Shown piece after piece: positions 1 to 64,000 of a stretch of DNA of 64,000 nucleotides (position 1 is its first letter; each line of letters opens with the position of its first letter). The stretch lies in IMG/VR virus record IMGVR_UViG_3300010354_000065, positions 1-64,000 of that record; one strand, given 5' to 3'. The translations under genes and the position numbers were made by a program. This DNA is from a virus. The notes under the pieces are model-generated. The model was given only the letters and a program-made list of their open reading frames with translations. It did no database searches and was not told where the DNA came from.

Positions 1-20
1 GGACTGACTTGAAATGGCAT
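1..20 (-). CDS. gp18: Tail sheath gp18, first codons only (partial)
   Basis: An ATG at position 20 opens a frame reading MPFQVS that runs off the window. A purine-rich ribosome site (GAGGGGAG) lies about 7 bases upstream and a TATAAATA late promoter lies at 73-80. In T4 and its relatives gene 18 (contractile sheath) directly follows gene 17, which is the order here. The identity is inferred from position and from the MPFQVS start, which suits a sheath N-terminus; six residues cannot prove it. Confidence 0.5.
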
Positions 21-72
21 GTCTATTCTCCCCTCTGAGGTTTTTTATTTGTAGAAATTAGGGTAATCGATG

Positions 73-80
73 GTATTTAT
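73..80 (-). promoter_or_regulatory. T4-type late promoter (TATAAATA)
   Basis: Minus strand reads TATAAATA, the full T4 late -10 element recognised by gp55-type sigma with gp33 and the clamp. It lies between the gp17 stop and the gp18 start and would begin a gp18 transcript near position 66. Confidence 0.75.
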
Positions 81-99
81 ATTTTTGGGGATTCTAATT

Positions 100-1773
100 T
101 CAATGGAATGCTGCTTCGTATTTTGCCATCATCCGCGAGTCATAGTCATCATCGCCTGCAAAAATCCACGAATCGTCACCTTTTTTTGCCGCAAGCATCA
201 TTGGATTATCAATACCGCCTCTATCAATAATACCAATAGGCATCATACTTTCTTCTAAAGCGTCTTCTGTTTCTTCTTCTAATTTTTGGCGCAGGTCGAC
301 ACTCGTTAGTTCTTTTACATATGTTTGTCCCATTGCCCATGCAAAAAGAACACAACACATGACCATATCGTCATGGCCCTCTTCTGCTTCATAGCTTTCG
401 CCAATATTTACAAAACGGAAGAGTTCATACAATATTCTATCATCATTGAGTATGAGCTTATCTGACTCCACTTGCGTCTTTAATCCCATACAACCAATAC
501 GTTTAACTGCTTTCGTTGTACGTACACCTAATCTTGCCTGTTGACCAAATCCTGGTGATATCATTTGTCCACTCCTACCATTATTGATAGTAGTCAGGAC
601 ATTTTCATACTCAAGATCATGCTGCAAAATATTTGCTATCTGCTCTCCAATATCATTTGTTTCCACTAACACATATGCATTGTTATAATGTTTTGCAAGT
701 TGGAAAACAATGTTTGGATACAACATAGAAGATATCATATTGTTCTTGTATGTTGCAGCTACTCTATATGGCAATTCTGAAACATCAAATACAACAAAAG
801 CCGAGTAATCTCCTTCAACCCCTCGAGCTGTATCTACAACTGAGAAATATTGACGGCCAGGTACAGGCTGTGCAAAAATTCTTGTATCAGGATTACTTAA
901 TATAGGTGTGGTAGCGCGTAGCATTCTAAGCTTTGTAGCGCTGATTAACGTATGCGACGAACCTACGAACTCACATTCAAATTCAACACGGAACTGATCT
1001 TCCGATGTGTTGCGTATAGTCTCTTGCTTCCACTTTTCATCGCGGCCTGGCATCTGACTCCAGTGCACATCGATACGTGTATAATTGTTTTTACCTTCTT
1101 CACTATCAACCCATAGCTTGTAAAACATATTCAAGCCATTAGGTGTAGATGTAATCAATACTTTCGACGTTGTACCGGAAGAAATGGTAGGATAGACAGA
1201 TGCAAAGAAGTCTTCCTGCATATTATTTTCAACGAATGCAAACTCATCGAGATATACTAAGTTGAAAGATCCACCACGAATAGCCGATGAAGATGTTGCA
1301 GAAGCAAGAATCTTTGATCCGTTTTCTAACTCAATATTTCCTTTGTTCCATTCAACGATACCTTGCTGAAGCCATTTAGGTAAGTGTTCGTATGCTAACT
1401 GAATACGTGAAAGGATCTCTCGTGCTTGCTGTAACTTATGAGCTAAGATAGCAACGCTGTAGTTTTGATGGAACAATATGTACCATAGCATCACACCAAC
1501 AATTGTTGTTGTCTTACCGCACTGACGCGGCATCTTACATATTACGAAACGGTCTTCAACCGCAGTCTCAACAATGTTGCGCTGATAATCATAGAGATTA
1601 AAGTTAACAAGACCCTTGTCAATGTTAACAATTTTTACATACTTTTCAACGAAGTAAACAGGATCTTGTGCACATTTCATCCATTCTTGGACCTGCTCAG
1701 GCGTCCAAGCATGTTTAACATTTGATCGTTTTAGGTTCTGATTACCAAGATACGATTCACTTAGCTTGCTCAT
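100..1773 (-). CDS. gp17: Terminase large subunit (packaging ATPase/nuclease)
   Basis: DNA packaging motor of the T4 head: the N-terminal ATPase drives translocation and the C-terminal RNase H-fold nuclease cuts concatemers. A Walker A motif (MPRQCGKTTT) is at residues 81-90 and Walker B (VYLDEFAF) near 173-180. The nuclease core begins with SVVDTARGVEGDY near 311-323, and a late acidic pair (HDDMV) lies in the C-terminal quarter. Length 557 aa is close to T4 gp17 (610). The start overlaps the gp16 gene by 17 bases, the usual gp16/gp17 arrangement. All motifs look intact. Confidence 0.97.
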   Translation of the reverse strand: MSKLSESYLGNQNLKRSNVKHAWTPEQVQEWMKCAQDPVYFVEKYVKIVNIDKGLVNFNLYDYQRNIVETAVEDRFVICKMPRQCGKTTTIVGVMLWYILFHQNYSVAILAHKLQQAREILSRIQLAYEHLPKWLQQGIVEWNKGNIELENGSKILASATSSSAIRGGSFNLVYLDEFAFVENNMQEDFFASVYPTISSGTTSKVLITSTPNGLNMFYKLWVDSEEGKNNYTRIDVHWSQMPGRDEKWKQETIRNTSEDQFRVEFECEFVGSSHTLISATKLRMLRATTPILSNPDTRIFAQPVPGRQYFSVVDTARGVEGDYSAFVVFDVSELPYRVAATYKNNMISSMLYPNIVFQLAKHYNNAYVLVETNDIGEQIANILQHDLEYENVLTTINNGRSGQMISPGFGQQARLGVRTTKAVKRIGCMGLKTQVESDKLILNDDRILYELFRFVNIGESYEAEEGHDDMVMCCVLFAWAMGQTYVKELTSVDLRQKLEEETEDALEESMMPIGIIDRGGIDNPMMLAAKKGDDSWIFAGDDDYDSRMMAKYEAAFH

Positions 1774-2146
1774 TTTGCTTCTTTATCAACTGTTGGAGTT
1801 CTGCTGTACTACCAACAAAAAGGTTGTTGTTGACAGTAGTAGGAGCAGGACCAATACCAGTCAAATCTTTTTTTCGTTTCTGCAGCTCGAGCAAGTCTTT
1901 GTTAGCATCAGCTACCGTCTTGAGTAACGTTGCAACTACTTCATATGCTCGCGGATGTTGAGACATACCCGCAACTGTTACAATATCAGCTAACGCATTT
2001 TGACCTTGCTCAATAGCGTCAATAAGGTTCTTGCGAGCAAACTCAAAATCATCTACAACTTGATTATCCTCAAAGCGCTGGACTGCTGGTAGCGTCGAAG
2101 GTAAGGGAGCTAAATCAAGTGTTTGTGCAATTGGATCATTATTCAT
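1757..2146 (-). CDS. gp16: Terminase small subunit
   Basis: Small 129-aa helical protein directly upstream of, and overlapping, the large terminase. In T4, gp16 forms rings that recognise DNA and stimulate the gp17 ATPase. The sequence has the family layout: a disordered N-terminus, a central helical hairpin (about residues 35-95, with AYEVVATLLKTVADANKDLL) and a charged C-terminus. Position between gp15 and gp17 supports the call as much as the sequence does. The start codon lies inside the 3' end of gp15 (8-base overlap). Confidence 0.85.
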   Translation of the reverse strand: MNNDPIAQTLDLAPLPSTLPAVQRFEDNQVVDDFEFARKNLIDAIEQGQNALADIVTVAGMSQHPRAYEVVATLLKTVADANKDLLELQKRKKDLTGIGPAPTTVNNNLFVGSTAELQQLIKKQNEQAK

Positions 2147-2948
2147 TTGGGTTTGTTACCGTTACAATATATCCATAATTATCATCTGACTCAATCAAGT
2201 CAATTGAAATACTAGCTTCACTATTCGATGTCGGAGAACCGTTAGCCAATAGTCCGGGGCGTACATCAACACTTGCCAAATGAGTGTTTGGAGTTGTCGT
2301 ATAGTTGTATATATTAGTGTTCGCAAATTTTATAATGCCCTGCTTTCTCACAGGACCAAACATATACGCTTTCATTGTAAAATCTAATGTCCAAACAATA
2401 GCTCTACGGTTTAAAAAGTCACCTTCATACTCATCACTACACGAAACACGTTCCAAAACAACAGGAATATCAACTATATGGCCCATCTCTGGAATTATTT
2501 CGACAGTAGTTGTCCACTCTGGTGTAAAGAATGGTAGTATTTGTTCTACGATGTTTGCACCCTCATCTGCATGTTTAGTTATAATGTATAAAGTGAATGC
2601 TAAATCATATGGAACAGGATTGTACTGGTAGTTCAGTTGGTTCGGATTGTCCGGATCTTTTTTGACTCTTTTACCCAACGTGTTTAGTTTTCGTGATGTA
2701 GCATAACTTAGCGACGTCATCTCAAAAGCCATACGCGGTAGCGTTATGGCTGGCATCCTGTTAAGTTCAGGATCTCCAGTCACGCGAGCGAGTACTTTTT
2801 CTTTTGGTCCGTAAGAAATAGGAACTTTTATGGTTTCATACATTTCTGAATCAGGATCATATCTATTCAAGTAAACATCGTTGAATAGTGTTCCAAAAAC
2901 AGCTACATACTTCCTTATGACACTATGGTAAAAAACATGACCAAACAT
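2139..2948 (-). CDS. gp15: Tail sheath stabilizer and completion protein
   Basis: Resembles T4 gp15, the hexameric ring that caps the finished tail and joins it to the neck. The start MFGHVFYHSVIRKYVAVFG followed by TLFNDVYLNRY is the characteristic family N-terminus. Length 269 aa matches T4 gp15 (272). It lies in the conserved order 13-14-15-16-17. Its ATG shares a base with the gp14 stop, suggesting coupled translation. Confidence 0.93.
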   Translation of the reverse strand: MFGHVFYHSVIRKYVAVFGTLFNDVYLNRYDPDSEMYETIKVPISYGPKEKVLARVTGDPELNRMPAITLPRMAFEMTSLSYATSRKLNTLGKRVKKDPDNPNQLNYQYNPVPYDLAFTLYIITKHADEGANIVEQILPFFTPEWTTTVEIIPEMGHIVDIPVVLERVSCSDEYEGDFLNRRAIVWTLDFTMKAYMFGPVRKQGIIKFANTNIYNYTTTPNTHLASVDVRPGLLANGSPTSNSEASISIDLIESDDNYGYIVTVTNPNE

Positions 2949-3700
2949 TAGTATGTTCCTTCACTAAATGGATCACGTTCAGTGAAATCGATGATACCAT
3001 CAGCAACAACCTCTATTTCATCGTTGGAAGCTTCTGGTGCATTCTCATCAATGTCATACTTTTCTTGTAATAACGGATATCCGTCTTCCGTTGTAATAAA
3101 GTAGTTATCCTCAGTTTTAATACCAAATATACTCATCCCTAGTGAATAATTGTTCATTAAACGGTCTACTTCAGGTATACCAGTATCAAAAACCTCGTTG
3201 TTATATTCAAACAACTCACACTTTAAGTCATACATCTGTAACGAACCCATTTGATAAAACACAGGCTCTTGCTCAACAAATCTTATTTCAAATATCTTTT
3301 TGTTGAATGGGAAGTATATCAAATCTCCTTCTTGTGGACGTTCACGTTCGAGGTTAGTATCTGATAGATCCAATGTTGGAAAAGCTGCAACCACTTCATT
3401 AGAAAATGTACGTCGTGCTACGGTAAAAGTTATTTGATCTCGTATCTCAAGATTGAACTTTGAGAGAAACTCACCATCTCCAGCGAATCCCTCAACATTC
3501 TTTACATACATTTCAATGGGTATAGATGTCAGATATGAACGACCTTTATCTTCGTTAAAGATAGTATCAACACTACCTGTTTTTCTTGGTAAGTAGATAA
3601 CATCAAGACCGTATATCTTGATTGATTCAATAATCAAATCTTCAACGAGAGTTTGCTCTTGACTATTGAAAAAATTATTAAAGAAAAAGTTAGTCGCCAT
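2948..3700 (-). CDS. gp14: Neck protein gp14
   Basis: Neck (collar) protein that with gp13 joins the packaged head to the tail. The N-terminus (FFFNNFFNSQEQTLVEDLI then GLDVIYLPR) is typical of marine T4-like gp14, and 250 aa is close to T4's 256. It sits one base downstream of gp13 and overlaps gp15, giving adjacent, near-equimolar expression of the neck proteins. No anomaly seen. Confidence 0.93.
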   Translation of the reverse strand: MATNFFFNNFFNSQEQTLVEDLIIESIKIYGLDVIYLPRKTGSVDTIFNEDKGRSYLTSIPIEMYVKNVEGFAGDGEFLSKFNLEIRDQITFTVARRTFSNEVVAAFPTLDLSDTNLERERPQEGDLIYFPFNKKIFEIRFVEQEPVFYQMGSLQMYDLKCELFEYNNEVFDTGIPEVDRLMNNYSLGMSIFGIKTEDNYFITTEDGYPLLQEKYDIDENAPEASNDEIEVVADGIIDFTERDPFSEGTY

Positions 3701-3701
3701 G

Positions 3702-4445
3702 TTACCCTATCATATCTGCAACGGGTAATGAATAATTGAGAATCATATCTTTTTCCATTTTCTCAATTTCTTCTTTAGCATCGTTCATAATCTTTTCACC
3801 GTTGAATTGCAATCCACCTGGTAGCTGCATACCAATAAATTTTGTAAGATTTGAGCCCCACTGATACTTGATCTTTTGTGTACAATAATTTTGCAACCAG
3901 CGATCAGACCATATTTCAGAAAACGTATCTGGATCTAGAACTTCATAGGCTTCAACTAAAAGATAATCGCCTACGTTATAATTGTCCCACTTCGTGTCTA
4001 CGTATAAACGATCGCGGTGACGACTATATCTAATTGGTTGTTGTCCGACTAAGAACTCAGATATCAGCGCTAAATGTTGCATAGCCATATAGTAAGGTAT
4101 CATTGAATATGCTGTCAAAGTATATAAATCATTCAATGCTATTTGGTATCTGATATTAAATAAGTCGTCAGAACGAATAGAAGGATCCCCAATAGGGAAC
4201 ACACGTACAGCGCCTATAATATTTTCCGGCAATGTGATGTATTTGTTTGCTTTGTCTTCTGATGTTATAGCATGTTTATAATAAACTTTTTCTGTGCCAT
4301 CAAAATGATAGTCCCAATAGTAACGAAGAGACTCGTCGATACGATCTTCAACCTGATCATCATCAACGTTAATTTCTATAACAGGTTTTCCTAAAGCACG
4401 AAGACAATATTCTTTAAATTCTGCGCGTGAGGTTGGTACGGCCAT
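3702..4445 (-). CDS. gp13: Neck protein gp13
   Basis: Head-tail connector neck protein, partner of gp14. Recognised by its N-terminal region (AEFKEYCLRALGKPVIEINV, then DRIDESLRYYWDYHFDG), well conserved across T4-like phages. It has 247 aa against 309 in T4, the shorter marine form. A strong ribosome site (AGGAGGAG) lies 4-11 bases before the ATG, the best in this part of the operon, as if translation is re-initiated here after the fibre genes. Confidence 0.93.
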   Translation of the reverse strand: MAVPTSRAEFKEYCLRALGKPVIEINVDDDQVEDRIDESLRYYWDYHFDGTEKVYYKHAITSEDKANKYITLPENIIGAVRVFPIGDPSIRSDDLFNIRYQIALNDLYTLTAYSMIPYYMAMQHLALISEFLVGQQPIRYSRHRDRLYVDTKWDNYNVGDYLLVEAYEVLDPDTFSEIWSDRWLQNYCTQKIKYQWGSNLTKFIGMQLPGGLQFNGEKIMNDAKEEIEKMEKDMILNYSLPVADMIG

Positions 4446-4467
4446 AGCTCCTCCTTTATTGTAATAT

Positions 4468-5100
4468 TTAGGCTATTCGCGTACCACTCTCATTGTATAC
4501 ACGGAAGGCTGTGTTTTGTGTTGTATTGTCGTTGAATGTTAACTTATCGTTGCTAGTTATTTTAACTACTGAACCATTAGCAATAAACATCGAATTAACC
4601 TGCAATGAGCCACTGACATTTGCGGTTCCCTCAACACGAACTGTTGAGTCGGTGTTTTCTGTAAGAGTACCAAAGACAGCTTTACCGGTATTAGATATTA
4701 TTAAGCCAGGAGTAACACTTCCATCGTTATGTTGCGTGAATACTCTGAACAGCGCGTTTACACCAGCCCCACCAAAAACATCTATGTTCCATGTATTATT
4801 TGCTTGAGTGGTTATACTATTTGCGAGATTGTTTCCATACCCTAAAACAATTTGACCGCCTTCTGTAGCACCACCTACGGCAACTAGCTGAGGTGCTCGA
4901 GCATATGTATTTGTGGTTAGAGAAGAAAGTCGAGCACCTATTTCAATTAACGCAGAGCCATTTGACGAATACAAAACGCCATCAGGGAGATTGAGAGCTA
5001 ACTCTCCATCTGTTATGTACTGCGAGTTGGCTACATTTGTGGTATTGGGTGTTCTGCCAGCTACAGTTGAACGTTTAACCTGAATTAGAATATCCGACAT
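4468..5100 (-). CDS. Fibre-like virion protein with phage adhesin N-terminus
   Basis: The N-terminus (ILIQVKRSTVAGRTP, then GELALNLPDGVLYSSNG) is a module seen at the start of many tail fibre and tropism-determinant proteins of marine phages, and is also found at the start of the 704-aa gene at 5536-7650. The rest is Thr/Asn/Val-rich and beta-prone, as in trimeric fibre shafts, ending with a short RVYNESGTRIA tail similar to the end of the 429-aa protein at 19622. Likely a short fibre or baseplate decoration; the exact role is unknown. Confidence 0.6.
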   Translation of the reverse strand: MSDILIQVKRSTVAGRTPNTTNVANSQYITDGELALNLPDGVLYSSNGSALIEIGARLSSLTTNTYARAPQLVAVGGATEGGQIVLGYGNNLANSITTQANNTWNIDVFGGAGVNALFRVFTQHNDGSVTPGLIISNTGKAVFGTLTENTDSTVRVEGTANVSGSLQVNSMFIANGSVVKITSNDKLTFNDNTTQNTAFRVYNESGTRIA

Positions 5101-5108
5101 TGAACTTC

Positions 5109-5519
5109 CTATCCGTTATCAGCCATTATTTCTTCAGCCTTTTTCTTCATCTTTTCAGCTTTTTGACGTTGTGCTTCTTTTTCTAAGGTTAACTTATTAA
5201 TCTGTTTCTGAAGCAAATCAATTTTTTCTTTTTGTTCATTATTAACTTTTACAGTTTGCTGAAGCTCTTTTTCTTTCTGCTGCAACATAATGATATCTTT
5301 TTTCTGATTTTCAATGAGCTGATTCATTGCTTTGTTTTGTTCTTCAAGTGAATCTGCTTTTAATTTATATTCGTGCAAAGCTTTTTCAAACTCGGTAACT
5401 TGTTGTAACTTTCTTTCTGTTACAACTAGCTTTGCATCAAGCATAATATTTTTTGCCATAATCTCATTAATTGTCTCGCGTTGCTTTTCAACATAAGCAT
5501 TAATCAATTCAACTTCCAT
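5109..5519 (-). CDS. Coiled-coil protein of unknown function
   Basis: A 136-aa, highly charged, almost entirely heptad-like protein starting MEVELINAYVEKQRETINE. Proteins with this start and length recur among fibre genes of T4-like marine phages, but I know of no assigned function. It contains no Cys or aromatic cluster that would suggest an enzyme. The position between two fibre-like genes fits a fibre chaperone, trimerisation helper or small structural rod; this is inference. Confidence 0.55.
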   Translation of the reverse strand: MEVELINAYVEKQRETINEIMAKNIMLDAKLVVTERKLQQVTEFEKALHEYKLKADSLEEQNKAMNQLIENQKKDIIMLQQKEKELQQTVKVNNEQKEKIDLLQKQINKLTLEKEAQRQKAEKMKKKAEEIMADNG

Positions 5520-5535
5520 AATAACCTCTCAAATT

Positions 5536-7650
5536 TTAAAAAGCTCCACCATCCAAAGTGCTGTAAATAAGAGCTGATCCATTACTTTGTAACACTTGTC
5601 CTGCCGTTCCTAAAGATAAGGTTCTGAACCCGTTACTACTATTTGCTACAAGTATTTGCTCTGCTGTTAAAGCACTCAATCCTGTACCACCCGAAGTTCC
5701 TGCAAGCGGAGTAGACAACGTCAAGGTGTTAGCTACAATAGCAACGTTTAAAGTACTGTTTGCTGTTAGAGCTATAGTAGTAGAATTAGCTATTAAGCCA
5801 GTTAATCCGGATCCGCCAGTTTTTAAGAATGTCTGTAATGTAGCAAATGCAAAAGTAACATTGGCCGTGTCTACTGTTGTAGTCGGTGATACTTCTAATC
5901 CCTCAAAAAGCTTCCACGTACCAGAATCGCTTGCATCTCTAAACAAACCAGTATGTTCGTGAGTACCTGCATCGCCAGCTTCATAACTACCAAACAAACC
6001 AATGTCAAGCACGTCAGACAACGTATTGTTGGCTGCCAACTGAATCATTGGGTCTGTAATTGTAATATTATTTGCACTAACAGTTGTAAGAGTACCTGTT
6101 ACTGTTAAGTTACCACTTATTGTTGTATCACCAACGGACAGAGAATTGGCCGTTAAGTGGCCGGTAACATTAGCAAAACCAGTAACAGTTGTATTACCAG
6201 CTGCAAGAGTGGTACCTATAGTTGCTGCACCACCAACCTGCAAAGTGGTTGTAACATTAGCAAAACCAGTAACAGTTGTATTACCAGCTGCAAGAGTGGT
6301 ACCTATAGTTGCTGCGCCACCAACCTGCAACGAAGATGTTACGTTAGCGAAACCTGTTACTGTTGTATTGCCAGTAGCAAGTGTATTGTTTATCGTCGCA
6401 GCTCCATTGACAGTAGCTGCACCAACAACATTGAGAGTCGATGATACGTTAGCAAATCCTGTGATGGTTGTGTTACCAGCAGCGAGCGTTGTTCCTACTG
6501 TTGCTGCTCCTCCAACTTGTAGAGTTGTTGTGACGTTTGCAAAACCAGTAACAGTCGTGTTGCCTGTACCCAACGTATTTGCTATTGTTACGGCACCGTT
6601 TACCGTTAATGTACTACGTAAATTAACAGCTCCACCTACATTAGCAGTAGAGGAAATATTTGCGAATCCTGTGATGGTTGTGTTGCCAGTAGCAAGTGTA
6701 TTCGCTATTGTTACAGCACCGTTTACTGTTAAGGTATCACGTAACGTTGTTGCGCCGCCAACATTTGCTGTCGAGGAGATATTGGCAAATCCGGTGATTG
6801 TAGTATTACCACCAGCTACTGTGCCATCAACCTTTAAACTTGATGATGTAAGTATTGAATTGACCGTAGCATTACCAATAAACAACGCACTTGTATTGAC
6901 AGTAACATTTGAACCGACAACCGCTGACGTCGAAACGTTTGAGGTATAGCCTCTGAATTCACCAGCAACCTGTACTATAGAACCATTGACAATGGTACCT
7001 GTTACAGTTAGTTGTGACGAATTAGATGTTACGTTGACAGATGAGTTGCCAATACTAATACCGCTTGTACTGACGTTTACATTGGCACCAGCATTGAATC
7101 CTGTTGCATTAACAATATTTGTCGTACCATTAAGTACAATCGATCCAATTGCTAATGAATCTGTGGTTGTATCGTATGTGAATTGCGCATCGCTAGTCAA
7201 ACCGCCAGACGAGTTACCAAAAGCAACCTGTGTCGCTCCAACAACTCCAACACGTGTATCAACATAGGTTTTGACCGCCCATGAAGATACAAGCTCGGTA
7301 TTTGATCCGCCTGCTGATGCTCCAAGCTGAGACGAATTTGCAAATAGTGATATGGATGTTACGTTTGTTGTTGTACCATCATTGCCAACAACAAGCTTGT
7401 TTGTACGCCACTCTGTGACGTAACTATTTCCATTAGTTATGACAACAGCATTGGCTGTAAGTGCTCCTGGTGTTCCTGTATTTGATTGATGTAACCAAAG
7501 ATAGTTACCCCCACCAATACGTATAACATTACTTGCATTACCACCAATGAACAATGAATTTGAATTAAACGAATACGCTAATTCACCTTCCGCAAGAGAC
7601 ACTGGTATTGCTGTCTCATCACTTCGTTTGATCTGAATTAAGTTAGACAT
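5536..7650 (-). CDS. Repetitive tail fibre-like protein (704 aa)
   Basis: Begins with the adhesin-type module (LIQIKRSDETAIPVSLAEGE). Residues roughly 240-500 are tandem repeats of the form GNTTVTGFANVTTTLQVGGA, then comes a chaperone-like or capping segment (PMIQLAANNTLSDVLDIGL and GLFRDASDSGTWKLFEGL). It ends STLDGGAF, close to the LDLDGGSF end of the adjacent 74-aa protein. The same 25-35 aa repeat is present in two other genes (19622-20911 and 20920-23025). Probably a trimeric beta-rich fibre. TAATG overlap with the upstream gene. Confidence 0.65.
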   Translation of the reverse strand: MSNLIQIKRSDETAIPVSLAEGELAYSFNSNSLFIGGNASNVIRIGGGNYLWLHQSNTGTPGALTANAVVITNGNSYVTEWRTNKLVVGNDGTTTNVTSISLFANSSQLGASAGGSNTELVSSWAVKTYVDTRVGVVGATQVAFGNSSGGLTSDAQFTYDTTTDSLAIGSIVLNGTTNIVNATGFNAGANVNVSTSGISIGNSSVNVTSNSSQLTVTGTIVNGSIVQVAGEFRGYTSNVSTSAVVGSNVTVNTSALFIGNATVNSILTSSSLKVDGTVAGGNTTITGFANISSTANVGGATTLRDTLTVNGAVTIANTLATGNTTITGFANISSTANVGGAVNLRSTLTVNGAVTIANTLGTGNTTVTGFANVTTTLQVGGAATVGTTLAAGNTTITGFANVSSTLNVVGAATVNGAATINNTLATGNTTVTGFANVTSSLQVGGAATIGTTLAAGNTTVTGFANVTTTLQVGGAATIGTTLAAGNTTVTGFANVTGHLTANSLSVGDTTISGNLTVTGTLTTVSANNITITDPMIQLAANNTLSDVLDIGLFGSYEAGDAGTHEHTGLFRDASDSGTWKLFEGLEVSPTTTVDTANVTFAFATLQTFLKTGGSGLTGLIANSTTIALTANSTLNVAIVANTLTLSTPLAGTSGGTGLSALTAEQILVANSSNGFRTLSLGTAGQVLQSNGSALIYSTLDGGAF
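6140..6830 (-). repeat. Tandem fibre repeats (GNTT-TGFANV type)
   Basis: Successive imperfect copies of a unit of about 75-105 bases coding for GNTT(V/I)TGFAN(V/I) plus a variable spacer. Several neighbouring copies are identical over tens of bases, for example the two near 6160-6230 and 6245-6320, pointing to recent duplication or gene conversion. Confidence 0.7.
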
Positions 7651-7874
7651 TAAAAGCTTCCCCCGTCTAAATCTAGTTGCTTAACAACATATTTGTCTGT
7701 CGTTGGATCATAAACAAGGGTTGCATTTGCAGCCGTATTTGCACTATCAGGCACCACATCTATTAAAGTATCTAGGCGTCTGTTGAGATCAGCTAGCACT
7801 TCATTTTTCAGCGTTATGGTATTTACCGGCTGGATAGCTCCACCACTCAATCTTACCTTTATCGCAGCAGTCAT
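7650..7874 (-). CDS. Small virion-associated protein (74 aa)
   Basis: Short protein of unknown function whose C-terminal half (LVYDPTTDKYVVKQLDLDGG) has a beta-hairpin-like pattern often found as a terminal module of fibre-associated proteins in marine T4-like phages. It overlaps the genes on both sides (ATGA upstream, TAATG downstream), so it is almost certainly translated with them. Likely an attachment or capping module for the neighbouring fibre; not proven. Confidence 0.55.
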   Translation of the reverse strand: MTAAIKVRLSGGAIQPVNTITLKNEVLADLNRRLDTLIDVVPDSANTAANATLVYDPTTDKYVVKQLDLDGGSF

Positions 7875-8197
7875 CTCGTTACCCTTGGCGTTACAGTTAC
7901 TATACCTTCAATTACTCTTGAAGTAATGTTATTAGACGTAAGGACTACATCATAAACATATCTTCCAGCAACAATATTCGCAGTCTGCGTATCTGTCAAA
8001 GAAAGTACAACCTCACCTAGGCTTTCATTTAATGTAACAGTAAAAGCTACCGAGTTAGACGAAGAGTAAGTCTTCCTCATCTGCGCGTTAGCTGTAAATC
8101 CTGTTAACGACACCTGATTGTCATCCACATCCGTCAACATAATAGTTGTGGAATAATCTGTGCCTTGATCAATAATTAGGTTTGCTTTTATAGCCAT
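7871..8197 (-). CDS. Small beta-sandwich-like virion protein (108 aa)
   Basis: Starts MAIKANLIIDQGTDYSTTI, a pattern common to small structural proteins of marine phages with an Ig-like or BppU-like fold (NLIIDQGTDY, then LTGFTANAQMRK and a GRYVYDVVLTS strand). It is first in a short coupled group (7871, 7650, 5536) preceded by a late promoter at 8225. Probably an assembly or anchoring piece for the following fibre; function inferred from fold-like pattern and context only. Confidence 0.6.
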   Translation of the reverse strand: MAIKANLIIDQGTDYSTTIMLTDVDDNQVSLTGFTANAQMRKTYSSSNSVAFTVTLNESLGEVVLSLTDTQTANIVAGRYVYDVVLTSNNITSRVIEGIVTVTPRVTR

Positions 8198-8224
8198 ATG
8201 ATAGACTGTTTAGTTGTTCGTTGG

Positions 8225-8232
8225 TATTTATA
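8225..8232 (-). promoter_or_regulatory. T4-type late promoter (TATAAATA)
   Basis: TATAAATA on the minus strand, 28 bases before the ATG at 8197, in the 47-base gap after the methyltransferase gene. It would start late transcription of the fibre and neck genes to the left. Confidence 0.75.
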
Positions 8233-8244
8233 TAACCCAAAATG

Positions 8245-8835
8245 TTATGGTTTCCCTATCACCATAAACCGATTTTTACGACCTAAACTCTTCCTTGCTC
8301 TAAAAAAAACACGGTTTAAACCTAGTTTACTTACAAAGTCGTCTGTTGAGTGTGAGACGTTTACATGACCAGGGTCTTTCTCCTCATCACACGACTGCAA
8401 TACAAATAAAGTGTTTGGTCCTTCTTTAAGCATCTCTTTGTACCACATCATATGTTCACAGGATGTGTTTATGACAATGTCAGCATTAAAATGTATGTAA
8501 TTTGTTGTCGCATCAAAGTGATGAAAACTTATGTTTTTTTGAGTATGCAACTGAGTCGCAACATTTAAACACCGTTTATCAATATCATTAAAGTGTATAT
8601 GAGAAGGGTTAATGTACTCGTTTAACAAAGGCACCAAATAACTCCCATACCATCCACCCAGTATAAGTATGGTAGGAGCTTGTTTATAATTTTGTTTACT
8701 TAGCGCTTCCACTAGCCACGTCTTTGATTCTAGTTGTGTTTGACTAAACGAATTAGCAAAATCAAACACATCTAACCCTGTCGAAACACCTTCTCTTAAT
8801 ATGTTTGAAATTTTAGTCAAGTATTGAATATCCAT
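8245..8835 (-). CDS. Methyltransferase-like protein (SAM-binding fold)
   Basis: A 196-aa protein with a class I methyltransferase pattern: a hydrophobic strand followed by a Gly-rich loop (ILILGGWYGSYLVPLL, about residues 56-71), an acidic residue after the next strand (HFNDIDKRC) and an ADIVINTSCEHM motif-IV-like stretch. The substrate is unknown; nearby glycosyltransferases suggest a small molecule or glycan rather than DNA. Its ATG overlaps the ATG of the divergent gene at 8834 by two bases within CCATGG. The fold call is reasonably firm, the reaction is not. Confidence 0.6.
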   Translation of the reverse strand: MDIQYLTKISNILREGVSTGLDVFDFANSFSQTQLESKTWLVEALSKQNYKQAPTILILGGWYGSYLVPLLNEYINPSHIHFNDIDKRCLNVATQLHTQKNISFHHFDATTNYIHFNADIVINTSCEHMMWYKEMLKEGPNTLFVLQSCDEEKDPGHVNVSHSTDDFVSKLGLNRVFFRARKSLGRKNRFMVIGKP

Positions 8836-9574
8836 GGAACCACTCGTTATACTATGTGTGAAGCTGGGATCAAAATATCATAGCCAGCTGGTGAATAATT
8901 TATATATCATGTGTGAAAAGACCATTACTCGTCCGTTCACAATGTTTTGTTATACAGACAACTACGAAGGCATAGACAAAAGAGTAAATATCGTCGAATA
9001 CGTAGAAAACAATTTTGACATTTTAGTGTATAATAAAATGTTTTTGTTTAGCAAAACGTTTAACGATCACTTACCTGACGGAGATAGATTATATTTTGAT
9101 TTAGATCTGATCATTAAATCAAACATAGATGATATAGTCAGTTACCAACAAGGTGATTTAACACTCATTGAGGCTGAATGGCGGCCGAGATGGGATTACG
9201 GGTTTCCTGTATTTCACCATCCATTCAACAGTAGCTGTATGACATGGAAAACAAAAAACGTTCAAAAAATATGGGATTATGTAATAAGAGACCCCGAACA
9301 TTTTATGACAAAATACAGATGGGGGATGGATTCTTTCTTATTTTACGAGAAGGAAAGTATAGGAGTTAATATACAATACTTTCCCTGCCGTAAATTTTAC
9401 TCTGCTTTATTTGGTATTGATATAGCAGAAAACTTGATATATGATCCGATCGAACTTGCATATAGAGAAAGCAAATTAAAGCATGTTGCAGACAAGATAC
9501 CCATTGTGTTGTTAAATGGACCAACAACACCAGATCATTACAACCATCTCTTCAAAAAGTATCACGCATCCTGA
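8834..9574 (+). CDS. Glycosyltransferase-like protein (GT-A type)
   Basis: The only plus-strand gene in the first 43 kb. The N-terminus (VILCVKLGSKYHSQLVNNLY, then PFTMFCYTDN) and a DxD-type motif (YFDLDLIIK, Asp89/Asp91) match phage nucleotide-sugar transferases of the GT-A fold; the C-terminal half has a WGMDSFLFYEKE segment. It may glycosylate DNA, a virion protein or a host surface glycan. The start is fixed because the family's first strand begins five residues in. It converges with and overlaps the 9562 gene by 13 bases. Confidence 0.65.
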   Translation: MEPLVILCVKLGSKYHSQLVNNLYIMCEKTITRPFTMFCYTDNYEGIDKRVNIVEYVENNFDILVYNKMFLFSKTFNDHLPDGDRLYFDLDLIIKSNIDDIVSYQQGDLTLIEAEWRPRWDYGFPVFHHPFNSSCMTWKTKNVQKIWDYVIRDPEHFMTKYRWGMDSFLFYEKESIGVNIQYFPCRKFYSALFGIDIAENLIYDPIELAYRESKLKHVADKIPIVLLNGPTTPDHYNHLFKKYHAS

Positions 9575-10194
9575 ATATCCTCACACATACTAGTCCACAT
9601 TCCTTCATGAGGGATGATATAACCAAGCGTGAGTCTTTCTTCTTCATGTGCACTAGCGCAATGCCAGTAAATTTTATCAGGCTCATGCCATGGACCATAG
9701 TAACCAACTTTGCAAGTCCACCCTGGCGAATCTTGCATTGTCACTATCTCCTTTGTGATTGGATCTTGGTACCTAAAAAAACCAGTACCCTTCTCTGACC
9801 ATGAAAGGAGGATATTATATCCAGGTGCGTTAGCATTGTGGTGCCAACCCATATATCCACCCTTCGGATATAACATCTTCACCGCGTTGTTTCTTGATCC
9901 AGACCAATTCAAAAGATCGTGATCTAATTTAATTAATGCTTGAGCTACTGATTGATGAGGTGGAGTAAATCTCATTAGGTCAACGCCACGTGTTTTTTCC
10001 GGAAAACCATCAACCTTTTTACCTTGCATATGAAGTAAGTACTCCGTACCACAAGCATATTCAGGCGTAACAGGCCCGTCCTTTCCAACGCCAGCATCGT
10101 ATGGATATTTTGAACGATCTACCTTTAAGAGCACCTGCAACCAATCATCTAAGATTTGTTTAAGCTCTGGATTGTTTATTTGGATCTCTTTCAT
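9562..10194 (-). CDS. Probable Fe(II)/2-oxoglutarate oxygenase
   Basis: A 210-aa protein with a double-stranded beta-helix pattern. Candidate iron ligands lie in GYMGWHHNANAPG (His118/His119) and YWHCASAHEEERLTLGYI (His178/His183), with Arg187 placed to bind 2-oxoglutarate. The usual HxD acid appears replaced by Asn (HHNAN), so activity or iron geometry may differ. It lies between two glycosyltransferases, suggesting a tailoring step on a glycan or virion protein. One of eight such proteins in the window. Confidence 0.55.
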   Translation of the reverse strand: MKEIQINNPELKQILDDWLQVLLKVDRSKYPYDAGVGKDGPVTPEYACGTEYLLHMQGKKVDGFPEKTRGVDLMRFTPPHQSVAQALIKLDHDLLNWSGSRNNAVKMLYPKGGYMGWHHNANAPGYNILLSWSEKGTGFFRYQDPITKEIVTMQDSPGWTCKVGYYGPWHEPDKIYWHCASAHEEERLTLGYIIPHEGMWTSMCEDIQDA

Positions 10195-10925
10195 TTTTTT
10201 GTCAGCCCTATGTTTTCATGTTTTGATGGGATTGTATGGTGCCAAAAAACTATTTCACCTTTGGCTTCTTTTGGCATGTAACCGTTTACAAAATTCCATC
10301 TTGCATCATCTTTAAACACGTCTACTTTCACGTCCAACTTGTCTACTGTCATGAGCTTCCAAAAAGTGAATTGATCCCATTGAGCAAACGATTTCCGACA
10401 CTCTTCCTCCGGGTAAGGCCATGGCTCTTTTCTCTGTGCCTTATAGTCAACCCACCATCTTCTCATAAATTCTAAAGTTTTGGGATTAGATCTATACATG
10501 AAAAAACCACCATGATACAACATTCGTCCTTGAGGGATTGTTGTACCACCTGGCCACCTATCTTCCTTACCATTGTAGGGGCGTATTTTAGTTATCAATA
10601 TGTCACAATCTTCGGGCATCTCATCCCATATCTTTGATACATCCGAATGCATACACTCCATATCCGCATCAACATACACAGTCAAATTTGTGTAAGGAGT
10701 TTTTGATAACGCATATAGTTTAGTACGTACATGACTGGGAACATCTTCAAAGATGACAATATCAAAAGATGATCTATCAGCGTGTTTTTCTAGCTCCGTT
10801 GTAGTAAACAAGGTTACATGAGCTTCAGGATAGTTATCTTTTATAGTTGCAGCAAGAAAGTTTGCTGAATCCAAATATTCTTTTAGTTGCGAAGCAACAA
10901 TCAAAAAACCATTACGAAGATCCAT
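10191..10925 (-). CDS. Glycosyltransferase-like protein with DxD motif
   Basis: The pattern TVYVDADMECM (Asp86/Asp88) is the metal and nucleotide-sugar binding DxD of GT-A enzymes, here of GT8-like appearance; an acceptor-side segment GGFFMYRSNPKTLEFMRRWW follows. I place the start at 10925 (ATG, with GGAG five bases upstream) rather than an earlier GTG at 10931. It follows the 10928 gene directly and precedes an oxygenase, forming a small modification cassette. Acceptor unknown. Confidence 0.65.
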   Translation of the reverse strand: MDLRNGFLIVASQLKEYLDSANFLAATIKDNYPEAHVTLFTTTELEKHADRSSFDIVIFEDVPSHVRTKLYALSKTPYTNLTVYVDADMECMHSDVSKIWDEMPEDCDILITKIRPYNGKEDRWPGGTTIPQGRMLYHGGFFMYRSNPKTLEFMRRWWVDYKAQRKEPWPYPEEECRKSFAQWDQFTFWKLMTVDKLDVKVDVFKDDARWNFVNGYMPKEAKGEIVFWHHTIPSKHENIGLTKK

Positions 10926-10927
10926 TT

Positions 10928-11365
10928 TCACTCCGATGTAGTTGCTGCTTCTTTTTGTGCAACATCAAGAAGCAATGCTGATGCCCAAGCCATTGCTTCG
11001 ACGTCACTTTTTGACTTTCTGATCTTTGACTTCAACTGTCTGTTATCAGAATTTTTAATAGAATCAATCTCAAAAATTTTTAACTTAGCAGCAAACAGCT
11101 CTTCTTGTTGCTTACGTTGTTGTTTTGCTAGTTCTTCTTGATGTTTTCGATCTCTCTCTGCATTGATCTCTTGAATTTTCTTACGCGTGTTAGCTTCTAA
11201 TTGCTCGTCCGTAAACTTTGCCTTGATCTCAACAAGATCTGGATTTGTTACATCGGACTCCGATATTGTTGCTTGTGCAACACGGCCATCATCATAATGA
11301 AATTCAGCAGAGATGACAGTTCTTGCATTGTTAATCCAATGCGGATTTGCGATTGTACGTTTCAT
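10928..11365 (-). CDS. Small coiled-coil protein downstream of giant repeat protein
   Basis: A 145-aa protein with a small N-terminal beta part (MKRTIANPHWINNARTVISA, then FHYDDGRV) followed by a long Lys/Glu/Gln-rich helix. I choose the ATG at 11365 because it overlaps the upstream stop as ATGA; a longer frame reaches 11380. Tight coupling to the 1796-aa repeat protein suggests a chaperone or small partner of it. I do not recognise a known family beyond this. Confidence 0.55.
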   Translation of the reverse strand: MKRTIANPHWINNARTVISAEFHYDDGRVAQATISESDVTNPDLVEIKAKFTDEQLEANTRKKIQEINAERDRKHQEELAKQQRKQQEELFAAKLKIFEIDSIKNSDNRQLKSKIRKSKSDVEAMAWASALLLDVAQKEAATTSE

Positions 11366-14300
11366 GCTGTTCTTACCCAAAGTTTAATTGATTGAATTGT
11401 CTCCGGAGTTGACATAATGGTCAACCCTGACCAGGCTGCTAGATATTGCCCTAATGCACTATTATATAGGCCAGTAAATAAAGAAGAAAACGAAGATACT
11501 GTACCTGTGAATGTTTTTGAGTATGATCCTGAAAAGCCAAGGATAGAAGTTCCTGTGTATGCGCCAGCGTAGTTTCCGGAATATGCCTGAGCGTACGTTG
11601 CTCCTGCATAAAGAGAGCTTGTAAACAACTTTCCATAAACACCAGCATATGTACCCGAGTATACATTAGTATACACTGGAAGTTGGTTATACAAGCCTGT
11701 AAAGAAATTTGAGAAGCTTCCGGTAAATAACCTACTATATGTGCTTGTGAACAAAGATCCAAAAGCCCCTGTAAACGCGCCGGTGAATTGTCCTACATAT
11801 GTACCACTAAATGCTCCGGTGAAATTTCTAGAGTACGCACCCGTATAGATTGACGTGTATCCCCCTGTAAATTGACCGGTGAAAGTCTGATTATAAGATC
11901 CACCAAACACACCGCTGAATACTTGATTAAAGGATCCAGCATAAACTCCTGTGAAAGTCTGGTTGAATATACCAGTATACGCGCCTGTAAAATTCTGGTT
12001 AAACACCCCTGTATATGCACCACTGAATGCACCAGTAAATGCTTGACTGTAAATTCCTGTATAATTACCAGTAAACGCTCCTGTATAGACTCCTGTAAAG
12101 AATCTACTAAACACCTGTGAATAAACACCAGTGAAAAAGCCCACATACCCTCCAGAAAACGCACCCGTATAATCAAAGGTGAAATTTCTTGAGAAGGCTT
12201 GGTTATAAACTCCTGTGAACGTTTGATTGAAAATACCTGTATAATTTCCAGAGAATGTGTTTGCGTATACGCCTGAATATATTCCAGTGAAGTTACCCTG
12301 ATAACTTCCTACATAAGCTCCAGCATACACACCAGTGAAAGCTCCAGTGTATCCTCCACTGAAAGCCCCCGTAAAGTTTCCTTGATATCCCCCTACAAAC
12401 ACTCCCGTGAAGGCTCCTGTGTATGCTCCAGCGTATGCTCCTGTAAATGAACCAAGATAACTTCCTGCATATGCGCCAGCGTATATGCCTGTAAAGGCAC
12501 CAGTGTACCCGCCTGAATAATTTCCTGTGAAGTTACCAGCGTACCCTCCAACATATGCGCCAGCATATATTCCTGTAAAGGCACCTGTGTATCCGCCTGA
12601 ATAATTTCCTGTAAAACTACCTTGATAGTTTCCTGCATATGCACCAGCATATATTCCTGTAAAGGCACCTGTGTATCCGCCTGAATAATTTCCTGTAAAA
12701 CTACCTTGATAGTTTCCTGCATATGCACCAGCGTATATCCCTGTAAAGGCACCAGTGTACCCGCCTGAATACGACCCGGTGAAAGAACCCTTATAACTTC
12801 CTGCATATGCACCAGCATATATTCCTGTAAACGACCCTACGTAACCACCCGAATAAATGCCTGTAAAGGTTTGTTGATACACTCCCGAATATAAACCAGT
12901 AAATGTTTGATTATATCCGCCAACGTATGCACCAGCGTACGAACCCACATATGACCCACTATACCCACCTGAATACGTACCGCTGAAAGCCTGTTGATAC
13001 ACACCTGCATATGTTCCTGTGAAATTACCAGCGTACCCACCTGAATATATTCCACTAAATGTTTGTGCGTAAGCTCCTGAATATATACCGGTAAAATATC
13101 CTATGTAACCACCTGAATACGTACCAGTGTAAACTCCAGCATAAATGCCTGTATAAGAACCTGTGTACGCACCTGTAAATGCTCTTGTATACCCACCAGA
13201 ATACGTACCAGTGAAATACCCTACGTAACCACCTGAGTAAATACCGGTAAAATATCCTATGTAACCACCAGAATATATTCCGGTGAATGCTCGAGTGTAT
13301 CCCCCAGAGTATAAACCAGTGAAGTACCCAACATAACTACCTAAGTACGTACCAGTGTAAACTCCGGCATAAATGCCTGTATAAGAACCTGTGTACGCAC
13401 CTGTAAATGCTCTTGTGTATCCACCTGAATATATTCCCGTGAATGTTTGGGCATACGCACCCGCGTAAGTTCCAGTAAAGTTACCTTGATATGATCCTGA
13501 GTAAAACCCTTGGTATGCCCCAGTGAATAATCTACTATACGTACCAGAATAACCACCAGTAAAGTTGCCTTGGTAATTTCCCACATACGACCCTGTAAAG
13601 AATCCAGCATAAACAGCTGTGTATGGTCCTACGAAAAGGTCAGAATATACGCCTGTATAAGATCCTGTCCACACTCTTGTCCAGCTTGACCCATATACAC
13701 CAATGTAGTTACCTGCATAGCTTCCGGAAAAAAATTGTCCTGTATAAGGATCTTGACGTGTTCGTGTATATGCTCCAGTAAATAGACGCGTGAAGGCTCC
13801 TTGATAATACCCAGTAAACCATGTTGCATAATAACCAACATAATATGCTGAATAATAACCAAGATATGATACGCCTGTCCACGGACTAGCAAAATAACGA
13901 GGTCGCGATCCCAAATAACCACCGGCGAAATACCCTATGTAACTACCTGCAAACGTTGGTGTGTAGGTGTTTTGATAGTTGCCTGCGTAAAATCCTTGGA
14001 AATTTCCTTGATACAATCCTGTAAAGACTCTTGAAAATCCTCGTGAGTATGTACCCGCATAAGCACCTGTAAACAGTCTACTGTATGTGCCAGAATATAT
14101 GCCAGTAAAGTTACCTTGATAGCTGCCTGAATAAAAACCAGCGTACGCACCTGTAAACAGTCTACTATATGTGCCAGAATATATGCCAGTGAAATACCCT
14201 ACATATCCTCCTGCATAAGCGCCGGTAAAGGTGTTGTTATACGCGCCAGAATATGTCCCAGCATAAGCGCCAGCATAGTATCCTGTGTAACCACCAGAGT

Positions 14301-16752
14301 ATGCACCCGTGAATGACTGCGCATACGCTCCTGCATATGCCCCAGTAAACGTTTGATTGTATGCGCCAGAATATGCACCGGTGAATGTTTGAGCATACGC
14401 ACCTGCATATGCACCAGTAAACGTTTGAGCATACGCTCCTGCATATATTCCCGTGAAAGTATTATTATATGAGCCAGAATATGTCCCAGCATAAGCGCCA
14501 GCATAATATCCCGTATAACCACCCGAATATACCCCAGTAAAGGTCTGTGCATATGCACCTGCATATCCACCTGTAAAGAAACCCACATAACCGCCGGTGT
14601 AAGCACCTGTAAATACACGGCTGTATACCCCAGCATATACACCGGTGAAATTACCTACGTAGAAACCAACGTATGCCCCCGTATACACACCTGTATATGT
14701 TCCCGAGTACGCGCCAGTATATGATCCAGAAAAAACTCGCGTGTATCCCCCTGAGTATGTTCCAGTAAATGATCCAACATACCCACCCGCATATGCGCCG
14801 GTAAACGTTTGATTGTATACGCCCGTATAGTTGCCTGTGTACGATCCCGTGAACAATCTACTATACGTACCAGCAAACGTTCCTGTAAATGTTTGGTTGT
14901 AGATACCAGTGTAGTTACCTGTGTAGCTACCAGTAAATAAACTACTATATGTACCAGCAAACGTTCCTGTAAATGTTTGGTTGTAGATACCTGTGTAGTT
15001 ACCCGTATACGAACCTGTAAACAATCTACTATACGTGCCAGCAAAATTTCCCGTAAACGTCTGATTGTAAATACCAGTGTAATTGCCTGTATAGCTACCT
15101 GTAAAGATCTGCGTGTATGTACCGGCAAATGTTCCTGTAAACGTCTGATTATAGACGCCGGTGTAGTTGCCGGTATAGGAGCCTGTAAATAAACTACTGT
15201 AAGTACCAACAAAACTACCAGTAAATGCTCGACTATACACACCTGTATAATTACCAGAAAATATAGTACTAAAGGTATTTAAAAATGTTCCTGTAAACGT
15301 TTGATTGTATATACCGGTGTAATTACCTGTATACGAACCTGTAAATAAACTACTGTATATGCTGGTGTAAGCCCCAGTGAAGAAACCTACATATCCACCA
15401 GTGTAAATTCCTGTGAACGCACCCGTATACCCACCGGTGAATTGACCGGTAAAGGCACCGGTGTAAGCTGCGGTAAATATCCTGCTATAAATTCCCGTAA
15501 ACGTTTGCGCATAAACACCACTGAAAGCACCAGTGAATCCACCTACATAATCTCCGCTGAAAGCCTGGTTGTATGTGCCCGCATATATCCCTGTAAACGC
15601 TCCTGTGAATTGTTGGTTGTATATACCTGTGTATATGCCTGTGAAATTGCCAACATATATCCCTGAATAAACACCCGAGAACTGTCCTGTATATGCTCCG
15701 GTGTATGTCCCTGAGAACGTTCCCGTATATCCGCCTGTGTATGCTCCTGTAAATGTTCCTGTGAAGCCTTGGTTATATGCGCCAGTATATGTTGTTGCAT
15801 ATTGTCCTGTAAATGTGCCTGTAAACTCGCTTGAATAAGCTCCGGTAAAGTTTGCAGAGAAGACATTGGTAAATTCACGTGAAAAAGTTGCACCATACGT
15901 TCCTGTGAAATCCCCAGTAAACTCACGAGAGAAAGCTTGTGTGTATGCACCAGTCCACGTAGCCGTGTAAGCTTGAGCGTTATAAGTTTGTGGTCTTATC
16001 TGTGAACGGGTATCATCAAACCCGCTTCCTGCCTGAACCCAAGTACCACCCGATGAAGGCATTGTTGTTGATAATTGATACGTACCAATACCCGTGCTTA
16101 CCATATAGTTTCGAGCGCGGTGAGTCAAAGACTGAATATTGGTATTTGACATCTCGCGCAAAGCACCAGAGTCCCATTTTAGTGGGCGTACAGATCCTCC
16201 TGAACCCTCAGAAGTTTTTTGCCAAAGAAAAGTCTCATTATCAAAATATGGTCGTTCAGTATTTTTTAACCGACCACGCGCTACCCAAGTACCTGTTGCT
16301 GGAGCCGTTGGCTGAAGAACATATGCTCCGACGCCTCCGTTAACAATGTAAGATACAGCTTTGGATATGATTGTGGTGTCGATGTCGGTGTTAGCCATTT
16401 GCTGAACACCATTCAAAGTACTATTCCAGCACACAGGACGAATCATTAACGGATCCGTTAGCGGACCACCGCCAGTTCTCTGATATATTGACGTATTTGA
16501 ATAAACTAGGTTTGCTTCGGATACTGGATGATCACCTATTTGTTGATCATAATAACTATCGGACCATGTTCCTATCAACGTTGAATTTGCTGGTATAAGA
16601 TCCCCAGGATTTTGAACAATTAATGATCCAATATCCTCTGACGAAGCAAAATCAGTACCAATAACATTGGACACAAGTCCGTCGATGTCCGTGTTAGACA
16701 TCTCCTGAAGACTGGACGTAGTTGTATTATAATAGAGCGGACGGAGCGGCAT
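11362..16752 (-). CDS. Giant aromatic-Gly tetrapeptide-repeat virion protein (1796 aa)
   Basis: The N-terminal 255 residues hold three copies of a domain of about 85 aa (RPL-x-YN...LQEMSNTDI...GTW); each copy includes a Q/R-EMSNT-type core. The next 1500 residues are an almost unbroken run of tetrapeptides [YF]-[TSAV]-G-x, about 380 units, with some units carrying Q, N or R (YNQTF, YSRLF). The last 25 residues (GLTIMSTPETIQSIKLWVRT) are non-repetitive and nearly match the end of the 953-aa neighbour (LWVRTA). Position among fibre genes suggests a long fibre or whisker. I do not recognise the repeat as a named family. Confidence 0.7.
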   Translation of the reverse strand: MPLRPLYYNTTTSSLQEMSNTDIDGLVSNVIGTDFASSEDIGSLIVQNPGDLIPANSTLIGTWSDSYYDQQIGDHPVSEANLVYSNTSIYQRTGGGPLTDPLMIRPVCWNSTLNGVQQMANTDIDTTIISKAVSYIVNGGVGAYVLQPTAPATGTWVARGRLKNTERPYFDNETFLWQKTSEGSGGSVRPLKWDSGALREMSNTNIQSLTHRARNYMVSTGIGTYQLSTTMPSSGGTWVQAGSGFDDTRSQIRPQTYNAQAYTATWTGAYTQAFSREFTGDFTGTYGATFSREFTNVFSANFTGAYSSEFTGTFTGQYATTYTGAYNQGFTGTFTGAYTGGYTGTFSGTYTGAYTGQFSGVYSGIYVGNFTGIYTGIYNQQFTGAFTGIYAGTYNQAFSGDYVGGFTGAFSGVYAQTFTGIYSRIFTAAYTGAFTGQFTGGYTGAFTGIYTGGYVGFFTGAYTSIYSSLFTGSYTGNYTGIYNQTFTGTFLNTFSTIFSGNYTGVYSRAFTGSFVGTYSSLFTGSYTGNYTGVYNQTFTGTFAGTYTQIFTGSYTGNYTGIYNQTFTGNFAGTYSRLFTGSYTGNYTGIYNQTFTGTFAGTYSSLFTGSYTGNYTGIYNQTFTGTFAGTYSRLFTGSYTGNYTGVYNQTFTGAYAGGYVGSFTGTYSGGYTRVFSGSYTGAYSGTYTGVYTGAYVGFYVGNFTGVYAGVYSRVFTGAYTGGYVGFFTGGYAGAYAQTFTGVYSGGYTGYYAGAYAGTYSGSYNNTFTGIYAGAYAQTFTGAYAGAYAQTFTGAYSGAYNQTFTGAYAGAYAQSFTGAYSGGYTGYYAGAYAGTYSGAYNNTFTGAYAGGYVGYFTGIYSGTYSRLFTGAYAGFYSGSYQGNFTGIYSGTYSRLFTGAYAGTYSRGFSRVFTGLYQGNFQGFYAGNYQNTYTPTFAGSYIGYFAGGYLGSRPRYFASPWTGVSYLGYYSAYYVGYYATWFTGYYQGAFTRLFTGAYTRTRQDPYTGQFFSGSYAGNYIGVYGSSWTRVWTGSYTGVYSDLFVGPYTAVYAGFFTGSYVGNYQGNFTGGYSGTYSRLFTGAYQGFYSGSYQGNFTGTYAGAYAQTFTGIYSGGYTRAFTGAYTGSYTGIYAGVYTGTYLGSYVGYFTGLYSGGYTRAFTGIYSGGYIGYFTGIYSGGYVGYFTGTYSGGYTRAFTGAYTGSYTGIYAGVYTGTYSGGYIGYFTGIYSGAYAQTFSGIYSGGYAGNFTGTYAGVYQQAFSGTYSGGYSGSYVGSYAGAYVGGYNQTFTGLYSGVYQQTFTGIYSGGYVGSFTGIYAGAYAGSYKGSFTGSYSGGYTGAFTGIYAGAYAGNYQGSFTGNYSGGYTGAFTGIYAGAYAGNYQGSFTGNYSGGYTGAFTGIYAGAYVGGYAGNFTGNYSGGYTGAFTGIYAGAYAGSYLGSFTGAYAGAYTGAFTGVFVGGYQGNFTGAFSGGYTGAFTGVYAGAYVGSYQGNFTGIYSGVYANTFSGNYTGIFNQTFTGVYNQAFSRNFTFDYTGAFSGGYVGFFTGVYSQVFSRFFTGVYTGAFTGNYTGIYSQAFTGAFSGAYTGVFNQNFTGAYTGIFNQTFTGVYAGSFNQVFSGVFGGSYNQTFTGQFTGGYTSIYTGAYSRNFTGAFSGTYVGQFTGAFTGAFGSLFTSTYSRLFTGSFSNFFTGLYNQLPVYTNVYSGTYAGVYGKLFTSSLYAGATYAQAYSGNYAGAYTGTSILGFSGSYSKTFTGTVSSFSSLFTGLYNSALGQYLAAWSGLTIMSTPETIQSIKLWVRTA
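11430..15985 (-). repeat. 12-bp period tetrapeptide repeat array (about 4.5 kb)
   Basis: DNA with strict 12-base periodicity encoding [YF]-[TSAV]-G-x. Higher-order units occur, for example 84-base blocks (7 tetrads) near 12560-12790 and 14800-15340, some nearly identical and some diverged mainly at synonymous sites. Confidence 0.9.
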
Positions 16753-16758
16753 TTTGTA

Positions 16759-19620
16759 TCAAGCTGTTCTAACCCATAATGTATATGTAGTCGTTGTCGT
16801 AGTACCGGTTACCGTCAACCCCGAATATGCTCCTGTAAATAAACGTGTAAATGTGTTTGCATAGTTGCCACTGAAAGCTCCCGAGTAAGCTCCTGAATAG
16901 CTTCCTGTAAACTGTCCAGTATATACGCCAGTAAACACTCGCGAGTATATACCAGTGTATGATCCCGTAAACTGACCGGTATAAGTTCCGCTGAATACGT
17001 TAGAGTATATACCGGAAAATTGACCAGTGTATGCTCCTGTCCAAGTGTTCAAGAATCCGCCAGTATAGGCACCTGCATAGGTTCCCGAGAACGCTCCTGT
17101 ATATGTGCCTACGTATCCACCCGAAAAGCTTGCAGTGTATGATCCTGTAAAAGCTGTTGTATACCCACCAGTAAATTGACCAGTGAACGCTCCTGTATAG
17201 GTTCCGGAAAAGGTTGCTGTGTAAGAACCAGTAAATGATCCCGTATAGTTACCGGTAAACGAACCAGTAAAAAATCTTGAATAGGCGCCTGTATATGTTC
17301 CCGTATACCCACCCGTGTAAGCGCTTGTGTAGCCTCCGGAGAAAGCTCTAGTATATCCACCGCTGAAAGTTTGATTGTAGGCTCCACTAAACGTACCAAT
17401 ATAAGAAATGCTTGCGTACGGTCCTTGGTAACTTCCTGTAAAAAATCCCGAATACACGCCAGTGAATTGACCAGTATACGTGCTTGCATAATTAGCTGTG
17501 AAGTTGCCTACAAAATCTCCTGTAAATATTCTTGACCAACTGTTATTGTAAATTCCTGTGTATGAACCAGTGAATCCTCTTGTAAACTGATTGGAGTAGA
17601 ATCCTTGGTAGTTTTGCAAATATTCACCAGTAAAGCCTCTTGTAAAGCTTCCAGTGAAAAATCCTTGATAGGACCCTCCAAATGTGTTCTGTCGCGAACC
17701 ACCATACGTGTTCTGTCGCGAACCACCATAAGAGCCAGCATAAGCTTGTCCACCATAATAGCCTGTATAATACACAGCGTTATATGGGTTCTGATAACTT
17801 CCTACGTAGGCTCCTGCACCGGCATAATATCCAGTATAATACGTATTGTTGAAGGGGTTCAAATAAGAACCGGAATATATTGGTACCACATAGTTGCCTG
17901 TATACGATCCAGCGTACGTGCCAGTGTATGATCCAGCATATGTACCGGTATAATTTCCAGTAAACGTGCCACTGAACTCTCTTGAAAACGCTCGCGAATA
18001 CGTACCAACCCAGGCGCCGGTATACAATCCTGTGAATGCACCACTGAATCCACCCGAGTAAGTACCTGCATATATTCCCGAGTAAGCAGCTGCATAACTA
18101 CCTGTAAAACCGTTATTTGAAAAAACGCGTGAGAATGTAGGTGTTACAAGGCGTGAAAAAGCCTGGTTATAGACGCCAGTAAAAAAGTTTGAGTAGCTTC
18201 CTGCGTATGATCCTGTCCACACCGTACCAAACGCTCTTTGAAAGGCACCAGTAAAAAATCCTACATAACCTCCTGTGAAAGCCTGGTTGTAGGATCCCGC
18301 AAACGTTTGATTATATGCACCAGCAAATACTGAACCTTGGTAAGACCCAGAATATGTTGCAGTAAAGTTCTGATTATACGTACCAGCAAACGTTTGATTA
18401 TACGCACCAGCAAACGCCGAGCCTTGAAAAGATCCAGCGAAAACTCTTGAGAAAGCTTGGTTATAGGTGCCAGCAAACGTTTGATTATATGCACCAGCAA
18501 ACGCTGAACCCTGATACGTTCCACCATACTGTCCCGTAAATAAACGAGAGTACGTACCTCCATATACCCCGGTATAAGCTCCTGAATATATGTTTTGATA
18601 TACACCGGTGAATGTTTGATTGAATCCACCCGTGAAATTGCCTACATATGGACCTGTAAATGCCTGATTATATGTGCCAGCGTATGCACCGGTAAATTTT
18701 GTAACGTCTAAGAAGTTACCTGTAAAGCCTTGGTTAAATGTACCTACATACGCTCCAGTAAACGCTTGAGTATATGCACCTGTAAACGCACCGGTAAATG
18801 TACCCAAATAACTACCAGCATATGCTGTATCAACCAGTCCGTTTGAAGTATCGGTAAACGTACCACGAGCTACCCATGTTCCCGGTGTTGGTGTAGTCGT
18901 AGATATTTGATATCTACCAATTCCTGAATTACTAATATAATCACGAATAGCCGGAAGCAGAGATTGTATTTCTGCATTTGTCATCTCCGTTAAGCTATTA
19001 GCAGCTCCTTTGAGAGGACGCTTTGTACCTGTACCTGTATTTGTAGTACGTTGATAAAGGTTGTATGTTGTAGTTAATGTTGTATTACTTACACTATCAA
19101 CATACGTATCTACGATAGAAGATTTAACAACCCAAGTACCAGTTCCTGGTGCTGTTGTTCCAAGCCAATATGCACCTTGAGCTCCTGCTGAAACTTCAGC
19201 AACTACTTTACTAAGGATGTCATCACGAATTTCGTTATTTGAAAACTGCTTTACTTGCTGCACACCACCTATGACCTCTACCTTAAGAGGCCGAGTCATC
19301 GCGTTGAAGTTAGTCGTTAGCGATGTATCTAAGTTTTGATATAGAGTCCACGTTGTTGATGAAGAAGTAACAGGATGTGTACCAATTGGAGGTAAACTTG
19401 TTGGATATACATCAACAACTGTACCGCCAGTGACATTGTTCCACGTTGGTGCTGTTGTTCTTAACTCAAGAACATTACCATAACCAGAGACGTTTGAAGA
19501 ACTATAAAATTGATCAGTTATTAACGGAACGATATGATTGAGGATGTCTGCATCAGACATCTCTTGTACACCATCGCTCGTACTCGCCGTAACATATCTT
19601 GCTCTAAGTGGTCTTGCCAT
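16759..19620 (-). CDS. Second tetrapeptide-repeat virion protein (953 aa)
   Basis: Same architecture as its downstream neighbour: three N-terminal domains of the RPL...VQEMSDADI...GTWV type (about residues 1-260), about 170 tetrads of [YF]-[TSAV]-G-x (about residues 262-930), and a short C-terminus ending YTLWVRTA. Some stretches depart from the rule (NAVYYTGYYGG, GSRQNTYGGSRQNTFGG). Six bases separate it from the 1796-aa gene. Clearly a paralogue; the pair may form different segments of one fibre or alternative adhesins. Function inferred from context. Confidence 0.7.
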   Translation of the reverse strand: MARPLRARYVTASTSDGVQEMSDADILNHIVPLITDQFYSSSNVSGYGNVLELRTTAPTWNNVTGGTVVDVYPTSLPPIGTHPVTSSSTTWTLYQNLDTSLTTNFNAMTRPLKVEVIGGVQQVKQFSNNEIRDDILSKVVAEVSAGAQGAYWLGTTAPGTGTWVVKSSIVDTYVDSVSNTTLTTTYNLYQRTTNTGTGTKRPLKGAANSLTEMTNAEIQSLLPAIRDYISNSGIGRYQISTTTPTPGTWVARGTFTDTSNGLVDTAYAGSYLGTFTGAFTGAYTQAFTGAYVGTFNQGFTGNFLDVTKFTGAYAGTYNQAFTGPYVGNFTGGFNQTFTGVYQNIYSGAYTGVYGGTYSRLFTGQYGGTYQGSAFAGAYNQTFAGTYNQAFSRVFAGSFQGSAFAGAYNQTFAGTYNQNFTATYSGSYQGSVFAGAYNQTFAGSYNQAFTGGYVGFFTGAFQRAFGTVWTGSYAGSYSNFFTGVYNQAFSRLVTPTFSRVFSNNGFTGSYAAAYSGIYAGTYSGGFSGAFTGLYTGAWVGTYSRAFSREFSGTFTGNYTGTYAGSYTGTYAGSYTGNYVVPIYSGSYLNPFNNTYYTGYYAGAGAYVGSYQNPYNAVYYTGYYGGQAYAGSYGGSRQNTYGGSRQNTFGGSYQGFFTGSFTRGFTGEYLQNYQGFYSNQFTRGFTGSYTGIYNNSWSRIFTGDFVGNFTANYASTYTGQFTGVYSGFFTGSYQGPYASISYIGTFSGAYNQTFSGGYTRAFSGGYTSAYTGGYTGTYTGAYSRFFTGSFTGNYTGSFTGSYTATFSGTYTGAFTGQFTGGYTTAFTGSYTASFSGGYVGTYTGAFSGTYAGAYTGGFLNTWTGAYTGQFSGIYSNVFSGTYTGQFTGSYTGIYSRVFTGVYTGQFTGSYSGAYSGAFSGNYANTFTRLFTGAYSGLTVTGTTTTTTYTLWVRTA
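16820..18835 (-). repeat. 12-bp period tetrapeptide repeat array (about 2 kb)
   Basis: Continuation of the same 12-base coding repeat as at 11430-15985, with local block duplications such as the AFAGAYNQTFAGTYNQ units near 18290-18510. Confidence 0.9.
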
Positions 19621-19621
19621 C

Positions 19622-20911
19622 TCATGGTCCCAGGCGTGTTCCGCTTACATCGTAAATCCCAAAGTTGCCTGCATGAGCAACGTTTCCTGCTTTATATTTA
19701 AACTCCGCCTGATTAAACTGCAGCACTGCTGTTGTAGCAGTTGAGTTAACAGATTGAAACAAGAAACCCCCGTCTCCTGCTGTTGCATTCGCTTCATATG
19801 TTGTAACAGTTAAACGCGTATTTGTTGTATTACCGGCTAACGAAACGTGTGCATTATGTGTTGCGTTTCCTGACAGAAAACGAATAGCTGCATTAGCACT
19901 CGTTATTACTGTATTACCATTTATTGAAATTAGATCAGAGGTTGGTGATGCATTTTTAAAACCCACACGGTTGTTAACACCGTCTAAGAACAACAAGTCA
20001 GTATCAAACGTTGCGTTTGCTGCAAAAGTTGCAACACTTGTTACGTTAACAAAGCCTGTAATTGTTGTGTTACCAAGTCCAGCAGTATTATTTACTAGAA
20101 ATGCACCGTTTACTGTAGCTGCACCTGTTAAACTTGTAGCGCCTAACACTCTTAAAGAACCAACGTTCGCTAAACCTATTGATGTATCAATATTACCGGC
20201 TGTAGAAAATCTTATTCTCTGTGGAGTTAAAGTGTGCCCCGTTTCTGTCACACCTGCTGTTAGATCAATAGCTGATCCATTGTAAGTAGCTGACAGCTTG
20301 AAAGCTGTTGTGTTTGAGCTAACAACAAAATAACTGCTTCCGTTTGTCAATCCTGTTACAGCTGTGTTTCCTGTTGAAACAACATATCTAACAAGATCGC
20401 CATCGCTGAAACCATGAACTGCTGTCGTTGTAATAAAGTCTGTTGTGTTAGCAACACCAGTTAAGGCATTAAATGTCGCTGACGAACCGACAACATTTGC
20501 AAATCCCGAAAAGGTAGTATTACCGACAGCTAAAGTATTTGCAATGGTAACAGCACCATTTACATCCAACGTACCTCTTAAATTAGTTGCTCCACCAACG
20601 TTTGCTGTAGAAGATACATTAATGAAACCTGTTATTGTTGTGTTACCTGCCGCTAACGTATTACTTACGTTAACAGCCCCAACAAAATCCCCACCCATTG
20701 CGTTGATAGTCCAACGCGCTGTACTGTTACCAAGAGAGTATGTGTTGTTTACAGGTAGAACATTACTTTGCAGATTTGCAGTGATAGAAAGATACGTTCC
20801 GTTGATATCAACGTTACCATTGAAGCCTGCAGGGCCGGCAATGTTAGCGGTACCTAGAGCAAGAAAGCCGTTCTCGACCTTAAATTGTACATTGCTTGAC
20901 GTATCAGCCAT
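19622..20911 (-). CDS. Fibre-like protein with shared repeat and GNTAVxGL module
   Basis: A 429-aa beta-rich protein. It has an N-terminal segment (VQFKVENGFLALGTANI) similar to other marine phage fibre starts, then GNTTITGFINVSS repeats. A module of about 70 aa (HGFSDGDLVRYVVSTGNTAV, then LTNGSSYFV ... TGHTL) spans about residues 155-235 and recurs four times in the gp7-like protein. The C-terminus (NFGIYDVSGTRLGP) resembles the end of the 210-aa protein at 4468. Probable fibre subunit. Confidence 0.6.
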   Translation of the reverse strand: MADTSSNVQFKVENGFLALGTANIAGPAGFNGNVDINGTYLSITANLQSNVLPVNNTYSLGNSTARWTINAMGGDFVGAVNVSNTLAAGNTTITGFINVSSTANVGGATNLRGTLDVNGAVTIANTLAVGNTTFSGFANVVGSSATFNALTGVANTTDFITTTAVHGFSDGDLVRYVVSTGNTAVTGLTNGSSYFVVSSNTTAFKLSATYNGSAIDLTAGVTETGHTLTPQRIRFSTAGNIDTSIGLANVGSLRVLGATSLTGAATVNGAFLVNNTAGLGNTTITGFVNVTSVATFAANATFDTDLLFLDGVNNRVGFKNASPTSDLISINGNTVITSANAAIRFLSGNATHNAHVSLAGNTTNTRLTVTTYEANATAGDGGFLFQSVNSTATTAVLQFNQAEFKYKAGNVAHAGNFGIYDVSGTRLGP

Positions 20912-20919
20912 TACTTACC

Positions 20920-23025
20920 TTACTTGATGAACTGTATAAACATTTTAACAGACGAGTTAGCAGTTGTCTGTTGGAATTTTATTGCAAGAGCTGTTGTATT
21001 TATCGCAGTAGAAAAGTTACCTAAATTAGCTGTTGCTGGAGCAGCAACGGTACCGTAAATGGTAAGCGTTACATCGTTTGCTGAAGCAGAGTGAGCAAAT
21101 ATCATCTCTTGTGTTGATACGTTAGCTCCACTGAAGGATGTTACTGTAGCTGTTATTTTTGCAGCTCTGTATCCAACCGGTTTCGTTAAAACAAGAACGT
21201 CTACTGGGGACGCTGTTGTTGTACCAAGATTTGAGTTAGCGACAACGTGTAGAACAACGTCTGATTGCAGAGTGGTGTTTCCACCAACACTTAATGCACC
21301 ACCAACATTAGCGGTTGATGAAACGTTGATAAACCCTGTTACGGTTGTATTACCTGTTGCTAATGTGTTATTGATAGTAGCTACACCATTAACAGTTGCA
21401 GCACCAACAACATTCAGCGTCGAACTTACGTTAGCAAAACCAGTTATTGTTGTATTACCGACAGCAGCGGTGTTATTAACTGTAAATGCTCCATTAACCG
21501 TTGCAGCATCAACAACATTCAGCGTCGAACTTACGTTAGCAAAACCTGTGATTGAAGTGTTACCTGTTGCTAATGTGTTGTTAATTGTTGCAGCACCATT
21601 TACAGTTGCGGCGCCCACAACGTTTAGTGTTGTTGATACGTTTGCAAAGCCAGTAATAGATGTATTACCTGTTGCTAATGTATTGTTGATCGTTGCAGCA
21701 CCGTTAACTGTTGCAGCACCCACAACATTCAATGTTGAACTTACGTTAGCAAATCCTGTAATCGATGTGTTACCAGTTGCCAATGTATTATTAATAGTAG
21801 CTGCACCGTTAACAGTTGCAGCACCTACGACATTTAATGTCGATGATACATTTGCAAAACCTGTAATTGATGTGTTACCAGCTGCTAGTGTTGTTGATAC
21901 GTTTGCAAAACCTGTTATGGTAACGTTACCTGATGCAACAGTGTTTGCTACAGTAACAGCACCGTTAACCGTTAACGTACTACGTAGATTAACAGCTCCA
22001 CCAACGTTAGCTGTTGAGGAAATGTTTGCAAATCCAGTTATTGTTGTGTTTCCAACAGCTGCTGTGTTGTTAACCGTGAATGCTCCGTTAACAGTTGCAG
22101 CACCTACAACGTTTAATGTGGAAGATACGTTAGCAAATCCTGTTACAGTTGTATTACCAACCGCTGCTGTGTTGTTAACTGTCAGAGCACCATTTACTGT
22201 TGCTGGACCGACCACATTTAACGCTGTTGTAACGTTTGCTGTTGTTAGAGTCGTAATACCGATTACGTTTAATGTATTTGATAACGACGTAGCATTAACA
22301 ACTGTTAAATTGCCTGTGACCGAAACACTGTTGACACTTACCGTCAAAGCGGTTACAGTACTGTTGCCAGTGAGCTGAATACTATTAACAGAGGTATTGC
22401 CTTTTAGAGTGGTGTTACCCGTGATAGTGCTTACAGCTTGAACGCCAAACGCTGTTGCGTTAATATTTGTATTTGCATTTTGTAAGGATACATTTGAGGT
22501 AACTGACACGTTACCCGTTTGTATTGTCATTAGTGCGGTGTTGACAAATACATTAGAGCTATTTAAATACGCGTTTGAAGAGAGCTCTATTCTACCGCCA
22601 CTAAAAATAGTTGCGACTGTATTGCCTATCATGTAGGTAGAGTCAATAATTACATTAGCCTGCACATTGGCTAATGTACCTTCAACTATGAAGCTCTGTG
22701 TGTTAGAGTAAAAGTATCCTGTTGAATTATAAATTGCAACGTTACTAGAAAACGAAGTATTACTTCCAGTGAAATTTGCGTTTGATGTTACACCCAGATT
22801 GGCCGACGTGCTAACGTTACCACCACGAAGCGTTGTTCCAACGCCAATAGTATTTGCTGCAAATACACCTATTAGTTGCGAATTACCCGATACTTGAGCG
22901 CCACCAGCAGTGTTATTGGCTGTAAGAGCCTGAGTAGTGAAAGTGTCAGCCATCTGGTTGGTAATACCAATCCAGGTCGCAAAAGAGTCTGTCGATATAA
23001 CAACGTTAGCTATTGATCTTGCCAT
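20920..23025 (-). CDS. Repetitive tail fibre-like protein (701 aa)
   Basis: Starts MARSIANVVISTDSFATWI, a common N-terminus of T4-like marine fibre proteins. About residues 265-590 comprise roughly nine copies of a 35-aa repeat (TGFANVSSTLNVVGAATVNG plus AATINNTLATGNTSI). The C-terminal domain (about 600-701, with TKPVGYRAAKITATVTSF and EMIFAHSASANDVTLTIYG) looks like a compact beta head. Related to the 704-aa gene at 5536. Likely a trimeric fibre. Confidence 0.65.
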   Translation of the reverse strand: MARSIANVVISTDSFATWIGITNQMADTFTTQALTANNTAGGAQVSGNSQLIGVFAANTIGVGTTLRGGNVSTSANLGVTSNANFTGSNTSFSSNVAIYNSTGYFYSNTQSFIVEGTLANVQANVIIDSTYMIGNTVATIFSGGRIELSSNAYLNSSNVFVNTALMTIQTGNVSVTSNVSLQNANTNINATAFGVQAVSTITGNTTLKGNTSVNSIQLTGNSTVTALTVSVNSVSVTGNLTVVNATSLSNTLNVIGITTLTTANVTTALNVVGPATVNGALTVNNTAAVGNTTVTGFANVSSTLNVVGAATVNGAFTVNNTAAVGNTTITGFANISSTANVGGAVNLRSTLTVNGAVTVANTVASGNVTITGFANVSTTLAAGNTSITGFANVSSTLNVVGAATVNGAATINNTLATGNTSITGFANVSSTLNVVGAATVNGAATINNTLATGNTSITGFANVSTTLNVVGAATVNGAATINNTLATGNTSITGFANVSSTLNVVDAATVNGAFTVNNTAAVGNTTITGFANVSSTLNVVGAATVNGVATINNTLATGNTTVTGFINVSSTANVGGALSVGGNTTLQSDVVLHVVANSNLGTTTASPVDVLVLTKPVGYRAAKITATVTSFSGANVSTQEMIFAHSASANDVTLTIYGTVAAPATANLGNFSTAINTTALAIKFQQTTANSSVKMFIQFIK
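21290..22230 (-). repeat. Tandem 105-base fibre repeats
   Basis: About nine copies of a 105-base unit encoding TGFANVSSTLNVVGAATVNG and a following linker. Copies near 21530-21850 are almost identical; others are shortened, suggesting unequal exchange. Confidence 0.8.
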
Positions 23026-23239
23026 TTGTATTTCCGTTAATTAACTGTTTCAGTAAATCCTTAAACTCTCTTACGTCTTTTTGAAGATCAGAAACTGTTT
23101 CTTCAAGCTGCTGCTGTCTTAATACAAACGCTCTTTCACTTTTAAAACGCTCGTAGCCAGCCTTATCAATATTTAGAATTGCTTTTGAGCTGGGATCCTT
23201 GACATAGTTTGGATCATCGGTACCTAACAGTTGCCTCAT
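23006..23239 (-). CDS. Small coiled-coil protein between structural genes (77 aa)
   Basis: Starts MRQLLGTDDPNYVKDPSSKA and continues as a charged helix (QQQLEETVSDLQKDVREF), with the last six codons overlapping the next gene. ATGA overlap with the 677-aa gene upstream. Similar short coiled-coil genes sit among baseplate and fibre genes of marine T4-like phages. Possibly a fibre trimerisation or assembly factor; function unknown. Confidence 0.55.
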   Translation of the reverse strand: MRQLLGTDDPNYVKDPSSKAILNIDKAGYERFKSERAFVLRQQQLEETVSDLQKDVREFKDLLKQLINGNTNGKINS

Positions 23240-25269
23240 GCCGAGACCGCCACTGCTTGAAGATCGTCAACAAAAGGTATACTTGTATTATCACTAGACA
23301 ATAATACAACCTTAACAGCAAAGCTGTCATAAGATTGGAACTTTGCTAACTGTCCATTAAAATACGTAAGCATATTGAAATTTTGCTTATCTAGATATGC
23401 AGTGTTTTTATCTGTTACTTTATCTACGTAGAAACCGGACTCTAGATTTGTAACGGTTGTATTAGAAATGGCTTTTGATAAAGTTAAAGATGACGTGTTA
23501 GCAGCAATAACCGTATCAACGATATAAACCATACTATTGCCTGAATGATACACTCTTACAACATCATCGACTGTAATATCGGTATTAACAGTTCCTGATG
23601 AACCACGAATAAGACCGTTTGCATTAACAGCAAAATTACCTGATATTTTTGTGCCTGGCGGGGAAAATGGAACATCATACCCCAAATCTCTGAAATCATT
23701 TATGTTTGAGGGGTTTGATGTAACCCCTATGGAAGCAGAGTTTAAAGATAATTCTGTCCAATTCTTTTTATCAAACGCCTCGTTGTCCGCGGAGTTGTAA
23801 AACTTTGCATATACCTTTACGTCCGAATTTGCTGGTTTAAATGCCTTAAGATATACTTTTAAATCTTCAGCAAATTGGTTATCAATTAATTGAACTTGAT
23901 TTCCAACATACCGCGCTTGTGCTACACCGCGGTTTACAGCTTCATTTGTGGTGCTATTGTTTATGTTATAACGTTCTACAAACACATCAAGGTCTTCTTT
24001 ACGGATGAAAGGACTTGTATAAGGGTTAGAAGAGCTCAGTGTCATTTCACCATGAAATGATTTGAATGGTGTTGCAGCTGTTACTTCGTTTGTACGAGAT
24101 GCAAGAGAGGCATCATAAGTATTAATATACTCGCGCTTACCTAATTTTGTTTCTACTTTACGGCTCGTGCTTACTGAACCGCCAACATTAGCAAAATTAG
24201 CTGTCAAGGAAATAGATGTTTGTGGGGGTGTTGTAGCGTTGTAATTAGGTACCACATTGTTGACTCTCGTGTTTGCAATAGCTGTTATGTTAGCTGTTGC
24301 CCCGGAGTCCAATCCACGAATAGTAGTTCCTGTTGTAAGATATAGAGTAGATGTTGCTGTTGAATCTTGAATAACAAACCTATCGTTTATTGTAGAATAT
24401 TCAAACAACCTACCAGTTACAGTTTTGTAGTATTGAGCACTCGCAACAGTAAAACTTGGTGGCTGCGTTAGTACAAGGTGTGTTGCATTAGTAACGGAAT
24501 TTACTGTACGAATATTTACATTGCTACCACCATCTGTGATAACGATCTTGTCACCAACAACTACGTCAGTGGTAAAGAGTGTGCTCGTACCAACCAAATT
24601 TGTTGAAACAGCTGATACGTTAACATTGCCTGTTAAAGCAGATCTTTGTTGAAAGACTTCTTCACCACCTAAAAATGTACCTGACACAGAACTAACTGTA
24701 AGAAGCTCATATGGACGGTTTTTAATCTTTATTGTTTTTGTCAAAGAGCTAAACTTTGCAACTCTGATTTGGAAATTTAAATCTGTATCTGTAAGAGGAG
24801 TTAAAACATAACCGTTTGTTATTTTGTAAGCATTACCATCAACAATACCAGACGAAACTTGTGTTATTGACGTTGATGAAACTGAAGTTTTGCCTGCTTT
24901 ATTAGCAAATACCTGAAAGTCAGTATCACCACCATCAAACTTAATTAAAAAACAATATTTTCTGTCCGTACTAACACATAGCGGCTTTGAAAAAGTAAAT
25001 GTCGTTGCTGTAGCTCCTGTTGTACTCACGGAAATATCATCATATTCTTTACGCGCTGTGTCTAAAGGAATGCTAGACAAATCAGGAGTCCCATCTTCTT
25101 TAACACTACAAAGAGCTAACGTAACACCTGGACTCTCAATGCCCGTCGTTGTTTTACCAACTACTGGCTTTGCTCTGAAGTACAGATTTATAGAAGCAAT
25201 AAAACATACTTCTGCGTTTTGTACAGCAGCTTTATCAAGAAAAAACGTTTGTCCTAAATCGTAGCTCAT
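23236..25269 (-). CDS. Baseplate/fibre attachment structural protein (677 aa)
   Basis: Starts MSYDLGQTFFLDKAAVQNAE and continues with an SP-x-V-T-L-A-L-C segment and many short beta repeats, a pattern I associate with large baseplate-periphery proteins of T4-like marine phages. The position between the DUF4815 protein and the fibre genes suits a gp9/gp10-like fibre-anchoring role, but no clear T4 counterpart can be assigned. No enzymatic motif seen. Confidence 0.55.
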   Translation of the reverse strand: MSYDLGQTFFLDKAAVQNAEVCFIASINLYFRAKPVVGKTTTGIESPGVTLALCSVKEDGTPDLSSIPLDTARKEYDDISVSTTGATATTFTFSKPLCVSTDRKYCFLIKFDGGDTDFQVFANKAGKTSVSSTSITQVSSGIVDGNAYKITNGYVLTPLTDTDLNFQIRVAKFSSLTKTIKIKNRPYELLTVSSVSGTFLGGEEVFQQRSALTGNVNVSAVSTNLVGTSTLFTTDVVVGDKIVITDGGSNVNIRTVNSVTNATHLVLTQPPSFTVASAQYYKTVTGRLFEYSTINDRFVIQDSTATSTLYLTTGTTIRGLDSGATANITAIANTRVNNVVPNYNATTPPQTSISLTANFANVGGSVSTSRKVETKLGKREYINTYDASLASRTNEVTAATPFKSFHGEMTLSSSNPYTSPFIRKEDLDVFVERYNINNSTTNEAVNRGVAQARYVGNQVQLIDNQFAEDLKVYLKAFKPANSDVKVYAKFYNSADNEAFDKKNWTELSLNSASIGVTSNPSNINDFRDLGYDVPFSPPGTKISGNFAVNANGLIRGSSGTVNTDITVDDVVRVYHSGNSMVYIVDTVIAANTSSLTLSKAISNTTVTNLESGFYVDKVTDKNTAYLDKQNFNMLTYFNGQLAKFQSYDSFAVKVVLLSSDNTSIPFVDDLQAVAVSA

Positions 25270-25310
25270 TACTAGCCTTTGTTTTAAATATGTTTAAATA
25301 AACGATATCT

Positions 25311-25796
25311 TTACCACGTAGACACCTGATATCCTGTATCAACAACAGGAGTGGTAGCAACTTCAACCGGTGCTTGATATGGTTTGTTAATTATTTGATA
25401 TTCATTCTCTGGTGGAATATAAACTGATATTTGAAGCTGTGTTGTGAAAAAAGAGTCTGATGTCTCTTCAAAACCAACACCAAGAGAAGACTGGCTTTGA
25501 TTAACAACACTCAATTCTTTTGTACCAGCAATTGATGCAGCAATTCGCTGCCCTTCAGCTACAGTCGTTGCAGCTGTTGATGCACCACTCTGATAATAAA
25601 AATCAAATGTTACTTTCCCATCACTATCTGTTACTATAGGATCGCCCAAGTTACCGTTGAGTGGCTTGATTTGTGTAGATGGAACAAGATTTCGTTCAAA
25701 GTAACAATAGTGAGTTGTCAATGGCCTCATACCATAAAGAGTTACAGTAAAAACCTGATCTCTTACTGTAAAATATAAATTTGTTTCGGTTGCCAT
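25311..25796 (-). CDS. Small structural protein, probably baseplate-associated (161 aa)
   Basis: A compact beta-rich protein (YFTVRDQVFTVTLYGMRPLT, then HYCYFERNLVPSTQIKP) with an Ig-like alternation and a Pro-rich C-terminus. It lies between the 677-aa protein and the DUF4815 gene in the same operon. I have no family name for it; its location and lack of catalytic motifs suggest a virion role. Confidence 0.5.
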   Translation of the reverse strand: MATETNLYFTVRDQVFTVTLYGMRPLTTHYCYFERNLVPSTQIKPLNGNLGDPIVTDSDGKVTFDFYYQSGASTAATTVAEGQRIAASIAGTKELSVVNQSQSSLGVGFEETSDSFFTTQLQISVYIPPENEYQIINKPYQAPVEVATTPVVDTGYQVSTW

Positions 25797-25821
25797 GCTA
25801 CTATATTTTCCTTGTTAGATT

Positions 25822-28800
25822 TTACCAAAACTTCCACCACGGTCTGCTTGGAGCAGGCGGTGGAGGTGGTGGTGCATCCTCGGTAATAATACGCTCACCA
25901 CGAGATTTTATTGAAAAGGAGGCTGGTGAAACAGAACCCGAACCAATAAATCTTACATCCTGGCCATCGCCGTTAATTGCAATATTTTTAACACTTTGAT
26001 TTACTAATACTTCTGTTGTATACGGTAGCATTGCAAATCCGTTAACCACACAAGCATTAGTGTCTGTATCCGTTAAATCAAAATCAGACTCAATATTTAG
26101 CTGGGAAAACGAAGGTTGAAGAATACCTCTTTCGCCTGCTATATTAGTTGTAAACTCACGGTGTGTTGCATCTGACTTTGTATAATCACTGAATGGGTCA
26201 ACAAAGAAAGCGTTTTTAAATCGATTTGTGGTTATAGTGACCCCACTCGGTATCACTAGTTCTTTTATTTTTTGTTCAATGAAATTAAGACTTACTTTGT
26301 TTTCAACAATATCTAGTCGCTTGTCAATTAAACCAATATCCCTCATTGTGTAAACACGGTTCTGAGCATCGTTAATGTTCTTGGTTACATCAAGGGTAAT
26401 CAACGAGCTACCATATCGTTGTGATACTAACGTGTCTTGTGATATGATTTCTTTACCCGCAAATTCCGTTGTTTGTGTGTTTAGAATCGAAGGAAGAGAT
26501 GGGTATGGGGGAATAGAAAGAACAGCAAGCGTTACTGTGTGGGGCGGTTCATCAGGAGTGACAGGATCATTTAGAGCTGGTGTTCCCTCCAAGACTTTGA
26601 AACTTCCATTACTTGTTACAACAACACGATCTTTTCTTCTGTTATAATAAGAAGCCTGGAAGGTTATTGTTGAATCTGGAGCAGGAAAGTATTTTGCTGC
26701 GCTGCTTAGGTTAAACGTATTTGACGGATTGACTGTAGCACCAGCAACGGTTGTAGATACGTTAGCTGTGTTTGCCGCATAAGGACGGAAATCAAACGTA
26801 TTACGGACATCAACATACTTGCCTTGGCTTGTATACAACTCAGGTATCTCTAAAAGATTCACTGTCGATGTTGAACTTGCTAAGTTCGCTGTATCGTTTA
26901 TGTCATATGAATCAATGGTAAATACACCTTCACCTCCACCATTAGTAAACACGTCAATCTTAGCTAAAATAAATTGATTTGTATTTACAGCAAGTGTTGA
27001 TGGTGTTGTTTTTAGCTTCAACTGTGCTAAACGGTAAACGTTTTCATCATCAGCAGAATCAACAACGAAATATTTTGTAACATCAGAAACTGTCGTATTC
27101 GTTGTTGTACCAACGTTGGTCGCATTTCCTAAGTAAATATTTTTTATACGAACGGCGCCGGGTAATCCTAAAGACCATGGGCCAGTATTACTACCTGCGT
27201 TGTTACTTGTGTGAATTTTAACAAAAACGTCGCGATTAATAGTCTTTGCGACAGGCGTTGTAGTAACAGACTTCACATTGTATGTGACAACTGCATTAGC
27301 TGCAACGTTAGTAGAGACCCCTAAGCTTAGAGTTGCTGTCTTACTTGTTCCTGATATTGTTATAGTGCGTGATGTTCTACCAAACGACACAGGATACAGA
27401 GCTGGGAAATAAAGGGTAGCATTAGCAGCAGTCATTGCTGTTGGTGCTGTTGTCAGAAACGCATGTGTATTATTTGCAACCGACTTAATTTGCAAATGTT
27501 GGTTAGCTGTCGAATTGGCACATCTTATAAAATCACCAGGTGCAATATCAGAAATAAAGGTTGTACCAGTACCGACAATGAGAGTGTTTGCATATACCGC
27601 TATACTTGTGCCGGTTATGTTAGCACTCGCTTCAAATGGCTCCGTGGGGATAGCTATGAAATCTTTTTCCTGTGTAGCCGACAAAGCACCATCACTATAA
27701 GGGAATTCAAAACCAGATCCAAGAGGACCAATTGCTAAAGTTCCTCCTGTACCAAACGTAGGAGCTTCATCAGACACTGTTCTATACGTATATGATATGT
27801 TATCTAACGAATTTACTGCATTTGCTTTGATTGGAAACAGCATCTGATTACGAGACACATCATAAAGCTTCGAAACGTTTGCTCCAATAGTTGCATCTTG
27901 TACGCGAACCACGTCAGCAATTGCATCTTGCGTAGCTCCATTAGAGTATAGAGCTTTAACGTCACGGAACGAGTATCCGGAATTCATATCAATATCAAAT
28001 AAGTAAGCTCTATAAGTGGCTTCTTTTGTCCCAGGATCACCTGAATCTAATACCAAAGAACGAATTCTTGCAGTTCCAATTTTACTACCGGCTGGAGTGA
28101 TCGTTCCATTTGTAGTGGTTATATTATTAAGACCCGTAATGATTGTTTTTGCAGTATCATACAAATCAATACTTGCACCAGTTTTAAAATCAAACACACC
28201 AGCAAGCTCGTTAACTATTGCATAATTACCATAGTTAACGGTGATTGATTGAGATGCTAGATTTGTTGTCGTTGAAGAACGAGCAACATTAAGATAATTA
28301 TTGTAGCTTGTGGCTACCCTATATCCTTCAATATAAGCAATACCTGGATCAATCACTACATCAACATAGCTCGTGTTGGGAGTGGCCTTTTCTTTTGTTG
28401 TGACGTTAAAACGATCAATTACATAATTACCGCTCGTCTCGGAGGTACGACGCGCAAGCTCATCTGCGATTGTTGTAAAGACTGTTGTCCTGTTTTCTTT
28501 ATAGGGTAGTCCGTTTTTCCACTCAGCGAGAGCAAAGAAATCTACATTTGCTGCTGCTTGATCTATTGTTAATGTTGTCAGTACAGGAGTCAGTTGTAAA
28601 CGATCTGCTCCTGGTGCTGTAAAGTTTGTTGTTCCTGATGCATTATCTAAAAGAGATTCATCCTCATTGCTATCAACATAGTTTTCTATTGTTTTAAAAC
28701 CAACCGTAATGTTGTTTGGTGTTGTTGTATACTTGTCAATAATAATACTCTGCTTATCAACACGCAAGAAATGTCCCTTCTGGTATATGATACCTTCTGA

Positions 28801-29838
28801 AACACCAAAAGCATAACCAGTACCAATAGCATTAACCGTAGAATTAGCGACTGTTATTTTTGCTTTATAATTCTGAGCAAGTAAGTCGAGGTTTTGAACC
28901 GTTGCTGTTGTATTTGAAGATTTAACAGTAATCCATGGCAAGAATACATAATCTTCTCCATTATCACTGAGAGTTAAAGCTTGTACAATACCACTTGTAT
29001 CAGTTGTGAGTAATGCTGAAGCGCCTGATCCAATTAACGAAACTACGTTCGCTGTTGCACCAGAAGTTGCACCAACAACGGTGTAAGGAGATTCGAAAGT
29101 CCATGCAACTGCATTAACGGCTGTGTTCGTCAAGTCCTGATTACGAGGAGCAACACTAAGGACTGTAGTACATGCAATTGCTGTTGTGTTGATAGCTTTA
29201 ATAACACCTTGAGCACCAGTCGTTGACTGTGTGATAACTTCGCCGTTAGAAAACGTACCTGTTACGTTTGCCAACTTGAGAGCACTTTGAATTACAACTG
29301 TGTCTGAATTAGAAAATCCTACACCACCGTTCAAAACATTTATCTTGAACAATGGGTAATTTTCACCAAACACTGTAAGCTGTTCATTGGGTGAAAATGA
29401 AGTGTACACAGCGCTGCTGTTTGCAGGATCTGGGTCTGAGCTGTTTGTATAACGGACATAAATTGTTTTTAAGTCTGGATTACTTGATTCAAGTCCATCT
29501 TTATAGTCTAAAACTCGAGCTGTCAAATTAAGACTGCTTTTCACAAAATAGTTAACATAGCTTGAAGGCAACGAAGGTTGTCCATCTACCTGTACATCAA
29601 GTATTTTGACATATGAATATGTTGGGAGATAATTAAAGTTAACGCCACTTAGTATGGTGCCTGATTTGAAAACATGACTGCCAAATCTTTCTATTTGATT
29701 TTGCAGTAATGATTGTAACTGATTCAGTTCACGAGTTTGTACAGCTACACCAGGTTTAAAAAGGATTCTATAAAAATCCTTTTCTTCGTTTAAATCATCG
29801 TAATAAGGACTTACGTTGAGTGAATTTTCTAATGGCAT
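25822..29838 (-). CDS. DUF4815-containing baseplate-associated virion protein (1338 aa)
   Basis: The N-terminus (SPYYDDLNEEKDFYRILFKP, then VQTRELNQLQSLLQNQIERF and GSHVFKSG) is the hallmark of the DUF4815 family of large structural proteins in T4-like marine phages. Most of the rest consists of beta modules with GxF-x-GE and TG-x-x-G-x-V motifs. The C-terminus ends with a proline run (PPPPPPAPSRPWWKFW). It is adjacent to gp8, consistent with a baseplate periphery role. The exact function is not established. Confidence 0.75.
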   Translation of the reverse strand: MPLENSLNVSPYYDDLNEEKDFYRILFKPGVAVQTRELNQLQSLLQNQIERFGSHVFKSGTILSGVNFNYLPTYSYVKILDVQVDGQPSLPSSYVNYFVKSSLNLTARVLDYKDGLESSNPDLKTIYVRYTNSSDPDPANSSAVYTSFSPNEQLTVFGENYPLFKINVLNGGVGFSNSDTVVIQSALKLANVTGTFSNGEVITQSTTGAQGVIKAINTTAIACTTVLSVAPRNQDLTNTAVNAVAWTFESPYTVVGATSGATANVVSLIGSGASALLTTDTSGIVQALTLSDNGEDYVFLPWITVKSSNTTATVQNLDLLAQNYKAKITVANSTVNAIGTGYAFGVSEGIIYQKGHFLRVDKQSIIIDKYTTTPNNITVGFKTIENYVDSNEDESLLDNASGTTNFTAPGADRLQLTPVLTTLTIDQAAANVDFFALAEWKNGLPYKENRTTVFTTIADELARRTSETSGNYVIDRFNVTTKEKATPNTSYVDVVIDPGIAYIEGYRVATSYNNYLNVARSSTTTNLASQSITVNYGNYAIVNELAGVFDFKTGASIDLYDTAKTIITGLNNITTTNGTITPAGSKIGTARIRSLVLDSGDPGTKEATYRAYLFDIDMNSGYSFRDVKALYSNGATQDAIADVVRVQDATIGANVSKLYDVSRNQMLFPIKANAVNSLDNISYTYRTVSDEAPTFGTGGTLAIGPLGSGFEFPYSDGALSATQEKDFIAIPTEPFEASANITGTSIAVYANTLIVGTGTTFISDIAPGDFIRCANSTANQHLQIKSVANNTHAFLTTAPTAMTAANATLYFPALYPVSFGRTSRTITISGTSKTATLSLGVSTNVAANAVVTYNVKSVTTTPVAKTINRDVFVKIHTSNNAGSNTGPWSLGLPGAVRIKNIYLGNATNVGTTTNTTVSDVTKYFVVDSADDENVYRLAQLKLKTTPSTLAVNTNQFILAKIDVFTNGGGEGVFTIDSYDINDTANLASSTSTVNLLEIPELYTSQGKYVDVRNTFDFRPYAANTANVSTTVAGATVNPSNTFNLSSAAKYFPAPDSTITFQASYYNRRKDRVVVTSNGSFKVLEGTPALNDPVTPDEPPHTVTLAVLSIPPYPSLPSILNTQTTEFAGKEIISQDTLVSQRYGSSLITLDVTKNINDAQNRVYTMRDIGLIDKRLDIVENKVSLNFIEQKIKELVIPSGVTITTNRFKNAFFVDPFSDYTKSDATHREFTTNIAGERGILQPSFSQLNIESDFDLTDTDTNACVVNGFAMLPYTTEVLVNQSVKNIAINGDGQDVRFIGSGSVSPASFSIKSRGERIITEDAPPPPPPAPSRPWWKFW

Positions 29839-29848
29839 GTGTTATCTC

Positions 29849-31612
29849 TCAAAACTGCAGAATTAATTTGATGGTTTCTGACTGTGAACTCGATCGCGAA
29901 ATTGGTGACTCATTTTCCAAGTAAATTATTTCACCAGAATGTTTTACTAGATCAGGGGCGTATGCAAACAAAAGATTAGCGGTCGCGCTTGAGTTTACCC
30001 CGATAAGTGTGTTGCCTGTATTTAGAACACCCTTCACATGCGTAACATACAAGTTTGAGGATGTATTGCTGTGAAATACAGCATTGGCTAGTTGTAAATC
30101 AGTTTGATACACCGTCTCATCTTGCTGGAATGTTCCTGTTATAGGAAGGAACGTGTATCGATACCTTTGATCAAAGGTATTGAAATTTTTCACCTGACCG
30201 TTTATCTGATACGAACTAACAGTACCTGAAGCATTGGATGAAGCGCCGGAAACAATTTGTGAGGTTACAAATATACCATTTACATTTGTTAATGTAAGTG
30301 TACTGATTGTATCCCATTCTGTAACAACACCTGTTGCATTAGAAACGTTTTGAGACACTGTCTCGCCAATTGTAAATGAACCGCTTGGTGAAGAAAGTGT
30401 TAAAGCAACATTTGAAAATAAAGGATCTTTAAGAAGTCCTAATGTTCTATAATCATTTACAACGGGGATAGTACCTACTTCACTATTAGCAAATGTTACA
30501 CTTATACACAACGACGTACCAAGCAATTCATACTCTGGATTTGACCCATGACCACCTTTTGGACCCATATCAACTCGCAATATTGCAGCATTAGATGTGC
30601 CACCTGTATTACCAGTAACTGTTGCTGATGCCCACGTGTAGTTCCGACCACGGTTTATAATTTCTATGCGAGAAATTGTGTTTGCAGCTGATGTGTTTAC
30701 TATAGCACGTGCTTCTGCATGATCCCCATCACCATCTATAACTACTGCTGGTGTTATTTCATATGTCGTACCTGCATTTGGATTGGTTGCAAATGCGCTT
30801 GCAAGAACAATAGTCTTTGAACCGCCTATCACATAATAATCAACAATACGTCTACCTTGCCCTGCACCCGCACCCCCAGTGAGGTATATGTAACTTCCTG
30901 TGTAAAAATTGTTTGCAGAGGAAGCATTGTTAGCAATGTAGTATAAAGTGTCATCACCACCAATACGAACATCGTCTGATTCAAATGTTCCATTTAAAGA
31001 AGTGTTATAATTTGAACCACGATATGTTACGCCTATAACATCAATAGCACCCGCTACAGCATTACCTGTAACAGCAGAGTTAGCAAACACAGGAATCAGA
31101 TTCGCTGTCCCAAACTTTGAAAGATTTGAGTTTGTAATACTATACATATACTTCCATTGATATCCATCATTGGTAGCATAATATTCATCGTTGGCTGATG
31201 TTTGATTTATATCTGGTGCATTCACCGATACTGCGTTACCGTTATTATCCAAACATTTGAAAACGTGGTGTGAGGATCCTCCATCTACTACAACAAAATA
31301 TTGTTTTTCTGTTAAATCTTCATTACTTCTGTATGCAGCATATTGTGTGTTTGAAGTCCAATTATAACGTGGTATCATAACAGCTACATCGCTTGCTGCT
31401 ACTCGTTTACCAAAAACCATTTCTTCAAAAGGATCAGTGAGTGTGTTTTCTAAAGTATTTGACAGACTTGGTATAACACCATCGCCGCCCGTATAGGGTA
31501 CATGTCGTGCTGCAAAAACATAATAAACGCTATTCGCAGTCTCGTTAATAGACTCTTTGAACTGGTTTACGTTATGCAAACGAAAATAATTTGTAATTAA
31601 TTGTGTTGACAT
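29849..31612 (-). CDS. gp8: Baseplate wedge protein gp8
   Basis: The C-terminus (DLVKHSGEIIYLENESPISR, then ETIKLILQF) aligns closely with T4 gp8 (DLMRHSGEMIYMENRPPI, then EEINILFTF), and inner segments (DVAVMIPRYNW, GYQWKYMYSI) match its VIPRRDW and GYVWEYLFEI. gp8 dimers join wedge arms and bind gp10/gp11. At 587 aa it is far longer than T4's 334, with extra beta modules inserted in the middle. I choose the ATG at 31612, 7 bases after the gp7 stop, over a TTG at 31639. Confidence 0.92.
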   Translation of the reverse strand: MSTQLITNYFRLHNVNQFKESINETANSVYYVFAARHVPYTGGDGVIPSLSNTLENTLTDPFEEMVFGKRVAASDVAVMIPRYNWTSNTQYAAYRSNEDLTEKQYFVVVDGGSSHHVFKCLDNNGNAVSVNAPDINQTSANDEYYATNDGYQWKYMYSITNSNLSKFGTANLIPVFANSAVTGNAVAGAIDVIGVTYRGSNYNTSLNGTFESDDVRIGGDDTLYYIANNASSANNFYTGSYIYLTGGAGAGQGRRIVDYYVIGGSKTIVLASAFATNPNAGTTYEITPAVVIDGDGDHAEARAIVNTSAANTISRIEIINRGRNYTWASATVTGNTGGTSNAAILRVDMGPKGGHGSNPEYELLGTSLCISVTFANSEVGTIPVVNDYRTLGLLKDPLFSNVALTLSSPSGSFTIGETVSQNVSNATGVVTEWDTISTLTLTNVNGIFVTSQIVSGASSNASGTVSSYQINGQVKNFNTFDQRYRYTFLPITGTFQQDETVYQTDLQLANAVFHSNTSSNLYVTHVKGVLNTGNTLIGVNSSATANLLFAYAPDLVKHSGEIIYLENESPISRSSSQSETIKLILQF

Positions 31613-31619
31613 ATTTCGC

Positions 31620-34600
31620 TTAGGTGTTTGAGGTTTCAATGCTATTTATAGCAGTCATAGCAAGGTTTGCTAACGACAATGTGTTAACCTTGCCAAAAGC
31701 TCTTGTTCCTGCAACGTGTGTTATTTGTTTTAAAACATCAAAGTATCTGTCAAAAGGAACTTTTGTTTGTACTTCATAGCTATATTCCTGATAATACTCG
31801 TTGTCTTGTAGCTTTTTATCATCACTTATAAAACCTCTTGTTGATGAATAGTATCCTGCTCCCACCCCTTGTTGACCCAATTCCACAATAGCAGTAACAC
31901 TAAACACCGAACCCTCTTTTGTTAGAGTAACTGTTTCTTGATCAAGATATCCAAACCCTGAATCAGCAACAGCCAACTTTTTAACGACATTATTAGCAGT
32001 TTGCACATTAGCTTCTATGGCAGCATTGAGGCCGACAGGAATTGTGTTCGCATCCTCGACTATTGAAACAACATTGGCTGTTGTACCCGATGTTCTTCCT
32101 ATGATAGCATTGTTCAATAAGAACGTGTTTTCTAAGTTTATACGTTTTAACTTTAATACGCTAGAGTTAGCAGATTTAACTAACGCACGTGCCGTTGTAG
32201 CATATGTTGTAGTTGTTACGGCAGAAACGTTTGATGTAGAACCTGAAGATAAGCCTTTGAGCAGCGTGCTCGATCCTGTTGTATTAACAAATGTACCCGT
32301 TGTATTAATTAACTTTACGCTGCCGCTACCTGCACTTATAGCTGCTTCTTGAACAAAGCCAGAAGCCGTTGCAGTTGCAGGAGAAGTACCTTGATATACA
32401 AACTCATTAATAACAAACGTTGAAGTTGATATACCATTAGCAGCTGTTCCGGAGAAGGTATTAACAGTTAACTGTATAGCAGGATTACTATATGACTGTT
32501 GTATTTGTTCGCCAACAACAAAAGCACCCACCGTGTTAGAAACTTGCATAACATAATCACGTGCGTTATACCCAACAACAAACGTGTCAACAACAGTGAC
32601 GAACGGATCAACGTTGTATTCTGAACCCGGATTAACAGCCACAATTGAAGCAATAGAACCTATTGTCGTTGAATCAAATCTCAACGCATCAAGTAATATT
32701 GTATCTAATGAGGTACCAGGAAATTTGACAAATCCTAAACCTCTAAACATGGGCTCATTGTAACCAACGTTACTATAAGAAGAATTAGCTCCCGTAAGTA
32801 TTTTCAGTGGACCATATAAACGATGTCCTGTCTGAGTTAACCCTTTTGTTAATGCAACCCGTGATCCCGTATAGGAGGTCTTTAGTGCTACGTGAGTAGC
32901 ATTAGCCTGATCAATGTAGTAAACAGTATTGTTTGATAAACCACCGACAGCTGTATTACCTGAATCAGTGTAGTAAAGTACGGCTGTGTTTGGTACAAAG
33001 TCGATAGCGGTCGTGATTGCTATTGTATTATTAGAGCCAGTTACTCCGGCTCTTGTAAGAGAATGTCCAGTCTGTGTGAGTCCAGCTGTTATATTAATTG
33101 GCGCACCGCCAGAAGTTAATGATAACTGCAGCGTTGTCGATCCTGGTGTTGTGTTTATAACGTAATACGTAGATCCATTTGTCAACCCAGACACTGCTGT
33201 GTTTGTTGGATGAACAGCGTACGTAACAGTTTCGTTGTTACTAAATGGGTGTTTTGTTAGAAGAGTGATAACTTCTGTGGTGTTCGCAACACCGGTGTTT
33301 GCATTGAAGTAAATGGATGAGGGTAGTAATACACCTGTTCCACCCGTACCCCCTGTAACATCCGTATTGGCATTGAAAGTGGTGTTGGTCCCATACCCAC
33401 CAGCTGAGACGTTTGAACCTCTTCCATTCAACATTATCCCACTGAAAGCAACATTGCCTGTGTTACGACTTTCAATAAAGTCTGGTGATAATAACACGTT
33501 TTCCGTGTCAGTTAACAAACCAATCTGGAAACCTGCACCTGTACCGGTACTAACGTTAGCAACACGAGCATAAGTGTTCGAAACATCTCCGACAATGTAC
33601 GTGTATGGTGATCCTATAAATCCATTAACGCCTATATCAACAACACCTAAGAATCCTGTTGCATATGTAAATGTATGGCCATCTTCATTGCGATTGCTTG
33701 AAGATATGTTAACAGGAGTGCCATTTCTTGTCGTTGCTAGTTGAAATGTCGCTGCTGTAGTATTAACTACGTAATAGGGGCGACCATTTACTAGTCCGTC
33801 AATAGCCGAATTTCCTGTCGCAACGCTGTAACGAACAACATAGTTATTTTCAAACGTGTGATTGCTTATTGTGATTGTATCGTTTGTATTTGATACGTCT
33901 GTTTGAGCATTGAAGGAAAAAGACGTGTAGGTTGCGTTTGAACCTGTCGTGTTACCTGTAGCTGTTCTATCCGTATAACCACTAATAACAGCTGTGCCAT
34001 ATGTTTTGATTAAATCATGCCCGGTTTCATTGCCACCTCTTGTCATTGATATAGTAGCACCACCTGGTGTAGACGACAAATAAAGAGATGTAGACCCTTG
34101 CACCGTATTGACAACGTAATAAGCTACACCAATTTGTAGTTCAGCAATTGCTGTATTACCACTACGCACATGATAACGTACAAGATCGTTGTTACTGAAG
34201 TCATGAGCTTCAGTTGTGTTGATTCTGTTTCCACCAGATGTATACAATCCCGTATAAGAAAGTGTATAATTACCGGTAAAACCACCATAAACTCCAGTAA
34301 ATGAAGCTGTGAATCCACCTGTGAATGATGGCGTGTACGTGCCTGTGAAGGATCCGGTGAACAATCCAGCAAAAGCTTTCGTATAAGCATCGCGTGTGTA
34401 CACGCCTGTGAATGAATTATACGTTCCTGAAAAACTTGGAGCAAATGCTCCTGTAAATGACCCAGAGCTAGTAAATGTCGTTGTGAAAAACCCTGTATAA
34501 GTTGTGTTATAAGAGCCCGAAAAGCTTTGATTGAAAACACCTGTGAAGGTTGGTGTGAACGCACCTGTAAACGACTGAGAGAAGGTACCGGTAAAAAGAC

Positions 34601-37037
34601 GTGAATATCCACCAGTGAAAGCTCCGTATACCCCCGTAAACGTTCCCGTAAACGTCCTGCTAAAACCTCCTGTAAACGTTTGCGAATATGAAGCATTGAA
34701 CGTACCTGTGTAGAGATTATTATAAGTTCCCGAGAACACATTGTACAGACCTGTATATTGGCTTGTAAATACCTTTGTGTAATCTCCAGTAAACACCTGT
34801 GAGAAAGTACCTGTCCACTCATTGGTAAACGTACTACTATAATTTCCAACATATACGGCACTATACGTGCCTGTCCAAGCTGATGTATATGAGTTAGTAT
34901 ACACAGAAGAGAAGGTAGTACCAAGATTATACGTTCCTGCGTATGTACTTGTATATGCAGAGGTAAAGGTACCCGTGTAGTTACCGGTAAAGGTTTGTAA
35001 ATACGCACCCGTGAATCCCTGACCTATGAAATATGATACACCACCTGTGTAAGGAGAAGGGGTTCCTGTAAAAACAGGATAATTTAAATATGAACCGCTG
35101 TAGGTCGTTGTATATACTGCAGAAATGTATTCTTTGACATTGAATGCGCCGGTAAACACACCATAAGAAACACCGCTGTACGGGTTAACGTACGACCCCG
35201 GATAAGTGCCCTGATAGCTTCCTACAAACGATCCCGTAAAGTACCCAGCATAATAACCGACATACGCTACACCATTGAAAGGGCTAACGCGTGAGCCTGT
35301 AAAATGACTCACATATGCACCAGCGTACGTTCCTTGATATGTTCCTACAAATATACCGGGAACTGCTGATCCTGTGAAACTTTTTGTAAACGGTGCTGGG
35401 CCTGCATATGATGCACCTGTATAAGGATGCACGTAATTGATTGCTGAAGGAGCATACGCTCCTGTGTAAGAATTTACATAAAGACCTAAAAACCCAGCTG
35501 TTGTATATGTGCCAGTATATGCACCCGTGTAGGCCAATCCTGAATATGGAACAGAACCATAACTTCCTACAAAATTACGGGTGAAATTTGAAATACCGCT
35601 CGTTGTAAAGGCTCGAGAAAATATACGTGAAAACGATCCACCGTAAGTAGATGAATACACTCCGGAAAATGAACCAGAAGCAAAACTTGCCGTCCACGCT
35701 CCTGTGTATGTACCACCATATGTTGCTGTATATAAATTACCATAAGCACCGGAGAAGTTACCTGTGTAAATATTACTAAAATAATTAGTAAAGTTGCCTG
35801 TGTAGGCACCGGTGTATACTTTAGAGTAAGATGCAGTGAAGGTGTTGTATGCAAATCCAACTAAAGAAGCATTGAATGATGATACATCCGGATCTTCTGA
35901 ACGGATAGCAAATGTTGTATCCTGTGCTGCAATGTTCCCAACATTCGGAACAACAATTAAATACCCAGTCGTATTTGTTGTCTTGTTTGAGACAGCTATT
36001 GTAGCGTTCGCAACAACGCTTCCGTTAGCTGCATAGTTTTCTACAACAGCACCTGCATCAAAAAAGAAGTTATTTCCTTTTGCGGATATGTAAGCAATGT
36101 TCGTTAACGGCTGAGTTACTGTCTCAAATTGGCTAAACGTGTTTATAGAACCATTGCCATTAATGATATTCGTTAATGTTAAAACTTTTTCTGAAACAAT
36201 AACATTAGCGTGGTCTATACTGTATCCCCAACCACCACTCGTCAAAGCATTAATATAAATGAACGATACTTTACCTGTCTCATTTGAAACTTCTGTAACG
36301 CGTGCTTTTCCTTGTTTACCGTTAGAAGACGATACACTAAAAATATCTCCAACAGCAAATTCAGCACCGCCATCAAGCACCGTTAGAGATGTCATTGATC
36401 CAATAACAGTTGGGGCATTTTCAAACGTTGTGTCTGCTGTTGATGTTATTAGTTCGCCAGTTTGAAATTTACCACGTAGATTACTTAAATAGGCTACTTG
36501 CTGATACTTACCAGCAATACGACGAGTTACAAGACTTTCTAGAAAGGCTTTTGCTCCGCTTCGGGATCCAACTATTTCTTTGCCTACAAACGCTTGAGTG
36601 CGTTCACTAACAGTCAGCTCAAGGTAAATTGGTTTGACCCATGTACCATCAGAACTCTTAAAAATATCCTCACCAGGAAAAGTAACTGTTGCTTCTTCGT
36701 TGAACAGACCTTGAATTAAAAGCTGAACACCGCGCTCTGTGCCTTTTGATTTGTAAATATCAGAAGCATGCTTGATTAAAAACTGAGAGTTTGCTTCTGA
36801 ACTTAGAGGAACTCCCGCAAGATATTTGTTTGTAAAATACTTTACAAAATCAGGCGAGGTTGCATCAATATTTCTATAGTCTAGTAAGTTTCTGGAAGCG
36901 TTTAAAGCTTCTCCCTCAGACTCCATCCACCTGTAATATTCTTTAACAAAACTAACAAAGCGAGGACCTTCATCCCTATAAAAATCAGGGAAGTGGGCTT
37001 CAACTAAAGGGAAAACTAATTCTTCTATTTGTTTCAT
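31620..37037 (-). CDS. gp7: gp7-like baseplate wedge protein with inserted tetrapeptide repeats (1805 aa)
   Basis: Residues 1-170 resemble the C-terminal conserved region of T4 gp7: IYKSKGTERGVQLLIQGLFN parallels FYSTKGIEASYKFLFKVLYN, and the position after gp6 agrees. Residues about 396-932 are [YF]-[TSAV]-G-x tetrads like those of the two repeat proteins. Residues about 935-1330 carry four copies of a GNTAVxGL...GHxL module, also found in the 19622 gene. The C-terminus is a conserved wedge-like end (QDNEYYQEYSYEVQTKVPFD). ATGA overlap with gp6. A core wedge protein carrying this repeat is unusual. Confidence 0.8.
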   Translation of the reverse strand: MKQIEELVFPLVEAHFPDFYRDEGPRFVSFVKEYYRWMESEGEALNASRNLLDYRNIDATSPDFVKYFTNKYLAGVPLSSEANSQFLIKHASDIYKSKGTERGVQLLIQGLFNEEATVTFPGEDIFKSSDGTWVKPIYLELTVSERTQAFVGKEIVGSRSGAKAFLESLVTRRIAGKYQQVAYLSNLRGKFQTGELITSTADTTFENAPTVIGSMTSLTVLDGGAEFAVGDIFSVSSSNGKQGKARVTEVSNETGKVSFIYINALTSGGWGYSIDHANVIVSEKVLTLTNIINGNGSINTFSQFETVTQPLTNIAYISAKGNNFFFDAGAVVENYAANGSVVANATIAVSNKTTNTTGYLIVVPNVGNIAAQDTTFAIRSEDPDVSSFNASLVGFAYNTFTASYSKVYTGAYTGNFTNYFSNIYTGNFSGAYGNLYTATYGGTYTGAWTASFASGSFSGVYSSTYGGSFSRIFSRAFTTSGISNFTRNFVGSYGSVPYSGLAYTGAYTGTYTTAGFLGLYVNSYTGAYAPSAINYVHPYTGASYAGPAPFTKSFTGSAVPGIFVGTYQGTYAGAYVSHFTGSRVSPFNGVAYVGYYAGYFTGSFVGSYQGTYPGSYVNPYSGVSYGVFTGAFNVKEYISAVYTTTYSGSYLNYPVFTGTPSPYTGGVSYFIGQGFTGAYLQTFTGNYTGTFTSAYTSTYAGTYNLGTTFSSVYTNSYTSAWTGTYSAVYVGNYSSTFTNEWTGTFSQVFTGDYTKVFTSQYTGLYNVFSGTYNNLYTGTFNASYSQTFTGGFSRTFTGTFTGVYGAFTGGYSRLFTGTFSQSFTGAFTPTFTGVFNQSFSGSYNTTYTGFFTTTFTSSGSFTGAFAPSFSGTYNSFTGVYTRDAYTKAFAGLFTGSFTGTYTPSFTGGFTASFTGVYGGFTGNYTLSYTGLYTSGGNRINTTEAHDFSNNDLVRYHVRSGNTAIAELQIGVAYYVVNTVQGSTSLYLSSTPGGATISMTRGGNETGHDLIKTYGTAVISGYTDRTATGNTTGSNATYTSFSFNAQTDVSNTNDTITISNHTFENNYVVRYSVATGNSAIDGLVNGRPYYVVNTTAATFQLATTRNGTPVNISSSNRNEDGHTFTYATGFLGVVDIGVNGFIGSPYTYIVGDVSNTYARVANVSTGTGAGFQIGLLTDTENVLLSPDFIESRNTGNVAFSGIMLNGRGSNVSAGGYGTNTTFNANTDVTGGTGGTGVLLPSSIYFNANTGVANTTEVITLLTKHPFSNNETVTYAVHPTNTAVSGLTNGSTYYVINTTPGSTTLQLSLTSGGAPINITAGLTQTGHSLTRAGVTGSNNTIAITTAIDFVPNTAVLYYTDSGNTAVGGLSNNTVYYIDQANATHVALKTSYTGSRVALTKGLTQTGHRLYGPLKILTGANSSYSNVGYNEPMFRGLGFVKFPGTSLDTILLDALRFDSTTIGSIASIVAVNPGSEYNVDPFVTVVDTFVVGYNARDYVMQVSNTVGAFVVGEQIQQSYSNPAIQLTVNTFSGTAANGISTSTFVINEFVYQGTSPATATASGFVQEAAISAGSGSVKLINTTGTFVNTTGSSTLLKGLSSGSTSNVSAVTTTTYATTARALVKSANSSVLKLKRINLENTFLLNNAIIGRTSGTTANVVSIVEDANTIPVGLNAAIEANVQTANNVVKKLAVADSGFGYLDQETVTLTKEGSVFSVTAIVELGQQGVGAGYYSSTRGFISDDKKLQDNEYYQEYSYEVQTKVPFDRYFDVLKQITHVAGTRAFGKVNTLSLANLAMTAINSIETSNT
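31643..31650 (-). promoter_or_regulatory. T4-type late promoter (TATAAATA) before gp8
   Basis: TATAAATA on the minus strand inside the last codons of the gp7 gene, 31 bases upstream of the gp8 ATG, giving a possible separate late transcript for gp8 and everything to its left. Confidence 0.7.
34240..35850 (-). repeat. 12-bp period tetrapeptide repeat array inside gp7 (about 1.6 kb)
   Basis: About 135 units of [YF]-[TSAV]-G-x encoded with 12-base periodicity, interrupted by short non-repeat loops (for example near 35030-35110 and 35390-35460). Flanked on both sides by ordinary gp7-type sequence. Confidence 0.85.
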
Positions 37038-38821
37038 TCTTTGACACCAACAGCTGTAACAACCACATCCAGCGGGTCAATAGCCAGTATTGTATTTGTT
37101 TTACTTTGTATGTTTTTTGAACTTGTCTTAAAACGAAGCTCAATATAATTACCCTCATAAGCACTTATATTGAAAGAATCACTTACTGTTAATTGACCTG
37201 TTTCGTAGTTTATACTGCCAACAGATTTCAGTACACGTATGGTCAGAGCCTCTTGTAGTGCAATGTAAACGCTTCCTAGAGAATCATCAATCAGAACACA
37301 CCTTGAGCCATCATAAGTGAACGATGAGCTCGTGAGAGTGTGTCCAAAATGGGTTTCTGATGTGGTTAACTTTTTACCTGTCTCTGTTTGCAATTTGTTA
37401 CTAACAGTTGTTGTGAAAGGATATCCCTCATTTAACCTAGGCGTAATACGTTTAATAAGTGTCAATTCCGTGTCATTGCTTACTACGCTTGCGTCTGAGG
37501 CATCAATTGCTTTGACGAGGTTACTGTAATGTAAAGTCTTTTTGAAATCAGATAAGTTTTGTTGGTTGAAACCACTGATGGCTGCTTTAGCGCTTGTTTC
37601 TATATCACTTGATGTTTTGTTCGTAATATTTGTGTTGAAATAAACAGTTGTTTGTACATCAACATAGAGGAATTCAGGATCGACAAACACCACTTGCATA
37701 CTCAATGGTGTTTTATCTTTAATGTAGTTATGGTAAGCCTGTTTACGTAACTCCGGAGCTCCATCAGCTTCAGCTACATCAACACAAACAAACACTTTAC
37801 CATATTGAGGAGGCGTAGCTTCCTCACCACCATACACACTTATTGCTTGAATATCCGAAAACTGTGCTTTTAATAACGTCTCATAATCTGAAGCGGTAAC
37901 CGCTCTGTTTTGTGATTGAAATGAACGAGGTGCGTTATATCTAATAGATTCTGTAGTCTCAGCTACAGAACCTCCACTAGCAGAAGTAACTGTTGTCACC
38001 GACACATTAGAGTGTCCATCTATTGGACCATCTTCTTGAAACACTCTTGCTCCGTTTGGTAGTTCACCTGAGCATGCACGATATTTCACAACAACAGTAG
38101 ACCCGTCTTTCGGACGTCTGCCGAAAACATTATCACCAAAAATTATTTCATATTGTTGATTTTGTGCTGCTTGTAAAAAGAATACTCGTGATGATTCTGT
38201 AATATTATACAGTTGCGAAGCAAATGTGTATGTTAAAGTAGTCTGACCACCATCCTCGTACACAGTGACATCAAGAGAAGAAGTATCAATAGTTGGATTT
38301 GATAATACAAATCGCTGTGAGGTGTTTGAATAATTTAAAACAAAAGCTTCTGTTTTTATTGCGCCTTCATAAACATCCATTGTCTGTACAAAACTTGCTC
38401 CGTTTGCGGAAAGTACGTACGATTCGTTTGTGACGAAGGTATAATTATTTGAACCCACTCGTGAGCTAAAAGATGTATACTTTGGAACATACACCGAAGC
38501 AGCACCTGAAGATGGCGTAACATTTATTGTTATTGTTGCTTTAGCCGAGTTAAACGAGCGTGGTGTATAGTTTAATTCTTTCGCATGAGAAACAACGCTG
38601 TCCCGGAGCTGGGCCGTGTCCAAAAACATCTCACTTGCTACCATATTAGTGTAGAAAGCATTTAAATATGCATTGTATGCGAGGACGTCTAACAACACAT
38701 TCATATTAGACCCTTCATAATTCAGGTCTTTGAACTGTGTGTTATTTTTTAAGAATGTTTTTAGATTGTTTTTTAGACTTGCAAAATCTAAACCAACCAA
38801 GTCTATGTTTGTGTTGGCCAT
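37034..38821 (-). CDS. gp6: Baseplate wedge protein gp6 (J-like)
   Basis: gp6 forms the inner ring that clamps baseplate wedges around the hub. The N-terminus (NLKTFLKNNTQFKDLNYEGS, then NMNVLLDVLAYNAYLNAFYT) is highly characteristic of the gp6/P2 gpJ family, and a gpJ-type core follows (NAPRSFQSQNRAVTASDYET). At 595 aa it is close to T4's 660. It overlaps gp7 (ATGA) and gp25 (TAATG), so the wedge genes 25-6-7 are translationally linked. Confidence 0.95.
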   Translation of the reverse strand: MANTNIDLVGLDFASLKNNLKTFLKNNTQFKDLNYEGSNMNVLLDVLAYNAYLNAFYTNMVASEMFLDTAQLRDSVVSHAKELNYTPRSFNSAKATITINVTPSSGAASVYVPKYTSFSSRVGSNNYTFVTNESYVLSANGASFVQTMDVYEGAIKTEAFVLNYSNTSQRFVLSNPTIDTSSLDVTVYEDGGQTTLTYTFASQLYNITESSRVFFLQAAQNQQYEIIFGDNVFGRRPKDGSTVVVKYRACSGELPNGARVFQEDGPIDGHSNVSVTTVTSASGGSVAETTESIRYNAPRSFQSQNRAVTASDYETLLKAQFSDIQAISVYGGEEATPPQYGKVFVCVDVAEADGAPELRKQAYHNYIKDKTPLSMQVVFVDPEFLYVDVQTTVYFNTNITNKTSSDIETSAKAAISGFNQQNLSDFKKTLHYSNLVKAIDASDASVVSNDTELTLIKRITPRLNEGYPFTTTVSNKLQTETGKKLTTSETHFGHTLTSSSFTYDGSRCVLIDDSLGSVYIALQEALTIRVLKSVGSINYETGQLTVSDSFNISAYEGNYIELRFKTSSKNIQSKTNTILAIDPLDVVVTAVGVKE

Positions 38822-39249
38822 TATCGGATCCTATTTAAAACTAGCTCAAGAACAACGGGCTCGGAATTATTTATTACACGGAAAACTATAGTTACATATG
38901 CCTGATGCTCATCGACCTCAAGGTTTGTTATAACATCTAAAACGTTTGCTCGGGGTTCGTAGTTCTCAATGGTTTTTTTAACGTAGTCAGATACTATTTG
39001 CTCTGTCGCCGGTCCAGCATTCTCAAACAACAAAGCTCTTATGTCGCTTCCTAACGAATTATTAAAGAGGCGGTCTCCTCTATTTGTTAACAAAAGATTA
39101 CGGATAGAACTCTTCACAGCATCCTCGTTTACAAGACGAGCTATGTCTCGTGTTGTTTCATAAGAAACAAAATCAGTAAAAAAGTCAGAATATAATTCTT
39201 GTTTTAACCTTATAGGGGTAAATGCTTGTTTTTGAGTAACTAACGCCAT
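38821..39249 (-). CDS. gp25: Baseplate wedge protein gp25
   Basis: A 142-aa homologue of T4 gp25 (132 aa) and of the type VI secretion protein TssE, the sheath-initiating wedge subunit. Family signatures: an ARLVNEDAVKSSIRNLLLTN segment followed by RGDRLFNNSLGSDIRALLFE, which contains the conserved EPR-like turn region, and a C-terminal beta-alpha unit. It lies between gp5 and gp6, as expected. Confidence 0.95.
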   Translation of the reverse strand: MALVTQKQAFTPIRLKQELYSDFFTDFVSYETTRDIARLVNEDAVKSSIRNLLLTNRGDRLFNNSLGSDIRALLFENAGPATEQIVSDYVKKTIENYEPRANVLDVITNLEVDEHQAYVTIVFRVINNSEPVVLELVLNRIR

Positions 39250-39264
39250 TACTTTTCCTTACTG

Positions 39265-40086
39265 TTAACCTGAAGGACCGCCTGTTGAACTGGGTCCACC
39301 CTGTACGCCTGTGTGGGTGTGAGTAGACAGTCCCACTCCTGCCCCAGTTATTGTTCCTGATGCTGTTATGCTTGATGGTGTTGTTATACTACCTGACACT
39401 TTCAGTTGTCCGTTAATTTGCACTATTGGTGTTGTTATAGTTACCGATTGTGGCGAAGTTACAGATATAGAACCACGTGCTTCAATATTAATATTGCCTT
39501 GTACAAAAAGCGTTTTATCTTTCACTACTATTTCGAAATCATCTCCAACGATTTTGCTTACTTTCCTACCATCTACGTTAATCTCTTCATACGTTCCAGA
39601 GCGATGATAGTTATGAATACGCTGTGCGTTGGGTGTATCATCTACCTCAAACACATGCCCAGATTCTGTTCTTACAACCTTATTGTAAGGAAATTTGGCT
39701 GCAAATGCTGAAGGTGGCTCTGGTCCAGTCTGTTCTTTATTTATTAACGGCTGATCAGATGCAAGTTGTGGAATATCTCCGATCCCTGGAATTGATCCAA
39801 ATATAACAGGTATATTTGCTTCACGGCCGTCTAAGAAAAACCCTAAAACAGTTGACCCCACTGCTAATCCTGTTGCAGATATACCAACTTGCTTTAGGCT
39901 TGCACTAATAGGCGGTAAAATGACAGTCGCCCAGGGCAAATTCTCTGTTGGAGCATTTGCTTTGTTTTCATCATGGAGATTGTAAACCCTAACACGAACT
40001 CTGCCTCTTTTTTCAGGATCGTCACGGTCTTCAACTATACCAATAAACCACTTGAAACCCTCTTCACCTATAATTTTTGTTGTCAT
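39265..40086 (-). CDS. gp5: Baseplate spike gp5-like protein lacking the lysozyme domain
   Basis: The N-terminal OB-fold (about 10-110, GIVEDRDDPEKRGRVRVRVY) and the C-terminal beta-helix (VVRTESGHVFEVDDTPNAQR onward, with VTSPQSVTITTPIVQINGQL) correspond to T4 gp5 without its middle lysozyme. The tip contains STHTHTG, an HxH pattern like that binding iron in other phage spikes. At 273 aa, against 575 in T4, it resembles P2 gpV more. A transglycosylase domain in the 47812 gene may supply the missing activity. Confidence 0.88.
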   Translation of the reverse strand: MTTKIIGEEGFKWFIGIVEDRDDPEKRGRVRVRVYNLHDENKANAPTENLPWATVILPPISASLKQVGISATGLAVGSTVLGFFLDGREANIPVIFGSIPGIGDIPQLASDQPLINKEQTGPEPPSAFAAKFPYNKVVRTESGHVFEVDDTPNAQRIHNYHRSGTYEEINVDGRKVSKIVGDDFEIVVKDKTLFVQGNINIEARGSISVTSPQSVTITTPIVQINGQLKVSGSITTPSSITASGTITGAGVGLSTHTHTGVQGGPSSTGGPSG

Positions 40087-40087
40087 C

Positions 40088-41332
40088 TTATGATCCTAGC
40101 TGCACGCAATCAAAAACAATCCGATGTTTTGATGCATTTTGAAACGTAATCATATGTCTGAGTCTTACAATTAAGTAATCACCAGTACGAACTTTATCTA
40201 ACTTCTTTTGAGCTGATAAACCATCAATTTCAGGCATGTTCAATCGGACCACGTGGCCTACAGCTAATCCACTGTCTCCTGGCACCATAACACGTGTTAC
40301 ATCGTCATTTAACAACAATGAGAAAGAGTTTTTACCTGCTAGATTTTCCAAGACAAAAATAGGGGGACGTGATGTATCTTTCACACCAAAAAGAATTTGT
40401 GGTACGTTTTGTGCAAACTCATTCATCCATTCGCCTGAGTTTGGCCTGGCTTTCTTTTTATCAGGGGCAAACGAGGAAAACATTTCCTCTAAATTAAAAT
40501 CTATTGTCTCAATATTTTTTGTTGCAAGATCAAACATTTGGGTTTTCATTCGGTAAGCACCCTGTTGAAGCTTACGATAAGATTCGCCGTTATAAACTAG
40601 CTGATAATCTAAAATAGCTCGAAATGACTCCACCTCTTTTTGAGGAGATCCCATTGGATTCTGTTTGAAAGTAAAATCGCGTCCGGTTGACTCAACTTCT
40701 TTGAGGCCCCTCTCGAATAACCCTTTTATAGTTGTGAAATTGAACCCATATTGATTTTCAAAAAAGACATAAGGAGACATTTTATGTTCCGCGCCAACAG
40801 CTCGTTGTCTCAAAAAATCTATTGCTGCAAGGGGCTTTAGTTTTGGAAAGTTTAAAAGTTCGTTGCCAACAGTTGGCTCTTGATAAAATTTCTTTTTTGT
40901 AGAGAGAGAATTAACCAATATTCTTTGAACCATGTCGCTTATCAAACCGCTCATGTGAGAACGTATAGTTGAAGTGTTATTCAAATGCTCTTCACTTACA
41001 CAATGTAACGTGTATGTGATACCTTTGCTGTTTCTGAAAGGTTCGACATTTGTTACTTGAAAACATCTAAAAATAAATGTTGAAGGCTCTGTAATACCAG
41101 GTGTCTCGATTGTCAACTCTACCTTCTCTTCACCTATTATAGGTAACTTTGTTAAAAGATCGAGAGCATCAACAACTTCAATGGTAGCATACAGGGTTGG
41201 TTTCGTAACGTCTTCGTAAATATCAATAGTCAGTAACTGACTCATATCAAATATACCACCATCCCCTTTATGGGTTTGAATGGAGAGGTTTATTACCTTT
41301 ACATCATTAGTCTTATAACTATATTGTGTCAT
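40088..41332 (-). CDS. gp27: Baseplate hub protein, gp27-like
   Basis: A 414-aa protein one base upstream of the gp5 gene. The layout suits the gp27 torus that holds the spike: an N-terminal beta-barrel (LTIDIYEDVTKPTLYATIEV), a central helical part (KPLAAIDFLRQRAVG), and a second barrel ending in DYLIVRLRHMITF. In contractile systems the gp27 and gp5 parts are adjacent or fused (VgrG), which supports the call. The sequence match to T4 gp27 itself is weak. Confidence 0.72.
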   Translation of the reverse strand: MTQYSYKTNDVKVINLSIQTHKGDGGIFDMSQLLTIDIYEDVTKPTLYATIEVVDALDLLTKLPIIGEEKVELTIETPGITEPSTFIFRCFQVTNVEPFRNSKGITYTLHCVSEEHLNNTSTIRSHMSGLISDMVQRILVNSLSTKKKFYQEPTVGNELLNFPKLKPLAAIDFLRQRAVGAEHKMSPYVFFENQYGFNFTTIKGLFERGLKEVESTGRDFTFKQNPMGSPQKEVESFRAILDYQLVYNGESYRKLQQGAYRMKTQMFDLATKNIETIDFNLEEMFSSFAPDKKKARPNSGEWMNEFAQNVPQILFGVKDTSRPPIFVLENLAGKNSFSLLLNDDVTRVMVPGDSGLAVGHVVRLNMPEIDGLSAQKKLDKVRTGDYLIVRLRHMITFQNASKHRIVFDCVQLGS

Positions 41333-42174
41333 GACGTCATCAAATCCTTCATATCCTTTTCAATTTGATTGACGTATGCACTGCTCAAAAGAACAATATG
41401 TCTCTTTGCCTCATTCAATTCAAACTCAACATCGTATTGACTCACTGATGTCCAATATGTTTGCTCTTCGGGACTTATAGGCGTTGCTATAGTACTAACA
41501 CTAGTTATAGTAGCGTTAGCAGCTGCATCAGTCGTCATATGATAAACAGCCGTGTTTGCTTGCCAGGTTCCGGATACATGCTTTATAACAAGGTTGGTAC
41601 TATTGGCAAAAGAAATACTACCTGTTACAGATGATGACTGTTTAATCATATCATTTTCTGTGAAAGTGCCAAACGTTCCTGTCAGCGACACAATCTTATT
41701 GGTTTCAACAGCGTCAGAAAGTTCTTTACGCTCATAGTTGATAACACGGTTATTGTAACTAAGGATAGGAGCCCAGTATTGTTTTTGTACTGTTCCCAAA
41801 GCGTCATACGCTGAGGTTGAAATAACTCGGTCGTCTGTTTCGTGATTCACACGATAGTACGCAATCTGCTGTTGTGCATTTGCAATGCTACCGTATTTGG
41901 CAGTGATAAAACTCTCAAAAATATCCTGTGATTTTGGCCACTGATGCAACGGATCGGTAATATTATTGCTAAGATATATAATCCAATCGTACGTGGAATC
42001 GTTGTAATACTGTTCAGCTATTTGATCTGCTCGTTGACCGTCTTGTACTTGATATGGCAAAAATAAAGCAAGATTTTTTGCAACACTTTCCTCAAATCTG
42101 ATGCGTGCAATAATATTTGTAGCAACTGTGTTACTATGAAAGAGCGTAGGGAAGTATTTAAAAAAACCTGACAT
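41329..42174 (-). CDS. gp53: Baseplate wedge protein gp53
   Basis: gp53 strengthens contacts between neighbouring wedges and has a LysM-like fold. The signature is present: LPYQVQDGQRADQIAEQYYN followed by DSTYDWIIYLSNNITDP. At 281 aa it is longer than T4's 196; an inserted beta module (about 160-235, SLTGTFGTFTENDMI ... VSGTWQANTAV) of the kind also seen in gp8 and gp7 explains this. The start at 42174 shares one base with the gp48 stop; a GTG one codon earlier is less likely. Confidence 0.88.
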   Translation of the reverse strand: MSGFFKYFPTLFHSNTVATNIIARIRFEESVAKNLALFLPYQVQDGQRADQIAEQYYNDSTYDWIIYLSNNITDPLHQWPKSQDIFESFITAKYGSIANAQQQIAYYRVNHETDDRVISTSAYDALGTVQKQYWAPILSYNNRVINYERKELSDAVETNKIVSLTGTFGTFTENDMIKQSSSVTGSISFANSTNLVIKHVSGTWQANTAVYHMTTDAAANATITSVSTIATPISPEEQTYWTSVSQYDVEFELNEAKRHIVLLSSAYVNQIEKDMKDLMTS

Positions 42175-43373
42175 CACGGAGCTCCATTGAACGTACTATT
42201 ACCTGGTGGTAGATTTGCATCTGCAACTGCACCAGCTCTCTGATTAACATTAGCTTGCTCATCAGCTTTTTTCTTTGCTTCTACTGCCTTCTTTACATTC
42301 TCAGCACTAAACGCTTTGTCCTCTTTATCTTCCTCGCCTTCATCTCTTCTCGTGTAAGGTTCAATTTCTTTAAACGACATAGACACGTCAACAATTACAG
42401 GATCACCTGTCTTGAAGAAAGCAGGACCGTTGGGGGAATAGTTGACAGCCATGCCGGTCATAACACACTTTTTAAATTTGTATGGAACTTCTTTATTAGG
42501 ACCAAAAGAGATTTCACAAGTATCAGGAAAGCTAAAAGCAGTGTCTGCACTTCCTTTAATAAAACTAGGCAACATGGCTTTTTTCAATTGCTTAATTATT
42601 TTCTTAACTGTTTCGAGCTCAGCCCTCGAATTGGGAGCAAACCTGTATTGAAAGGAATGAGTTCTTAGCTCCACGTTATTAAAAATCACTGCTTGATATG
42701 GATTTGGTGTAAGACCTGATGCAATTCTTGCTACATCTTTAGCAACAGATTTTTGACCCAGAGCAGCTGCACCTGCTGCTGTGATAGCACCTACAGCAAC
42801 ACCCGCCATTGTAACGTCATCTGCTCCTCCCCTAACGCCACCTCCCGGTGCACCTTGTAATTCTCGAGTCCTTCTTATAAGTTGATCAGCCCCTGCACCT
42901 GCAAGTCCCAACTCAGCTGTATCATACCCTACTGTAAACACTTCGTTTAAATTACTTGGCATCGGTAAAACAATAGTCGCTGTGTATTGTTCTTTGGGTT
43001 TGTCTGTAGCGAGTATACGTTGATATGTTGCAAACTTGAACATAGTGAAATATTTTAAGTCTGTTGGATAAGTTAATGCGCTGGCAGGAACAGTAGGCTT
43101 TAAACTGGGAGGGGGTCCAGGATCTGCCTTTTCTGGGGCTATTCTTGGCAACCCATTAGTTGGGAATTGGGTTTGTATTTGGGCGGCGGGACTTTTTTCA
43201 AATAACCCACTTGCTGCTTTTGATAGTCCTGCTACACCTTTGTTAGCTACATCCTTCAATCCGTTCAGACTGACTTTATTTGCCAACGACGCCAGGCCAC
43301 CTTGAAGGTTGCTAAATTGTGCTTGTGCACCTGCTGTAATATCCGAAATTAAACCTGAACCTGGGAAAGACAT
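42174..43373 (-). CDS. gp48: Baseplate tail tube cap gp48
   Basis: gp48 sits on the hub and together with gp54 starts tube polymerisation. The 399-aa protein has a low-complexity N-terminus, a tube-like beta domain (YTATIVLPMPSNLNEVFTVG) and a C-terminal segment with PYKFKKCVMTGMAVNYSPNG, as in marine T4-like gp48. A mobile Gly/Ala-rich insert lies near 180-215. It is first in the minus-strand late operon, with only 12 bases separating its ATG from the divergent gp4 start. Confidence 0.85.
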   Translation of the reverse strand: MSFPGSGLISDITAGAQAQFSNLQGGLASLANKVSLNGLKDVANKGVAGLSKAASGLFEKSPAAQIQTQFPTNGLPRIAPEKADPGPPPSLKPTVPASALTYPTDLKYFTMFKFATYQRILATDKPKEQYTATIVLPMPSNLNEVFTVGYDTAELGLAGAGADQLIRRTRELQGAPGGGVRGGADDVTMAGVAVGAITAAGAAALGQKSVAKDVARIASGLTPNPYQAVIFNNVELRTHSFQYRFAPNSRAELETVKKIIKQLKKAMLPSFIKGSADTAFSFPDTCEISFGPNKEVPYKFKKCVMTGMAVNYSPNGPAFFKTGDPVIVDVSMSFKEIEPYTRRDEGEEDKEDKAFSAENVKKAVEAKKKADEQANVNQRAGAVADANLPPGNSTFNGAP

Positions 43374-43380
43374 ATAAATA
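43373..43380 (+). promoter_or_regulatory. T4-type late promoter (TATAAATA) before gp4
   Basis: TATAAATA on the plus strand between the divergent gp48 and gp4 starts. Its last base is only 5 bases before the gp4 ATG, so a transcript starting at the normal distance would be nearly leaderless for gp4 but would serve gp54 and later genes. Confidence 0.65.
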
Positions 43381-43385
43381 TTCCT

Positions 43386-43829
43386 ATGAGTTACAAAGGA
43401 TTTTTTAAACCTTCCAACCCTGCTAAGTATCGAGGCGATCCTTCTAACATCGTATATCGTAGTAGTTGGGAGTTAAAATTTATGAAGTATTTAGACGCTC
43501 ACAAAGACGTCTTAGAATGGTCTAGCGAGGAATTCGCTATTCCTTACCGTTCTCCTTTGGATAATCAAATACATAGATACTTCCCTGACTTCAAGCTAAA
43601 AAAAAGGAATCCTGAGGGTGTGATGGAAACTCTTGTGGTGGAAATAAAACCGGAAAAGGAAACTAAGCCGCCTAAACCTCAAACCATGAAGACAAAACAG
43701 TATCTTCGTGAAGTGTATACGTGGGGTATCAACAGCGCTAAATGGAAAGCAGCTAGGACATTCTGTGAAGATAGAAAATGGAAATTTATTATAATGACGG
43801 AACACGAACTAGGGATTAAATCACTCTGA
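43386..43829 (+). CDS. gp4: Head completion protein gp4 (nuclease-like fold)
   Basis: A 147-aa homologue of T4 gp4 (150 aa), needed to finish DNA-filled heads before tail joining. It has the TnsA-like/PD-(D/E)xK pattern: SSWELKFMKYLD (Glu30 area), W-S-S-E-E-F-A-I-P-Y, then HRYFPDFKL with Asp, and VVEIKP with the E-x-K pair. It starts the plus-strand operon, and its stop overlaps the next ATG (TGATGG). Well conserved. Confidence 0.93.
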   Translation: MSYKGFFKPSNPAKYRGDPSNIVYRSSWELKFMKYLDAHKDVLEWSSEEFAIPYRSPLDNQIHRYFPDFKLKKRNPEGVMETLVVEIKPEKETKPPKPQTMKTKQYLREVYTWGINSAKWKAARTFCEDRKWKFIIMTEHELGIKSL

Positions 43830-44428
43830 TGGCTACACAACCTTTTACCGAAGCTCTGCAAAACGTACCTAACCCTACACAGGTGCAAAACAACTCACGT
43901 ACGTGGCTACGAGAGCAGATGCAGAACTTCAGCTCGACAACAGACCCTCGTAGGTTATTAAGAGCGGCACCAGAGCAAAAAGAAAGTAGACTTGTTTCAA
44001 AGTTGACTGTGGGCCGTATGTATTTGTTTTACTACGATCCAAAAATGAAAGAGGAATTACCATATTATGATAGGTTTCCTCTTATCTTCCCTTTTCAAAA
44101 GGTCGATGACGGTTTTTATGGTATAAACATGCACTACCTGCCGCACGTCCTGCGTGCACGTTTAATGGACAGCTTGTATTCATTAGCCAACAATGCAAAC
44201 AACGATGATAGCACGAAACTAAAGCTATCTTACCAAATACTCAACTCTTCGAGCCGATTCAAGTACTTTAAACCTTGTGTCAAGCACTATCTAAATAACC
44301 ACGTAAGAAGTAGGTTTCTCTGGGTACCAGCAGAAGAATGGAAGACAGCATTGTTTTTACCATTAGAGAGATTTGCAAAAGCAAATAAAAATAAAGTGTG
44401 GCAAGACAGTAGGAGATCGGTAAAATAA
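43829..44428 (+). CDS. Conserved T4-like phage protein of unknown function (199 aa)
   Basis: Soluble protein with a conserved-looking core (RMYLFYYDPKMKEELPYYDR, then FPLIFPF and GFYGINMHYLP) and a Lys/Arg-rich C-terminus. It lies between gp4 and gp54. In T4 gene 2 (DNA end protector) is next to gene 4, so gp2 is one possibility, but I cannot match its sequence; a baseplate assembly role is equally open. Overlaps gp4 by one base and abuts gp54 directly. Confidence 0.6.
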   Translation: MATQPFTEALQNVPNPTQVQNNSRTWLREQMQNFSSTTDPRRLLRAAPEQKESRLVSKLTVGRMYLFYYDPKMKEELPYYDRFPLIFPFQKVDDGFYGINMHYLPHVLRARLMDSLYSLANNANNDDSTKLKLSYQILNSSSRFKYFKPCVKHYLNNHVRSRFLWVPAEEWKTALFLPLERFAKANKNKVWQDSRRSVK

Positions 44429-45277
44429 ATGGGATTACTTAACACAGGTATGAATGCTCTTGGCACCTTTTCAGTGCTTAAGGGCCTTCTCGGTAAAAAA
44501 AAGCAAGGACCTTCCGGACGTTTTAACACGTTTATGTCCGAACTTCGTGCCGGCGGAGTAGCAAGGTCTAACTATTTTGATGTTGTGTTTGGCGTACCCT
44601 TAGTTTTTTACGATGATGAGCCCAATCTTGTCCCTTCAGCACAAAAACTCTCCCTTTTTGCTGACAGCGTATCAATGCCAGGTTTGAATATTCAAACAGA
44701 CTCGATAAAACGGTACGGAATTGGTCCTACGGAAAATGTTCCGTATTCAACACAATTTAACGACATTACAATCAACTTCATTGGTGATGGTAGAGGAGAG
44801 GTCTACAAATTTTTTTACAATTGGATGCACGGAATTGTCAGCGCTGATAAATTTATTCCCGCGGGAAAGCTCTCTCCTGGAGGGCTTGCACCGTATGAGG
44901 TAGAGTTTAAGAACAGATATGAGACAATCATATCAATCACTACATATAACGAACAAAACGATACTGTGCTTGAATATAAACTATACGGTGCTTTTCCAAA
45001 AACAGTTCCGGATATCCAGCTTTCTTGGAAAGACGCTGATGGATACATGCAGTTTGGAATAACCTTTTGTTATATGTACGCCGAGCTTACAAATGCTTCA
45101 AAACAATTTCAAGCTGGACCAAACGGCGTTAAAGGACTATCCCTTTTACAAAAGGCTCTCAAACTTGGTACTGCTTTGCAGACTCTCAAATCATTGAAGA
45201 GACCACGAAGCATCCAAGACGCACTTGCCTCTTCCACATCAATCAAAAATATTGCCTCTGGCTCTGGTTTATTTTAA
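44429..45277 (+). CDS. gp54: Baseplate tail tube initiator gp54
   Basis: gp54 adds to gp48 to form the platform on which the tube grows; it has a tube-protein-like fold. Here 282 aa (T4: 320) with a typical segment SLFADSVSMPGLNIQTDSIK, then GPTENVPYSTQFNDITINFI, similar in pattern to tail tube proteins. The neighbours gp4 and gp26 fit the hub cluster. The ATG follows immediately after the preceding stop codon (TAA, one A, ATG). Confidence 0.88.
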   Translation: MGLLNTGMNALGTFSVLKGLLGKKKQGPSGRFNTFMSELRAGGVARSNYFDVVFGVPLVFYDDEPNLVPSAQKLSLFADSVSMPGLNIQTDSIKRYGIGPTENVPYSTQFNDITINFIGDGRGEVYKFFYNWMHGIVSADKFIPAGKLSPGGLAPYEVEFKNRYETIISITTYNEQNDTVLEYKLYGAFPKTVPDIQLSWKDADGYMQFGITFCYMYAELTNASKQFQAGPNGVKGLSLLQKALKLGTALQTLKSLKRPRSIQDALASSTSIKNIASGSGLF

Positions 45278-45292
45278 TTTTAGGAGTTTATT

Positions 45293-46003
45293 ATGAGATT
45301 GCCAGTGATACAACATCCTGTGTTTAGTCTTACGTTACCATCAACACAACGAACAGTACACTTTCGTCCTTTCCTCGTTAAAGAAGAAAAGATTCTTCTT
45401 GTAGCGCAGTCTAGTGGAGATCAGACTGACGTACTTCGTGCTGTAAAACAAGTGATTACTAATTGTATCACTGACGAAAACGTTAACGTTGACGACTTCA
45501 CCACATATGATCTCGAGTACTTCTTTATTAAACTAAGATCAAAATCAATCCAAAACATTATTAAACTCGTATACCGTGACAATGAGGATGATCAGCTATA
45601 CGATGTTCATGTTGATCTTGAGGAAGTTGAGGTAAAAAGGGGATCAGAGGTTTCTGATACTTTTGAAATCAATGAGGGATGTAAGATAAAACTACGCCAT
45701 CCTCGTCTCGAGATCATTAATCAAGCCGACAGTCTTGAAGAAGGTGTAGACTTCAATTTCTTTATAATTCAATCGTGTATCGATAAGGTTATCGTAAACG
45801 ATATTGCACATGACCCAGGCCAATACAGTAAAGAGGAGCTTGCAGAGTTTGTAGAAAACTTACCTGTTCCTGCATACCAACATATTCAACAATATATTGA
45901 TTCAATGCCAAAGATCGAACACGAGATTAAATATACAAACTCAACAGGACGAGAAGTTAAAATTGTTTTACGGACATTAACCGATTTTTTCACGTTGGGC
46001 TGA
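45293..46003 (+). CDS. gp26: Baseplate hub/tail assembly chaperone gp26
   Basis: A 236-aa protein with the T4 gp26 pattern: the N-terminus MRLPVIQHPVFSLTLPSTQR, then FRPFLVKEEKILLVAQ, a T4-bacteriophage baseplate signature. It functions in hub assembly and, by position before the tape measure candidates, as the counterpart of lambda gpG. A good ribosome site (TAGGAG) precedes the ATG. Near its end lies T TTT TTC (45985-45991) followed by a strong stem-loop, so a fraction of ribosomes should continue in the -1 frame (next entry). Confidence 0.9.
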   Translation: MRLPVIQHPVFSLTLPSTQRTVHFRPFLVKEEKILLVAQSSGDQTDVLRAVKQVITNCITDENVNVDDFTTYDLEYFFIKLRSKSIQNIIKLVYRDNEDDQLYDVHVDLEEVEVKRGSEVSDTFEINEGCKIKLRHPRLEIINQADSLEEGVDFNFFIIQSCIDKVIVNDIAHDPGQYSKEELAEFVENLPVPAYQHIQQYIDSMPKIEHEIKYTNSTGREVKIVLRTLTDFFTLG

Positions 46004-46173
46004 GCCATAACACCTTAGCAAACTATTATCAGTTCTTGTTTGCTATGGCTCAGCATCATAAATATTCGCTATCTGAGCTTGAAAATTTGTATCCTTATGA
46101 ACGTGATCTTTATGGTGATATGCTCAAAGATTATCTCCAAAATGAACAACAAAGGCTTCAGCAGCGACAATAA
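45293..46173 (+). CDS. Predicted -1 frameshift product of gp26 (gpGT-like, 293 aa)
   Basis: Join 45293..45991 with 45991..46173. After slippage the reading continues HVGLSHNTLANYYQF ... HHKYSLSELENLYPYERDLY ... QQRQ and stops with a TAA whose last base is the A of the next ATG (46173). The 60-aa extension has no start of its own with a ribosome site, but its composition and its PYERD-type motif look like the C-terminal half of tail assembly chaperones. Signal: slippery T TTT TTC in correct phase, 7-base spacer, then the stem-loop at 45999-46054. Function by analogy to lambda G/GT. Confidence 0.8.
45985..46054 (+). promoter_or_regulatory. Programmed -1 ribosomal frameshift signal
   Basis: Heptamer T TTT TTC at 45985-45991 in phase X XXY YYZ with gp26. 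The spacer is ACGTTGG. An 11-bp perfect stem follows, GCTGAGCCATA (45999-46009) with TATGGCTCAGC (46044-46054), and a 6-bp inner stem (46018-46023 with 46038-46043). The zero-frame TGA lies inside the outer stem. Confidence 0.85.
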
Positions 46174-47804
46174 TGGCAACCTCTTCATCAGATTTAGTAA
46201 GCGAATTAAAAAAAGCGGCTCAACAAAAATTAACAACCTCGTTTCTTGGAACGGGTATTGTTGGCCGCACTATCGCAAAGAGAATTGCTGACAAAAACAA
46301 AGACAGGGACAACCCTGTCAGCAAAGCTATGTCTGAACAAAACGCTGTTCAGAATCAAGTCAATTCAACCGCTGTAAGAATAGAGCCAATTGTACGTAGT
46401 ATTGCTCGCACGATCAATATGCTTGCTAGAGTGTGGGCAAAGCATGTTTATGCTAAACAAGAAGCATTGCGTCTACAACGAGAAAGATTGACGAAAGCGA
46501 GAGCTTTAGCTGAGGAAGAGGAAAATGAACGTAAACAAGCTGAGCAACAAGCCGTAACAAAAGAATCTATTTCCGGAACCCGAACCGAAGAAGGCAAGGG
46601 AATACTGGGATCTATTTTAGGATACACCAAGTCAACAAGAAGCCTTATGTTCAAGGCTTTCAAAGAACTTGGTGCTCTTTTACTCAAAGTGGGAATAGGC
46701 GGGGCCGCAGCAGCGTATGCGATGAGCGTTGCTAATGCACAGGACGAAGGCAATCAACCTCCACCATCAGCAGAAACGCAACCATCATCAGCTCCTGGAG
46801 CTCAATTACAAAGTGCAGCTCCTGTAACAGGACAAGTACCACAAGAGTCAACACCACCTACACCATCAACTAATTTAGCCGTCGGTACCACACCAACCGC
46901 GTCGACATTGACTCCTGCACTTACTCCTGATATAAAACCAGGAGTTGTAGGTGGTTCAATGCCTGACAATCCTGCTAAGTATCTTAAACCAAACCCTCCT
47001 CTTGACGCAAGTGGAAAACCAATTCCATTTACTCCAGGACCACAATCGTATCCTTCAGTAAATATTCAACAGGGTGTTCCTTATACTCCAACACCTCCTG
47101 TAGTACCCGGGCATCACCTATGGCCACCTAAACCTTCAACACCAGGTGCGCCTTCAGCATCTGTTGTTAGTCAGCCACAGCTGTCATCAAATGCTGATAA
47201 CACACGAGGTACGACAGAAACTACAACTAACGAACCAAACCCAACAGACATGAGACTGGCTAGAGGAACACAGACTCCTCCGATGATGAGTGCAATGCCA
47301 GGTACTACGCCGCCTTCAACCACAATGGCAGCTGCACCTCAGCCAGAACAAGGTATGCAAGCAGCGGGACAATCAAGCATGCCACCAAGTATACAACAGT
47401 TTGTCTCGCAAGTACAGCAGAGTACAAGAAGTACAACAAGCCCACCTAATACAGCTGATAATATGGGCCGTCCTGGTGCTTCTCTTGCGGGAATTCCGAC
47501 TTCTACATCCGGAAACGATGTAACAGGTGGACTGTCTGGTGTTCCTCAAGGCTCTCCTAGCACAATTGGCGGTCTAAGCGGCATCATTGGATCATCAGCT
47601 AGTTCTGGTAACCAATTGTCTTCACTTTCTACCTTAATTGATTCCCTTGTTGAAAAAGGTATACAAAGCATTGCTCCAATTTTTAATTCTTCTCCAACAA
47701 CAAATGCAGATTTGATGGGTGAAGGAACGTCGCCTTTGTTACCTTCTCCTGTAGCCAACCGAGGATCCTTAGATATTGGCACAACTTTCGATGCACATGC
47801 GTGA
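46173..47804 (+). CDS. Tail core protein, tape measure or hub candidate (543 aa)
   Basis: Helical N-terminal half (about 1-175, with NQVNSTAVRIEPIVRSIART and a charged coiled coil rich in Glu/Lys/Gln), a short hydrophobic Gly/Ala segment (KVGIGGAAAAYAMSVA, about 170-187) and a long Pro/Ser/Thr/Gln-rich tail. It follows the G/GT-like chaperone, the place of the tape measure in many phages; T4 gp29 (590 aa) is of similar size. I cannot tell whether this or the next gene sets tail length. Confidence 0.55.
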   Translation: MATSSSDLVSELKKAAQQKLTTSFLGTGIVGRTIAKRIADKNKDRDNPVSKAMSEQNAVQNQVNSTAVRIEPIVRSIARTINMLARVWAKHVYAKQEALRLQRERLTKARALAEEEENERKQAEQQAVTKESISGTRTEEGKGILGSILGYTKSTRSLMFKAFKELGALLLKVGIGGAAAAYAMSVANAQDEGNQPPPSAETQPSSAPGAQLQSAAPVTGQVPQESTPPTPSTNLAVGTTPTASTLTPALTPDIKPGVVGGSMPDNPAKYLKPNPPLDASGKPIPFTPGPQSYPSVNIQQGVPYTPTPPVVPGHHLWPPKPSTPGAPSASVVSQPQLSSNADNTRGTTETTTNEPNPTDMRLARGTQTPPMMSAMPGTTPPSTTMAAAPQPEQGMQAAGQSSMPPSIQQFVSQVQQSTRSTTSPPNTADNMGRPGASLAGIPTSTSGNDVTGGLSGVPQGSPSTIGGLSGIIGSSASSGNQLSSLSTLIDSLVEKGIQSIAPIFNSSPTTNADLMGEGTSPLLPSPVANRGSLDIGTTFDAHA

Positions 47805-47811
47805 GGGTTAA

Positions 47812-50688
47812 ATGGCAAGTATTCCTTCACTAGTATTACGCGAATATCTTGAAAGTAACATGGGCCTCTTCGGTGAGGCTATGAAAAATGCTCGCATACG
47901 CCGCGAGCAGCGACAAGAGATACAAAAGCAAGTCGATATTATAGAAGAAAAAACACAAGAGATAAAAGCTGTTCGTTCTTCACTCGCGGTAACTTATAAG
48001 AACTTTCAGCAAATTGATCGCGATCTGAAGATTTTAGCTAGAGCTATGGCCGCCCACATCGGGCTTGAAGACGAAGACTTTAATTTACAAAAGTCGTATG
48101 ACTCTCCTCGTGGTAAAAAGAAATCATTGATCCCTCAAGGTCTTGAACAACAGATTAAAGAAGATGAGGATAATTTAAGCGGTCTTCTCCGCTTTTTCAG
48201 GCTTCCTGGTCGTACACCTCCAAGACGTAGGCCACCAACAAGAAAGCCGCCGAGAGGAGTAGCAAGACCACCAAGAGTACCACCAAGAGTACCACCAAGA
48301 GTACCACCAAGAGTACCACCAAGAGTACCTCCCGGTCAAAGACCTCCCCTTGGAACGGGTAAACCTCCAGTAAGAGTTCCTCCAATTGTAGGTGGTGTTC
48401 CGAGCGAAGATGAAATAAAAAGAGCTCGGGCTGCTACTGCTGCGCTTGATGCCGAGCAAAAAAGAATTACCGATCTACAAGAAAGAGTTAGAACTCAACA
48501 AGCTGCATTACAACAAGAACGAGCAAGATTTGCTGTTGAAACGGAAGAATTTAAAAAGCAAACCGTACAACTAGAACAACAACGTGCAACTCTACAAAAA
48601 CAAATTGCTGAGCTTGAAACAAAACGAGCGGGTGCCGCTATGGCTCTTGAAAGAGTCGCTGCTGATGCGGAGCGTAGCCGTACAAACGTAGCACGATTAC
48701 AGGCTGAAATATCAAACGTCGAACAAGAAAGATTAAAGCTCGAACAACGAAGAACACAAGCTCTCGTGGATGCACGTAACGCGTCTCTTGATGCTGCAAA
48801 AGCAAGATATGCAGAGATACGTGCTAATTGGGAAAGTTACAACAAGACCGCTGACGAGCTTGGTCGACCAAGACGAAGCGTTGACAGTTTGATTGCTCAA
48901 CAAGAGCTGGTTAAACCGAATCTCGAAGCTTCTGATCGTCGTGTAAATGCTGAGTTTGATAGAAAAGTAGCAGAATTTGACTCAAAAATTAATAGCACTA
49001 ATGCAGCAATTGCAGCAGAACGACAAGCCCTGGCACAACATGCTCGCGTATATGAGCATATTAATAACAACTTAACACGTGCAGAGGTGCAACAAAACGC
49101 GGTTCGTAATCAAGTGGCAGAGACTGTACAACGTCAGGCCGCAGCAAGCGAAGCTATAAGAACTGCTCCTGATAGAGAAATGTCGTTGATGGCAAGAGAA
49201 AGGGCTCTAGCAGACAGTGCGAGGTATGCCGAAGAACTAGCAAGAAGACCACCAGCTATTCTTCCTACACCACCAGCCGCTGTACCACCAGCCGCTGTAC
49301 CACCAGCAGCAGCTGCTCCTCCTGTTAAACCGCCACCTCCAACAAGAGTTGTCCATGTACCTCTCAATGGTCAAGCGTTAGCCGCTGCACAAGCCTTTGC
49401 AAAGAACGCTATTGTACAAAAACTTGGTGCAGCAATTTACAAAAAGCTGCCTGTGATTGGTATAGGTATTGTAGCTGGCATTGCTGTTTGGCAATTAGCA
49501 CAAGGTAAAGTTACACAAGCTGCAATATCAGTAGCAGAAGGTTTTGATCCTACTTTTGTTGGTGTCACTGCGGCTACATTAAAGTATCAAGTAAAACTTG
49601 AAACATACTTCAACTCACATAAAATTGATTATCACGTTGAGAAAATAATAAATCCAGAACTGGCTGAACAACGTTGGGACGAAGTTACCAAAATTGTCGA
49701 TGCGCAGTGGGCAAAGGTTCAAGAGGAACTGGCCAACACTTGGAAGACATTCAAAGAAGGCCTTAAAGAACAATGGCGTCGTGACCTTGATAAAGGGTTA
49801 CTGAACGTTCTTCGCGAAAGTATCACATCACAGCCAACAGAAGGTAGAGAGGTAGATAGGTTAGGGCGACGTCGTGGCAGAGGTCGTAATGTTACGCCTT
49901 ATGTGGCAGGCGATGGTCAACCTGCTCCTCCTACACCTGTTGACATCCCCACTATAACGGGTCGAGCAATATCTGTTGCAGGTGCGATCAGAGAGGCTTC
50001 AAAACTAATAGGTGTTGATGAAGCATTAATGCTTGCCATGGCAAGGCAAGAAAGTGGATTCGTTGCTGATATAGTCAACCCCGATTCAAAAGCAACAGGT
50101 CTATTTCAGTTTTTAGATAGCACATGGCGTGAAATAACGTCGAAGAATCCACAATATGCAGAAATCTTTGCAAGAGGTCCTAAAGATCCTTTTGCAAACT
50201 CCATCGCTGGTGCCATTTTTCTTAAAAACAATATTCAAGCTTTAAAGTCAAATGGGCTTGAGGTTAATCATCGTAACCTCTACGCTGCCCATTTCTTTGG
50301 TGCTACTGGAGCAGCAGCGCTGCTTAGAGCTAATCCAAACAAAATAGCAGCCGACGTAATCAAACCACTGATACCAAAAGGTCCTGAACAAAACTTAAAC
50401 ACTTTTTATATTGGTGGAGATAAATCAAAACCAAGAACTGTTGGTCAATTACTAGAACTTCTACAGATTAAAGTTGGTAATTACGTTCCTGAGTACTCAC
50501 GTGAATTGCAGCAAGGTGGTTCGGGTGAGGAAATTGTTGGTAGAACGCTAGCTTTAAGAGCAGCAAAACAACAGGGGCAGCAAAGACCTGCCCCTGTTGT
50601 ACAACCATCACACACTACCACATACGTTCCTGTTCAAAATGGCCCTGGAGCCAGTCGTTCAGAGAACATTCCTATGGTAGGAAGGTAA
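47812..50688 (+). CDS. Tape measure-like protein with lytic transglycosylase domain (958 aa)
   Basis: Residues 1-110 are helical; about 145-195 is Pro/Arg-rich with five RVPP units; 200-470 is a long coiled coil; about 545-562 is a hydrophobic Gly-rich segment (KLPVIGIGIVAGIAVWQL); about 720-850 is an SLT/lysozyme-like domain with the catalytic-Glu context MARQESGF and the following KATGLFQFLDSTW. Such a protein could span the tube, cross the membrane and cut peptidoglycan at injection. It may compensate for the missing lysozyme in gp5. Confidence 0.75.
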   Translation: MASIPSLVLREYLESNMGLFGEAMKNARIRREQRQEIQKQVDIIEEKTQEIKAVRSSLAVTYKNFQQIDRDLKILARAMAAHIGLEDEDFNLQKSYDSPRGKKKSLIPQGLEQQIKEDEDNLSGLLRFFRLPGRTPPRRRPPTRKPPRGVARPPRVPPRVPPRVPPRVPPRVPPGQRPPLGTGKPPVRVPPIVGGVPSEDEIKRARAATAALDAEQKRITDLQERVRTQQAALQQERARFAVETEEFKKQTVQLEQQRATLQKQIAELETKRAGAAMALERVAADAERSRTNVARLQAEISNVEQERLKLEQRRTQALVDARNASLDAAKARYAEIRANWESYNKTADELGRPRRSVDSLIAQQELVKPNLEASDRRVNAEFDRKVAEFDSKINSTNAAIAAERQALAQHARVYEHINNNLTRAEVQQNAVRNQVAETVQRQAAASEAIRTAPDREMSLMARERALADSARYAEELARRPPAILPTPPAAVPPAAVPPAAAAPPVKPPPPTRVVHVPLNGQALAAAQAFAKNAIVQKLGAAIYKKLPVIGIGIVAGIAVWQLAQGKVTQAAISVAEGFDPTFVGVTAATLKYQVKLETYFNSHKIDYHVEKIINPELAEQRWDEVTKIVDAQWAKVQEELANTWKTFKEGLKEQWRRDLDKGLLNVLRESITSQPTEGREVDRLGRRRGRGRNVTPYVAGDGQPAPPTPVDIPTITGRAISVAGAIREASKLIGVDEALMLAMARQESGFVADIVNPDSKATGLFQFLDSTWREITSKNPQYAEIFARGPKDPFANSIAGAIFLKNNIQALKSNGLEVNHRNLYAAHFFGATGAAALLRANPNKIAADVIKPLIPKGPEQNLNTFYIGGDKSKPRTVGQLLELLQIKVGNYVPEYSRELQQGGSGEEIVGRTLALRAAKQQGQQRPAPVVQPSHTTTYVPVQNGPGASRSENIPMVGR
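48271..48330 (+). repeat. Tandem 12-bp repeat encoding RVPP
   Basis: Five near-identical copies of AGAGTACCACCA encoding Arg-Val-Pro-Pro in the linker of the tape measure-like protein. Confidence 0.9.
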
Positions 50689-50693
50689 GTTGT

Positions 50694-51626
50694 TTACTCT
50701 CCATCAGCAAGACGCTGGAACATTGCCATGTCCTCGTCTTCTTGGTCATCCCAAGGAAGATCGGCTTTAGGAATAGGCTTCGCAGCTTTAGCAGGAGCCG
50801 CCTTTGGAGCAGCACTACGCATTTCCGGAGCCTCTTCCCACATATCCTGCTTTGATGCTGGCCGCTCTGAAGCACCAACTCCAAGTGCAAGCACCTTATT
50901 GAGGCGACTCTTCACCTCATCATAGGTCTTAAAGTTACTACGCTCAAGGAAAGCAGCCAGCGGATACTCCTTTTTCCACACTGCCTCAAGTTCATCATCA
51001 TCCTCCAACAGAGCAGAAGGACTATCAAACTCAGATTTATCGTAGTTTGAGTAACCATCAACCTTACGAATCTTCAGTTTGAAGTTAGCACCACTCCAGA
51101 GATCAAATGGGTTGAGAGGAGTCTCATCCTCGAACTCAGGATTCATAGCAGCGTTTAGCTTATCAAAGATTTTCTTGCCATACTTGAACAAGAACACCTT
51201 ACCTTCGTTGTCAGGATTAGAAGGATCTTTCACAACATATACATTGCTAATGAAAGACAGCTTACGCTTACGCTTACGAACCGTATCTTGGTTCTCTTTG
51301 ATGTTGGTATTCCACAACTCACTATTGTGTTCGCAGACGGGGCACTTCTCATTAACAGAAGTCAAGCACCCATCAATCAACCAACCACCAGGACCCTGGA
51401 AGGCGTGATCAAACAAACGGACAAAAGGAACGTCTTCACCACCAGGAGCTGGAAGAAAACGAATAACAGCATAACCGTTACCAGCTTTATCCACTTCTGG
51501 ACGCCAAAAGCGATCGTCGTCTTGAGGTTTGTTAGAGGGAGCTGCTAGCTTTTCTACGGCGCTGTGAATGTTTGCAAGAGAAGAGGCGCCACTAGCTTTT
51601 TTGAGCGATTTGAAATCGATTGTCAT
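50694..51626 (-). CDS. gp32: Single-stranded DNA-binding protein gp32
   Basis: Replication/recombination SSB of the T4 type. Begins with the basic N-terminal cooperativity region (FKSLKKASGASSLANIHSAV), then the OB-fold core (DRFWRPEVDKAGNGYAVIRF), a zinc-site segment with CLTSVNEKCPVCEHNS (Cys triad), and an acidic C-terminal tail (DDQEDEDMAMFQRLADGE) that contacts partner proteins. Length 310 aa against T4's 301. It converges on the tape measure gene with 5 bases between stops. gp59 and gp33 lie upstream in T4 order. Confidence 0.97.
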   Translation of the reverse strand: MTIDFKSLKKASGASSLANIHSAVEKLAAPSNKPQDDDRFWRPEVDKAGNGYAVIRFLPAPGGEDVPFVRLFDHAFQGPGGWLIDGCLTSVNEKCPVCEHNSELWNTNIKENQDTVRKRKRKLSFISNVYVVKDPSNPDNEGKVFLFKYGKKIFDKLNAAMNPEFEDETPLNPFDLWSGANFKLKIRKVDGYSNYDKSEFDSPSALLEDDDELEAVWKKEYPLAAFLERSNFKTYDEVKSRLNKVLALGVGASERPASKQDMWEEAPEMRSAAPKAAPAKAAKPIPKADLPWDDQEDEDMAMFQRLADGE

Positions 51627-51700
51627 ACGTATATCCTTGTATAAAATGTGTTGAATGTATAAGTCGTATCCACAGTATCATAACGATACAGGTATTTATC
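51627..51700 (-). promoter_or_regulatory. gp32 leader with small hairpin and late-like element
   Basis: The 74-base gap upstream of gp32 holds GATAAATA (one mismatch to the late element), a 5-bp hairpin GTATC/GATAC (51675-51689), an AT-rich stretch and an AAGGA ribosome site. T4 gp32 represses its own translation through a structured leader, so this hairpin is a candidate operator; there is no direct proof. Confidence 0.35.
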
Positions 51701-52303
51701 TTACAGCTTTATGTTGAACTTGTCAACAAGAACTTTTTTAAAGGTCTCTTTTTCATAATGCATGAAGGGATGATACTTCTTGCATTTTTGCCTTACATCA
51801 GGCCATATTACCTGGTCGGTAATCTCTTTATTCCACATCGGTGTAAAGCGAAGAATGTCATTAAGTATAATGAAAGTCTCGATGTGAATTTCTTTTCTTA
51901 GTAACATCTTCAGCGCTTGGGGGTGTTGCCCATCGACAACAATAAAATTATCAATAATAGAATCGCCAAATTTGTCAAGATCGTTTGTAAACACATATGT
52001 AAGTGATTCCTTTACACGAAGCCATTCCTTGTAAAGCTTTTCGGATTCCTCATTACGAAGAAGGTCTCCTACCCATACATCTTGCTTGCCATACACAAAT
52101 AAAGCAACAAGGAAATTAGTCAGGTCCTTATGTTTTGAGAGTTTGTGAAAAAAATACTTGTCGTTGCGAGAGTCAAATTTGTCTCTACGTGCTTTGACAG
52201 CGCCGTTGTATTTAAAAAAGTCATAACTCTTTGTCGTGAAATGACTCTTTAACGCAAGATAGTGCTTGTAAGCTTCAAATGCGTCCATTCTCAATGTAAA
52301 CAT
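51701..52303 (-). CDS. gp59: Helicase loader gp59
   Basis: Loads the replicative helicase (gp41) onto gp32-coated DNA. The N-terminus MDAFEAYKHYLALKSHFTTK, then SYDFFKYNGAVKARRDKFDS, and the middle FVVALF-type segment (DLTNFLVALFVYGKQDVWVG) are characteristic of the family. 200 aa against 217 in T4. It sits upstream of gp32, as in T4, and its ATG shares one base with the gp33 stop (TAATG). Confidence 0.95.
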   Translation of the reverse strand: MFTLRMDAFEAYKHYLALKSHFTTKSYDFFKYNGAVKARRDKFDSRNDKYFFHKLSKHKDLTNFLVALFVYGKQDVWVGDLLRNEESEKLYKEWLRVKESLTYVFTNDLDKFGDSIIDNFIVVDGQHPQALKMLLRKEIHIETFIILNDILRFTPMWNKEITDQVIWPDVRQKCKKYHPFMHYEKETFKKVLVDKFNIKL

Positions 52304-52539
52304 TATAAAGGTAGTTTGTCCGTTTTTGGAAAGTAGTTGAGAGCTTCTGCTTCGTCTTGTATACGTGCTTTCATTTTTGCACTGGAGCGAATCAAACTGC
52401 CTGCTGTCTCGATCTCCATGCCTGTTTGTTCACAATACAAAAGCACAGCTTCCATAAAATCAATTCTTTTTTCAAATGCCAACTGCTCAATCTCACGCTG
52501 AAAGTCTTTTAACGATTTAACTGGATTGAATTCTGTCAT
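52303..52539 (-). CDS. gp33: Late transcription coactivator gp33
   Basis: Bridges RNA polymerase to the sliding clamp at late promoters. I choose the ATG at 52539 because AGGAAAT lies just upstream; a longer in-frame stretch to 52632 only overlaps the neighbouring gene. The resulting 78-aa protein has the family core (FMEAVLLYCEQTGMEIETAG, then SLIRSSAKMKARIQDEAEAL, ending NYFP) and is shorter than T4's 112 aa, as in marine relatives. Order 33-59-32 matches T4. Its presence agrees with the TATAAATA promoters found here. Confidence 0.88.
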   Translation of the reverse strand: MTEFNPVKSLKDFQREIEQLAFEKRIDFMEAVLLYCEQTGMEIETAGSLIRSSAKMKARIQDEAEALNYFPKTDKLPL

Positions 52540-53143
52540 TATTTCCTGTGTAGCGTTCGAAAGTGGGTTTAGCTCCTTCTTTGTATGGAGCATAAAAAAC
52601 TCGCTGGCGAGTGTTTCTGTAGTAAACTTCATAATCTAATTCCCTAAAGTCATGGAGATGTTTCAAATCATTTTCACTTAAATTTCTGTACACATAAACA
52701 CGGTCAGATTTTTGGTTAAAAAGACTGAGTGTACGTTTTTCTTCGCTGTTGTATGCAACAGCCATTCCTTCAACCTTATCGCCAAGAAATTTTCTCAGAA
52801 AAGGAGCAATGACGACGGCAGCGATGGGTTCTATTTTCTTTGTATGCTTGATGTAGCGTGTACCAATAGCCCAGCCATTATATAGGGTCAGTCCAAACGA
52901 AGCTACAACAGCATCATCGCGCTCGACAATGAAGAATCCTAAATCAAACCGTTGTGCTCTGATTGTGCGTGTAAGAGCTTCTTCTGTGTAGTTTTTCTTT
53001 AGCCGCTCCCCTTCGTAGCTACTCCACAAATTCCATATACGATTTACGTTCTCTTTATCAAAGGTGGTAAGGATTGTGAATTTGTAAGACTGTCCTAGAG
53101 CTTCAAAATACTCAACCTTGTTTTTGGAAATATCGTTGGTCAT
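52517..53143 (-). CDS. GNAT-like acetyltransferase candidate
   Basis: A 208-aa protein with a strand pattern like the acetyltransferase fold: GFFIVERDDAVVASFGLTLY then GWAIGTRYI, and a later AAVVIAPFLRKFLGDKVEG where an acetyl-CoA loop would lie. The usual Q/RxxGxG/A loop is not clear, so an inactive or divergent member is possible. It overlaps gp33 by 23 bases and the upstream oxygenase by 32. Substrate unknown. Confidence 0.45.
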   Translation of the reverse strand: MTNDISKNKVEYFEALGQSYKFTILTTFDKENVNRIWNLWSSYEGERLKKNYTEEALTRTIRAQRFDLGFFIVERDDAVVASFGLTLYNGWAIGTRYIKHTKKIEPIAAVVIAPFLRKFLGDKVEGMAVAYNSEEKRTLSLFNQKSDRVYVYRNLSENDLKHLHDFRELDYEVYYRNTRQRVFYAPYKEGAKPTFERYTGNNDRIQSS

Positions 53144-53759
53144 AATATCTGTCTAAATCCTCAGGGAGAAGGTTCAAGTTTTGATAGATCAGTTGATGTC
53201 CAAGATTATCATACTGTTCTAATCCCGTCCAAGGTGCGCCTACTGCGACTGTATACTTCTCTTCGCTTGTAAAATTATGCATACCATGTGGCCAACTACC
53301 GTCCATTATGAATGGATCTTCAGTATCAAACAAACGGACGTGTCCGTATTTCAAAACGAAGTATAAACTGTCTGTTTTGCCTTGTAGCACAACGCGGAAT
53401 TTGTGTTGTCTTGTACCAAATGCTTGTGGTGAACAGTCAATATGTTCATGATTACGTTGACCTGGTTGTGTCTTCAAAATGCTTATCCGCGTCTTCATCC
53501 CCATCCACGGAAAGACGTGTGTTTCAAACCATTCAACAAGAGTAGGAGAAGCAAAAGGCGTCCAAACATATTCTTCTTTTGTTCGAAAGTTAGACGCCCC
53601 CTGTTCCCCTGTCTTACCGCCCATTGTCATGAGTGGCATCATGTTTGTATGTCTGTAGGCATCATAAAACCATGCCTTCTCATTGACAGCCTTTACCTCT
53701 GCAAGTGCTTTTTGTTTGTCAAGAGCAGGAAATTTCAACGAAGCCGCAAGAATATTCAT
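53112..53759 (-). CDS. Asp/Asn hydroxylase-like Fe(II)/2OG oxygenase
   Basis: A 215-aa jelly-roll protein with HxD at HIDCS (His106-Asp108), a distal His in SWPHGMHNF (His157 or His160) and a hydrophobic core between (HKFRVVLQGKTDSLYFVLKY). This is the layout of phage aspartyl/asparaginyl or prolyl hydroxylase-like proteins. The start overlaps the upstream stop as ATGA. The target residue is unknown; it lies among replication and transcription genes. Confidence 0.6.
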   Translation of the reverse strand: MNILAASLKFPALDKQKALAEVKAVNEKAWFYDAYRHTNMMPLMTMGGKTGEQGASNFRTKEEYVWTPFASPTLVEWFETHVFPWMGMKTRISILKTQPGQRNHEHIDCSPQAFGTRQHKFRVVLQGKTDSLYFVLKYGHVRLFDTEDPFIMDGSWPHGMHNFTSEEKYTVAVGAPWTGLEQYDNLGHQLIYQNLNLLPEDLDRYYDQRYFQKQG

Positions 53760-54226
53760 GCTGCCAGTACCTCTTTCAAACGATCAGCCGCATACGAAGC
53801 AGCAAATGCGTTTGGTTTTACCATAGGAACAATATTACACGTTCCTTTAATGTAACCAATAGCTTGCTGCACAACGCAGCTAGAACCGTACCGTTCATCG
53901 GGGTTAATGTCCAAATGTACCTCAACATGACGGTCCTCTAACACATCAATTAAGCTCTGAAATAACTCAGATACTTTGTACACTTCATTCATTAAACGGA
54001 CTGCGGGTTTGTTCTTTTTTTGATCATAATCTGGCTCTCTTTGAACTTCACCGAATATTTTACAACCATGCCGACCATCCACGTGCACAACAACTGCAAG
54101 TGTATAATCTGCATACCAATTACGACCTTCTTTGAAGCGAACAGAATCTGCCCCAATGTAAATCTTTGTAGATGGTGATTGTTTTCTAATGAATTCTTTT
54201 ACTTCTTCAATGTTCATTTTTTGCAT
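53756..54226 (-). CDS. YkuK/DUF458-family RNase H-like protein
   Basis: Predicted RNase H-fold nuclease of the YkuK (DUF458) family, known from sporulating Firmicutes and some phages. Motifs: the first strand with acid (KIYIGADSVRF), the central RLMNEVYKVSEL helix, the second acid (EVHLDINPDERYGSS) and the final AFAASYAADRL helix. 156 aa, the usual size. The ATG at 54226 has AGGTG upstream. Could process RNA or RNA-DNA hybrids; the substrate is not known for the family. Lies next to the tRNA array. Confidence 0.8.
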   Translation of the reverse strand: MQKMNIEEVKEFIRKQSPSTKIYIGADSVRFKEGRNWYADYTLAVVVHVDGRHGCKIFGEVQREPDYDQKKNKPAVRLMNEVYKVSELFQSLIDVLEDRHVEVHLDINPDERYGSSCVVQQAIGYIKGTCNIVPMVKPNAFAASYAADRLKEVLAA

Positions 54227-54240
54227 AAAGCACCTCGCCG

Positions 54241-54314
54241 TGGAGCGGGTGAAGGGAATCGAACCCTCGTCGTAAGCTTGGAAGGCTTCTGCTCTACCAT
54301 TGAGCTACACCCGC
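54241..54314 (-). tRNA. tRNA-Gly (anticodon TCC)
   Basis: Complete cloverleaf on the minus strand: acceptor GCGGGTG/CACCCGC, loop CTTCCAA, T-loop TTCGATT and encoded CCA. It starts 3 bases after the stop of the 56-aa gene. A second tRNA-Gly with the same anticodon but different body lies at 57765. Confidence 0.95.
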
Positions 54315-54317
54315 TTA

Positions 54318-54488
54318 TTAATTATAACCCAAAATAATATTATCCCCAATATCAGTATCCTCATCAACAAAACAATCTTCTGTTGAAAGTATATCACAGT
54401 ATTCGTTTTTTCCAATCCCCGTATTATCTTCAACTTCTTTTTTTTGTTTTATTGTTTTGGCAGCTGTAAAGCTTTGATTGAATTTCAC
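54318..54488 (-). CDS. Small acidic protein, GTG start (56 aa)
   Basis: Frame opening with GTG whose bases overlap the stop of the upstream oxygenase (ATGTGA), with AAGGA six bases before it, a typical coupled restart. Product (V/M)KFNQSFTAAKTIKQKKEVE... then ECDIL-like and an acidic C-terminal half (FVDEDTDIGDNIILGYN). The stop is 3 bases from the tRNA-Gly gene. No family recognised; the basic N-terminus with acidic C-terminus suggests a small binding protein. Not a shadow of any other gene. Confidence 0.6.
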   Translation of the reverse strand: MKFNQSFTAAKTIKQKKEVEDNTGIGKNEYCDILSTEDCFVDEDTDIGDNIILGYN

Positions 54489-55069
54489 ATGATTCCTTTT
54501 TGTTTGCTTATTGAAGAAAAATAATCTTCAAAAGAAAGATTTTCTTGAAATCTCAGTGATGCTATTGTTCTTTCTTTTGGTCCTGTTGACGCACGATGAA
54601 AGGAATCAACTTTAACAAAGTGTGGACGCTCAAAACAAAGACGATCAACAATAAAAGGACCTTTAACCCATTCAGGATGTGTATGACCATATCCAGGGTC
54701 GGGACGTTTTATTTCAATAACTTCCCCCTCAGCCCACTCCATAAAACAATCAACACAACCTTCAATGGGTATATTATACGCTGTGCTTTTTCCAAAAACC
54801 CTCCCATCTTTCATACTATATAAATCTTTATGCCAGTTTTGTGTGAAAAAAGGAGGTCTTGTAAAAAGATGTAACGCAAACAATTGAGGAAGTTTGTAAT
54901 ATGACAGCTCATTATTAATTGTGGCACATACATCTGATGGTAAGTCTGAAGCAAATAATACGTTGGCTTGACGTTGTGGTGTTGGTGCAGCCTTTATTGA
55001 TTCAAGCTTTTTTTTACAAAAAGCCTGCACAGCAGGAACAAATTCAAAATTAAACGAAAAATAATACAT
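54485..55069 (-). CDS. Fe(II)/2OG oxygenase-like protein (194 aa)
   Basis: HxD at WHKDLY (His80-Asp82) and a distal His in KVDSFHRAS (His158), followed by Arg in GPKERTIASLRF to hold 2-oxoglutarate. The core YNIPIEGCVDCFMEWAEGE is the same pattern as NVPVTECSNVVMNWY in the 57225 gene, so these two and the 60894 gene form one subfamily. Its N-terminal line YYFSFNFEF resembles the short frame just upstream. Substrate unknown. Confidence 0.55.
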   Translation of the reverse strand: MYYFSFNFEFVPAVQAFCKKKLESIKAAPTPQRQANVLFASDLPSDVCATINNELSYYKLPQLFALHLFTRPPFFTQNWHKDLYSMKDGRVFGKSTAYNIPIEGCVDCFMEWAEGEVIEIKRPDPGYGHTHPEWVKGPFIVDRLCFERPHFVKVDSFHRASTGPKERTIASLRFQENLSFEDYFSSISKQKGIM

Positions 55070-55177
55070 TTATTTTTGTAGTCTGGAAAGAACAAAATCA
55101 AACTTTTCTAACGATTTCAAAGCCAGTTGTTTTATTCTAGATTCAAAATTAAAATTGAAAGGAATACTATTTAACAT
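55070..55177 (-). CDS. Short frame, possible remnant of a duplicated oxygenase (35 aa)
   Basis: MLNSIPFNFNFESRIKQ... ending FVLSRLQK, stop directly abutting the ATG of the next gene (TAAATG). Its FNFNFES...LALKSLEKF line resembles FSFNFEF...FCKKKLESI at the start of the neighbour, suggesting a truncated copy. No ribosome site is evident, so it may be untranslated. Confidence 0.35.
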   Translation of the reverse strand: MLNSIPFNFNFESRIKQLALKSLEKFDFVLSRLQK

Positions 55178-55215
55178 TTGGAAGCATGAAGTATGTTAGG
55201 TTACTGTTATATATC

Positions 55216-55290
55216 TGGCCCGGCCGGAGGGAATCGAACCCCCATTCGCGCTTTAGAAGAACGCTGTCCTATCCATTGAACGACGGCCAG
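55216..55290 (-). tRNA. tRNA-Arg (anticodon TCT)
   Basis: Acceptor CTGGCCG/CGGCCGG (one T-G pair), anticodon loop CTTCTAA, T-loop TTCGATT, CCA encoded. Reads AGA, a codon common in AT-rich phages. Confidence 0.93.
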
Positions 55291-55294
55291 AAAA

Positions 55295-55385
55295 TGGTGC
55301 CCGGAGCCGGGATCGAACCGGCACGCCGCTTTCGCTAAACGAGAGATTTTAAGTCTCTTGTGTCTACCTATTTCACCACCCGGGC
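55295..55385 (-). tRNA. tRNA-Leu (anticodon TAA)
   Basis: Type II tRNA with a long variable arm, anticodon stem AGAGA/TCTCT, loop CTTAAAA, CCA encoded. Four bases separate it from tRNA-Arg, so they are probably cut from one precursor. Confidence 0.93.
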
Positions 55386-55390
55386 TATAC

Positions 55391-55481
55391 TGGTACCTCT
55401 GGCGAGATTCGAACTCACATCAGCCGCTTATCTGGCGCTACGGGGTATAAATCCGCTGTTTTACCATTAAACTACAGAGGT
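55391..55481 (-). tRNA. Atypical type II tRNA, anticodon read as TAT (identity uncertain)
   Basis: Good acceptor (ACCTCTG/CAGAGGT), T-arm GTGAG/CTCGC with TTCGAAT, CCA encoded, and a long variable arm of about 21 bases. Anticodon stem GCGGA/CCCGT has an A-C mismatch at 31-39, leaving loop TTTATAC, hence TAT (Ile, AUA). A long arm is normally found only in Leu, Ser and Tyr tRNAs. Its first 10 bases overlap the end of the 55472 gene. Confidence 0.75.
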
Positions 55482-56008
55482 TTTGAAACATCAAACACTA
55501 ATGTTATTCTATCTTCGTTATTTAAATTTTGTGTACCGTGCATTTTTTGCGTGTTAAAACAAAATAACGTTCCTGGTGTAATATCGCGACTACTATCCCC
55601 TACAAAATATCGATATCTTCCTTTTATACACAAATGATACCGCTCTATTGTATGAAAATATTTTCCAGGATCTTTATGTAACGGAACCTTTTGTAATGGT
55701 TGCAGTTTAAGAAAAAAAGATCTTTGCAGGTTTACTGTGTTTTGATGTAACCAATCTAATGTTGAGGGAAATAATCCTTGAGAAAGATCTTCAACTTCTG
55801 TACTATTAAAAAAATTATCCGCTGACCTATTGGTGGTGTCAACATCACCAGGCCCAAAAAGTCTTAAGGTTTCTGTTTTTCGAAAAGCGTACAACAAATC
55901 CCCATAGTGTCTCCACAAATGAGAAGCTCGAGGGTGGACTACTTCATTTAAAATACATGATACATCGATGTTGGTTTTTTTTATTTCTATTTCAAAAGAG
56001 GGGTCCAT
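55472..56008 (-). CDS. Asp/Asn beta-hydroxylase-like Fe(II)/2OG oxygenase (178 aa)
   Basis: HxD at PLHKDPG (His111-Asp113), distal His in FNTQKMHGTQN (His157) and the terminal RITLVFDV strand with Arg, a complete AspH-like jelly roll. It overlaps the radical SAM gene by 22 bases, so the two are probably made together and may act on one substrate. Its last two codons and stop (CCT CTG TAG) are also the 5' acceptor strand of the adjacent tRNA. Confidence 0.7.
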   Translation of the reverse strand: MDPSFEIEIKKTNIDVSCILNEVVHPRASHLWRHYGDLLYAFRKTETLRLFGPGDVDTTNRSADNFFNSTEVEDLSQGLFPSTLDWLHQNTVNLQRSFFLKLQPLQKVPLHKDPGKYFHTIERYHLCIKGRYRYFVGDSSRDITPGTLFCFNTQKMHGTQNLNNEDRITLVFDVSKPL

Positions 56009-56835
56009 GTGTCTATAACTTCCTTCTTTAATTTTTGGTTGCCAGTTGCATTACACGTGTCGCACGGGACGCCACCCTTTGTTCTATTATGAAACATTAG
56101 CTTTTTACGAATACTATTCATCTCTTCAGAAAGCCACAGCTTGTGAAAAGGTGTCGTGTTTACATTACCAAACTTTCCTGCTGCCCTTGCCCAATCATTA
56201 CAACATAACAGTAAACTACCGTCCCAGTCAACGAAAGCTTTTGTATGGGGGAGAAAGCACGGCTTATTTAAAACGTCTTGAGGAATCCCATCTGTTTTAA
56301 CCGTACCAGCTCTATTTGTAAAAATTTGTATTGGAAAAGTGTACTTGGCGGAAAGGTGAATTGGTATACGATCCACAAAAGGCGCGACTTTACGCTTCCA
56401 TTGTTTGTATTGCTCTTCACTATCATACACATCTACAAAGATACTAGTTACTCCTGCATCGATGAAATCCTCAATGGTGTACCAATCATCATCAAGAATC
56501 TTATCTCCATTGGTATAAATTTGTATATCGCGGATTTTACCTTTTGCGACTTTTATATGCTCAAGAATATTTTTGTTGAGTGTTGGTTCTCCCATACCAG
56601 AAAAAACTATTCTACCTTTGTAGTTATTTTTGTACAAATCCTCTACAAGAGCAGTAATAGTATCCAGAGACATATGTAAGTTTTGATTAGGATAAATTTC
56701 TGGATCAACACGTGGACAAAACGCACAAGTTCTATTGCATAGCTCTGTTGGATTTACTTCAACCACGGTCAGACCAATAAGAGGATCTGTTGGTTCAAAG
56801 TGTTCGAGGGTACGTATTTTATGCATTTCTTTCAT
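55987..56835 (-). CDS. Radical SAM protein with SPASM-like C-terminus
   Basis: The 4Fe-4S binding CxxxCxxC is at ELCNRTCAFCP (Cys33, 37, 40), with GMGEPTL as the SAM-contacting GGE-like motif. Later cysteines (NKPCFLPHTK, LLLCCNDW, VPCDTCNATG) resemble a SPASM auxiliary cluster, typical of enzymes that modify peptides or proteins. 282 aa. It starts 15 bases after tRNA-Ser and overlaps the hydroxylase. A peptide- or protein-modifying pair is the simplest idea; the substrate is unknown. Confidence 0.8.
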   Translation of the reverse strand: MKEMHKIRTLEHFEPTDPLIGLTVVEVNPTELCNRTCAFCPRVDPEIYPNQNLHMSLDTITALVEDLYKNNYKGRIVFSGMGEPTLNKNILEHIKVAKGKIRDIQIYTNGDKILDDDWYTIEDFIDAGVTSIFVDVYDSEEQYKQWKRKVAPFVDRIPIHLSAKYTFPIQIFTNRAGTVKTDGIPQDVLNKPCFLPHTKAFVDWDGSLLLCCNDWARAAGKFGNVNTTPFHKLWLSEEMNSIRKKLMFHNRTKGGVPCDTCNATGNQKLKKEVIDTWTPLLK

Positions 56836-56850
56836 ATGTTCACTCTTTTA

Positions 56851-56942
56851 TGGCAGTGAGAGTGGGATTCGAACCCACGGTCCCGATTTCTCGAGACGAC
56901 GGTTTAGCAAACCGTTGATTTAAGCCACTCATCCATCTCACT
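56851..56942 (-). tRNA. tRNA-Ser (anticodon GCT)
   Basis: Type II tRNA; anticodon stem ACGGT/ACCGT, loop TTGCTAA, acceptor AGTGAGA/TCTCACT, CCA encoded. Reads AGC/AGU. Confidence 0.95.
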
Positions 56943-56949
56943 TTTTATT

Positions 56950-57039
56950 TGGTGGAAGCGGTGAGATTCGAACTCACGGACCCTTTCGGATCGTCTGTTT
57001 TCAAGACAGGTGCAATAAACCGGACTCTGCCACACTTCC
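56950..57039 (-). tRNA. tRNA-Ser (anticodon TGA)
   Basis: Type II tRNA; loop CTTGAAA, acceptor GGAAGTG/CGCTTCC, T-loop TTCGAAT, CCA encoded. Reads UCN-type serine codons, mainly UCA. Confidence 0.93.
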
Positions 57040-57046
57040 ATTTTTT

Positions 57047-57121
57047 TGGCATCCCGCGAGGGATTCGAACCCCCACCCACGGTTTTGGAGACCGTCATGC
57101 TGCCGTTAACACCAGCGAGAT
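57047..57121 (-). tRNA. tRNA-Trp (anticodon CCA)
   Basis: Anticodon stem ACGGT/ACCGT with loop CTCCAAA, acceptor ATCTCGC/GCGGGAT, discriminator G, CCA encoded. Confidence 0.92.
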
Positions 57122-57133
57122 GTGTTGTATGTA

Positions 57134-57208
57134 TGGTGCATCGTGAGAGGATTGAACTCCCGACCTTCGCCTTGTAAGGGCGCAGCTCTACCGCTGAGCT
57201 AACGATGC
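57134..57208 (-). tRNA. tRNA-Val (anticodon TAC)
   Basis: Anticodon stem GCGCC/GGCGA with loop CTTACAA, perfect acceptor GCATCGT/ACGATGC, CCA encoded. Confidence 0.95.
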
Positions 57209-57224
57209 ATATATATTTTCATTT

Positions 57225-57776
57225 ATGAAACACGAATATTCTGAAGTTATTGATTTTCAATACGATCGCAATCTTCTTTACAAGACTGTAAAAGAGATAG
57301 TCGAAGAAAACAACCTTTTTAACAAGGCTGTTCCAATTTCTGCATTTAAAAATTTACAGAAGATTAAAATATTATCAGCTCTTAATCTTAAATTCAGAGA
57401 TACCCTTTTTGACATATACATGAATAGTGTAACTGTTGCCTGTTTACAACCCAAACAAAGATCCGCTATACACGTTGATAGAGATGTTGACAACACATTT
57501 ACAACGAAGGCATTGAATGTACCTGTTACAGAATGTAGCAATGTTGTAATGAACTGGTATAAGGTAAAACCAGGTGGTGTTATCAAAACTATTAGGTCTG
57601 CTCGTGGGTGGGAAATACCTGGTCTTTCTTTAGATCAGAGCGTAATAATACACTCACAAACAGCTAACAAACCTTTTTTGGTGAATCCTTCTACATTTCA
57701 CGACATAATTAATAATGGAGACAAACCAGAATTAATTATTAGTATTCGAACAGGAAACGAAAATTGGAGCGGGTAG
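57225..57776 (+). CDS. Fe(II)/2OG oxygenase-like protein on the opposite strand (183 aa)
   Basis: HxD at SAIHVDRDVDN (His83-Asp85), core ALNVPVTECSNVVMNWYKVK and a distal His in NPSTFHDII (His159). Same subfamily as the 54485 and 60894 genes. Plus strand, embedded in the minus-strand tRNA array, with no obvious ribosome site. Its last four codons (TGG AGC GGG TAG) are the complement of the 3' end of tRNA-Gly at 57765. Its isolated orientation suggests later insertion into the array. Confidence 0.55.
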   Translation: MKHEYSEVIDFQYDRNLLYKTVKEIVEENNLFNKAVPISAFKNLQKIKILSALNLKFRDTLFDIYMNSVTVACLQPKQRSAIHVDRDVDNTFTTKALNVPVTECSNVVMNWYKVKPGGVIKTIRSARGWEIPGLSLDQSVIIHSQTANKPFLVNPSTFHDIINNGDKPELIISIRTGNENWSG

Positions 57777-57842
57777 TGGGATTCGAACCCATCACTTCGA
57801 GTTTGGAAGACTAGCGTGCTAACCGTTAAACACTATACCCGC
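57765..57842 (-). tRNA. tRNA-Gly (anticodon TCC), second copy
   Basis: Acceptor GCGGGTA/TACCCGC, loop CTTCCAA, T-loop TTCGAAT, CCA encoded. The body differs from the tRNA-Gly at 54241, so it is not a recent duplicate. Confidence 0.92.
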
Positions 57843-57845
57843 AGA

Positions 57846-57919
57846 TGGTAGGGGCACCGAGAATCGAACTCGGGTTTGCTGGTTAAAAGCCAGCTACTTT
57901 ACCACTAAGTTATGCCCCC
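57846..57919 (-). tRNA. tRNA-Lys (anticodon TTT)
   Basis: Perfect anticodon stem GCTGG/CCAGC with loop CTTTTAA, acceptor GGGGGCA/TGCCCCT, T-loop TTCGATT, CCA encoded. Confidence 0.95.
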
Positions 57920-57924
57920 GAAAA

Positions 57925-57998
57925 TGGTACCGGATACTGGTAACGATCCAGTGTCGCACGATTATCAGTCGTGTGCTCTACCTTTGAGCTAATCCGGT
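57925..57998 (-). tRNA. tRNA-Ile (anticodon GAT), unusual T-loop
   Basis: Perfect acceptor ACCGGAT/ATCCGGT, anticodon stem CACGA/TCGTG, loop CTGATAA. The T-loop is ATCGTTA instead of TTCRANN, so positions 54 and 58 are A and T, the reverse of the universal T54-A58. Confidence 0.92.
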
Positions 57999-58000
57999 AT

Positions 58001-58074
58001 TGGCAGAGGGTATTGGAATCGAACCAATAATAACGGAATCAAAATCCGTGGTTATACCATTTAACTAACCCCCA
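58001..58074 (-). tRNA. tRNA-Gln (anticodon TTG)
   Basis: Perfect anticodon stem ACGGA/TCCGT with loop TTTTGAT, T-arm TTGG-TTCGATT-CCAA, CCA encoded. The first acceptor pair is T-T, a weak pair being usual in tRNA-Gln. Confidence 0.93.
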
Positions 58075-58083
58075 ACAAAACTA

Positions 58084-58159
58084 TGGTACCGCCTTCTGGG
58101 ATCGAACCAGATTCCACGGTTCTTCAGACCGTTGCTATGACCACATCAGCTAAAGCGGC
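58084..58159 (-). tRNA. tRNA-Phe (anticodon GAA)
   Basis: Perfect anticodon stem ACGGT/ACCGT with loop CTGAAGA, acceptor GCCGCTT/AGGCGGT with two G-T pairs, CCA encoded. Confidence 0.93.
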
Positions 58160-58169
58160 TTATGATAAT

Positions 58170-58245
58170 TGGGCAGGAGAACGGGAGTTGAACCCTGTCT
58201 TACTGTTTCACAGACAGTCGTGCGCACCGGTACACTATTCCCTGC
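58170..58245 (-). tRNA. tRNA-His (anticodon GTG)
   Basis: Anticodon stem ACTGT/ACAGT with loop CTGTGAA. Discriminator C faces an extra 5' G, the histidine identity pair. CCA encoded. The T-stem is weak. Confidence 0.9.
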
Positions 58246-58251
58246 ACTGTA

Positions 58252-58327
58252 TGGAACCACCTGAGAGAGTCGAACTCCCGCCTCTTCGTTCGTAGCGAAG
58301 TGTTCTGATCCATTGAACTAAGGTGGT
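58252..58327 (-). tRNA. tRNA-Arg (anticodon ACG)
   Basis: Perfect anticodon stem CTTCG/CGAAG with loop CTACGAA, acceptor ACCACCT/AGGTGGT, CCA encoded. A34 would need A-to-I editing by the host TadA to read CGU/CGC/CGA. Confidence 0.94.
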
Positions 58328-58331
58328 GGAT

Positions 58332-58408
58332 TGGTGCCCAAGGAGGGATTCGAACCCACACTGTATGGCTTCTAAGACCATTGCCTCTACCAATTGCGCT
58401 ACTTGGGC
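58332..58408 (-). tRNA. Type I tRNA with anticodon TAG (nominal Leu)
   Basis: Acceptor GCCCAAG/CTTGGGC, anticodon stem ATGGT/GCCAT, loop CTTAGAA, T-loop TTCGAAT, CCA encoded. The anticodon reads CUA (Leu), but the variable loop is only about 5 bases, while bacterial Leu tRNAs have a long arm, so amino acid identity is uncertain. Confidence 0.82.
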
Positions 58409-58423
58409 TTGCTATATACTTTT

Positions 58424-58957
58424 ATGCACAATCGCCAAACTTTTATACACACACAACGACTTGAGCAAGCAACCGCGAATATTAAAGATGACTTCTTTAG
58501 AATATACGGCGGTGTTGATAAGCTCAAAATTATAAAGTCACCCAAGCAAGACAAAGGAGTCTCCGCTGAGTGGGTTGGATCATTTGCATACTTTCAAAAA
58601 CGTAATCCTCAATGGGACCCTCTTTGTCAGTTTCGCTCACGTTTTCTCAAACCTTTTGTTGAGTCTTTTCCTCAAAACCACCTATTTGGTATATGGTTCA
58701 GTGCTATATTACCAGGTGGAGTTATACAGTGGCACACTGACAAATATGACGAGGGGGAAGACTATATCAGAGTACACTTGCCTCTCATTGTACCACAAGG
58801 CGACATAGGTATCACTGTAGAAGAGACAACATATAAATGGGACGAAGGTAAAGTGTTTTGTTTTGATCCTTTTGTAATGCATACCGCATGGAATAAAACA
58901 AACAACCTTCGTCTAAACTTAAATTTTAATTTTTCCAAAAAAGCTTTTATTTGTTGA
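58424..58957 (+). CDS. AspH-like Fe(II)/2OG oxygenase on the opposite strand (177 aa)
   Basis: AspH-type jelly roll: IQWHTDKYDEGEDYIRVHLP (His104, Asp106, with the RVHLPL strand), LIVPQGD, KWDEGKVFCFD, then FVMHTAWNKTNNLRLNL (His153). I start at 58424 because the earlier ATG at 58394 lies inside a tRNA. Plus strand, opposite the tRNAs; its last bases form one arm of the 17-bp inverted repeat of structured RNA 1. Close in pattern to the 61439 gene. Confidence 0.68.
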   Translation: MHNRQTFIHTQRLEQATANIKDDFFRIYGGVDKLKIIKSPKQDKGVSAEWVGSFAYFQKRNPQWDPLCQFRSRFLKPFVESFPQNHLFGIWFSAILPGGVIQWHTDKYDEGEDYIRVHLPLIVPQGDIGITVEETTYKWDEGKVFCFDPFVMHTAWNKTNNLRLNLNFNFSKKAFIC

Positions 58958-59125
58958 AAGCACTCCAGTCTGTTTAAGGATCCGGTGATCCCCTCTTATC
59001 TTTGCTATACGCTCAAAAGCCCTAGTGCCACCACAGCACATCGAGGGACTCGATAGAGGTCGGTATTACCTTTGGAGTCAGGCAGCTGGTTAGGCTTTTT
59101 GCTCACAGGCTTTCAACAAATAAAA
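58945..59125 (-). ncRNA. Candidate structured RNA 1 in the tRNA array
   Basis: Bounded by a perfect 17-bp inverted repeat, TTTTATTTGTTGAAAGC (58945-58961) with its complement at 59109-59125. Inside, on the minus strand: a 7-bp helix AAAAGCC/GGCTTTT, hairpins ATCGAG/CTCGAT, GTGC/GCAC and GGATC/GATCC. It begins 2 bases after the CCA of tRNA-Met, as if released by tRNA processing. Position recalls T4 stable RNAs C and D. No protein frame seen. Its left arm overlaps the end of the plus-strand 58424 gene. Confidence 0.7.
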
Positions 59126-59127
59126 CA

Positions 59128-59205
<78 letters not shown>

Positions 59206-59212
59206 AATAGGA

Positions 59213-59409
59213 TTTGCAAGTAGTGCCACCACGTTATTGGCACCATTCACCCGATTATACTAGTCCGGACGGGAGTCGGTAAGTCACTTGAAATACTCAA
59301 CACAGTGTCCCTTATTTTTTGCTAGGGATTCGCGCCCCCCACTGCTTTACTCTATTTGGCTCTTCGAAGTAACCTTATAGAGTGTCTTTCTCCTGCTGAC
59401 ACTTGCAAA
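59213..59409 (-). ncRNA. Candidate structured RNA 2 in the tRNA array
   Basis: Closed by a 9-bp helix TTTGCAAGT (59213-59221) with ACTTGCAAA (59401-59409). Inner hairpins: GTGCC/GGCAC, CCGA/TCGG around a GTCCGGAC palindrome, CAGTG/CACTG enclosing TCCCT/AGGGA, and ACTCTAT/ATAGAGT. It fills the space between tRNA-Asn (3 bases away) and tRNA-Met (7 bases). Shares TAGTGCCACCAC (plus strand) with RNA 1. No coding frame seen. Confidence 0.65.
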
Positions 59410-59412
59410 ACT

Positions 59413-59489
59413 TGGCTGGCCTGGTAGGGATCGAACCCACGACATCTTGATTAACAGTCAAGCGCAACTACCAACTGTGCTACAGGCCA
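59413..59489 (-). tRNA. tRNA-Asn (anticodon GTT)
   Basis: Perfect anticodon stem CTTGA/TCAAG with loop CTGTTAA, acceptor TGGCCTG/CAGGCCA, discriminator G, CCA encoded. Confidence 0.95.
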
Positions 59490-59500
59490 ATATTCAACAT

Positions 59501-59574
59501 TGGTGCCCCCACCATGAATCGAACAAGGAATTGATGCTTACAAGGCAACTGTTATACCATTTAACTATAGGGGC
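59501..59574 (-). tRNA. tRNA-Thr (anticodon TGT)
   Basis: Acceptor GCCCCTA/TGGGGGC, loop CTTGTAA, T-loop TTCGATT, CCA encoded. One mismatch in the anticodon stem. Confidence 0.9.
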
Positions 59575-59592
59575 AAATCTTTTCTACTTATT

Positions 59593-59668
59593 TGGTCTCC
59601 GACACTGGACTCGAACCAGCACCTTCTGCACCCCAAATGCAGTGGACTACCTATTATCCCAATCGGAG
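59593..59668 (-). tRNA. tRNA-Pro (anticodon TGG)
   Basis: Perfect anticodon stem CTGCA/TGCAG with loop TTTGGGG, T-loop TTCGAGT, acceptor CTCCGAT/GTCGGAG, CCA encoded. Confidence 0.94.
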
Positions 59669-59672
59669 GTAT

Positions 59673-59746
59673 TGGTAGCAGGTCGGGGTAACGCTCCCCG
59701 CTCGGATGGGCTTATGAGACCCACCGGATCACTTGATCTACCTGCA
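59673..59746 (-). tRNA. tRNA with CAT anticodon, non-canonical D- and T-loops
   Basis: Acceptor TGCAGGT/ACCTGCT with an unpaired first position (T-T), anticodon stem TGGGT/GCCCA with loop CTCATAA, CCA encoded. T-loop AGCGTTA lacks T54 and A58, and no clear GG is seen in the D-loop. The open 1-72 pair would suit an initiator, but the identity (fMet, Met or Ile2) is open. Confidence 0.78.
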
Positions 59747-59753
59747 ATTGTTT

Positions 59754-59828
59754 TGGTGGACCGCTGGAGAATCGAACTCCAACCTCCGCCGTGCAAAGGC
59801 GGCGTGCTCCCATTATCACTAGCAGCCC
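59754..59828 (-). tRNA. tRNA-Ala (anticodon TGC)
   Basis: Perfect anticodon stem CCGCC/GGCGG with loop TTTGCAC, acceptor GGGCTGC/GCGGTCC with wobble pairs, including a G3-T70 wobble. G3-U70 is the alanine identity element. CCA encoded. Confidence 0.94.
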
Positions 59829-59831
59829 TTT

Positions 59832-59906
59832 TGGCGGTTTCAAGGGGTAACGATCCCCTTCTTCATGCGTGACAGGCATGCGTGCGTCCATGAACACTTT
59901 GAAACC
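59832..59906 (-). tRNA. tRNA-Asp (anticodon GTC), unusual T-loop
   Basis: Perfect acceptor GGTTTCA/TGAAACC, anticodon stem CATGC/GCATG, loop CTGTCAC, discriminator G, CCA encoded. T-loop ATCGTTA carries the same A54/T58 swap as tRNA-Ile at 57925. Confidence 0.92.
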
Positions 59907-59980
59907 TTATAGAAGCACATTACTGTTAACCTTGCCTCAACTCTTGTGTTAAGGATCCAAAGGATAATGTGCTTTTATAA
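59907..59980 (-). ncRNA. Candidate structured RNA 3 (hairpin, about 74 nt)
   Basis: A 16-bp helix with one G-T pair (TTATAGAAGCACATTA at 59907-59922 with 59965-59980), extendable by two pairs into tRNA-Asp. It encloses TTAAC/GTTAA and ATCC/GGAT hairpins. Directly upstream (minus strand) of tRNA-Asp with no spacer, so RNase P would define its 3' end. Confidence 0.65.
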
Positions 59981-60159
59981 GGTGTAGGCTACGTTTCCAC
60001 ATCGCCCCTACTTGAGTTGACACCCTGTCGTCACCTTTGCTTCTTCGGCTGTGTGAATCATCCTAGCAGTTCCTAAGTTGTTTAGACTTGCTAACGGTGT
60101 ACTGCCACCGGGAATCTACGTTTATCCATCGCCTCTGTCACGCCGAGGAAGCGGGATTA
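59981..60159 (-). ncRNA. Candidate structured RNA 4 in the tRNA array
   Basis: Fills the space between tRNA-Tyr and RNA 3. Main helix GCTTCTTCGGC (60039-60049) with GCCGAGGAAGC (60142-60152), 11 bp with one T-G pair. Second domain GGTGT/ACACC plus GTAGG/CCTAC (59981-60024). Hairpin CGGTG/CACCG around the TACTGCCACC motif. A 21-base direct repeat (CTACGTTT..CATCGCC) occurs near 59989 and 60115. No coding frame or tRNA fold seen. Limits approximate. Confidence 0.55.
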
Positions 60160-60252
60160 TGGTGGAGGTCCACGGATTCGAACCGCGAATGTTTACCACG
60201 AGGGACCGGATTTACAGTCCAGTGCAGCACACGCCATAGCTGCAAGACCTCC
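60160..60252 (-). tRNA. tRNA-Tyr (anticodon GTA)
   Basis: Type II tRNA with a long variable arm, anticodon stem CTGGA/TCCGG, loop CTGTAAA, perfect acceptor GGAGGTC/GACCTCC, CCA encoded. Confidence 0.95.
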
Positions 60253-60259
60253 TAAAAAC

Positions 60260-60337
60260 TGGAGTACCGGGTCAGATTCGAACTGACGGTTGTAGAGTTT
60301 TGCAGACTCTTGCATTGGGCCACTCTGCCACCGATAC
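60260..60337 (-). tRNA. tRNA-Cys (anticodon GCA)
   Basis: Perfect anticodon stem AGAGT/ACTCT with loop CTGCAAA, acceptor GTATCGG/CCGGTAC, discriminator T (usual for Cys), CCA encoded. Confidence 0.94.
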
Positions 60338-60340
60338 ATT

Positions 60341-60490
60341 TACCATTTGTTTAATGCTATCGCGCCAATTTGTCAACAAAGTAGCTAACTCTGACAAGCG
60401 AATAGCGGTTGTATCAGGACCTGTTCCTCGCACAGTTAGGCCCGCATAGTCTATGCGTCCATAGACGATACCCTGATAGCATTAAACAAA
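60341..60490 (-). ncRNA. Candidate structured RNA 5, closed by a 21-bp perfect helix
   Basis: TACCATTTGTTTAATGCTATC (positions 60341-60361, 21 bp in total) is perfectly complementary to 60475-60495. The outer five pairs use the TACCA 3' end of tRNA-Glu, leaving 16 pairs after tRNA release. Inner minus-strand hairpins: CGTC/GACG, CGCATA/TATGCG with a 3-base loop, and TTGTCA/TGACAA. Three bases separate it from tRNA-Cys. Not coding. Confidence 0.75.
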
Positions 60491-60566
60491 TGGTACACCT
60501 AGGGAGAATCGAACTCCTCGTTTCCGCCTTGAAAGGGCAGCGTCCTAGCCGTTAGACGATAGGTGC
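60491..60566 (-). tRNA. tRNA-Glu (anticodon TTC)
   Basis: First tRNA of the promoter-proximal array. Acceptor GCACCTA/TAGGTGT, anticodon stem CTGCC/GGCGG, loop CTTTCAA, T-loop TTCGATT, CCA encoded. Its last five bases also belong to the closing helix of RNA 5. Confidence 0.94.
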
Positions 60567-60630
60567 ACGTAACCATCTACAAATTGTAAAAGAGCAAAGT
60601 AGTCAATGTTGTTAACTACTCAATATGAAC

Positions 60631-60659
60631 ATTATATGACAAAACAAACATCTTGTCAA
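60631..60659 (-). promoter_or_regulatory. Consensus sigma-70 promoter for the tRNA/RNA array
   Basis: Minus strand TTGACA (60654-60659), 17-base spacer, TATAAT (60631-60636), a perfect match to the housekeeping consensus. It lies about 65 bases upstream of tRNA-Glu and after the terminator at 60694, so it should start the tRNA and structured RNA transcript early with unmodified host polymerase. Confidence 0.9.
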
Positions 60660-60689
60660 CAGTCCATTTTTGGTTAAATAACCACAAAC

Positions 60690-60772
60690 AAAAAACCCCG
60701 GTTTCTTTCGATTCCGGGGTTCCTGGTTTGTAGATACTTGTGCTACAGCTTCAGGTTCCCCTCACTCCAATC
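60690..60772 (-). ncRNA. Candidate small RNA or attenuator leader
   Basis: Bounded by its own promoter (60778-60807) and the terminator at 60694. Segment GGGGAACCTG (60752-60761) can pair with CAGGAACCCC (60716-60725) as 4+4 bp around an A-A loop; this would consume the 5' arm of the terminator stem. A 5-bp hairpin TGTAG/CTACA lies between. Either a short stable RNA of about 80 nt or an attenuator. Confidence 0.5.
60694..60721 (-). terminator. Rho-independent terminator
   Basis: Stem AACCCCGG/CCGGGGTT (60714-60721 with 60694-60701) and 12-base loop, followed on the minus strand by a run of six T. It separates the transcripts from the right from the tRNA promoter. It may be regulated by an alternative stem (see 60690-60772). 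Confidence 0.88.
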
Positions 60773-60858
60773 CATGTATTATAGGCGCATGGGCGAGCGA
60801 CGGTCAACAGACCGGGCTGCTTGCGCTCAATAAACGATGATATGTGAAGGTGAACCAT
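60751..60858 (-). CDS. Possible leader peptide (35 aa)
   Basis: ATG at 60858 with AGGA seven bases upstream, product MVHLHISSFIERKQPG...YNTWIGVRGT. Its stop falls in the GGGGAACCTG arm described at 60690-60772, so translation could influence the hairpin choice. It also overlaps a promoter. Composition is richer in G+C than its surroundings. Weak evidence for translation. Confidence 0.3.
   Translation of the reverse strand: MVHLHISSFIERKQPGLLTVARPCAYNTWIGVRGT
60778..60807 (-). promoter_or_regulatory. Sigma-70-like promoter before the terminator
   Basis: Minus strand TTGACC (60802-60807), 18-base spacer, TATAAT (60778-60783). It would start RNA near 60771, only about 80 bases before the terminator. 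Confidence 0.65.
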
Positions 60859-60893
60859 TTTTTTCCTCATAGTACTACTATATATGTCTTCTT

Positions 60894-61454
60894 TTAGTCG
60901 ACAATACAATCCTCAAAAATTTTTTTTGCCTTGTCCCACTGTAGCCTTTGTTTGGTTTCTAAGTCACCGAGCACCACGCACGCAACGTATCTCGGATACT
61001 TACTGTTATGGACAGCATGAATCCTACCAACGTTAACAAGGCTTGGTGTACCAATAGATGCTGAGTAGGCGTGAATAAGATCTTCTCGTGGTGCGTAAGA
61101 ATATTGTGTGTTAATAACTGTTGTGTTTGTTTTAAGAGTGGCACCTGGCCGTAGCTCGTACCAATCCATTGTGCTATTTTCACCACCTCTCATCCAGTTG
61201 AGTTTTACAACATCGTTAATTTCCGGACTATCTGAATGAGGCTCTAAAGTCCGGCCTGGTGGAGTGTAGAAGTACTCACCAGCAATAACAAACAAGCTTC
61301 TTAGACTCAACCATCCTTTAAATTCATCATCCATATCTGCTTTGTGAAAGCGAGTATGGTAGTGCAGCTGCGTATTGGGAACCGGATATTCAGGAAATGT
61401 AAATGATACCGGTATTTTCAGATGATGGTGATACTTGTTTATAAAAGAGGCCAT
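60894..61454 (-). CDS. Fe(II)/2OG oxygenase-like protein (186 aa)
   Basis: HxD at LEPHSDSPEIN (His73-Asp75), core VVKLNWMRGGENSTMDWYEL and distal His in NVGRIHAVHN (His146 or His149), followed by the RYVACVVL strand. Same subfamily as the 54485 and 57225 genes. I give the ATG at 61454; the frame stays open to a GTG at 61517, and the true start is unsure because neither has a clear ribosome site. Overlaps the upstream oxygenase gene. Substrate unknown. Confidence 0.55.
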   Translation of the reverse strand: MASFINKYHHHLKIPVSFTFPEYPVPNTQLHYHTRFHKADMDDEFKGWLSLRSLFVIAGEYFYTPPGRTLEPHSDSPEINDVVKLNWMRGGENSTMDWYELRPGATLKTNTTVINTQYSYAPREDLIHAYSASIGTPSLVNVGRIHAVHNSKYPRYVACVVLGDLETKQRLQWDKAKKIFEDCIVD

Positions 61455-62068
61455 TTGACTATTGAACGATGAAGGTCGATCAAGAACACGAGACGTCGGT
61501 ACGATGAGTTGTTCCACGCACTATGTTCACATTGATTGTCAAAAGCAAACACGTTGTCCCAATGAATAAAGATTGTCCGCTCAATTTCAAATGTGATATC
61601 CCCTTCAGGTACTATTAGAGGGATATGACATCTCACGTACTGTTTACGTCGATTTTCAATTCCAGTATGACGACCTATACGACTATGAGCTTCCATAATG
61701 CTATATGTCGCGATCGGACAAGCAATCTGTCCACCTTCAACTCCATCTGGATAAAGATTGTCAAAATGATCAACAAGCTTCCAGGCAGCAGGATATTTGT
61801 CTCGGTTCGTAGCCGATTTGGTATTAACACCAGGATCCGTATACCGTAACCCCTCAACTTTCCATGCATCACCTGCAGCTGCATTACCAGCTGTCTTCCA
61901 CTGACCAACGGTTTTCATTTTATATTTTGGATCAAGCTCGCGTTCTTCAGGTGTTGGTTGTTTGTCACTAAAATTAGGAAAAATTTTCAAAAAATCCGCC
62001 GTCATTCCTTCACGAAAAGTATTGAAAAAATCAGTGAATATGAATTCGTCTGCTAGTTGATACTTCAT
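61439..62068 (-). CDS. Aspartyl/asparaginyl beta-hydroxylase-like oxygenase (209 aa)
   Basis: Good AspH signature: SRIGRHTGIENRRKQYVRCH, then IPLIVPEGD, then FAFDNQCEHSAWNNSSYRRL. The first motif is His-x-Gly (His134-Gly136) rather than HxD, as in mammalian AspH, where two histidines hold the iron; the second is His182. Start at the ATG 62068; an earlier ATG at 62107 lies deep in the lysin gene. Protein substrate likely but unknown. Confidence 0.75.
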   Translation of the reverse strand: MKYQLADEFIFTDFFNTFREGMTADFLKIFPNFSDKQPTPEERELDPKYKMKTVGQWKTAGNAAAGDAWKVEGLRYTDPGVNTKSATNRDKYPAAWKLVDHFDNLYPDGVEGGQIACPIATYSIMEAHSRIGRHTGIENRRKQYVRCHIPLIVPEGDITFEIERTIFIHWDNVFAFDNQCEHSAWNNSSYRRLVFLIDLHRSIVKWPLL

Positions 62069-62585
62069 GTCGATCTCTCGCTTGTCTATAAAATATATGA
62101 TTACCAATTTGTGTAGTTCTATACAGCCGCCACTTTGGATTTATAGCCACACTGTGAAAGTATGTAGCTCCTTTTGTAACATCATCAATTAGCTCATGGT
62201 AAAGTAAGACTAAAATAGAGAAGTCCACAATATCATGATACAACTGCGTGTGTTTGATAGCGTTCCGTCGCTTCGTAATAGAAGGATCACACAACCAGCT
62301 GAATTGGCATACGCCGTTTTGCTTTTGATGAACAACATTACATATTGTACTTGGGAATTTGTACGACAAGACCCTGTTGATAGTCACAAAAGCAACTGCT
62401 AACTTACCATTTACTGACTCAGAAGCCGCCTCGAAGTAAATATTTTCAGCAAGACACGTTACTTGTCGTTGTGATTCTTTACTTAACTCATGAAAACTCG
62501 GTGAGAGTGGCAAGTTTGAAGGAATTGCCGCGGCTGCTGAGAGTATAAATGTTGAAAGCAGAAATCCTGTCAGGATAGCTCTCAT
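62031..62585 (-). CDS. SleB-family cell wall hydrolase with signal peptide (probable endolysin)
   Basis: Residues 1-20 form a signal peptide (MRAILTGFLLSTFILSAAAA). The rest is the SleB/CwlJ hydrolase domain: CLAENIYFEAASESVNGKLA with likely catalytic Glu47 or Glu52, VAFVTINRV, then GVCQFSWLCD and KGATYFHSV. Such enzymes cut peptidoglycan; a secretory signal suggests export by the Sec route for host lysis. A strong ribosome site (AAAGGAGAG) precedes the ATG, just after the tmRNA. Confidence 0.88.
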   Translation of the reverse strand: MRAILTGFLLSTFILSAAAAIPSNLPLSPSFHELSKESQRQVTCLAENIYFEAASESVNGKLAVAFVTINRVLSYKFPSTICNVVHQKQNGVCQFSWLCDPSITKRRNAIKHTQLYHDIVDFSILVLLYHELIDDVTKGATYFHSVAINPKWRLYRTTQIGNHIFYRQARDRHEVSTSRRIHIH

Positions 62586-62604
62586 TTATCTCTCCTTTTA
62601 AAGA

Positions 62605-62905
62605 GGTGGGTTATTCTGTTACGAGGAAACCCACCGAAACCCTAAGCCGTGTTTAGGCGGCTAATGCGAAACGTTCATCGTTTGCGTTTACTTAATTTAC
62701 TTTTAACGACTCTCTGTGTCGGATCGTCCATATTTCTACTCTTTGCCCTGTCGAAACCAGGTCAGGCCCATCAAAAGCATACACAATTCCTCACCTTGTA
62801 GGAGTCTCATATTTCAGAGCCGATCCCTGTATGCTTTTGGTGGACCTGGGCGGAATCGAACCGCCGTCCAGAACACCTTTCGATCTACTTCATACGATCG
62901 TAAAA
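62605..62905 (-). ncRNA. ssrA: Circularly permuted (two-piece type) tmRNA
   Basis: On the minus strand the acceptor piece comes first: T-arm GGCGG-TTCGATT-CCGCC, acceptor CAGGTCC, A, CCA (62838-62865). An intervening segment with an 11-bp inverted repeat (AAAAGCATACA, 62773-62783 with 62828-62838) follows, then the coding piece starting GGGCCTG (62763-62769) and the conserved GGTTTCGAC. GGGCCTG pairs with CAGGTCC (7 bp). Helix P2 is CAGGGCA/TGTTCTG. The tag frame lies at 62653-62685, its stop in a CCTAA/TTAGG helix. An 8-bp hairpin (62605-62635) ends the gene. Rescues stalled ribosomes with SmpB. Confidence 0.92.
62653..62685 (-). CDS. ssrA: tmRNA proteolysis tag frame (ANDERFALAA)
   Basis: Resume codon GCA, then AAC GAT GAA CGT TTC GCA TTA GCC GCC TAA, giving ANDERFALAA. 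Compare the E. coli tag (A)ANDENYALAA: the first four residues and the LAA end recognised by ClpXP are kept. Upstream AAGTAAAC suits the -6 to +1 resume context. Confidence 0.93.
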   Translation of the reverse strand, partial: ANDERFALAA

Positions 62906-63280
62906 CTACTTATCTACCTTCTGATGATACGGCACAGTCATTTTTCTTTCTGTGCTTGTCTTCATATGGCTATGTGCCTTCGCACTATTCCGGATTATAT
63001 CATAAGATACGTGATGAGTAAACCCATCTTTGTCTTCATGAGAAGACGCTGCCTGTACAGTATGTGTTTTATAATTGCCATACGACTTTGTATGAATCCG
63101 GTAATGTAGATTACCACTACCTCCATGCGCAAGGTCATGGTTTGTAATAATGCCATGCTCTTTACTCTGCTTGATGTGTTTCACAGCTGTCTTTGGAATA
63201 TGCTTTGCAAGCTCATGACCAGACATCCACTCGGATGTAGTCTTGTTTTCTTCCGTAATAAACTCTGTAAAAGTTAACAT
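62906..63280 (-). CDS. Possible internal head protein with capsid-targeting sequence (124 aa)
   Basis: Starts MLTFTEFITEENKTT, closely following the T4 internal-protein targeting pattern (MKTYQEFIAE type) that is cut by the gp21 protease after L/I-x-E (here ITE). The remaining 114 residues are His/Lys/Ser-rich and basic (HIPKTAVKHIKQSKEHGI, HSHMKTSTERK), as expected of a DNA-associated protein injected with the genome. A ribosome site (AAAGGA) precedes the ATG. Its stop touches the start of the tmRNA acceptor piece. Role inferred from the N-terminus. Confidence 0.5.
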   Translation of the reverse strand: MLTFTEFITEENKTTSEWMSGHELAKHIPKTAVKHIKQSKEHGIITNHDLAHGGSGNLHYRIHTKSYGNYKTHTVQAASSHEDKDGFTHHVSYDIIRNSAKAHSHMKTSTERKMTVPYHQKVDK

Positions 63281-63303
63281 GCAGCGTCCTTTGTTTGTAA
63301 TAT

Positions 63304-63999
63304 TTATTTAACAAAGAATTTTTGCACAATCCATCCACAAAAATCCCATTCACCGGGTTTGTTTGCATACGCAAAATTATACTCATACGGACGAGCGTGG
63401 TGATTATTATGTAGACCTTCACCTAAAGTCAACGCATTCCAAAGTTTATTGTTGATACTGTCATCTTTGGTATCAAAATTCTTGTATCCCCACATATGAC
63501 CTAAGCTAAGTTGCGTTCCTGCAACAAATTGAACATACCCACATGGAATGACGTAGCAGAACAAAAACAAGTAAGGGTCAATAATAAGCAAGAGCACACA
63601 ATACAATGCAATAGTTGGCCAATACCAATTATGAAAAAACGTGACCGGCTTTTTGGCAAGAAGATCACGAATATGTTTGGTCTGTATTGCCTTTGTTTTT
63701 TCTTGATCAACAAAACTAAAAAACGATCGCCAAAAACCTAGCTGCTTAGGACAGTGTGGATCAAGATCGGTATCGCTGTGAGCGTGGTGATAGCGATGGA
63801 GAGCAGAATAGTGTATCGCTGTATGTGTTGTTCCCAACGTAGCAAGCAGCGCCATCAACCACTCACGTTTCGATCCAGTCTGAAAACTACGATGACTGAA
63901 GTACCGATGTTGTCCAATTGAGTGTCCTACCTTAGAAATCAGCAACACTGCCACTACGGTTACGAGCACGTACCAAAAACTTACATTAACTGCAAGCAT
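63304..63999 (-). CDS. Acyl desaturase (membrane fatty acid desaturase), possibly 5'-truncated by the window
   Basis: Three histidine boxes typical of delta-9 acyl-lipid/acyl-CoA desaturases: HRYFSH (31-36), HRYHH (68-72) and HNNHH (197-201), with hydrophobic spans at about 5-25 and 130-165. They bind a di-iron centre and insert a double bond in a membrane fatty acid. Only about 30 residues precede the first box, fewer than usual, and the frame reaches the window edge, so the true start may lie outside. Auxiliary metabolic gene; could adjust host membrane fluidity. Confidence 0.88.
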   Translation of the reverse strand: MLAVNVSFWYVLVTVVAVLLISKVGHSIGQHRYFSHRSFQTGSKREWLMALLATLGTTHTAIHYSALHRYHHAHSDTDLDPHCPKQLGFWRSFFSFVDQEKTKAIQTKHIRDLLAKKPVTFFHNWYWPTIALYCVLLLIIDPYLFLFCYVIPCGYVQFVAGTQLSLGHMWGYKNFDTKDDSINNKLWNALTLGEGLHNNHHARPYEYNFAYANKPGEWDFCGWIVQKFFVK

Positions 64000-64000
64000 A

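Follow-up and report, generated by a model that had tools for sequence, protein, structure and literature searches.

The permuted tmRNA locus and its phage

The window analyzed here, a stretch of 64,000 nucleotides, is part of the virus record IMGVR_UViG_3300010354_000065 (74,807 bases). Near its end, a gene for a circularly permuted tmRNA fills the gap between two open reading frames (ORFs) of the same strand, one of 124 residues and one for a cell wall hydrolase. The features of this region are as follows.

62906..63280, minus strand: 124-aa ORF (ORF list), ending just upstream of the acceptor piece
62838..62899, minus strand: acceptor piece of the tmRNA, with the P2 3' strand, the T-arm, the acceptor 3' strand CAGGTCC and an encoded CCA (62840-62838); ARAGORN 3' tRNA domain 62876-62838, RF04321 match from 62899
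62770..62837, minus strand: intervening spacer of 68 nt, presumed to be removed (ARAGORN boundaries)
62743..62769, minus strand: 5' tRNA-like domain of the coding piece, with the acceptor 5' strand GGGCCTG, GGTTTCGAC and the P2 5' strand (ARAGORN 5' tRNA domain)
62653..62685, minus strand: tag reading frame ANDERFALAA followed by TAA (ARAGORN)
62605..62635, minus strand: 3' hairpin of the coding piece, GGTGGGTT...AACCCACC with the loop TCCTCGTAACAGAAT; the loop is common to many viral relatives and the stem is variable
62031..62585, minus strand: cell wall hydrolase (PF07486, 76.1 bits in Pfam; endolysin in PHROG, phrog_938), directly downstream of the tmRNA
54241..60566, minus strand: 25 tRNA genes for all 20 amino acids (ARAGORN), 23 of which exceed the Rfam tRNA cut-off

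The permuted tmRNA with the tag ANDERFALAA was called by ARAGORN at 62562-62930 on the minus strand. The covariance models of Rfam matched the same locus, namely beta_tmRNA (RF01850) at 62950-62599 on the minus strand with 138.8 bits (cut-off 84, E 2.7e-42, model positions 1-331), and tmRNA_permuted (RF04321) at 62899-62653 on the minus strand with 133.7 bits (cut-off 47, E 5.3e-26, model positions 1-213). The curated cut-offs of both families were hence exceeded at full length, and two independent detectors agree. A reading of the two Rfam matches as two tmRNA genes was rejected, since the models overlap on one gene. The first-pass annotation had proposed a phage-borne, circularly permuted tmRNA at 62605-62905, and this was borne out by every test run: both covariance models scored above their cut-offs, ARAGORN called the permuted form with its 68-nt spacer, and the minus strand reads acceptor piece, spacer and coding piece in that order.

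The anatomy also agreed with that annotation in nearly all details. P2, GGTTTCGAC and a ten-codon tag with its stop (TAA) are all present in the sequence, and the acceptor strands GGGCCTG (62769-62763) and CAGGTCC (62848-62842) pair perfectly except for one wobble, as claimed. This wobble is the third pair, G3-U70, which is the alanine identity element recognized by alanyl-tRNA synthetase (AlaRS) in tRNA-Ala and tmRNA. The spacer is closed by a stem, 62839-62828 with 62783-62772, whose fold was evaluated as -26.3 kcal/mol (z -3.4 against shuffles). Its presence had been recognized, and the length of 11 bp given earlier becomes 12 bp when the CA of the CCA is counted; the stem takes in these last two bases and adjoins both predicted cleavage sites.

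PHROG matches in the record include a T4-type terminase, the baseplate wedge gp6, the tail tube and neck genes. The best match of the terminase is Methylophilales phage Melnitz (58% identity), Pelagibacter phages and cyanophages are also close, and the gp6 protein matches other T4-like phages. The record is a T4-like phage (Pantevenvirales). The full tRNA set described beside the tmRNA was recovered as the 25 genes listed above. The tRNA array (region 54485-62107) is interspersed with at least three genes resembling the aspartyl/asparaginyl beta-hydroxylase family PF05118 (55472-56008, 58394-58957 and 61439-62107), a radical SAM/SPASM gene (55987-56835) and further unassigned ORFs similar in size to the PF05118 genes. 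A fatty acid desaturase gene (PF00487, 63304-63999) lies two genes upstream of the tmRNA, and the 124-aa ORF matched no family in PHROG or Pfam. A gene for SmpB was found neither in the phage record, which may be incomplete, nor in 14 related records, and SmpB is therefore assumed to be supplied by the host.

Pairing and tags among viral relatives

Relatives were collected from IMG/VR by a tag-based pattern scan, which gave 32 contigs, in 31 of which ARAGORN called a permuted tmRNA. A second, independent collection was chosen by the cell-wall hydrolase and not by the tmRNA. In total, 54 distinct viral permuted tmRNAs were compared, including one of Xanthomonas phage X1 (L035, OQ427096.1). In this isolated phage, the permuted tmRNA at 2966-3416 is unannotated and carries an unusual ARAGORN tag, VAANDADYSVARYA.

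For the analysis of base pairing, the acceptor stem, T-stem and P2 of 38 distinct genes from viruses or phages, among them Melnitz and X1, were taken as one gap-free block; L041, L025 and L065 were excluded from the pair counts because ARAGORN placed their domain boundaries out of register or because they lack the TTCGA anchor. Standard pairs occupied 99.6% of the base-pair cells, against 82% in shuffles; none of 500 shuffles, which ignore sequence relatedness, and no slid control came near the observed pairing. Compensatory changes, with both sides altered, were observed for 16 of the 19 pairs of the tRNA domain. The G3-U70 (U-G) pair was invariant in all 38 genes, while acceptor pairs 4-6 varied freely. 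The 3' hairpin showed a common loop on 30 distinct paired stems, and complementary spacer ends were present in most viral relatives. Two pairs of contigs, L053 with L062 and L008 with L064, share the same spacer ends (length equal or within one base) and differ in their tags, a pattern that an exchange of spacers or tag regions through recombination could produce. Contig L008 also encodes, at 8869-8943, a tRNA with the anticodon CTA, which reads UAG and is assigned by ARAGORN to Pyl.

The commonest viral tags were ANDERFALAA, ANDEKFALAA, ANDESYALAA, ANDSQFALAA and ANDNKFALAA; the tag called for L045 is plainly an error. The ANDERFALAA peptide alone is encoded by 12 different viral DNA sequences. 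In a subgroup (L065, L066, L080, L101, L113 and L115), RLAA, RIAA or QLAA replaces ALAA. The compensatory pair changes, the synonymous coding of the tag and the shared hairpin loop are evidence for a working two-piece RNA whose tag would be used, rather than for a relic. Judging from these sequence patterns, and from the recurring gene neighbourhood and the host-type promoters of many relatives described below, it is highly probable that the locus is a genuine phage gene under selection, and that its product is a functional two-piece tmRNA which acts together with the SmpB, AlaRS and RNase P of the host.

The precursor would run 5' to 3' as acceptor piece, spacer and coding piece, and the spacer is predicted to be removed by tRNA-processing enzymes of the host. 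RNase P would generate the 5' terminus at GGGCCTG, and trimming would bring the 3' terminus to the encoded CCA; the acceptor stem and P2 would then keep the two resulting pieces together. Host AlaRS may then charge this molecule via G3-U70, and host SmpB and EF-Tu would deliver it to stalled ribosomes, where the ANDERFALAA tag, with its LAA end, would direct the released protein to proteases of the host. This would give the phage rescue capacity during the destruction of host mRNA and the switch-over of translation.

The same molecule might instead serve as a decoy or inhibitor that titrates SmpB or AlaRS and damps trans-translation of the host. A mycobacteriophage DS6A molecule reduced to the tRNA-like domain inhibits the endogenous tmRNA, according to PMC11915505 and PMC4131195, and a few viral genes have diverged tag ends (RIAA, RLAA and MVA). 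Such a decoy is nevertheless improbable: it would require no tag frame, whereas the tag peptide and the stop codon have persisted despite many silent codon changes, and most viral genes retain the usual ..ALAA end.

Descent, neighbourhood and promoters

The descent of the two-piece tmRNA was examined with two trees. In a tree of 192 columns, a branch supported at 100/100 divided all viral genes except that of Melnitz from the permuted genes of one betaproteobacterial order, both those of the Rhodocyclaceae type and others. A tree restricted to the 80 safest-aligned columns (tRNA domain and tag start) neither confirmed nor rejected viral monophyly (AU p 0.19). Since this second tree does not decide, a long descent of the viral permuted tmRNA within phages is likely but not proved. 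The exact 37-base acceptor pattern matched no bacterial genome, and a DNA search of 369 class-level genomes gave matches that were nearly all short and confined to the tRNA-like part.

These data also bear on whether the gene is a passenger, that is, a recently captured host gene lacking a phage function and left by imprecise exchange. ANDERFALAA is a common betaproteobacterial tag, and the exact peptide is encoded by many bacteria, including Rhodocyclaceae, as such a capture would have it. The fully supported viral branch of the 192-column tree (bar Melnitz, and with the 80-column tree giving no resolution), the long divergence with compensatory changes and the recurrence of the gene neighbourhood all speak for a resident gene, and a recent capture is very unlikely.

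The neighbourhood in question links the tmRNA to the cell-wall hydrolase. Upstream sequence of 1.5 kb or more was available for 60 viral hydrolase relatives, and in 39 of them a permuted tmRNA of the same strand precedes the hydrolase. That the tmRNA serves mainly as an RNA-processing element of the operon, its removal severing the mRNA ahead of the hydrolase from that of the upstream ORF and so setting the expression of this lysis gene, is scarcely credible: the tmRNA does fill the same-strand gap with the hydrolase ATG 67 nt past the tag stop, and 13 of the 44 tmRNA-hydrolase pairs in total have no more than 150 nt between the tag stop and the hydrolase match, but many relatives have up to 2.4 kb of other sequence in between, the Melnitz tmRNA lies ~3 kb from the hydrolase beside another gene, and tag conservation would be left unexplained.

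Upstream promoters were compared among the viral genes. Of 51 genes, 18 have a sigma-70 promoter that departs from TTGACA-N17-TATAAT at no more than one position, against 0.11 expected from shuffles, and its -10 box begins at a fixed distance, 36-41 nt upstream of the tRNA-like domain. Such a promoter likewise precedes the Melnitz tmRNA, in keeping with the early promoter that PMC9004378 proposed. No recognizable sigma-70 promoter was found upstream of the window copy or of its near relatives L037 and L038, so that their RNA would come from an unrecognized promoter or from read-through of the upstream gene. Exact copies of the T4 late-promoter box, TATAAATA, show no enrichment across the window, and none was found for the tmRNA gene; in a few relatives, a box that is exact or has one mismatch occurs within 70 nt upstream, at -32 to -56. 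The sequence GATAAGTA at -38 in the window has two mismatches to this box and was not taken as evidence.

Relation to known tmRNAs

A permuted tmRNA in a T4-like phage had been suggested as possibly unprecedented in the first-pass annotation. This suggestion was wrong because the two-piece tmRNA of the T4-like phage Melnitz, also the closest phage by terminase, was reported in 2022, together with 53 two-piece tmRNAs among 133 distinct public phage tmRNA structures (PMC9004378). The functions suggested there for a phage tmRNA, upkeep of rescue and retagging of proteins, are similar in form to those offered by the annotation. The present phage resembles Melnitz (Kyanoviridae) and Pelagibacter phages such as Mosig (PMC9004378) in being T4-like and in having a permuted tmRNA, an encoded CCA and complementary spacer ends. 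In contrast, the Melnitz tmRNA is described as alphaproteobacteria-like and has the tag ANDNYVPVDYALAA, neither of which applies to the window gene. It also adjoins the late-transcription coactivator, whereas the window tmRNA adjoins the hydrolase, and it is linked to a glutamine riboswitch, whereas the window tmRNA is not; a riboswitch of this kind was not found in the window by searches including an Rfam scan.

The bacterial beta-type permuted tmRNA (RF01850) has the same gene order and domain structure as the window gene. Most bacterial spacers measure 3-43 nt, with two genomes at 51 and 65 nt, compared with a viral median of 75 nt. The final A of CCA is usually not encoded in Rhodocyclaceae-type genes and is encoded in other Burkholderiales genes. 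The tmRNAs of mycobacteriophages of the Bxz1 group and of Bacillus phage G have the standard one-piece form. These unrelated phages are likewise carriers of a tmRNA (PMC4131195).

The window tmRNA is one of a group of viral genes that is widespread but has been little described, and whose members are often found near a cell-wall hydrolase gene. A beta-type viral group, the hydrolase link and a diversity of this size were not found in the open-licence literature searched; the 54 distinct viral permuted tmRNAs, their pair covariation, their hydrolase neighbourhood and their promoters are new from IMG/VR. A permuted tmRNA above the cut-off was found in 11 of 250 sampled genomes (~4%), all of the betaproteobacterial order used in the 192-column tree, and many betaproteobacteria sharing the ANDERFALAA tag have a one-piece tmRNA. 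Given this low frequency, some of these phages may bring the two-piece form into hosts using the one-piece form. A broader proposal, which we advance as doubtful, is that an old lineage of two-piece tmRNA, of betaproteobacterial type but specific to phages, is present in environmental T4-like phages, linked to the hydrolase and often with its own host-type promoter, and that this tmRNA may equip hosts of the one-piece type and may be the source of the permuted tmRNA in some bacteria. The many examples indicate that selection maintains a complete two-piece tmRNA in T4-like phages beyond the described Melnitz/Pelagibacter group as well, and phage trans-translation thereby becomes testable in many lineages.
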